The notes under the pieces were generated by a model, which saw only the letters and a program-made list of their open reading frames with translations, was not told the origin of the DNA and ran no database searches. DNA of 37,806 nt, taken from positions 2,714 to 40,519 of the forward strand of contig JAMYWO010000324.1 of assembly GCA_024220525.1 (NCBI GenBank), in the 5' to 3' direction. Source of the stretch: Cochliopodium minus (taxonomy: Eukaryota; Discosea; Himatismenida; Cochliopodiidae). This document shows, one piece after another, positions 1 through 37,806 of this stretch (positions are counted from its first letter, which is position 1; each line of letters starts with the position of its first letter). The position numbers and the translations under genes are program-made.

Positions 1-11
1 TCTTCCGATCT
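1..11. other. Sequencing-adapter remnant at contig end
   Basis: The first 11 bases, TCTTCCGATCT, are identical to the 3' end shared by standard Illumina sequencing adapters. Genomic sequence appears to begin at about base 12. This marks the left edge as an untrimmed read or contig end rather than biology. An 11-base chance match is possible but unlikely exactly at base 1. Confidence 0.85.
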
Positions 12-28
12 ACTCACTTTCTTTTTTT

Positions 29-893
29 TTATTTATTTTTTTTCACTGAAATTATAAATAAAATTTAAAAAAAAAATAAAAAATAAAACATCATCAAGAA
101 AAAAGGGTAAAAAATCCACATGATTCCCAAAAATGAATTTTTAATAAATTATTACAAAAATCAAAAATTTTTAAGAAAAATAATAAAAATAAAAAATAAA
201 AAAAAAATAAACTTTTTACCAATAATTTTGAGATCCAAAAGAGTATTTTGGAGAAGAGATTTGATTTTTTTTTTGTTGGTGTTCAATTTTAGTTTTTCTT
301 GACAAACATCTTTGATTTTCTCGAGACATTTCTCTAATTGGAATAAGCAGTCGTTATTGTGTGGCTCGAAGGTGAGTGCAATTTTGAAATCGTTGGCGGC
401 CATTGCAAAATCACCTTTAAGAAAAAAAAAAAGAAATAAATAATAAAAAAAATGGAAATTAATAAAAATATTTATTTTAAATTTTTCTAACATTTTAAAA
501 ATGTTAAATGAATATTTTTAAATTTAAAATTATTAAAAAATATTTTATATTTTTTTACCCAAGGAAAAACGAGCAGAGCCTCTACGTGCAAAAGCCTTTA
601 TCAAAGGTTTTCTCTCAATGGAAGCGGTGCAATCTGATATGGCCTCTGTCATTATAAATATTATAAATATATTATTATATTAATCAAAAATATATTCATT
701 TGAATTTAGTCAAAAAAAATTTGTAAAATTTAAAAATTAAATAAAATCACATTCAAGAAAAAATTACACTAAATGTCAATTTAAAATTAAAAAAAAAAAA
801 AAAAAAAAAATTTTTAAAAGCAGAAATTAAGAAAGAAAAAAAGAACAAAAAAAATAAAAAAATAAAAAAAATAAAAAATAAAAAATGAAAAAT

Positions 894-930
<37 letters not shown>

Positions 931-2226
931 AATAAAAAATTAAAAATAAATTTTTAAAGAATAAAAAAATAAAAAAAATAAAGTTAATTTAAAAATTAAT
1001 TGTGATTTAATTTTGAAAAAAATTTGTATAAAAAAAAATTGTAAATTCTGTACCATGATAACGACCCAACTTTAAATAAACAAGAGAACGATTTGAAAAG
1101 AAAATGGCCATTTTTTCATCTTCTTTAGGGTTCAAACAAATGGCTCGGGAATAACACTTTAAAGCGATCAAATAATCTCCGCAAGAAAAGGCTTTATTTC
1201 CCATTTCCTTTTGTTTAATCGCTTCTTTTGACCTGTTTGTTTTCAGGTTACTCAAATACGTTTCGCAGCAATCACCCAAAAATTCTCCTGCTGGTCTGTA
1301 AAAGAGGTGAAAAAAAAATTGCAAAAAAAAAAAAATATCATAAAAATAAAAATAAAGATCAATTAAAATAATATTTAAAAAAAAATTTTGTCAAGAAAAA
1401 AATACAGTAAAGATGGCATTCCTTCATCTTCGTTTTTCAATTCCACTGTGAACATTTCTTTGGGCTTTTTTTTTTTAGGGTCGGACTCGGCCAAATCCAG
1501 GTCCAGATCAATAAGGCCAGATTCGATAATAAATTGTATATCTTGATTTCTTTTTTGTAAAAAACAAAAATATGTTTGAAAAAAATTAATATTCTAATTT
1601 TTTTTTTTACTTGTCATTCTTTTTTTGGATCAAATATTCCCTTGCTTTTTTTAATTTTTGTAATATGAGATTATTTGGCTCCAATTTATTTATTTTTTCG
1701 TATATTCGATTGGATTCCTGCAATTCCCCACATAGAAACAATGCAAATGCATTCACGATGTATGCTTTTATATATTCTGGATCTATTTCAATAACAACAT
1801 AGCAATCTTCAATAGATCTTATATAATCCTAGATTTAAACAAATAAAAAAATTATATTTTGAATCAAATCCGTCAGAATTATTGGTGATGTGAATGAATA
1901 TTAATAATCTATACTATACTGATCCTTTATTATTATTTTGGTACATATTAAGAAAGGGGAATTCATTTACATGTAATCTGAGATTAGCAATTGCTCTATT
2001 TGTCAATAGGGCAACCAAAAATGAATTATTATTTTGTGATAAAGCAATCGCTTTTGTATATGATGATATCGCAAGAGAAAAATTTCCTTTGATATACTCT
2101 GTATTTCCATTTTTGGCTTGTTTGATTGCTTTGAGTTGTTTTTCTTTGGCATTTTTGCTAGATGATAATGATTTTAAAAAAATGAGAAATTGATTGTTAT
2201 TTTATTGTAGAATACTTATTATCCAT
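29..2226 (-). CDS. Two-module TPR co-chaperone (RPAP3/SPAG1-like)
   Basis: Spliced model on the minus strand: exons about 2226-2216 (5' end unresolved), 2157-1971, 1828-1611, 1549-1406, 1295-1054, 645-559, 414-220 and 45-29. All phases agree. It gives two TPR arrays. The first contains NGNTEYIKGNF, LLTNRAIANL and SIEDCYVVIEIDP. The second contains KEMGNKAFSCGDYLIALKCY, FFSNRSLVYLKLG and KAFARRGSARFSLGDF. The Lys, Asn, Asn, Lys and Arg positions of the carboxylate clamp that binds Hsp70/Hsp90 C-terminal EEVD tails are present in the second array. Two spaced TPR modules suggest the RPAP3/SPAG1/TOMM34 type, but no RPAP3 C-terminal domain was seen. The last exon is only 17 nt and lies next to the contig end. 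Coding-like sequence (including KDYIKHMD) continues upstream to about 2281, so the start may be further 5'. Confidence 0.8.
780..975. repeat. A-rich low-complexity tract inside an intron
   Basis: This is a run of irregular AAAAAT/AAAAATA units within the roughly 400-nt intron between the 1054 and 645 exon edges of the TPR gene. No open frame or conserved motif is seen in it. Similar tracts occur in most introns of the window, but this is the longest. Confidence 0.7.
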
Positions 2227-2459
2227 ATGCTTTATATAATCCTTTGACGAATATTTGGTGATAATTTGTTCTTCAAAAGATGTGAAACAATTTTTTTTTT
2301 TTTTGATTATTCTAATATCCAAAATAATTAAACAAGAAATTGAAATAATCTGTTGATCAGTAAAAAGAAAGATGGATCACAAACATAATAAAGCTGTAGA
2401 GAAAAGTTACCAAAAAATTTTGTAAAAATAAAAAAAAAATTGAAAGAAAAATTGAAGAA
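2227..2459. promoter_or_regulatory. Shared upstream region between divergent genes
   Basis: The TPR co-chaperone (-) and the NSRP1-like gene (+) start head to head here, so both promoters must lie in this short AT-rich interval or overlap the 5' ends. It contains a 14-nt T run and A-rich sequence directly before the + strand ATG. No defined promoter element was recognised; the call rests on gene orientation only. Confidence 0.4.
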
Positions 2460-3497
2460 ATGTCAAACAAATATGGATTGCATTATATGAATATGATGAC
2501 AAAGAAATCAAACAAAACAACAGATGAAGAAAAATCAAATAATTTCTTTGATGAAGAAGAAACAGATAAAACTGATAAAAAATTGTCAGAATTGGAAAGA
2601 AAGAAAAAAGTAAATCAAGAATTAAGAGAAAGAGAAACCAAATTGAAAAAAGGGCAGTTAAAAGAAATGGAAGAGGTTCTTGAAGTAGATCCAACAGCGT
2701 ATGATTATGATAAAGTGTACGATAAAATGAAAGATATCGAAGAAGAGAAAAAGAAGGAGAGGATGATGAAGCAATCGATAGTAGGGAAGCCAAAGTTTAT
2801 GGATAAATTGATTGAAAATTCAAAAGTGAGGAAGATTGAGAATGATATAGCGAATGCCAAAAAATTGAAGAGGGAAGCGGAAAATGATAAGGAGAAATAT
2901 GGCGATACCCCTCAGTTCATGACTTCATCGTACAAAAAAAAGATGGAGGAGAGAAATGATTATTTGAAGAAGAGAATGGAGATGGATGAAGAGAAGGAAA
3001 AGCATACAGTAGGTCAAAAGGGGATGACCTCATTCTTGTACAATATGATTAACGAGGATACCAGATCTACTGAAATCAAAGTGGAGAAAAAAGATCCAAA
3101 GAGGGAGGAGAGGGATCATAAAAGCGATAGCAGAAGAGATGATAGGGATTATAGAAAGGATGATAGGAAAGATGATAAAAGAGAGGATAGGGATTATAGA
3201 AAGGATGATAGGAGAGATGATAGAAGAAATGACAGAAGGGAAAGCGATAGAGATCATAGGGATGATCATAAGAGAGAGGAGAGATATAGAGAGGATCACA
3301 AGAGGAAGGAGCATGAAAACAAATCTGTTCGTTACGAAAAAGACAAAAAATTGAAGATAGAGGAGGAGGATGAAAACAAGAAAGAGGAAAACCTTATGAA
3401 GCAGCAAAGATTGGAAAGGTTTCAAACTACCATCACCAGAGAGTGGCTAGAAGAAGCCAAAAAAAGATATTTGAAGAGAAAGGGCAACAAAAATTGA
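2460..3497 (+). CDS. NSRP1: NSRP1/CCDC55-like nuclear speckle splicing regulator
   Basis: Single-exon, 345-aa protein, highly charged and predicted coiled coil. The N-terminal half carries the NSRP1 (DUF2040) signature in order: DPTAYDYDKVYDKM at about residues 75-89, then KPKFMDKLI, then TPQFMTSSYKKKMEER. These match the family's xxYxYDxxYDxM and FVTSAYKKKLxER blocks. A region of about 60 residues rich in RDDR/RDYRKDD repeats (about 219-285) replaces the RS-like tail of animal NSRP1. The protein ends in a basic helix. In animals NSRP1 sits in nuclear speckles and influences alternative splice-site choice, so a role in pre-mRNA splicing is expected. It is shorter than human NSRP1 (about 560 aa), mainly in the tail. 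It is transcribed divergently from the TPR gene. Confidence 0.88.
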   Translation: MSNKYGLHYMNMMTKKSNKTTDEEKSNNFFDEEETDKTDKKLSELERKKKVNQELRERETKLKKGQLKEMEEVLEVDPTAYDYDKVYDKMKDIEEEKKKERMMKQSIVGKPKFMDKLIENSKVRKIENDIANAKKLKREAENDKEKYGDTPQFMTSSYKKKMEERNDYLKKRMEMDEEKEKHTVGQKGMTSFLYNMINEDTRSTEIKVEKKDPKREERDHKSDSRRDDRDYRKDDRKDDKREDRDYRKDDRRDDRRNDRRESDRDHRDDHKREERYREDHKRKEHENKSVRYEKDKKLKIEEEDENKKEENLMKQQRLERFQTTITREWLEEAKKRYLKRKGNKN

Positions 3498-3620
3498 TTT
3501 TTATTCAAAAAAAAAAAATTAAAAATAAAAAAAATTTAAAAAATTAAAAATGTATAAATAAATTTATTTAAATAATACAAAACTTGTTTTTATTTTTTTT
3601 TTTCCTTTTCCTATTTTTTT

Positions 3621-4659
3621 CTAATAATTAATCTTATCTTCCCCCAACAATTTTTTATCGTCATCTTCCCCTTCAATGCTGATTTTCTTAGCTCGAATTT
3701 TGTAATAGATACACATGACAATCAATAAAGTTTGTAAAAGTGCACTCAACAAAAAGGGAGACCAAGTAGTAAAACTGTTACCATGCAAAATGGCTTGGAA
3801 ATAAACAGTGAGAAGGTTGCCAGGCATTTGTATACACAACATCAAAATACTCAACGAGCCTGGCCCTTTAATTTGGTAAGTTTTAATTACTTGGGGAGCC
3901 CAACACAATACAGATGCAATTGTAGAGATGATTCCTAAAACCACTGCAAATCCTATCGTCTCCTTTTTTTTTACTCCCACAAAGTTTATCAAACATATCG
4001 TTGTGATGCTTATTGCGATGATCCCTAATACTAATATTCCAAAACTTATTCTCGCCATTTTTTTTTCTGTGATTTTATGGGTTGGTTTGAGAAGATCTTC
4101 ATCTACTTTTATCTTCTCTTCTTTTTGATATACTAAATATAGGATAAATAATGGAAATACATTCACTGCTGGGCATGCCAATTGATAAATTGGTAGTAAA
4201 TCTTGTTGACAATGCCAAAATGCCTTTATTTTTTTGAATGGATTTATAATTCATTAAGTGATATTTATTTTTTTTGAAAAGAAATTTCTATTTACCACCA
4301 CCGCACAACACTGAATTTTTCATTCGTTAAATAAATTAATTTTGATTTTGAAAAAAATGGGATTTACATCAATCACTGGCCATTGTAAAATCAAAGCATT
4401 TATTACCAATGTAAAGGAGGCTACATTGTTCAATAATAAACTTATATAGCTCAATCCTTCACTTGATTTATTATGTAAAATCGTATAATGCTTTTTTTTG
4501 AAATGATATAAGTTTTATTTCTTATAATGTTCTTAATGATGTTACTTGTGGTAGATATGAGAATAATGTTCCAAGTGTGAGAAATAAACCTATCAATAAT
4601 GTATATATTGAGTGTTCTATGGTACAGTCTGTCAATGATTTAAAGAAATACTCAATCAT
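3621..4659 (-). CDS. PQ-loop repeat membrane protein
   Basis: Four exons, all phase 0: 4659-4546, 4490-4368, a 15-nt micro-exon 4310-4296, and 4223-3621, giving 284 aa. Two PQ-loop repeats are visible. The first, GTLFSYLPQ followed by HYTILHNKSSEGLSYISLL, has exactly the family spacing from the PQ pair to KSxxGLS, and this supports the splice joins. The second is VLCWAPQVIKTYQIKGPGSL. About seven hydrophobic segments are expected. PQ-loop proteins are lysosomal or ER transporters and sorting factors (cystinosin, Ypq and MPDU1 types). The sequence does not tell which subgroup this is, so no substrate is assigned. The acidic C-terminal tail (EGEDDDKKLLGED) probably faces the cytosol and contains a possible dileucine sorting signal. 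The ATG at 4659 is the first in frame. Confidence 0.88.
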
Positions 4660-5171
4660 GTCGAGATGTTTTTTATTCAAATTTTTTTTTTTTTCAAAGT
4701 GATTGTAATTTCTATTTTATATTCTATGCAGAAGATCAATTAATATATAATTACATCTTCTTTTACTATTTCACCAAAGATAAAAGGCTTCTTAAAAAAT
4801 GGGAAATCAAAGATTTCGTTATTAAATAATATCAAATTCAATATAAGGATTTAAAGCATAATGGTCCAAAATTATTTTTATACTTTCTATAAAATCTAAA
4901 TAAAGAGGAAATAAAAATAACTGTAATTTTTTTTATTTGATTTATATATTTCTCCTTTTAAATCTTTCCAAAATAAATTGATAAAAAGGAGCTTCTTCAT
5001 TTCTTTGTTGATTTGTAAGTTTGATTTATCAATCTAATTGGTTTTTCCCTTTATAAAAATTAAAAAAAATTATATAAAAAAAAAAATTTAATATATATTA
5101 TTGTACATTATATAAAGAAATAACTAACAAGTTCTAACAGAACAACACATCATACATATAAAGTGGTCATA
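4660..5171. other. Intergenic region without a confident gene
   Basis: AT-rich spacer between the divergently transcribed PQ-loop gene and the gene starting at 5172. Apart from the broken coding-like stretch annotated at 4740-5000, only homopolymer runs are seen. Both flanking genes point away, so both promoters should be here. Confidence 0.5.
4740..5000 (-). pseudogene. Possible degraded coding fragment
   Basis: On the minus strand, an ATG at 5000 opens a short frame (MKKLLFINLFWKDLKGEI). It is followed in other frames by coding-like stretches IILDHYALNPYIEFDI and FDFPFFKKPFIFGEIVKED, ending at a TAA at 4740. The last two are separated only by what looks like one extra T near 4824. No clear homolog was recognised. 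It could be a decayed small gene, a gene with an assembly indel, or chance. It lies just upstream of the PQ-loop gene on the same strand. Confidence 0.3.
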
Positions 5172-5981
5172 ATGATACAAGAAAATCATAAAAATGATCC
5201 CATAAATAATATCCCAACAGATATGAAACAACATACTCTCGAAATATTACAGGGAATAGAAAATCTAGCAATTCAACATCCAAATGTATTACAAATTCTT
5301 TGTTATATAGCGATACCCAATTTAATGCAAGACAAATTAATTCAAATAGTGAAAGAAATACTTAATTTGAAGAACATTATATTTTCTGCCAACACAAATC
5401 AATTAAACCAAATATTACAAAGTAATAATCCATCATCTCCTATTCATATCAAACTATTCTTGGGATTAAGGGAACTTGGAATTATATTATCTTTCATCAC
5501 TCCTCTCCAAATATTGCATTTAACAAATAACATAATACCACCAGGAAATTTAGATTATCAGACCCAATTCATTATCAAATTAAAAGAAATCTTTCAATTA
5601 TGGGGAATAGAAGGATTAAAACAAAGGCATACGTTAATCTCTCAAACTCCTCTAAATCAAGAGACTCATCAACTATTAAAACTTGAGCCACAAATCCCTT
5701 GGGATTTGTTGCATTTGTTATTGGAACTCTTTAAATTACCCTATCAGCATCTTGAAAAACTTCGAGATTCTCTCAATCAATTCCAAAAGCCTCAAATAGA
5801 GAAATTCATTTATCTTATCACAAAATTCAAAAGTGTATATTTAATAGAAATAAAGAGATTGATTGGCATTCCCCTACCAAATTATAATAATCAAATTATA
5901 AATGATAATAACAACAATACCACCAATAACAATAATAATCAGATACAGCAGAATAATCAAAATCAACAAAACATACCGTAA
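5172..5981 (+). CDS. Uncharacterised helical protein with Asn/Gln-rich tail
   Basis: Single-exon protein of 269 aa. The ATG at 5172 (MIQENHKND) is the first in-frame ATG; the frame is open a few codons upstream but without ATG. Residues about 15-245 look all-helical, with amphipathic segments such as LQILCYIAIPNLMQDKL and LRELGIILSFITPLQIL, and no transmembrane pattern, signal peptide or cysteine motif. The last 30 residues are almost entirely Asn and Gln. I do not recognise the family. The helical hairpin pattern could be a HEAT/ARM-like or MIF4G-like scaffold, but that is a guess. The codon pattern matches neighbouring genes, so it is likely a real gene. Confidence 0.65.
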   Translation: MIQENHKNDPINNIPTDMKQHTLEILQGIENLAIQHPNVLQILCYIAIPNLMQDKLIQIVKEILNLKNIIFSANTNQLNQILQSNNPSSPIHIKLFLGLRELGIILSFITPLQILHLTNNIIPPGNLDYQTQFIIKLKEIFQLWGIEGLKQRHTLISQTPLNQETHQLLKLEPQIPWDLLHLLLELFKLPYQHLEKLRDSLNQFQKPQIEKFIYLITKFKSVYLIEIKRLIGIPLPNYNNQIINDNNNNTTNNNNNQIQQNNQNQQNIP

Positions 5982-6148
5982 AAAATAATTTTTTTATTTC
6001 TGCACTGCAATAATATGATAATATAAATTAATTTATTTTTGAAAAAACCAATACGCACTATATTATTCAATATATTTATAAATTCTCTATTCATACCCAT
6101 ATATTCAATATCTTCTCATATTTTATTATCCAAAGTTTCAAACTTCGA

Positions 6149-6888
6149 ATGGTTGTGCAACCTGCAAATAAAACCGTATATCAAAGAATTATCAAACCAT
6201 TTCCTTCTTTAATACTTGAAGGAGGTCCCACAGATAGAAGCAATCTTTTTGTTGAAGCATCTTTGGTGAGATTCGATTCTGAAGAGGAATTGCCTTGTTT
6301 TGATGGTAATAAAAAGTTGAGGATATCAAATGGACAATTCGCAACATTCAAAAAATTAAAAATAACAAGCACATCACAACAAGTTGGAACAAAATTCAGA
6401 ATCAAATTCCAACTCAAAAAATATGATGGTGAGAATTTCACTCCTATCACCAACGCGAAAATCATCACCGAAGGAATTGAAGTATATTCACATACTGGTT
6501 ATTTAACTGATAAAAAATCTAAAGGTAAATCAACTATTTTTAATCTTTAAAATATATCTTGCATCTTTGATGCTTTTTATAATAAATTATTAATTATTAT
6601 ATATCTACAATATAAAAAGCTGCTCCTCCACCTGTTATTCATGATATCATCCCTAATTGTACACAGGTTGGGGTTCAATCAAAAATTGTTATTATTGGAA
6701 GTAATTTTGTCAAAACTCCCAATCTAAAAGTCAAATTTGGTAATATAGAGGTAATTCCCACTTTCCACGAAACTGGTACTCTAATTGTCAGTACTCCTAT
6801 TATTAATGCTCCCGCAGCGATTTCTTTGAGTGTTTCAAATGATGGAATTAATTGGTGCACTCCTTCAAAGTTTTACTTTAAAAATTGA
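6149..6888 (+). CDS. Rel/IPT-TIG domain protein, possible transcription factor
   Basis: Two exons, 6149-6524 and 6620-6888, giving 214 aa. Exon 1 encodes a beta-rich domain with NLFVEASLVRF, FKKLKITSTSQQVGTKFRI, FQLKKYDGENF and GIEVYSHTGYL. The arrangement resembles the N-terminal immunoglobulin-like domain seen before IPT domains in Rel/CSL-type and amoebal IPT proteins. Exon 2 encodes a clear IPT/TIG domain: PNCTQVGVQSKIVIIGSNF, LKVKFGNIEV and LSVSNDGINWCTPSKFYF. The protein stops right after the IPT fold, with no transmembrane segment or signal peptide, which favours an intracellular, possibly DNA-binding, protein over an adhesion receptor. DNA-binding residues cannot be confirmed. It is small for a Rel or CSL factor. 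Confidence 0.7.
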
Positions 6889-7048
6889 GCTCAACACATG
6901 TTATTATAGTTATTCAATCATTTTTCAAAAAATAAAACAATTATTTAATCTAAAGTGCTTTGTCGATTTCTTTCTGTTTATTCCTATTATTTGTTTCTTG
7001 ATCTCAAATAAAAAATAAATAAAAAAAAATTGTTGTAAATTTATTCAA

Positions 7049-10000
7049 ATGGACTATCAAAAATTTCCTGAACTAATGCCCAAAGAATCAACTTTGGCAG
7101 CTGAATTCATCCAAAAATATCCAAATTATGACGGGCGTAATGTGATTGTTGCTGTTTTTGATACTGGAGTAGATCCAGGTATTGCTGCCTTACAAGAAAC
7201 ATCAACTGGAAAAAGAAAAATTATAGGTTTGATAAAAATTAATTTTTTTTTTGATTGATAGTGATTGATCAACATTTAAACTCTTAAATTAGATTGTGTT
7301 GATTCAACTGGATCTGGTGATGTTGCTATGTCTTCTGAAGTTGTGGCAGAAAATGGACATATCATTGGTCTATCCAAAAGAAAATTGAAATTAGGGAATT
7401 TCATCAACCCATCTGGGAAATATAGGTAATAAAATTCAAAAACTTTAAAAAGATAATATTGATCTCAACAACAAAAATATCATCACAAAAACTCAAAAAA
7501 AATTATAATTTTGAAATATAAAAGATTGGGATCAAAAAGAGTCTTTGATTTGTTTCCAAGAGGATTGGAAGAAAGAATCAAAAACGAGAGAGCGGAAGAA
7601 TCAGAGAAGAGAAATTTGGAAATCTTGGAAGGATTGGAGAAAGATCTCCAAGAATTCAAACTGAATAATAAAGGGGAGTTAGATGAACAAAAGAAAGATG
7701 AATTGAAAGAAAAGGAAGCAAGAGTGACCCAATTTGAGATTTTGATGAAGAAAAGAGAAGATCAAGGACCTATTTATGTAAATTTTTTTTATATTTTTCA
7801 AAATCCAATTTTATACACCAAGAATTTTGTTAATCCTTAATTATACCTTTTTTTTCACCTATTTTTAATCATAATTAATTCTTCAATTTATCCATTCCAG
7901 GATGTCGTTTCTTGGTTTGATGGGAAAGATTGGAGGGTTGTGATTGATACAAAAGAGTCTGGCGATTTGACTGATAGCGTTCCTATGACTGATTACAGAA
8001 AAGAATATCAATATGCAGCTTTTAGCGATAGAGATTGCATGAATTATTGTGTCAATATCTATGATGATGGTAACATCGTTTCTATTGTATGCAATGCTGG
8101 AAGGTATATTTTAATTAATTAAAATTAATTAAAATTAATTTATTAATAATTAGCCATGGATCCCATGTTGCAGGAATTGTTGGAGGTATTTTTTTTTTTT
8201 TAGATGCAAAACGAAAAGATTATTTTTTTTTTCATCGAAAAGCATATTACCCTGAGTCCCCAGAATTGAATGGAGTTGCTCCTGGTTGCCAAATAGTGTC
8301 AGTCAAAATTGGAGATTCAAGAATCGGATCACAAGAAACAGGTGAAAAAATTTTTTTTTTTAAAAAATATTCAATTTATCACTCACCCCTTCCTTTTTAT
8401 AAACACTAGGTACTGGTCTTGTTAGAGGTTTGTTGGCTGCTTTGAACAACAAGTGTGATATCATCAACTTGTCTTATGGTGAGGATTGCCACATTCCAAA
8501 CTCTGGAAGATTTGTCAAGTTATTGAACGAGATTGTAAATAAACACGGGATCATTTTCATTTCGAGCGCGGGAAATAACGGGCCTGCTTTAACAACCGTA
8601 GGAGCACCTGGTAAAAATAAATATTTTTGAAGAAATTTCTTAAAACAAATTCTCATTTACATATTTTCATTAAAAAATTTGATCATTAGGTGGTATCTCC
8701 TCTGCTTCAATTGGTGTTGGTGCTACTGTAACTCCCGAAATGATGGAAACACAATATTCCTTGAGAGAAAAACTTCCTTCCAACCAGTACACTTGGAGTT
8801 CAAGAGGGCCTACCTGCGATGGTAATTTGGGAGTTTCCATAACCGCTCCGGGAGGTGCTATTACCACTGTACCTGTAAAACAAAATTTTTTGAAAGTTTT
8901 TTTTTTAAAATTTTTTATTTCTTTTAATTTTTAATAGAATTGGACTCTTCAAAAGGTAAAAACCAAAATAATTATCTTTTCAAACCAAAAATTTCTCAAT
9001 TTCTTTTTTTTTTTTTAAAAAAAAAGAGTCAATTGATGAACGGAACATCTATGTCCTCACCTAACTGCTCTGGGTGTGTTGCTTTGGTTGTGAGTGGTCT
9101 CAAAGACAACAAAGTTAACTACAACCCTTACACCATCAAAAGAGCACTTGAAAACACTGCAAAGAAGATCCATGGAGTCGAGGTTTTTGACCAAGGTAAT
9201 GGTATGGTTCAAGTCACTCCTGCATTTGAATACATCAAAAATTATTACAACGAAGAAAAACTCAATGTCCGATATGAGGTAACATTAGAATCCAATCTCC
9301 ACAGAGGTAATGAACCTTTTTTATTTATTTTTTTTATTTTTGTTTTTTTTAATTTTATTTTTTTTTTTTATTTTTATTTTTTTATTTTTTTTTAACATTT
9401 TTTTACTTTTGAAACACAATAAAGGAATATACATCAGAGATTTCCCTAACACCGAAACTATTGTCACCAAGAACGTTAATGTCGAACCTATTTTCCACGA
9501 GAGCATTTCTAACAAGGACAAAATAAACTACGAAAGAAGAATTACTTTGAAAAGCACTGCCAAGTGGGTAGATGTTCCATCCACTTTTTTCATGTTAAAC
9601 ACAAAAAGAGGTATTTTCTTTGTTTTAAATTCTTTTACTTTTTAATTTTGTTTTTTTTTATCAAACAAACAGCCATCTCTGTTAAAATTGATCCTACAGG
9701 CTTGGAAAGGGGCAAAGTTTATTATGCAGAAGTTCAAGGGATTGATGAAGCTCAACCCAGTGCTGGACGTAAAAAAAAATTTTATTTTGAATTTTATTTT
9801 TTCATTTTTTTTTTTTTTTTAAATATTAATATTACATTATTTTGTATTTTAATTTACTTTTTTATTTAGCCCTTTTCAGATGCTCTGTTACTGTTATCAG
9901 GCCAGATCAAATACAAAAAAAAGTCTACCCAATTTGTGATGGAGAGAACTTCACTCCTGGAAAGACTTTCAGGAGGTTCGTAACTGTTCCTGAAGGTGCT

Positions 10001-12064
10001 ACACACGCCATTTGGAAGTTTAAGGGCTCTTCTGACAACAAGATTGGAAGACTCTTTATTTTGCATGCTGTCCAAATAAGACCTCAAGTTGGTTATTCAT
10101 ACACAGAGTTTCAAAAATATTTGAGATTTATTGGGGGTACCACTTTATGTTAATTTTAAATATAACATTTTTGTTATTTACTTTATTTATTTATAATTTT
10201 TTTTCTTTTTTTTTTGTTTTTGATATTTTGTTTCGTTTTTAATCTTCCATTTTCTATTACTCATTTTTACTCAGACTTTGAAGAAAACAACACTTTCGAA
10301 GTTACTGGTGGATTAACTTGTGAATTCACAATTTCTCAATTTTGGAGCAACTTGGGTGAATCTAATGGTAAAAAAAAAAATTAATTTTAAAAAATTATTT
10401 TAATCCTTTTTTTTTTTTGATTTTCTTATAGTAAGTGCAGAGATCGAGTTTATTTCATTAACTAGCAGCTCGAACCCAAGTGTGCATGATGGAAATAACA
10501 GAGTCCACAAATTGGAAGTGCGTTCCCCTGTAAAGTTTGACAATATTAAACCATCTATCTCCCTTAAGACTCTATTTGTATCCAAAAAACCAACAAAAAG
10601 GCAAACAAAATTACTTTCATTTTGTTTTTCATTTTGAATTTATTTATTCTTCATTTTCTAATGAATATTTTATTTATTTTTCGTTTTATTTTTTCATTTC
10701 TTTTTTTAATTTCTTTTAACAGCTCTTTGAGACAATTACCAGATAATTACAGAGACAAATTATGGAACGGAAAAAGCATCCACGAGTTGATTTTGACCTA
10801 CGAATTCAACGTTGTAGAAACCACCAAGGTGGCGTTGAGTGTTTCTGGATTGAATGAGTACTTGTACGACTCCCCTCTAGAATCCCAGTTCTGGATGATC
10901 TTCAATGCAAGCACAAAGGAGTACAAAGGATGTGGTGATGCACTCGGGAGATACAAAGTAGATTTGAGTGAAGGAAGTTACATTGCTTTGCTTCAAATCA
11001 GAACTGATGAAGTTGATATCCTCGAAAAATTCAAGAAATACCCTGCCAACATTGAGTATGCTCTTCCTAAGGAAGTCTCTTTGCAAATTTATTACGACCG
11101 AGTCTCTGGGTTTTTGGCGGAAGGGTCTGGCATTTTCGTCAACAAAGTTCTCCAACCCAGAAAGTATGTCCCTCTCTTCGTTTCTACCCCCCTTGATAGC
11201 GCTTTGCCCAAACAAGCCGTCGCTGGGGCAACCTTGACTGGATCTTTGTTTTGGAATAAAGAACTCAATGCCGAACTCAAAATCCCTTATTCTTTTACTG
11301 TTTCCTCCAGTTTTGTATCTACTAGTGGCCCTTCGGCCCCTTCCACGCCTTCCCTTAACACCAGTGCATTCACTAGTCTTAATTTGAATGAAGAAGAGCA
11401 ATTCAACCACTCCCTCCTTCTCACTGCCATTTCTCAACTCGAAAAGTTTTTGCAAAAGAAGAATTTCGATGCTTTTGACAAATTTTCAAAGGTACAACCT
11501 TTCTTTGGCGAGGGTTCCAAGGGTTCCACTTTCATTCCTTTTCTCCGTCTTTGCTTGGATGCAGAAGACTCGAGACCTAACAGATCCGAACAATCCATCA
11601 TCAATGCTGCAAACGCCATCATCAACATTATTGATTCTCAAAAAATCGCGATTTACTACGGCACAAAGCATGAGTCTGTTGATCTTAAAATCCAAGAAGA
11701 GAAGGTACAACTTATCAATGCTCTTTACAAAAGGGCTTTGTCCGAGTCTGTCCTCATAAGCGAACAAAAACTTGAGAAAAATGTTCTCTCCACCACCCTT
11801 TCTGAGCTTTCCAAGTGGGTCGAATCAACTGATCCTAAACTCATCAAGTTCAATCTCGTTCTCAATCAAAACAAAAAGTTGTACGCTGTTACTCTTTCTG
11901 AGCTCAACAAAATCCTTGCAGACTCCAAACTTTCTGACTTGGATAAGAAACCTTATTTGGAGCTTCAACTTTCTTTGTTCGAAAAGTTGGGTTGGAGAGT
12001 TTTTGAAGATGATTTATCCAAAAATTTACTTATCAAATATCCACTTGATTTTCCTTTATTCTGA
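7049..12064 (+). CDS. TPP2: Tripeptidyl-peptidase II (subtilisin-family giant exopeptidase)
   Basis: Sixteen exons: 7049-7226, 7293-7425, 7525-7777, 7901-8103, 8154-8185, 8243-8341, 8410-8610, 8690-8874, 8938-8955 (18 nt), 9027-9306, 9425-9610, 9673-9768, 9870-10136, 10275-10367, 10432-10600 and 10723-12064. The sum is 1,244 aa, matching the roughly 1,250 aa of animal TPP2. The S8 catalytic triad is intact: Asp38 in FDTGVDPG, His257 in SHGSHVAGI and Ser442 in NGTSMSSPN, with oxyanion Asn355 in SAGNNGP. The family-specific stretches EVPEGAT-like [16 protein letters not shown] and the C-terminal helical region [10 protein letters not shown] are present. TPP2 removes tripeptides from the N-termini of peptides released by the proteasome and assembles into a giant cytosolic spindle. 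The intron after exon 15 uses a GC donor (AG|GCAAAC); the joined frame is correct only with it. Confidence 0.96.
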
Positions 12065-12279
12065 AGAAAATTAAATTTATTTCTTCAATTCATTAGATCA
12101 ACTTTACAATAAAAAGTCAAAAATAATATATAATTAACCATTTTGTTTTAATTGAATTCATTTATTATTCATTTGAGCAACAAAAAAAAAGAACAAGCTT
12201 TATACATCCTCAATTGAAAAAATAAAAAAAAAATTCGAAAATTTATAAACTTTAAAAACCATTTGATTTATCTCCAAGA
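12065..12279. promoter_or_regulatory. Spacer between TPP2 and the TOM1-like gene
   Basis: About 215 nt of AT-rich sequence between two genes on the same strand. It should hold the TPP2 polyadenylation signal (an AATAAA-like ACAATAAAAAG at about 12107) and the promoter of the downstream gene. No open frame of interest. Confidence 0.35.
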
Positions 12280-14542
12280 ATGGAATTTAATGTAGATGAA
12301 AGAGTGGTAACATTGACTCAATTGGTTGAGGAGGCTACCAATGAGGTTTTGGAGGGAACCGAAGATTTCCAAAAATATCTGATAATGAGTGATTTGATAA
12401 ACAATTGCTCTCCATTAGTGATAGAAAAAGCGTAAATTAATATTAAACCTTAAATTTTTTAAGTCCTAATTGAATTATTATGTGTTTATAAACCCATTTA
12501 AAGAATTACAGAAGCATTGCAAGCAATATTAAATGGATTAAGGGCAAAAAGCGATGCTACAGCAAATTTAGCATTAAATGTAAAAATAATCTTGACGGAT
12601 ATTTCAAAAACAAAATTTTATTCAAATAATTTCATTATCTTCTTTAAACCCATTAGCTTCTCGATTTTTTGATCAAAAATTGTTCTCCTGTCGAAAAATA
12701 TTGTGGAACCCAACAATTCCAAAAACATATAGAGGAATTGGCAAACAAAAAATTCAATGTGAATAAAACGAGACAAGAAAATCTTTTGATGAAAATACAG
12801 GAATGGGCATATACCTACCTGAACAACAAAAATTATCATTATTGGCCTATTTATATGAATTTGAAAAAAACGATCCATTTCCCCCCACCAGAGGAGAACA
12901 TCCTCGAGAAAACCGTTAAGAATATGAAACCCACTCAAAACAATAATCCACCTCCACAACAACAAAATAATCCCCCTCAACAAAGAGGTAAAAAAATTTG
13001 ATTATATAAAATAAGCATAAATCAATTTTTTTGAATTTAAATCTATAATTAGTTTTAATATGTTATGATCAAATTATATTATCATATTATTTGTTTATGT
13101 AGATTAATAATATCAACAAATTTCCAAAATTGATAAAAATTACAATTTTGATTTAATCTACTATAATTTGGTTGAAATTTGGATCCTATCTACACTGATC
13201 TATTATTTTATGATATTTTCCTAACAAATCTTTTTTTTTTTTTGTAAAATATCAAGATCCAAAACTGGCCAAAGTTTTGAACAGCTTGGTGAATCTTCAA
13301 GAAAACATAGGGTTGGCCTACGACATGATGATAGAGTTTGATCCGAAGGAAAACATAAGAGGGAATGAAATCATACCAGTGCTAATACAGGGAATCTCGG
13401 GGCAAAGACAAAGCTTGGAGAACATCATAGTTTCCGTCACTGATGAAGAAATTGTTAACAATGCTTTGATCATCAATGACGAAATCACCATTGTCACCGA
13501 AATGTTTGACTGTTTGATGAGAGGGAAGTTTCCTAACAAGTCTAATAATGTCCGTTCTTCTAGTTCTTATAAGCAGCAACAAGAGGAGAAACGTTTGAAG
13601 GAAATTCAGCAAAAACAAAATAATCCTCCACAACAACATCAGCAACAAAACAATCTTTTCGTCAATCTCAGTCAAGGCAACCAACAAAATACTAATAGTC
13701 CCCTCTTTGATCTTTTGAATAATCCTCCTCAACAACAGCAACAAAAAGCTCCTCAACAAAACATCCCCCAACATCAAAATATAAATAAACAAAACCAAAT
13801 AAACTCTAATCAACAAAGTAACAGCAACAACAATAACAGCAATCTCTTTGATCTTTTGGATAATACACCTCAACAAAAAGCTCCTCAACAAAATCCTCCA
13901 CAACAATATCAAAGCAACAATTTCTTCGGCATCAATCCTCCTCCCCAGGATAACCTACCTCAGCAAAGACAAATCAATAACCCTCCTCAACAACAAAAAA
14001 CAAATCCTCCCCCTAAACAAGATGAAGATGATGAATTTGCTTTGCTTGCAAGAAGACATAAAAAACCCAATCCTAATGATAACACTAATAACCCTTTAAT
14101 TCCAACCAATACTAATACAAATACCAATAATAACAATATTAAAACTAATACAACCCCTCTCACTCAAAATAAAACACCCTCCCTTTTGGATCTTGATTTC
14201 ACCACCCTTCCATCTTCTAATTCTCCCAACATCCAACTCAACAATCCCTTCCTTTTAATGCAGAACAACGCAACTCCCAATCGACAACAGCAACAAAACA
14301 ACAACAGCCTCATGAATCTCTTCTCCAACAATCCCATCCCTCCTCAGAATAATCCTATTAATCCTTTTCAAAACACAAATAATACTCAACATCTCAATAA
14401 TGCCCTTTTCAATCTCCCCAACAATCAACCCAATAATCCTAATCCCTTAAATGTCACCATCAATAATAGCAATAACCCTCCTATTTTCGGCACTTCTTCC
14501 ATCAATCCATCCTCTTCCAATCCTAATCTCTTCCCATTTTGA
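12280..14542 (+). CDS. VHS-GAT adaptor (TOM1-like ESCRT-0 protein)
   Basis: Four exons, 12280-12431, 12504-12579, 12657-12987 and 13257-14542, giving 614 aa. Residues 1 to about 150 form a VHS domain: MSDLINNCSPLVIEKAI, ANLALNLLDFLIKNCSP and LLMKIQEWAYTY. Residues about 187-280 form a GAT domain: KLAKVLNSLVNLQENI, SLENIIVSVTDEEIVN and FDCLMRGKF. The rest is Asn/Gln/Pro-rich and carries endocytic short motifs: two LFDLL boxes in near-identical repeats (LFDLLNNPPQ, LFDLLDNTPQ), a canonical clathrin box LLDLD, and two NPF tripeptides (NNPFLL, INPFQN) that would bind EH domains. TOM1 proteins bind ubiquitinated cargo on endosomes and substitute for or assist ESCRT-0 in protists lacking Hrs/STAM. 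No FYVE domain is present. Confidence 0.9.
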
Positions 14543-14696
14543 ATTTGCGATCAAAAAACAATATATTTTTTATATCGCTGTATAAATTAAAAAATTTGAT
14601 AAGATGTTTGTTTATAAATAATTCTTTTATTTATTTCTTCATATCCAAAAGATATTTTTTTTGGTTGTGATATCCAAAGGAGATTCTATAAAAATA

Positions 14697-15059
14697 TTAT
14701 ATATTGATTCCACAGTGCAAGAGGAGAAAAAATCCACCCAATCCAAGGAATATAGAAGAACCTCCTGCAATGATAACTTCAGAGATCAAATTTCTTCTTC
14801 TTTTCCCCCAATTTTTCATTGTTGTCTCATATCTGATAATATATATTTTAGAATATTTTTTCCACATAAATTTTATTTTCATAATTAATTGGCTTACACA
14901 ATAAAATATCCAAAGAATATGAATCCAACCACGAGTAAGATCAATATCAATAATGGAAATAAATCTGGTGATACTGGAGGATTGTATGGAACAAAAGATT
15001 CTGTCTATTATTTGATGTCAATAAAAAAAAAAATTTTAATTGAGTCATTATATTACCAT
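14697..15059 (-). CDS. TMEM258: TMEM258/OST5 subunit of oligosaccharyltransferase
   Basis: Two well-supported exons, 15004-14898 and 14832-14697. Together they encode FVPYNPPVSPDLFPLLILIL, FFGYFIVYETTMKN, and LISEVIIAGGSSIFLGLGG followed by FLLLHCGINI. This matches TMEM258/OST5 throughout: SPVNPAVFP, FFVYEVT and [20 protein letters not shown] in the human protein. Two transmembrane segments are visible. The first coding exon is probably just the ATG at 15059-15057, spliced from AATG|GTAATA to AATAG|ACA, giving 81 aa (human 79). TMEM258 is a small subunit of the ER N-glycosylation enzyme OST. The start-codon-only exon is the weakest part; another 5' exon is possible. Confidence 0.85.
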
Positions 15060-15206
15060 TTCAATTTTTTTTTTATTTGATTATTCAATTTTTTCTTTGG
15101 TGATCAAAATTTCAAGAAAGTTAAATTTCGACGTTAATTGATTGTTACCTTTCCATTCCCTGATTTGTACTTCTCAATTGTAATTTATAAAAAAAATTAA
15201 ATAAAA

Positions 15207-16176
15207 ATGAGCGAATATATCATTGATGCAGCAAAAAAAATAATGAGATTTTTGCAGCCAGAGAGATTATTCAATTTATTAAATAGAATTTGCAATATGG
15301 TCAAGATGTTTTTAAATTCAAAGGTAGGACATCATCATTTTGAAATAATATCATTAAATCCGATATTTATATAGGGTTCCATATTCATGCTATCTCTTTA
15401 TTTCCTCAAATATAAAAAATTTAGAGAATTCATAAAGAGACTATTGGTGGCCACAATACTTTTCATGGCTTTCATAGTACAAAAAAAAATTATTTTTTAT
15501 TGGCTGACCCAAAATTTTATTTAGGCGAATTTTAATTTGGATCTTACATCTGTTGAAATCAAAAAAAATATCACGGTTGGCATCTCCCGAATGTTATTAT
15601 TCTTTGTATTTTTGGCAATATGGAAATATAAAAGAGATTATCCTATTTTATTTGGAATTGCTTGGTTCTCCATTCCAAGGTAAAAATAAAAATCATAAAA
15701 TATATGTTTCTTTAATTTTTTTTTAATATTCATAAATAATATTATCCAGATTTTGTTTCTTCTTTTTCAGAATCATCTATCTTTTTTTGGATTTCATTTC
15801 TTCCAAAATTTTTGTCAACAATGAATTATTGTTGCAATCAAAAGAAAATTCAAAATTTGGTAAAAATCAAAAAAAAAAATAAATTAAAATAAAAACAAAT
15901 AATAAAAAAAAAAAAGAATACGACAAATGTAGTATTTGCCTCGAAGAAAATTGTGACTATATCGCAGATTGTGAACACAACTTCCACAAGGAGTGTTTGG
16001 AAAATTGGATAATGATAAAAAACGAGTGTCCTGTGTGTAAAAGCAAAATAAAATACAACTTAAGCTTCAAACATCAGTTGCAAAACTACTTTATCTTGAG
16101 TTACCCTGAATGGAGAGAAAGAATGGGTATCTTAATATCTAATTGGTGGTACCAACAAATACTTTATCTCAATTAA
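15207..16176 (+). CDS. Membrane RING-H2 E3 ubiquitin ligase
   Basis: Five exons: 15207-15323, 15375-15476, 15525-15679, 15771-15859 and 15917-16176, giving 240 aa. The N-terminal two thirds contain about three to four hydrophobic helices (FMLSLYFLKY, LLVATILFMAFI, MLLFFVFLAIW, ILFGIAWFSI). Exon 5 encodes a RING-H2 finger starting at about residue 159: CSIC, then DCEHNFHKECLENW, then CPVC. The order is C-C-C-H-H-C-C-C, as in membrane-anchored ligases. The finger is followed by a 45-residue tail. Such ligases pass ubiquitin from an E2 to membrane or ER proteins; no specific substrate can be read. It is divergent from TMEM258, with about 150 nt between the start codons. Confidence 0.85.
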
Positions 16177-16329
16177 AATGAAACATGAAAGTTTGAGAAA
16201 AGAGAAGTTTTAATATTAAATAAATCTTTTTTTTTTAATAAAATTATAAATTAATATATTTCTTTTTTCTTTTTGGGCATCAAGTGATATAAAATTTTCT
16301 TTATTTTGTTGCAAAGAGATGGGATTCCC

Positions 16330-17877
16330 TTATCTGGGGTCAAGACATAAATTACACTTTGTCAAACTGGAATCATTCAAGTTGTCGCAAGTGAGACACT
16401 TCCAACCAGTTGAAGGAATAAATAAAGTTTTGTGAGAAAGGGGAGTAGAAACAGGAAAAGAGGAAGGGAGAGGAGTAGAAACAGGAGTAGAAACAGTCGA
16501 TTTGGTAGCAAAAATGTTGACATCCTGACTTCCTTTAAGTAAGATTTTCAAGTTGTTACAAACACTACACTTAGAGTTGTCATGAGGGTTTGCTCTATCA
16601 CAAATGTTGCAGACCCAGTGACCATTACTGTTGTTATTGTTGGTAGAAGAGGAAGGAGTGGAAGGCAAGGTGCTGAAAATAGGTGTTTTTTCTTGCAAAA
16701 CGGGTTTTTCATCATTGAAATTGCTGAAGGAAGGGGGAGGAGGGAAGGTGTAGATGGGTTTGAATCCAGGTTTGTTGGAAAAGCAATTGGAACAGGTGTT
16801 CAAGTTGTTATCGTTGTATTCATCACATGCAGGGCATTTCCATTTATCTTTGGGCTCTTCCTTGGGTTTGGAAGGTGCATCCACAAAGGTGAATCCTCCT
16901 GTCGATTGTTCGGTTGATGAGGTATTGGATGGGATGAAATCGAATCCACTTGTGGATTTCACAGAGGAAGTATTGGATGGGATAAATTCGAATCCAATGG
17001 AAGATGATGGAGTAGATTCTGGGAATGGGGTAAAACTTGGAAAAGAGGAGGTGGTATTTGAAGTAGAGTTTGTATTATTGGTTGTGGTTGTGTTTTTATT
17101 GGTGTTTTTGTTGATTGGTGTTGTTGGCGGAGATTTTTCTTTTGTTGTGTTGGAATTATCGTTGGAGGGAGGTGCTTCAAATTTAAATACAGGAAAGAAT
17201 CCAGGTTTGTTGGAAAAGCAGTTAGAACAGCTGTTTAAGTTGTTATCGTTGTATTCATCACATGCAGGGCATTTCCATTTATCTTTGGGCTCTTCCTTGG
17301 GTTTGGAAGGTGCATCCACAAAAGTGAATCCTCCTGTTGATTGTTCAGTTGATGTGGATGAAGTTGTATTGGATGGGATGAAATCGAATCCAGAATTGTT
17401 TATTGTGGTAGATGAATTCTTATTGTTGATGCTTGATCCTATTGGATCTGTATTGAATGTGCTATTATTATTATTATCGCTTGGGATGGTTACTGGAACG
17501 AAATTAAATACAGGTGTGAATCCTGGTTTGTTGGAAAAGCAGTTGTAGCATGAATTTTGATTGTTATCGTTGTATTCATCACATGCAGGGCATTTCCATT
17601 TATTATCTTTCTCTTCCTTGTTTTTATTTGTTGCATTATCATCAACTATGAAAGTATAACCTACATTATTATTGTTTATATCATCTTTATTTGTATTATT
17701 GGATGTATTATTGAATGATGTGGCAAATATCTCATTTTTTGAAAAAAATTGATTTGATCTTGTTTTGTGGTAGTCCGAAAAGACCAGGTTTGTATCAAAA
17801 AATTTGGTTGCCTTTTTTTTATGGTATTCAGAAAATTTGATCTTTTTGGAAGGAATATTGTTGGAATCTTTATCCAT
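16330..17877 (-). CDS. RanBP2-type zinc finger repeat protein (Nup153-like?)
   Basis: Single exon, 515 aa from the ATG at 17877 (MDKDSNNIPSKK); the frame is open upstream but that part resembles 5' leader sequence. It has five RanBP2-type fingers (W-x-C-x2-C-x3-N/D-x6-C-x2-C). Three are nearly identical, WKCPACDEYNDNN...CxNCFSNKPGF; a fourth is WVCNICDRANPHD...CSVC and the last, at the C-terminus, is WKCLTCDNLNDSS...CNLC. Spacers carry GFxF-type units (GFTFVDAPSKPKEEPKDK, GFDFIPSNTSS, GFEFIPSNTSS) within Ser/Thr/Asn-rich disorder. In Nup153 and RanBP2 such fingers bind Ran or RNA and accompany FxFG repeats, so a nuclear-pore or RNA-binding role is plausible but unproven. Confidence 0.82.
   Translation of the reverse strand: MDKDSNNIPSKKIKFSEYHKKKATKFFDTNLVFSDYHKTRSNQFFSKNEIFATSFNNTSNNTNKDDINNNNVGYTFIVDDNATNKNKEEKDNKWKCPACDEYNDNNQNSCYNCFSNKPGFTPVFNFVPVTIPSDNNNNSTFNTDPIGSSINNKNSSTTINNSGFDFIPSNTTSSTSTEQSTGGFTFVDAPSKPKEEPKDKWKCPACDEYNDNNLNSCSNCFSNKPGFFPVFKFEAPPSNDNSNTTKEKSPPTTPINKNTNKNTTTTNNTNSTSNTTSSFPSFTPFPESTPSSSIGFEFIPSNTSSVKSTSGFDFIPSNTSSTEQSTGGFTFVDAPSKPKEEPKDKWKCPACDEYNDNNLNTCSNCFSNKPGFKPIYTFPPPPSFSNFNDEKPVLQEKTPIFSTLPSTPSSSTNNNNSNGHWVCNICDRANPHDNSKCSVCNNLKILLKGSQDVNIFATKSTVSTPVSTPLPSSFPVSTPLSHKTLFIPSTGWKCLTCDNLNDSSLTKCNLCLDPR
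16753..17620 (-). repeat. Three near-identical zinc-finger modules at DNA level
   Basis: The DNA for finger plus spacer is repeated at about 16753-16935, 17190-17345 and 17505-17620. Long blocks are nearly unchanged, for example the TCACATGCAGGGCATTTCCA block and the adjacent GGTTTGTTGGAAAAGCA block. The left two copies also share the spacer encoding GGFTFVDAPSKPKEEPKDK. Conservation at synonymous positions points to recent tandem duplication or gene conversion inside the gene. Confidence 0.8.
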
Positions 17878-18040
17878 CAAGCAAAATAAATATTTTATAA
17901 AACAATTTTTTTTATTTTTTTTTATAATTTTATTTGAAAAGAAAAATAACAGTTTTATTTTCCAAACAATGAACATATATGCTCTGATATCAATTTATCA
18001 AGGTACTTTATAATTTTTTTGCTTTGGGATGATTATTTAA

Positions 18041-18640
18041 TCAGAAAAACTCATTCTTCTTCTTTCTTCTGAAATCCCATGGTTTTTGGACATTCTTTTG
18101 CTCCCATACACCTATCTTTTTATTTTTGGCGATCTCTTCTTGTTTGAAATAGAAATAATTGGAATGATGGGTGTAATCAAAAGCAAGGCCCGCCAGAATC
18201 AATCTCTCTTCAAAAAAAAAATGGATCATGATATCTTAAATGTGTATCCTAGGTATGTGAAGATTTATTTTATTTTTACCAGCTATATCCTTTCTATCAA
18301 GAAATACCTTACAAACATGACGATCATAACTTTTATCATAACATTTCAATTCGACTTCTTTGTTGAGCAGTATCGATTGCAACATCATTTTCGCTTCATT
18401 TCCGTAAGGCTGCTTTAATTCTGGAGTGTCGATCCCCCAAATTCTTATTTTTTTTCTATCACAAAGGGTAAATGTATCTCCATCAATAACTTTGCATACT
18501 AAATGGTTTCCGAGTATATGAAATCAATAAAAACAATATATTGTTTTATATTTTCTATATCTTTTGAAATTACCCTTTGAAGAAATCACAATTGTGAAAT
18601 AGAAAAGAATTAACAAAATGAATACACGATTTGCATTCAT
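18041..18640 (-). CDS. Secreted staphylococcal-nuclease-like enzyme
   Basis: Three exons: 18640-18574, 18498-18280 and 18207-18041, giving 150 aa. Exon 1 is a signal peptide (MNANRVFILLILFYFTIVIS). The rest is a single SNase fold: VCKVIDGDTFTL, IRIWGIDTPELKQPYGNEA, KSYDRHVCKVFLD, ERLILAGLAFDY and IGVWEQKNVQKPWDFRRKK. The active-site residues are all present: Asp28 of DGDT, Arg41 of IRIWG, Asp46 and Glu49 of DTPE, and Arg82 of YDR. It should therefore be an active, calcium-dependent nuclease acting on DNA or RNA outside the cell or in a digestive vacuole. The third-exon acceptor was chosen as GAAG|AG after a T tract, because it gives the family spacing. The size matches secreted bacterial thermonucleases, and lateral transfer into the lineage is possible. 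Confidence 0.85.
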
Positions 18641-19027
18641 TTTTTTTTATTAAAAGCGAAATTATCATATTTTTTTTAAAAAGTTCCATTGCCAATTGGT
18701 TTTGGGTTTGTTTTTTCATCAACAAATTACTTAAAAAATAATTTTTTCTAGCACAACATTTGGTTTGACAATGGCAGTTATAATTATTAGAACCTTGTTC
18801 CAAATTTTTAGAGGTTTTATCAATACTGCTTGTATTAAAATTTTCATTTTTAAAACAATTCATGTTTTTTTTAGGCTGGGAATTAATTTCTTAAAATTGT
18901 CTCATTTCTTTTCCTTCAATGTTATCATTATTTTCCATACTTTACTTCCCAAGCTCTGAAAAATGTCACAAGCCATTTAATAGATTAAAATAAAAGTTTA
19001 TTTAAAAAAAAAATTGGGTTTTATTGT
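18641..19027. other. Intergenic region, one weak cysteine-bearing ORF
   Basis: On the minus strand a frame opens at an ATG near 18863 and contains NYNCHCQTKCCARKN. It runs without a stop into the nuclease gene and has no recognisable domain. An ATG at about 18938 (MENNDNIEGKEMRQF) stops early. Neither could be joined into a convincing gene. The rest is AT-rich spacer. Confidence 0.4.
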
Positions 19028-21646
19028 TTATTTTTTGTCATTGTTATCAGTGTTTTCATTATTAGATTCTTCTCCCCCTTTCTTTTTGAACTGGATGAAC
19101 TTTTCAACATGAGAAAGAAGGATCTGCATGTTCTTCTCGTCCTTTTCATCCATTATATCTTTAATTCTCTTGGTAGTGACATAACCATTACCCTCACGAA
19201 TGATCTCTTCAGTTTCGATATTGTCATCAACGAAATGAGAGATGTACTGGTTGAAATCAGAGATTTCTTCCACTTTCTTCACGTTTTTGTGCTTTTTCCC
19301 TATGCTCTTGATGTCATCATCCCCAAAAGAAAGCCCTGTGGTGAGACACTGTGTAGTGAGAATGGATTTGAAGAAAGAATCGTTCTCAATTTTAAAATGG
19401 ATCACATTACACTTTAAAATATTAAAAATAATGTTAAAATTTTAAAAAAATTTCAAGAAGATATTTGTTTATTTACTTTGTCCGCTGTAATGGTGAAAAT
19501 AGGAGTTTTCACATTAATGATTAACTTTTAAAAAAATTTTCAAAAATTTTAAAGAAATAAAAAAATTTTAAAATTTAAAATTTACTCTCTCAGAGTTGAT
19601 AATTTCCAAAGAATTGGTGATGATGTTTTTGGAAAAATGGAAAGAACACTCTTGACAACCCTCGATAATGATTTTAGAACAAGGTTTGTTGATGTTGTAT
19701 TCGCTGTTCTTGCATTGTTTGAAGTAAAGAAGATCTGTTACCGAATCTGCACCTACATTTTTTTTTTCTTTTTCTCCCTCTATTACGGTTATTGGTCTCA
19801 ACTTTCCGACAACTAGTTTAAAAAAAATAATGATAATTAATTTTATCATGAAATATTATAATAAGTAAAAAAGTAAAATGAAATTAAAATAAAAAAATAA
19901 AAAAAATGAAAATGAAAATAAAAACAAAAATAAAATAAATAAATTAAAAAAACATAAAAAAAGCACAAAAAATAAAAAAAGAGGACAAACCTTGGGATTC
20001 ATTCTCAGAAACTTTTTTCTTGAAGAAATTTTCAAGTTTTTGTTTATTTTGAATTCTCAGATTCGTTTCGATCTCATCTACCTTCTTTTGAAACTCGATA
20101 TGTTCTTCTTCCCATATGAGTGGAGTGTTGGGGATTTCAATTCCCTCCAGAGTTTTTTGCACATAAGGGATTTTCAGTTCTTCTAACAAGAGTTGAATGA
20201 CTACATCGGTTTTTGCGTGAATACTTTTTTAAAAATTAAAAAAATTAAGAATAAAGTAATAAACATTGAAAAAAAAAAGATTTAAAAATAAATTTAAAAA
20301 AAATTTATGATAATTTTATAGATGAATGAATCCAAATTATCAATTTTCATATGTTGATTTATATCGGTCCTGTTATTGATCATTTTTACTAAACAAATTT
20401 TCACAATAAATACCAAATTTCTGCATCACTGTCATCTTTTGTTTGAAAAAGATTAAAGATGATTTGAAAATCTAGTTTGGAATTAATTTTGTTTACATTT
20501 AGTTTTTTGGAGATTAATAATCACAAGTTTTCCAATTTTGTTCTTCAAGGTCATGATTGGCAAATCACACGCAGGTTTGACAGTCATGGAAGACTTTTTT
20601 GACAAAAAAAAATATATATATATTTTACAAAAAAAAAAAAATTTTTTTGATCATTCTTACACCCCTAAAAATTTAAGAATTAATTGATTTTCAAAGAAAA
20701 TAAAAAAATTAATACAAAAAAAAAAATTTTACCAAACAACAGATAAATCATTATCATTAGAATTATCGTAAGCAATGTTGTATTGACTCACAGGTAGATT
20801 TTCACCAAAATGAATTATGCTGTCCAAGAGTTTTCCCTTGCAACCCTCTTCTTCGCAAAACCTGGAGGTCCAGTGGTCTTCTCTGGTACCTGAATCTCCC
20901 GTACAATCAAAGTTTCTGTGGTACTTTTTCCCGCATGTGTCGCATGTTTCTTTATAACAATTTCCCTTTCAAAAAATAAAAAAGATTATTATTATTTTCT
21001 AAAAAAATATAAACAAATGATTTTTCTTACATGTAATTCAGAGAGGTTGTCTTCGTGGATACCTGATCTCAAATGCAACCCGTCCAAGTTTGTTGAAACA
21101 ACGTGATTCAATAGATTTGCCTTCATGAGCGAAACAAACCCCATGTGAGCTATGGTGGGTAATGCTCTGTCTAACTTTTTCCCTGTGTCGATTTTTCCAT
21201 ATCCTTTGTCACTTTATTTTCCATTCAATTTCTTTTGATCAAAATTAAAGTTTTTTGTATTTTACCTCAAAGTCCATGATCCATTTGTTCCTCTATAATC
21301 AGGTATTTTTGCTGATGTTGAAATCCCAGCTCCAGTATAAAAAACTCTTGTATATTGAAAATGAGTTTAAAAATAAGGCTTATTTTTAATTTATTTTTTA
21401 ATTTTATAATTACCTCTTTTTTGAATTGGTTATCAACTCGGCTAATCTTCTCACTTTTTCCAATACTTCAGATGGTTTATCGAAATATTCCACCAATCTT
21501 GATTCCTTTACATGCCCATAATCAGATTTCTTTCCTTCCACATTGATATATGTGTTCTCCCTAACTACTGTTGTTGTGGGTTTTAATTTTCTGTTGAAAT
21601 TCGCAATTTCATTTAATAAAGGATTGCAATTGTTTTTATCTTCCAT
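19028..21646 (-). CDS. SIRT6/7-type sirtuin fused to a C-CAP beta-helix domain
   Basis: Eleven exons: 21646-21414, 21346-21266, 21211-21031, 20965-20733, 20664-20661 (4 nt), 20593-20497, 20435-20414, 20223-19991, 19812-19586, 19524-19477 and 19411-19028, giving 580 aa. Residues about 78-305 are a class IV sirtuin: [34 protein letters not shown], catalytic His165 in SELHGN, zinc ligands C173, C176, C202 and C207, then [35 protein letters not shown] and [19 protein letters not shown] charged helical linker follows. Residues about 380-475 match the C-terminal domain of adenylyl cyclase-associated protein ([34 protein letters not shown]), followed by an acidic/basic tail. Sirtuins remove acyl groups from lysines using NAD+; C-CAP domains bind actin or tubulin-type partners. 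The Gln of the family QNxDGLH motif is Thr145 here. An alternative is two genes separated near 20294; see the findings. Confidence 0.85.
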
Positions 21647-21936
21647 CTTTTCTCAATTTTTTTTTTTATTTTCAATTTTTCTTTAAATCAGCGAATATCA
21701 GTAAATTGGTGAAATTCTAAGAATAACTCTTTTCTTGGTTTTTGAATTTTTTTTGGTTTCACAGAATTTAATTAAGTTTTAATCTTTCAATTCCAGTTTT
21801 GTAAAGGAAATGCAAGCAAAAAATAATATTGTTTGTTTGGAATCTTCACAATGATTTCGATACAAAGACAAAAATGTAGTCATAGTATTGAAAAGTTTGA
21901 TTAAAGACATCTACTTCAAAAATATATCCCAAAAAA
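21647..21936. other. Intergenic region with a short minus-strand ORF
   Basis: The sequence lies between the sirtuin start (-) and the small + strand ORF at 21937. A 44-codon minus-strand frame starts at about 21912 (MSLIKLFNTMTTFLSLYRNH) and ends with TAA near 21778. It contains an LYR triplet, but is too short to call. Promoters of both flanking genes are expected here. Confidence 0.35.
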
Positions 21937-22161
21937 ATGTGGGAAAAGATGCTTGGTGAAGAGAAAAGGAAAGAAAGAAAAATACCCTTCTTAAAACTTT
22001 ACAAGCATTTAATGGAGCAATTCAGAATCGGGCCATTTGGAAGTAAATTTATCTTCCGTACCAATCAATTAGAAAGAAAAAAAAACATCCTGGAAAATGC
22101 AAAATCAAAAAATAAGATGATTGAATTGAATCAAAGCGAATTCTCAATTCACAATCTTTAG
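21937..22161 (+). CDS. Small basic protein, possibly LYR-motif-like
   Basis: A 74-aa frame from the ATG at 21937 to TAG at 22161, rich in Lys and Arg and predicted helical. It contains FLKLYKHLMEQFRIG, with LYK where LYR-family proteins have LYR, followed by FIFRTN and a helical tail. LYR proteins are small mitochondrial iron-sulfur cluster or complex-assembly factors, usually 80-120 aa. The similarity is limited to this motif and spacing. The opposite strand is also open across 22070-22260 (GLNLCDSQCFTIRDF), so the coding strand is uncertain. Confidence 0.35.
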   Translation: MWEKMLGEEKRKERKIPFLKLYKHLMEQFRIGPFGSKFIFRTNQLERKKNILENAKSKNKMIELNQSEFSIHNL

Positions 22162-22375
22162 TAAATACTTTGACCACTTTTTGTTCTTTAAAATCTCTGA
22201 TGGTGAAGCATTGACTATCACAGAGATTTAATCCTTTGGATACATTTTCCTAATATAAATGTTTGGCCAAACACTCCACTCCCCTTTTTACCTATTTTTT
22301 GTTCATAAAAAAAAAAATCTTGACTATGAGAAAATTTTGAAAAATTAAGAAAAGAAAAATTAAAAAAAAAAGTAA

Positions 22376-23419
22376 ATGAACAGCAAGAATAAGGTTCATA
22401 TAAATTCTAAATCAACAGTATTGCAGATAAAATATTTGGAAATAGGAGATACATATAGAGTGGAAGGAACTCATCTTCATGGACAAAAAAAATCTTCAGA
22501 AAATATCATAATCAAAGTATCTTATAACAAAAATAAAATCTCTTACTTCATCAGGAACCAATATAGGATAGATATTCCATTCGATATAATAAAGGAAATA
22601 GTGGTGGCAAATGAATATAAAGTGACAAATGAATCATTTCTGATAATTAAATTATATAAGGATCCAAATTACTATGCCATCAGCATCAACGAAAAAGAAG
22701 TAACAACGAATCCATGTGTAGATTTTACAGGACAAGGAATAAATTCTTTGAATGAACATTATATGCAGATATATGGACAATTGCAAAATTGGAAGAAGAT
22801 CTTTGTAAATTTAGTGTTATCCAAAAGACTGAAAAATTATGCACATAACCAGGTAAAGAAAATATATTGTGCGAATTGTGAAGATGAATACACATTGGCA
22901 TTGGTGAAATGCCCATCTTGCAAAAACGAATCATATTGCAAAGAATGTGATTTAGTATTGCATCGGAGAAGAACCAAGGAATCCCACAAGAGATTCACCT
23001 TGTTGTATATAAGCGAGGAACAAAAGTCATTGAGAGAATCTAATGAGGCATGTACTTGTGGATCAGGTGTCAACAGCAGATCACTTGGATCATGTCAATC
23101 AAATAGATGTGCCTGTTTCACCAAGGGTTTATCTTGTTTGGATCATTGTGGTTGCAAAAGATGCCAGAATCCTTTCAACTATGTTCCCTTCAGTGGTAAT
23201 GATAGCGAGATCAAAACTGTCAATAACGAAAATAATACGAATCTCAAAACCAATAATAAATCTAAAAAGAACACCAAGAATGAAACAGAGAAGAATAAAA
23301 AGAATAACAAATCTAGCAAGAGGAAAAAGGTTGAAAGTGATGAAGAATATGATAATGATGATGATGATTATATTGATGAAAGTGATGAAGATGACAAATT
23401 GAGTTTTTCTCCAAATTGA
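22376..23419 (+). CDS. B-box plus CXC zinc-binding nuclear protein
   Basis: Single-exon protein of 347 aa. The N-terminal 150 residues look beta-rich and are not recognised. A B-box-type zinc finger follows (CANCEDEY, CPSC, YCKECDLVLHRRRTKESHKR). Next is a cysteine-rich CXC/MSL2-type segment: CTCGSG, SCQSNRCACFTKGLSC and CGCKRCQNP. The C-terminus is a Lys-rich stretch with a nuclear-localisation-like KRKK, then an acidic tail (DNDDDDYIDESDEDD). CXC domains bind DNA in tesmin/LIN54 and MSL2 proteins, and acidic tails are common in chromatin proteins. I infer a nuclear, chromatin-associated role. The combination with a B-box is not one I can name. Confidence 0.75.
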   Translation: MNSKNKVHINSKSTVLQIKYLEIGDTYRVEGTHLHGQKKSSENIIIKVSYNKNKISYFIRNQYRIDIPFDIIKEIVVANEYKVTNESFLIIKLYKDPNYYAISINEKEVTTNPCVDFTGQGINSLNEHYMQIYGQLQNWKKIFVNLVLSKRLKNYAHNQVKKIYCANCEDEYTLALVKCPSCKNESYCKECDLVLHRRRTKESHKRFTLLYISEEQKSLRESNEACTCGSGVNSRSLGSCQSNRCACFTKGLSCLDHCGCKRCQNPFNYVPFSGNDSEIKTVNNENNTNLKTNNKSKKNTKNETEKNKKNNKSSKRKKVESDEEYDNDDDDYIDESDEDDKLSFSPN

Positions 23420-23785
23420 ATGAAAAGAGATACATCTTTAAGAGTTTGATTATTTTTGTTTGAAATAATGGAATTTCATATTTTTTTCTATATTTTAATC
23501 ATTAAAAATTTTTGTTTCCATAAATCCAAATAATCTTCCCCAATTCTTGATTTGTTTGATCCATAAAAATTTTTTATATTTTTATTTAGAGCCTTTTAAA
23601 ATTATATAAAAAAAAAATTAATATTGTAATCTTTTTTTTCTCTCAATATATTATACTTCTTTTACAATAATTAAAATATATTTTACCTTTTATATTTTTA
23701 TAATTCTAATATTCCTTTATAATTCTTATTTTTACTCTTTTCTCTATTTACCTCACTTCAATAATAATTTAAAGATTAAAAGATT
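23420..23785. other. AT-rich intergenic region, no gene seen
   Basis: Spacer between two genes on the + strand. It contains T-rich and A-rich runs and no open frame of interest. It should hold the 3' end of the B-box/CXC gene and the COX6B promoter. Confidence 0.6.
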
Positions 23786-24181
23786 ATGAGCAATAGATCT
23801 TTCTTTGATAAATCACACATCGATGGAACTGATGGAAAATATCTCCAAGATGGAGAGGTATATCTTCCACGTATTGGAATTTTGAAGCCAATGACTAAAT
23901 ATAATCCTCGTTTTCCAAATACCAATCAATCTAAACATTGTTGGTTTTCATACATTGATATGCAATATTGCTATTCAAAAATTGGAAGAGAATATGCAGA
24001 ATGTGAATCCCATACCAATACTGTAAATGCTCTCTGCCCTACCCCATGGATTGAAAAATGGAATGAACAATTGGAAAATGGAGTCTTCCCTGGTCAAGAA
24101 TTGATTTTTCCTGAAAAATTCCCAATCCATGCTTCTTTTGCTGGTATTAAGCCATGGCCTGTTGAACAAGCTGAACATTGA
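23786..24181 (+). CDS. COX6B: Cytochrome c oxidase subunit VIb (COX6B)
   Basis: Single exon, 131 aa. The core RFPNTNQSKHCWFSYIDMQY followed by C, and CESHTNTVNALC, is the twin-cysteine CHCH signature with CX9C then CX10C spacing. It is followed by PTPWIEKWNEQLENGVFPGQ, corresponding to WVxxWDxQRAxGxFPG of the family. Compared with mammalian COX6B (about 86 aa), it has an N-terminal extension of about 35 residues (GTDGKYLQDGEVYLPRIG) and a C-terminal one. The protein is imported into the intermembrane space by the MIA40 pathway and sits on the outer face of complex IV. It shows that the organism has a respiratory chain. Confidence 0.93.
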   Translation: MSNRSFFDKSHIDGTDGKYLQDGEVYLPRIGILKPMTKYNPRFPNTNQSKHCWFSYIDMQYCYSKIGREYAECESHTNTVNALCPTPWIEKWNEQLENGVFPGQELIFPEKFPIHASFAGIKPWPVEQAEH

Positions 24182-24626
24182 AATATATAAGACTGATTAT
24201 ATAAACTGAAAAAATAAATATTTTAAATAAAACCACAAATATAATATTTATTTTACTTTTTATAATAATCAAATAATTCTCTTTGATTATTTCTTTTAAT
24301 CTTTTGATTCATATAAAAACTAAGATAAAATCTTGATTCTATATATCATTTTTATTGAAAATAATTCCAAAAAATTATAAGGTTTGATTTTAGTTCACAA
24401 ATTTTTTGGATAAATGTGCAAAAAGCCTCTGAAATTTTTTTTTTTTAATTTCTCCAAAGTTTAATGATAATCATTTGTATTGATGAAAAGGGATTTCAAC
24501 TGGAGTATTTCTTTGTATTAAAGGTGTCCATAATTATAATGTGATTCAATTCATTTTATAAAACATAAAATTAATTGTTGAATTATTTTTTTATTTTCCT
24601 TTTTTTTTTTTTTTTGATGGAAATCA
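24182..24626. other. Intergenic region between convergent genes
   Basis: The spacer between the COX6B end (+) and the DCUN1 end (-). A possible two-exon minus-strand microprotein can be assembled (ATG at about 24535, MDTFNTKKYS, then FCTFIQKICELKSN), but the frame is short and has no known homology. Otherwise only A/T runs. Confidence 0.4.
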
Positions 24627-26084
24627 TTAGTTCTTATTTTTTTTGGACCATTCTACAAATTCATCAAACAACAAGACCCCTTTAAGAAATAAAAATTATT
24701 TTTTTTGAAAAAGTTTTTCTTTGTATTTTTTTATTTTGTTACAATAGTCCTGGTTGTCATAATTGGAAAAATCAGTGTTGATGGTATCAGACCAGTCAAC
24801 TAATTGGATCCAAAAATCTTTGTGGATGTGGGTTTTTCCACACTAAAAAAATAAAATAAAAGTAATGAAAATAAATGAATAAAAATGGAAACTTTTAAAT
24901 TATTAAATAAGAAAATAAACATAAAAAATTTTTACTTGCTTTAAAAATTGTATGAAATTTGGGATATGGGGTCTGTTTTTGATTACTGAATCCAGTCTTT
25001 TTATTTTTATAAAAATAAAATTGTAAAATAAATTTTTTTTTCTTTTTTTTTTTTACAATGCTGTTGCTGCTTCAATATCTAAATTTTTGGCTCCTCTTTC
25101 TAAAGACCAAAAATACAAAAATTTCCAAATAGCTTTAAACTTGGTTTTATTTTTGAGTTCTTCTCTGAATGAGGGAACCAATTTTTTGAGACCTTCGAGT
25201 GAGTCTACCCTATTTTAAGAAATTTTTATAAATATTTGATATAAATTTTTTAATTAAATTTGCAATCTCAAAAAAATCATTGAAATGCAGTTTAAAATAT
25301 TTTTGATCGGACTTGGTCAATTAGGCGGATGCATTTTAAAATAATCACATTTCACATTAAAATAATCCAATATTCTGATGCACCAAACCTCATATTCTCA
25401 GTTTTATTTAGTCTCATTTACAAATAAATTGAATATTGAAAAATAAAATCTGAAGACCTTTTTTTTTCATCCAAAAAAATTTGTTTAATGAATTGTTTTA
25501 GAATTTTTGATATTTTTGAAAAGCATATAGAAATGTATAAGAAATTGATACATTCAATAAATTTTTTAGATAAAGATATCGATCAGTTAATAAATTATTT
25601 TGGATAAAGATAGGATGAATAATTGATATTCTGGGTGATTTCTATTGATCATCAATTTCATAAAATGTTTCATTTTGCATTTTAATTTATGCATACGTAA
25701 TTCTTTTCTGTCTCAAATTATTTTTTTAATTTTACCCTAATTCTGTCATCCCTTCTATGAATTCTTCTTTGGTCACTTCACCAAAATGTGCTGCCTTGAG
25801 ATGAAATATTACCACGAAACTGACAGTCTTTTTTTTTCAAAATATTAAATAATATATGCTTTTATAAATTATTTCAATGATTCTTACATCTGACATTTCT
25901 ATTGATAATTGTGAGAACAATTTTTCATCTGAAATATATTCTTTTTCATCTTCATTCAATTCATTTTCTGCAAAGATATATATATGATTATGAGAATTTT
26001 ATTTGATCAATGAACTTTAATAATACCTTTTAAATTGTTGAAAAGAGAAACAATATTCTTTTCATTAACTTTGTTTTTGAACAT
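24627..26084 (-). CDS. DCUN1: DCUN1/DCN1-like cullin neddylation factor
   Basis: Seven exons: 26084-26027, 25967-25888, 25827-25736, 25209-25057, 24996-24936, 24842-24743 and 24679-24627, giving 198 aa. The potentiating-neddylation (PONY) domain is covered end to end: FVVIFHLKAAHFGEVTKEEF, FIEGMTELGVDSLEGLKKL, FKAIWKFLYFWSLERGAKNL, FWIQLVDWSDTINTDFSNYD and WVLLFDEFVEWSKKN. These align with human DCUN1D1 blocks such as FSKQEFMDGMTELG and WPVLIDDFVEFAR. DCN1 proteins hold the NEDD8 E2 Ubc12 against a cullin and activate SCF-type ligases. There is no N-terminal UBA domain, as in DCUN1D3-5 and several protists. The third intron (25735-25210) is unusually long for this contig. Confidence 0.92.
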
Positions 26085-26866
26085 ACTCAAATTTTTTTTT
26101 ATTTTTGATTATAGCATTTCTTTATAAAGTGGTTGATCAATTGTTAACATTATTATTATTAACAAATATACACTAATTTTTGTTAAGATGAGAATAAAAA
26201 ATTTGAAGTGAACAAATTGTTCAATTTGTTGTATTGCATTTTACATTTTCATCTTTATATTCTATTTTTGAAATTTTGGATCATTATATTTATATTTGAA
26301 ACGTTTTGTCATCTATCAGTTTAACCATAACCAATGTTTCATTCCATAAATTTGCTAACAAAAAATTTGAAAATTTTATTTTCCCTCCAAAATAAATATT
26401 TCTTCGTTTGCAACATTTCCTTTTCTATAAAAGAATTCAATCTGCAATTAATATAGAGAGTTGATCAAACAAGTTATATTTGAAAGCTTGGTATTTAGAA
26501 AAAGATTTATTTATTGGAGCATTCCCTGATAATTTTATATTTATTAAAAAAAAAATATAATTATAAAATAAAATAAATAAATTAAAGAGAAAAAAATGAG
26601 TTAATGATATTTAAATAAATTCGAGAATCAAATCAGAATCAACAAAATTGAGATAGCTTTCCTCCTGAATTGACAAAATTTCAAAAGAATGAATTAAGAA
26701 ACTTTTTTCAAAAGAAATGGAGTGATTTGCGTTTTCCGGTAAATCCATTATAAAACGTTGCGCATTCCTTAGTATGTACAAATGAATTTAAATGTTTCTT
26801 AATTTTCTTAAAATTGCCCAACAAATATAAAAAAATTTCAAATTTAAATTAAATAAAAAAAAAAAA
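26085..26866. other. Intergenic region upstream of the surface-protein gene
   Basis: This region lies between divergently transcribed genes (DCUN1, -, and the beta-propeller protein, +). It holds the coding-like debris annotated at 26290-26525, and a further 45-codon minus-strand frame at about 26751-26614 (MDLPENANHSISFEKSFLIH) whose complement is also open. About 110 nt directly before the ATG at 26867 are A/T-rich with a poly-A run, typical of starts in this contig. Confidence 0.45.
26290..26525 (-). pseudogene. Possible frameshifted gene remnant
   Basis: After an acceptor-like TATCAG, the minus strand encodes NAPINKSFSKYQAFKYNLFD, then in the next frame FYRKGNVANEEIFILEG, then in a third frame SNFLLANLWNETLVMVKLID, ending in TAA at 26290. 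Each piece looks coding, but no splice sites explain the frame changes. This suggests a decayed gene; chance in AT-rich sequence or assembly indels are alternatives. The family is not recognised. Confidence 0.3.
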
Positions 26867-29722
26867 ATGAGAAGCTTACTTTTGGTAGTTTTATTGATTT
26901 CTCTTGGAATAGCTGTCAATGCACAAATTAACAGTTTAAGTCACATTGTTGGTGGAAACTTCAACAGAGCTGGTTACAGAATCGCCCAAGGATTCGGAGC
27001 TTGGGATACAAAAACCAGCAGATTTGTAGATTTGCCTTATGGAACATTTGGTGGTGGATCTGTCAGTGATGTGGCAGCAGCAGGAAATGGATTTCTCGTA
27101 GTTGGAGGTAAATTTTTAAAATGGAAATTAACTTGTTATTCTTTAGGGGAAATTTAAATTTTATTGTTTTAAATTTCTTATTTGTATAATTAAAATTTTT
27201 TTAAAAATAAATAAAGATTTCCAAAGTGTTAATAATATTCCTGCCAACGGTATTGCATTCTTTGATGGAACTAGATGGTGCTCTTTCCCTCATCTTAATT
27301 TGTATACCTACCCAAAGCCAAATCCTCCAGACAATACCTTCCCAAGACCATCAAGCCAAACTGCAAATTTCGGATCAGCAACTGCAATCTATGCAACTGG
27401 AAGCACTTACTATGTATTTGGAGGTTTGAGTAGTAATGGAAAACCAAGATTCAATCAAGTGGGTAAAAAAAAGTTTTTTTTTTTTGTTGTACGTTCATTT
27501 TAAATTTTAATTTTTAAAAAGGAACCAGAACCTCTGGTGTTGCTGGATTGGTCAGACTTACTTTTGATGGAACCTCAAACTTTTCCATCGATGCAACCCA
27601 ACTCGGATTTGACACCATGGGATTGGGATTTCCAAATGAATTTAACGGAAATGGATTCCCTGCAGATTCAGCACCACAAACTAATGTTGGTTTAACCAAA
27701 TTAAGAGTGATCAACAGTGGAGGGCAATTATCATTCTACGTACATCCAAATCTTGGAACTGGATCTCAACTTTATCGTTGGAGACAAAATGATGGTGCTT
27801 GGTTAATTGTTACCCAAACCAATGTTAGACAATTCAATGTATCAAGCAATCCAACCACTTTCAATGTTCTTGCAGCTCAACTCTCTTCAAGAATCTTCGA
27901 TTTTGATGTTGATGCAACTAACAACGTAATATTTGTAGCAGGAAACTTTGATAACACATTCAATAATACCGCTTCTGTACAATATCTCCACGTTGCAAGT
28001 TCCAACAATGCTCACACCACATCTGTAACATGGCAAAAAACTGTCAACTGGTCAAATAACACCTTGTACCAAGGTGGGTTTGCAACTGCTATAACTGTAG
28101 TAAACCAAAATCAATATTACGTTGCTCTCCCATTCAACAGAGTTGATACTATTTATCCAGTTGACCAATACTATGTTCATGCAGTCAACAGTGGTACCCC
28201 TTCTTTTATTGGAGGACGTTTTGCTAAAGCAGACGGAAGTGCACCTACCATTAGAAAACTTATGTATTTCAATAACAAACCTTACGCTTTTGGAGACTTT
28301 TCTCTAATTGATTATGTTTTGGATACAACTAATCTCTGGCCTAGACGCTACTTCAGAAAAATCTCAGGAGCTGTTTCTTTTGACGGAAACAATTGGGTTG
28401 ATGCTTATGGAGGATTCACTTCTCTCAGTACCACTCTCACTGGTTTACCAGGAGTTGCAGTTGGAAGTAACGGAATTGATTATGTATGGGTTAAAGGAGC
28501 TACTGATTTTTATGATGTCTATTCATCTGGTGGATTGGTTGCTTATAACACCAAAACTTACAAATGGGTCAATTTGGCTTCCCAAAGATTTACTCTCAGA
28601 AATGGAGATAACGGAGATGATGGAAACATCAATGCAATTCACTTTATTAAAAAACAAAGAGATGGAGTTACTGATGCAGTCGTAATTGGAGGAAACTTCG
28701 ACTGGTTCGGAACTCAATACTTGGGATCTGTTGCATTCCTCAGAACTTCCACCAACACCCTCGAACAACTTGGAGGAGGAGTTTTCTTGGACGAGAACAA
28801 TCCTAAATTCTCTGGTGATCAAGTTACCCCAATCTATAAAGCAGGTACCGTCTACGATATCGAAGAAGTTAATGGAAACTTTTATGTTGGAGGTTCATTC
28901 TCCAAGAACATCGAGGGTAAATGTCTCGGTAACATTGCTTCTGTATCTGTCAATGGAGGTACTTTTGCTCAAGTTGGAAGTGGATGTGATGGAACTATTT
29001 GGGATATGTTGGTAAACGGAGACTTACTCTACATTGGAGGAGACTTTAACTCTTGTAACGGAATCCAAGGAACCCGTAGAATTGCTCAATATAACACCAA
29101 AAAGGGAACCTTCTCTGCTTTGTCCACTGGTTTCTCTGACGGAAGAGTTTATGCTATGATCATGTGGAAAGGAGATTTGTTGGCAGGAGGTTCATTCACA
29201 ACTGCACCTGCTTCTTATAGAAGTTCAGGGGCAACTGGTTTGTACAAATGGAATGGAAAGAGATGGTCTCCTCTCTTTGGAAAATGCCAAATTAATTGTG
29301 ACCAAGGAGAATTCACCTTTCCATTCGCTGGAGGTGATCCACTTTCTAGATCTGTCACCAATGTAAAATCCCTCCGTGTCATTGGATCCAACCTTTACAT
29401 CCAAGGACAAACTCCAAGCAGTGGTCAATTACTCATTCAATATGACGGTTCTTACTTTAGACAATTTGGTGTTGCAGCAGGTAGCAGCAACTGTATTAAA
29501 CAAGGATGTATCGCAAGTAACCAATCTCTCATTATTGGTGCTGGTTTCACAAGATCTGGTTCTGATTCTTATAACAACAACTATGAGACCTACAATCCTG
29601 ACTACAAGAATTGGGTTGATACCTTCACTGGTTTCGATAAAGCTCCTGTTTTGGTTGCTTCTTCAACATTCCTCACTTTCACTGTATTTACCCTCTTGTT
29701 TGTCCTCTTCTTATCTTTCTAA
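26867..29722 (+). CDS. GPI-anchored beta-propeller-like surface protein
   Basis: Three exons, 26867-27107, 27217-27462 and 27522-29722, giving 895 aa. It begins with a signal peptide (MRSLLLVVLLISLGIAVNAQ) and ends in a hydrophobic tail (FLTFTVFTLLFVLFLSF) preceded by a short polar region, as expected for GPI attachment. The body contains repeated blade-like units with a GG-aromatic core: HIVGGNF, LVVGG, YVFGGL, FIGGRF, VIGGNF, YVGGSF, YIGGDF and LAGGSF. These are followed by segments such as LYKWNGKRW, in the style of Kelch/Rax2-like propellers. It is Asn-rich with many N-glycosylation sequons (for example NNT, NNS, NQS). The function is unknown; a cell-surface or wall/matrix role is likely. 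A clear paralog sits at the right edge of the window. Confidence 0.85.
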
Positions 29723-29815
29723 AATAGCTAACACAACAATTATACATACAAAATTAAATTTATAAATAAAACTTTTTATTCAAATTTTGATCATATATGT
29801 TATTTGACCAAAATT

Positions 29816-31915
29816 ATGAAGAATATAATCGATTTAATAATATTATTTTCAAAAAAAAAAATGATTGGAGTGATTATTCTTTCCATTATACTTTTATTTA
29901 TCATCTATAAAATCATCTCCCAACATCAATTATTGAATAAATCAGGATTCCCATCCTATTCCCCAATTCCCATCCTGGGAGCAAGCTTAGAATTCAAAAA
30001 AGAAGCCCCAAAATTGATCATGAAATTAAGAAGCAAATTTGATTATGTCAAATTGAATCTGGCAGGTAATAATATTGGATCCATACTCTTTATAAAATCT
30101 GAATTATCTTTATTTTTAAAAGGATTGCATCTGAACATCATTTTGAAGGACAAAGTCCAAGAGAAAAAGTTCCTCACCTCAAAAACTATAGACAGCTACT
30201 CTGCCCTCGAAAACTTTGGGTTTGGGGTCACTTTAGGAGAACTTAATTTGTTTAAAGGCAAACATTTTCGATTAAATTTTTTTTCATTTTTTTTTTTTTT
30301 TAATTTGAAATAAAATTTTTTTACAATTTTTTAAAAATTTTTCATTTTTATGATTTTATTTTTTGTTTTATTTTACATTTTTGTTCAATTTTTTTTTTCT
30401 TTATTGAAATTTTGTGCACAAAAGGAGCAAGGCTTCACACGGAAATACTGAGAAAACTTTCATTGGGGCAATTCAAAAAAGACTTTGAGGAAATTTTCAA
30501 AGGAGAATGGACCGAAACAACCAAAAAGGATCAAATTGAACTCTATTCTTTCATTAGATTGTCTGGTAAAAAAAAACAAAAAATTTAAATTAAAAAAAAT
30601 ATTCACTCAAAAAAAATGTTTTTAAAAAAAATAATTTTTAATTAATTTTTTTTATTTTTTAATTTCAGTATTGAAGGGGTGCGTCAAATATTTCATTGGA
30701 GAAAAACTTTTGGAAGAGTTTCCTAAATTTGTTGAGTCTTATTTGGACTTTCAACTCACCCACGAAAAAGCGATTTCGTTATCCATGTTGATAGGTCAAA
30801 AATAAAAAAAAAAAAATAAGAAAATTAGTAAAATAAAGTAAAATAAAATAAAGTAAAATAAAAATGATTAAAATTAAAATTGTTTTTATCATTTTTAAAT
30901 TAATTTAATAAATAATACAAATAAAATAAAAAACAAAACAAATATCATAAAAAATCAAAAAAAAAGAAATTATAAATTGTGTATATTTCAAAATTTTTTA
31001 TGCAGGTAAAACGGCAAGTTTTCCATTTTTGTGGAATGCTAAGAAAAAGAGGGAGACTTTGCTCGAAAAAATGAAGAAAATTATTGAGAATGATAGGTCG
31101 AGTTATGCAGAGAGTTTGCAAAAATCTACACAGTTGGGATTTTCTGATATTGCTGATCTCAGTCTTGGCTTATTAAGTGCAGCACCAAAAAACACTTCTA
31201 TTTTGTCGTGTAATAAAAATTTTATTTTTCTCGTTTATTTTAATCACTTTTTTTTTTATTAATTTATTTTTATTGCATTTTTATTTTTTCTTTTTAAAGC
31301 TAACACTTTGGTTTACGTTCTTCAAAGTGGGTTTGATGTATCCACTGAACAAAACGTTGAGAAGGCTATAGCGGAGACTATGAGGCTGACTTGCCTTAGC
31401 ATTGGAGGTGTCAGGCAAGTTATGGAAGATAGTTTGGAGATAGGAGACTACACCTTGGAAAAGGGAGCTTTAATGGGAATATCTCATTTGTCTCATTCTC
31501 TAGATCAATCTTTTTGGGTGGATATAAATTTTTTTACAATATTAAATAAATTGTTTAAAGTTAATATATTAAAATTTAACAATAATATTTTTTGATAAAA
31601 GGGAGACAATGTCTTGGAATGGGATCCTTATAGATTTGATAAATTGGAGATCAAAGAACCATTAAAGTCTGTGCAATATGTTTTTGGTAAATGCTTTTGA
31701 TTCCAAAAAAATTAAGAAATGACTTATTAAAATATTTTCGTTCAGGATCTGGTTTTCACGCTTGCCCAGGGAAGTATTTCGCTTTGGAAATGGTGAAAGT
31801 AGTGATACCTTTTATGCTAACAAAGTTGAAAAATGTACTTTCGGTTTCACCTCTAAACTATTCGAACCCTTCCTTCGCAGACAGAGAATTTGCACATGTT
31901 TCATTAAAAAAATGA
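29816..31915 (+). CDS. Cytochrome P450, CYP7/CYP8-like I-helix
   Basis: Seven exons: 29816-30257, 30425-30565, 30669-30794, 31006-31209, 31300-31517, 31602-31686 and 31746-31915, giving 461 aa. An N-terminal membrane anchor (MIGVIILSIILLFIIYKII) precedes a proline-rich hinge (GFPSYSPIPILG). The P450 signatures are present: ExxR as ETMR at 330-333, DPYRF in the PERF region, and the heme loop FGSGFHACPGKY with Cys412. The I-helix reads SAAPKNTS, lacking the usual acid-threonine pair; this is closer to the ASQxNT form of CYP7/CYP8 enzymes, which act on sterols or isomerise oxygenated lipids. The first intron uses a GC donor (AG|GCAAAC). The substrate is unknown; a sterol or lipid is inferred only from the I-helix. 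Confidence 0.88.
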
Positions 31916-32028
31916 TATGGAAAATAAAAAAAGACTTTAAATTTTATTTCATCAAACTTGAAACTATTGTCCAAATATTTTAATTTTTTCTTTTTTTATA
32001 AAGTCTTTGCAACTTTTCTGAACTTTTT

Positions 32029-33263
32029 TTATCTTTTAACATATTTCATTCTTAAGTATAAATAATACAAAAACCCATAAAAAGCACCACCCAAGTGACC
32101 AGCATGACTGATGTTGTCGTTAGAATATAATAAACTGTAAGTCTCATAAGCCAAAGCACCACCAAGAAGGAGGTAAGCAGGCAAAGGAATGATTCCATAC
32201 TTTATAAAAAATAAAAAAATAAATTTAAAAATAAAAAAAAATTACCAATAAAAATGTTTGTTTTGGAAAAAAGAGAGAGAACAATGCCAAACTTCCCAAT
32301 AAGGATCTTTCATTTTTTGTTTTATTAAATTAGGGGTTTTCATTAGTTTTTTATTTATTTACCCAGAGCAACCAAGCGAAGGAATGTCCATAGCTGGAGC
32401 CCTGAAGAACTGGGGACTCAAGTAGTTGTAATACATAGTGTTGGAAACAAATGAAACAGCTGATTAAATTTAAAAAAAAAAAAATTTATTTTTGATTTAT
32501 TAATTTTTTTTTTCATTTATTCTCATTTAATTTTTATTATTTATTTTTAATTTATCTGATTTTTTTTAAAATAATGATACCGTTTGATGCAATGAAGAAG
32601 CCGACAAATCTACCCGATCCCAACAAACCGATGATGGGAGCTCCCAAAAAGTAAAGACCCAACGTGTTGAATATCAAATGAAGAAAATCTTTGTGAGAGA
32701 CTCCCTTTACAAAAAAAATTTTAAAAATATTTATTTATTTTTGAATTGATTTTATTTATTTTTTTATTGGTAATTTTTTTTACTGATGTCACGATCGTCC
32801 ATGGCCTATTCTTCATTGATTCTAGAAAGAAGATCTATATCATTGATTGCAATCAAAAATAAACAAAATTTACCCAATGAAAAAGTAAAATTTTCTTTCA
32901 TGAATCTTCTATCATAATATTGCCATGATACAAATACTGCAACCTATTAATAATCAATATTATAAGAATCAAGATCATATTTTTATTAATGGGTACTAAC
33001 ATTTATGCCCATGACTATTTTTATCGTGTTGGGCACTGATTCCATTGTTGATGAGGAACCTAATTGTATTCATATTAGTACAAATGAGGGATTATATGAT
33101 AATTGATGAGCTCACCATTGTATTTCCTTTTATATTTGTCAATTATTTTATTCTTAATATTCGCCTATAGGTTGGGGGTGAAATAAGAATATAATTGATA
33201 GTATTGTTAATGTACCTTCTTCTTGAAGAAATCTCTGACAACTTTGAATTGTAATCTTTTCAT
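32029..33263 (-). CDS. PARL-like mitochondrial rhomboid protease
   Basis: Nine exons: 33263-33216, 33164-33116, 33059-33001, 32943-32874, 32821-32784, 32704-32581, 32459-32363, 32306-32246 and 32199-32029, giving 238 aa. The N-terminus (MKRLQFKVVRDFFKKK) is basic and lacks acidic residues for the first ten positions, like a mitochondrial targeting peptide. The rhomboid fold follows: MKNRPWTIVTSGVSHKDFLH, LIFNTLGLYFLG, catalytic Ser161 in LGCSGSLLGS, and catalytic His217 in HAGHLGGAFYG. PARL/Pcp1 proteases cleave transmembrane anchors of inner-membrane proteins (OPA1/Mgm1, PINK1 pathways). Six to seven hydrophobic helices are visible. The PARL assignment rests on the presequence-like start and an extra N-terminal helix (INVAVFVSWQYYDRRF). 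Confidence 0.88.
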
Positions 33264-33406
33264 CTCAATTTTTTTAAAATTTATTCACATACAAATGAAA
33301 GAAAAAATTCCAAATAGGGATTCTCAATGATTCAAATCGAATTGTAAGAAAATTTTTTCTATATTCTAGATAATTTTTATTCAGTGAATTTTCATTTGAT
33401 TTCCAA

Positions 33407-36145
33407 TCATTTGGAGATCTTTTTTAAAATCTCAATCAAATCCTTGATGAAGATTTTGGAGAGACAATCTCTCAGTTTGAGATCAATATCATCACAAGAG
33501 GATTTCTTGAGAGAAAAAAGGAATTGCTGGAAAGGCTTGAAACGATCATTCCTTTTGATCTCATCAAAGAAGGAATTGCAAGAAGATAACTGAGAATAAA
33601 AACTTTTCATTTTGTCATAAAAAAGATCAAAATTGATTTTGTTGGAGTGATATAGAGATTGAAAAGATTGAAACTGTGGCAAAGTCAAGAAGGAATGATG
33701 AGAATTGATTTTGAGGACTTCCAAGAAAATTTTTTGGAGGAGAGAGCACGGCAAAGATTTCTCAGGCATGGAGGACCACTTTTGATGATTCAAATGCAAA
33801 TTGATCAATTTTAGTTGTTCGTAGGATGGAAGTTTGTATGAATAAAGAGAGTTTTCAAAAATGATAATCAATCCCTTTTTCAAAAATAAATTTGGTTAAG
33901 CACAAGGATTTTTTCAAAAAGCAAAGAATTAAAAAAAAGAAAGTAAACTCTACCTCAAAATAAGTAGGATCTTGTTGATACAGAAACTCTTTCATTGTAG
34001 AGTAGTTTTGAAACTTTAGAGGCTGGTTGATTGTGTAATTAAATTTGTTGGAAAAGGGAAGGGGATCATGAAATTTGAATCCGGGATTCAGAGAAGAAGA
34101 GATATCAGAAAAGGAGTGGACGTAGATGAGAGTGAGTTTTAGATCATTAAAATCAGAAGGAGAAAGGAGATAAATGTTAGAATATTGATCTTTGTGAAGC
34201 TGAAAACAAAAGAAAAGGTCGGAGAACTCTTCAGTGGGAATGACATATTTGCTTTTCTCAAACAGCTTCCAAAAGTGATGAGCTCCAAAAGAAAAAGATT
34301 TGTCGATATCTTTTGGTTGTATCATAACTCTCCACTGACCCCCAAAGAAGTACAGAACAGCCAAAAAACCTCCCAGTTTTTTATAGATCTCAAATTTGTC
34401 AAAGTTAAGAGGATTCTCCATCTTTTCCAAAACAGATTTAGAAGTGTTGAAGGGGATACTCTTTTCAAAAGTCCTGCAAATAACCTTAAAGTGGTTGTCA
34501 GTAGTATGATGCAACACAATCCCGTTCCAACACTCATTCATGATCTTATGGTTGTACTTGCTTTCTGATTGGACATCATGGGAGAGGCTTTCTTTTCTGT
34601 GTGAACAAATCTGGGTGAGTTTTTCTCCCTTATCCAAAAGTAAGGAACTATTCACTGAAATTTCGAAAAGCTTTACAGTTTCTTTAACACCTATCTTCTC
34701 GCAAAAACCCATAGTCCATAATCTATCTCCCTCAAATATGGATTGGTATTGATCCACATACTCTTTCAAGCACTGTTTCTCCAAAACCAAAATTTTCTCG
34801 TTTTGAAAGGTGACAATATGAGAATAATCAAAAGGGGTCTTATTATCCTTGTTATTTTCTTGAAGAACAAAACCCACCCAAGCGTTCAGCTTTCCAAACA
34901 CAACCTCCTTGCCTCCTTTGGACTTGTACACCAAGAAAGCATCCTCATTGATAAACCCTTCCTCTCCATTGAATCTCAGCTTATCATCAATCGTCTGCAA
35001 GTTCAATTTGTCGCCTCTCCTTAAATAGCCTTTCTCTATCAACCTATCAAAACATACACTATCAAATGAAAAAATGTTTTCGACCAAAGTGGAGTACTTC
35101 TCATAAAAGGGCCTGTATTTCCATTCGAATTCCTCCCAATCTTCAAACTTTTCTTCCATTATTTCAAAATGTAGTTTGTTGGTTTCCTCTATGTCCACTA
35201 TTTTGCTGTGTTTCAGTATCTGTATCCCGTAGCAAAGATATCTTAGCCCATGACTTATGTTTTTCTTGCTTTTCATGTGGTCTTTTTCTTTCCATAACCT
35301 CTTTGCTTTCTGCCAGTTGTGGCTTGCATCTTGTAATATCGCTTTTTTGAGCAAACTATTGTTTATCTCCAAACTGTACTCCACTTTCTCTACATTTTTT
35401 AAACTTAAATATTATCTTGTGATAGTATATGAAATTTTTTTTATTAACTTTATCAACTTTATCGAGCAAACCCAGAATCGCATCGAAATTAAAACAAAAA
35501 ATAAAATATTTATCTTTCTAATTAAGATATGTTATTCTCGGGCATAATGAGCACCCACACTAAAATTTTTTGTAAAATCATTTGATTGCAATATAAAGAT
35601 AAAGTCATTTCAATTATACAGTAATCAACATGATTTTCAGCATTATACTTGAAATGATCTGATATAAACAACTCAAAAATTTGATGCGATTCTAAAAAAT
35701 AAAATTGTATATTTGAGGTTATATCATATTGTCTGAATATCCAAACAATTTTAAAAGGAATAGAATTTGATTGTATAAAGAAGATAAAGTTAATTTCTTT
35801 TGATTTGGTTTGTTACCCACAATGATTCAATATTTCATCCTTCAAATCACAATCAGGATTTGTATAAACCATTATTGCCCAAACAAAATTCTCATTCAAG
35901 AGATTCTGGAAATATAAAGTATGATACAAGGTGATTTCCACGTCATCTTTTTGATACATCTTGAATCCCAAAAATTTTGGTCCATTTATCACCACAATGA
36001 TATCAAAATCTGAATCTTTCTTATTTGTTCTGTATAAATTTGATCCGAACAAATAACATCCCTCAATAAAATTGATATTGATGTTATTGTTTTCAAATAT
36101 GAATTTCAAAGAGTCCAAACAATTAATTTTCAATTTTTTCTTCAT
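33407..36145 (-). CDS. Nucleotidyltransferase fused to degenerate T4 Rnl1-like RNA ligase
   Basis: Three exons, 36145-35817, 35373-33954 and 33874-33407, giving 738 aa. Residues 1-110 are a pol-beta/MNT-type nucleotidyltransferase: GSNLYRTNKKDSDFDIIVVI (Gly34-Ser35, Asp46, Asp48) and DVEITLY (Glu70). A helical region (KAKRLWKEKDHMKSKKNISH, LRYLCYGIQIL) follows. Residues about 385-620 resemble T4 Rnl1-type RNA ligases: WNGIVLHH and VICRTFEKSIPFN upstream, motif I region FEIYKKLGGFLAVLYFFGGQ (Lys442), FCFQL at motif III, and YFEGLIIIF at motif IV. Several catalytic positions differ from the family (KLDGS is KLGGF; the motif III Glu is Gln; the first Lys of motif V is missing), so the ligase part may be inactive. 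A role in RNA end repair or modification is inferred. The region at 210-270 (IEKGYLRRGDKLNL) is not assigned. The 443-nt first intron is unusually long. Confidence 0.75.
35522..35691 (-). pseudogene. Exon-like fragment in the NTase-ligase intron
   Basis: Within the long first intron of the NTase-ligase gene, an acceptor-like TTTTTTAG at 35692-35699 precedes an open frame ending in TAA at 35522. Its part IEMTLSLYCNQMILQKILVW resembles the NTase segment VEITLYHTLYFQNLLNENFVW in the exon just upstream. It may be a decayed duplicate exon or an alternative exon. It lacks the GS...DxD catalytic motif. The similarity is modest and was judged by eye. Confidence 0.3.
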
Positions 36146-36259
36146 TTTTTTTAATTAATCTATAATAGAATTTCTCAATAAGATTGATATTGAGTAATTC
36201 TCAAATACAAAGTTATCTTTAAACCCTTTTATTTAAATATTTTGTTTTGGTGAAATTAT

Positions 36260-36621
36260 TTATGTGGGTATCTGTTTGTAGCTCATCACAACTCCCATTA
36301 TAGATATGGACAAAGAGGAGAATAATTGTTTGAAATCCTTTTCATTTGTCTTTGCATTTGTATAGGACACGATACCAGCAAGAAGAGATATCAAGGAGCA
36401 GATTTTTATCTATATTGAAATGATTTGATATTTATAAGACGATTATATATTACATATTTTGCATGAGTCAGATATAATTAGTTTTTAAAAAAAGAATTTA
36501 TTTTTGCCTTTAACATAACACCCATCAATCCCATAAATAATCCAATGAATGAAAATAAATCGAAAGGTTGTTCTTCTGATTTTTTCAAGGCGAAATCTCT
36601 TTCATTTTCTTTTTTCTTCAT
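36260..36621 (-). CDS. WDR83OS: Asterix/PAT10 (WDR83OS) ER membrane chaperone subunit
   Basis: Two exons, 36621-36508 and 36409-36260, giving 87 aa (human 106). The sequence FDLFSFIGLFMGLMGVMLKI, KICSLISLLAGIVSYTNAK and DFKQLFSSLSISIMGVVMSY aligns block for block with human Asterix ([52 protein letters not shown]). Three membrane segments are visible. Asterix pairs with CCDC47 in the PAT complex, which shields polar transmembrane helices during insertion at the ER translocon. The join requires a GC donor (AAG|GCAAAA); no GT in the neighbourhood gives the conserved MLK(I/L)K sequence. The N-terminus is shorter and more charged than in animals. Confidence 0.85.
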
Positions 36622-36639
36622 TTTTTTTTTTATATTTTT

Positions 36640-36726
36640 TTATAATCCATCAATTAACACTACCACAAACGCAAAGAGCAGTACAAGATTAACTGCAACA
36701 TTATTCAAATGAAACTGCCCAGTCAT
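36640..36726 (-). CDS. Tiny single-pass membrane ORF (OST4-like?)
   Basis: A 28-codon frame from the ATG at 36726 to TAA at 36640: MTGQFHLNNVAVNLVLLFAF followed by VVVLIDGL. It is one hydrophobic helix with a short polar N-terminus. The pattern HLNNVAVN...VVV recalls OST4 (QLNSLAIT...LIVIY in yeast, 36 aa), and another OST subunit gene lies in this window. Support is weak. A 43-codon + strand frame overlaps the start (MAPLKAKIDGKEHALWKLCS, ATG at 36725), so the coding strand is unsettled. Confidence 0.3.
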   Translation of the reverse strand: MTGQFHLNNVAVNLVLLFAFVVVLIDGL

Positions 36727-37062
36727 GGCTCCCCTTAAAGCGAAAATTGATGGGAAAGAGCATGCTTTATGGAAACTTTGTTCTTATTTCCAAAAAAAAG
36801 ACTTAAAACCTTTCTTGAGTACTTTTTCTCAATTTTATATTTCAAAAATTTAGATCTCTTTTGTTGCAAAGAAATCTCTTAACTAAAGCAATGAAAACAA
36901 TTTTTAACAGAATAGATAATTTCAAATACAAAAGAACTCTGATGATTCTTATGCTGATTCTTTTTTGAACAAAGGAAAATTTTCTTTATAATTAAAACAA
37001 CAAAAGCATTTCAACAAATTTTCTACAAAAGAGATAAAGTTTTATCAAAAATAAAGAATTTA
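36727..37062. other. AT-rich intergenic region, no confident gene
   Basis: Apart from the 43-codon + strand frame beginning at 36725, nothing coding is seen. The right part should hold the 3' untranslated region of the GPI protein gene that ends at 37063. Confidence 0.5.
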
Positions 37063-37806
37063 TTAAAAAAGATAAGCGAAAATTAAAACAATAAAAGAAG
37101 CAAGAATGATAGATGGGCGAAGGAATGAACCATCTGCCATGGCAGAAGGAGATACAGAAAAACCTCCATGGGAAGGAGTATATTGGAGATTGTTTGAATC
37201 AAATGTTGCAAAGTTAGCACCATTTGCACCACCATTTGTATATGTGGCATAAACATTAATCAAAGCACCGTTTGTGCCGTTTCTGCTGATTAAAGAGTTT
37301 TGGAAACCAGTGGAAGCAATATTGATAGCACCACCTTGATGCCAAGTGTTAGAATCGAACCAAGCGAGAACGTTGAGTCCGTTATCAATACAATATATTC
37401 TTCCTCCGTAATTTCTCAAATTCAAACATCTAACAGGTTTTCTTTCATCAGCAGTTTGGGATGGATTGACACCGATATAAGGAAGAACATCAACAGCTCT
37501 ATCACAGTATCCTCTGCATTTTGCAACAACATTTTCCCAGTGATTTCCACGCCATCTAGCAATACCAGTAGAAGCAATTCTTCCTCCTGCATTCGTAAAT
37601 GTACCTCCAACAAAGAGATCTCCTCCTCTCCATGCTAATGAAGTACCAGCACCAGTAATACCAACTCCGAGATTTCTCCAACTTGCTTTGTTATCACTCA
37701 AGTCAATTCTAGCAATACCATTGGTTGGGATGGATCCTCTGTATAAGCCTCCGTTATATCCAGAAGGATTCAATCCGCAAAATTTGAAAGTACCAGTTAT
37801 GTACAA
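37063..37806 (-). CDS. C-terminal part of a second GPI-anchored beta-propeller protein (truncated)
   Basis: Open on the minus strand from the window edge to the stop at 37063; 247 residues are visible and the 5' part is missing. It repeats the architecture of the gene at 26867: LYITGTFKFCG, DLFVGGTFTNAGG and IARWRGNHWENVVAKCRGYC. The last corresponds to LYKWNGKRWSPLFGKCQINC in the other protein. It ends in a GPI-type tail (SFLRPSIILASFIVLIFAYL). The two proteins clearly belong to one family, but are diverged over most of their length. Many Asn and Gly residues; sequon NGT is present. The first codon is TTG, not a start, because the frame continues off the contig. Confidence 0.85.
   Translation of the reverse strand: MYITGTFKFCGLNPSGYNGGLYRGSIPTNGIARIDLSDNKASWRNLGVGITGAGTSLAWRGGDLFVGGTFTNAGGRIASTGIARWRGNHWENVVAKCRGYCDRAVDVLPYIGVNPSQTADERKPVRCLNLRNYGGRIYCIDNGLNVLAWFDSNTWHQGGAINIASTGFQNSLISRNGTNGALINVYATYTNGGANGANFATFDSNNLQYTPSHGGFSVSPSAMADGSFLRPSIILASFIVLIFAYLF

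Follow-up and report, generated by a model that had tools for sequence, protein, structure and literature searches.

The minus strand of the window (the whole 37,806-nucleotide stretch of Cochliopodium minus DNA analyzed here) harbors at 36145-33407 a gene whose predicted product joins two enzyme folds. By sequence comparison, the N-terminal half is a two-domain nucleotidyltransferase (NTase) of the phage type, and the C-terminal half is a homologue of T4 RNA ligase 1 (Rnl1). In the reading that we tentatively prefer, and to which we give slightly under an even chance, the C-terminus is a former RNA ligase; the protein would bind RNA ends and tail them, and sealing would be done by a separate Rnl1. 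The two-domain NTase, the Rnl1 homology and the loss of ligase residues rest on the sequence and on the structure model of a relative (P0002); the binding, the nucleotide addition and the division of labor are what we infer. The gene is composed of the following features.

36145-35817, minus strand: exon 1, NTase palm domain, residues 1-110, with G34, S35, D46 x D48 and E70
35816-35374, minus strand: intron 1, predicted by the gene model, 443 nt, GT..AG (GTAACA...GTACAG)
35373-33954, minus strand: exon 2, helical half, insert and most of the ligase domain
35372-35076, minus strand: helical half of the NTase, residues ~111-209, with H151xxR154
35066-34734, minus strand: insert, residues ~213-323, ~111 aa
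34733-33954, minus strand: first part of the Rnl1-type ligase domain, residues 324-583, with the NECWNG / TFEKSIPFN region, KLGG (K442), FCFQL and the motif IV Glu (E583)
33953-33875, minus strand: intron 2, predicted, 79 nt, GT..AG, joining TYFE to GLIII in motif IV
33874-33407, minus strand: exon 3, residues 584-738, with GLIII completing motif IV, SYKLP in the motif V region, and the helical domain of the C-terminus

In the gene model, the three exons are spliced through GT-AG introns to give 738 amino acids. Exon 2 reads through 473 codons without a stop (P ~5e-18 at the stop rate of the local intergenic DNA), the frame of exon 3 is open up to the stop codon, and every frame of intron 1 contains stops. 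An impression, gained by eye, that intron 1 holds degenerate tandem copies of the 3' end of the NTase was rejected, as 81 of 300 dinucleotide shuffles scored equally high. The helical half and the ligase domain share one uninterrupted ORF in the window gene and in its paralogue C33. The sole matching transcript ORF (P0001, 440 aa, 99%) differs from the window in 3 of 440 residues, and includes the insert, which is thus transcribed. It spans M143 to F582, starting inside exon 2 and lacking exons 1 and 3, so the exon 1-2 and exon 2-3 junctions of the window gene are without transcript support. Its last residue precedes the final codon of exon 2, which encodes Glu in the assembly, and the strain from which it came may carry an early stop. 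P0002, from a relative, is a complete transcript ORF of 650 aa with the same NTase-ligase fusion. The preliminary description of this DNA had placed both modules in one protein: this stands for P0002 and for the helical half and ligase of the window and C33, and the window's own junctions are not seen in P0001. Two of three protein searches, each of which scored the 8000 candidates sharing most words, gave no match beyond P0001. P0002 matched five further places in the genome (C26, C169, C103 and two on C1), which lie outside the modelled set.

Contamination was also considered and rejected. The neighbors tested are eukaryotic genes of ordinary kinds (NSRP1, PQ-loop, TPPII, RanBP zinc finger, CXC and Rax2), and paralogues are found on eleven other contigs, one of them of 540 kb, most being modelled with several introns. 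Two surface-type beta-propeller reading frames are present in the window (27548-29722 and 37063-37806), their mutual likeness being judged by eye only. The first matches Rax2 (PF12768, 1.5e-9) and the second is without a match.

In Pfam, exon 1 matched NTP_transf_2 above its cut-off (2.8e-5) and Polbeta just below its own (7e-6), and residues 32-101 of the window protein matched phrog_388 (3.2e-7). The intact GS...DxD...E signature read earlier was confirmed, with G34, S35, D46, D48 and E70 all present. The enzyme is, nevertheless, not the minimal MNT-type one that had been proposed, as the helical half belongs to the NTase, like in the phage proteins of ~203 aa. Residues 13-203 align with the phage NTase profile over both palm and helical half (hhalign prob 98.7, E 1.5e-16), and the helical half, covered by the first ten blocks in the structure model of exon 2, has a pLDDT of 84-98. 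In the model of P0002, the helical half is likewise part of the NTase, as it is in HalB or aminoglycoside nucleotidyltransferases. MntA-type minimal NTase antitoxins have a single palm domain, from which the window protein differs by its two-domain NTase and fused ligase. The AMPylation of protein suggested at first has little support, its sole hint being that the palm domain weakly resembles the MntA adenylyltransferase antitoxin (0.0058 and 16.5 bits for the window, where the NCBIfam cut-off is 60).

All 13 family rows keep the G, S, D and D columns of the NTase and the helical R, and 11 keep the helical H; both helical residues are present in all 47 phage rows, and the window keeps every one of these columns. 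The third acidic position varies among the 13 family rows, being Glu in the window, Asp in five, Asn in six and Gln in one. Since it is Asn or Gln in 7 of these rows, and Asn in 27 of the 47 phage rows where the window has Glu, nucleotide addition is not assured; judged by its residues, the NTase is likely but not certain to be active.

With the NTase half of the family member C251 as query, tblastn (E<=1) found 29 phage records, 16 of them covering at least 80% of the query, the best being XacN1 ORF208 (9e-12). Four of those phage proteins, 202-212 aa long, have motifs resembling GSRVYG..SDYD as well as the helical HxxR. In a separate scan of viruses, the C251 NTase turned up no relative. Pattern scans for the phage family gave 46 viral loci and one among 84,980 bacterial and archaeal species genomes, counts that are lower bounds because each scan used two short patterns. 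This jumbo-phage family (phage G gp109, XacN1 ORF208 and, distantly, phrog_388) shares palm and helical half over its whole length with the window protein, as well as the GSRVYG..SDYD motif and the HxxR helix. However, the phage NTase stands alone, at ~203 aa, whereas the window protein has a fused ligase domain.

An Rnl1 ORF was found near the NTase in 8 of 51 NTase loci, within the 5 kb fetched and always on the same strand; the fetched flanks of the other 43 had none. Across 117 loci, ligase-centred ones included, there are 54 NTase ORFs and 75 ligase ORFs, with both at 12 loci, several of which are near-identical copies (e.g. L084 and L085). L107 is one more locus with both, its NTase being cut. 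NTase and ligase in one ORF were found at none of the 117. As the same NTase family lies beside an Rnl1 gene in part of the phages, the RNA-repair setting given in the preliminary description seems right.

One phage layout contains the NTase, a small zinc protein, a subtilisin-like protease, Rnl1 and a P-loop kinase-HD protein. This cassette is present at L084, L090, L103, L074 and L107, the zinc protein and the protease having been named by eye, and the role of a subtilisin-like protease between RNA-repair genes is unexplained. At L064, a PNKP gene (HAD_PNKP 3.5e-31) adjoins Rnl1, and in XacN1 and RAS14 the NTase is near NAD/ADP-ribose genes. According to two papers (PMC7824862, PMC9503650), phages combine nucleotidyltransferases with RNA ligases and restore lost nucleotides in this way, and the phage neighborhoods agree with this view of co-operation. 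The first of these papers speaks of RlaP, and the phage two-domain family did not prove to be RlaP.

RlaP (PF10127) is likewise an NTase that works beside RNA ligases; it is predicted to restore lost nucleotides before the ligase seals (PMC7824862). Membership in RlaP was tried and rejected. The window protein has no PF10127 match at E<=1, three of nine paralogues match (best 0.0013), the phage family against one RlaP of the C. minus genome gave an hhalign prob of 0.6, and three phage members remained below cut-off. In Pfam those three phage two-domain NTases matched only general nucleotidyltransferase models besides the sub-cut-off RlaP, so the family merits a test of its own; for one of them, an unrelated lipoprotein model matched as well, at chance level. 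RlaP matches above cut-off are present elsewhere in the genome, at L054 (C314), C414, C4 and C253 (best 8e-30). The idea of RlaP reportedly goes back to Burroughs and Aravind (2016). No published description of an NTase-ligase fusion was found in our literature search, which covered papers other than theirs and the one on Hailong.

The ligase motifs of the C-terminal half have the letters first read (KLGG at 442, FCFQL at 498 and EGLII at 583), and profile comparison sustains their assignment to Rnl1. Residues 324-738 alone matched a canonical Rnl1 profile, composed of three ligases from the C. minus genome and one from a viral contig, with hhalign prob 95.9 and E 6e-9 over 259 columns. The alignment passes through motifs I, III, IV and V into the C-terminal helical domain and continues across the predicted intron 2 join, and the profile itself, searched against the PDB, matches T4 RNA ligase 1 (1.2e-17). 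A rerun scored 64.9 against at most 21.9 (prob at most 1.0) in 60 shuffles, which places the ligase reading above chance. In Pfam, the exon 2 and exon 3 frames had no match (E<=10), nor did the ligase domain in the spliced protein (E<=1), and the PF09511 cut-off was not reached; as no Pfam model finds it, the domain must have diverged to a large extent. The exon 2 structure model is poor (pLDDT 63) and has no PDB match at E<=0.001, though RNA ligases, as weak matches, make up most of the first rows.

At the catalytic columns, the window departs from Rnl1 in three places, its residues being K and G in motif I, Q in motif III, E in motif IV, and K and P in motif V. Compared with T4 RNA ligase 1 (PF09511), the protein has thus lost the Asp of KxDG, the motif III Glu and one motif V Lys. 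Motif I keeps its Lys but, having no Asp, does not read KxDG. Motif III has Gln instead of Glu, and the transcript P0001 includes this Gln. The Glu-Gly of motif IV is kept (E583 G584), provided that intron 2 is spliced in the way that the model predicts. Motif V has one of two Lys and then Pro, at a place where the alignment is gapped. With K442 and the motif IV Glu kept, residual adenylylation is possible.

The window gene is not an isolated oddity, being one of at least nine fused NTase-ligase loci in the genome (44.65 Mb, 598 contigs). Each Rnl1 catalytic column (K and D of motif I, E of III, E of IV, both K of V) is kept by 45 or 46 of 46 phage ligases, and the unfused C. minus ligases C8, C45b and C118 keep all of these residues. 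The full set is kept in none of the ten fused rows (nine loci and P0002). The motif I letters can be read within unbroken ORFs of the window, C33, C426, C159, C45a and C50; transcripts confirm them in the case of the window and P0002. The C251 letters there are no evidence, as its motif I exon is missing from the recovered model. Judging from the alignments, the fused ligase halves are eroded and the G-S-D-D core of the NTase is not. With catalytic positions broken in all fused members, the window copy included, a working ligase is unlikely.

The Rnl1 family PF09511 has 11 matches above cut-off in the genome, on ten contigs (C2, C531, C400, C14, C214, C8, C1, C45, C223 and C118), and none in 14 control genomes, which makes the set of RNA ligases in this protist a large one. 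A phage-type two-domain NTase was not found beside the unfused C8, C45b and C118. On the reverse strand of C118 (L053), a mitochondrial-poly(A)-polymerase-like palm gene (PF22600, 1e-9) lies directly upstream of an intact Rnl1-like ligase (EKIDGS), which it adjoins on the same strand. Four introns, among them one of 261 nt with GT-AG ends, could join the pair into a second kind of NTase-ligase fusion. Such a fusion of a poly(A)-polymerase/TUTase-like gene was set aside, the joins being possible and unproven.

The insert was found in neither the eight other fused models of the genome nor P0002. It has no Pfam match at E<=10, no second copy was found in the genome, and it is mostly below pLDDT 50 in the exon 2 structure model. 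A resemblance to a RAMA domain was considered and rejected for want of a Pfam match at that threshold and for the low model confidence. Three RAMA matches, one above cut-off, are present elsewhere in the genome.

For the ligase table and tree, the 75 phage ORFs were reduced to 46. The table and tree leave out C1 (partly masked), C37, C120 and C3 (ligase half not recovered) and, as more distant, C2a, C531, C400, C14, C214 and C223. Manual trimming removed a spurious segment from C251, tail exons from C50 and C426, and the ends from C3, C37 and C1. The trees are quick ones with many weak forks, long branches and an arbitrary root, and the program warned of long branches that meet and of the odd letter make-up of the window row. 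A branch of the ligase tree with a support of 98 separates the 46 phage rows from the fused and unfused rows of the genome. Branch lengths are 1.2 to 3.2 for fused rows against 0.8 to 1.1 for unfused ones. Among the phage rows lies P0005, a metagenome Rnl1 ligase with an intein-like stretch after motif I (PF14890, an intein family). In the NTase tree, the fused rows lie outside the phage group that contains C3 (support 90). C3 (L029), an NTase-helical gene without a recovered ligase half, groups among the phage NTases and is a possible separate, later gain from phage.

Both trees place C159, C45a and C50 together, and the window, P0002, C426, C2b, C251 and C549 in one larger group, while C33 changes partner (C45b in one tree, C120 in the other). 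The fused rows form no single clade and need 3 changes on each tree, so the trees speak neither for nor against a single fusion. The family was probably assembled from phage-type genes and then multiplied; on these trees, neither an origin from phages nor a count of transfers is established.

In the reading that we prefer, the ligase half would still bind broken RNA ends (5' phosphate / 3' OH) and would no longer seal them. It would present the RNA 3' end to the NTase, which would add one or a few nucleotides, and a separate intact Rnl1 of the same cell would then seal the break.

Three other explanations were weighed. It is unlikely that the protein is a conflict effector, whose NTase would make a short oligonucleotide signal or block tRNA ends in infection and whose ligase-like half would sense damaged or foreign RNA. 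This explanation draws on HalB, which, as seen through the model of P0002, shares the two-domain NTase fold and belongs to the Hailong anti-phage defense, where the signal is oligodeoxyadenylate and HalA is the effector partner. The matched HalB chains, of ~217 residues, are without a ligase domain, unlike the window protein.

We consider it quite unlikely that the window copy is decaying, either as a recent pseudogene or as a gene reduced to its middle part. The confinement of its only transcript ORF to M143-F582, with a stop where the assembly has Glu, would agree with decay, as would the three lost ligase residues and the long window branch in the ligase tree. On the other side, 738 codons are open over three exons, the NTase core is intact, the gene is transcribed, and P0002 has the same architecture in a complete ORF.

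A bifunctional repair enzyme, whose NTase would restore lost nucleotides and which would itself seal the RNA, would fit the retained K442 and motif IV Glu and the NTase-ligase co-operation predicted for RlaP systems (PMC7824862), but is improbable, as the lost KxDG Asp (now Gly) and motif III Glu (now Gln) are both suggested, in an RNA ligase structure paper, to help bind metal (PMC11071452), and the catalytic Lys itself is replaced in relatives (Tyr in C33, His in C159, Tyr in C45a and Arg in P0002).

We retain end binding and tailing by the fused protein, with sealing by a separate Rnl1, as the preferred reading. A broader scenario, which we hold to be somewhat unlikely, is that the protist acquired a jumbo-phage-type NTase and an Rnl1 and fused them, the ligase becoming a non-catalytic reader of RNA ends, so that the family would tail or mark cut RNAs for sister ligases to seal. 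If true, this would be a fast-evolving, expanded family, possibly serving a response to RNA damage or an antiviral one. The co-operation of nucleotidyltransferases and RNA ligases was already predicted for jumbo phages (PMC7824862); here the pair is covalent, eukaryotic and multiplied. The eroded fused ligases and the intact unfused ones tested offer a clean natural comparison from which to ask whether RNA ends can be read by a ligase fold, and the family raises the question of whether protists use phage-type RNA-repair tools against RNA damage or viruses. Our results suggest that a viral-type RNA-repair kit has been turned into something new in C. minus.
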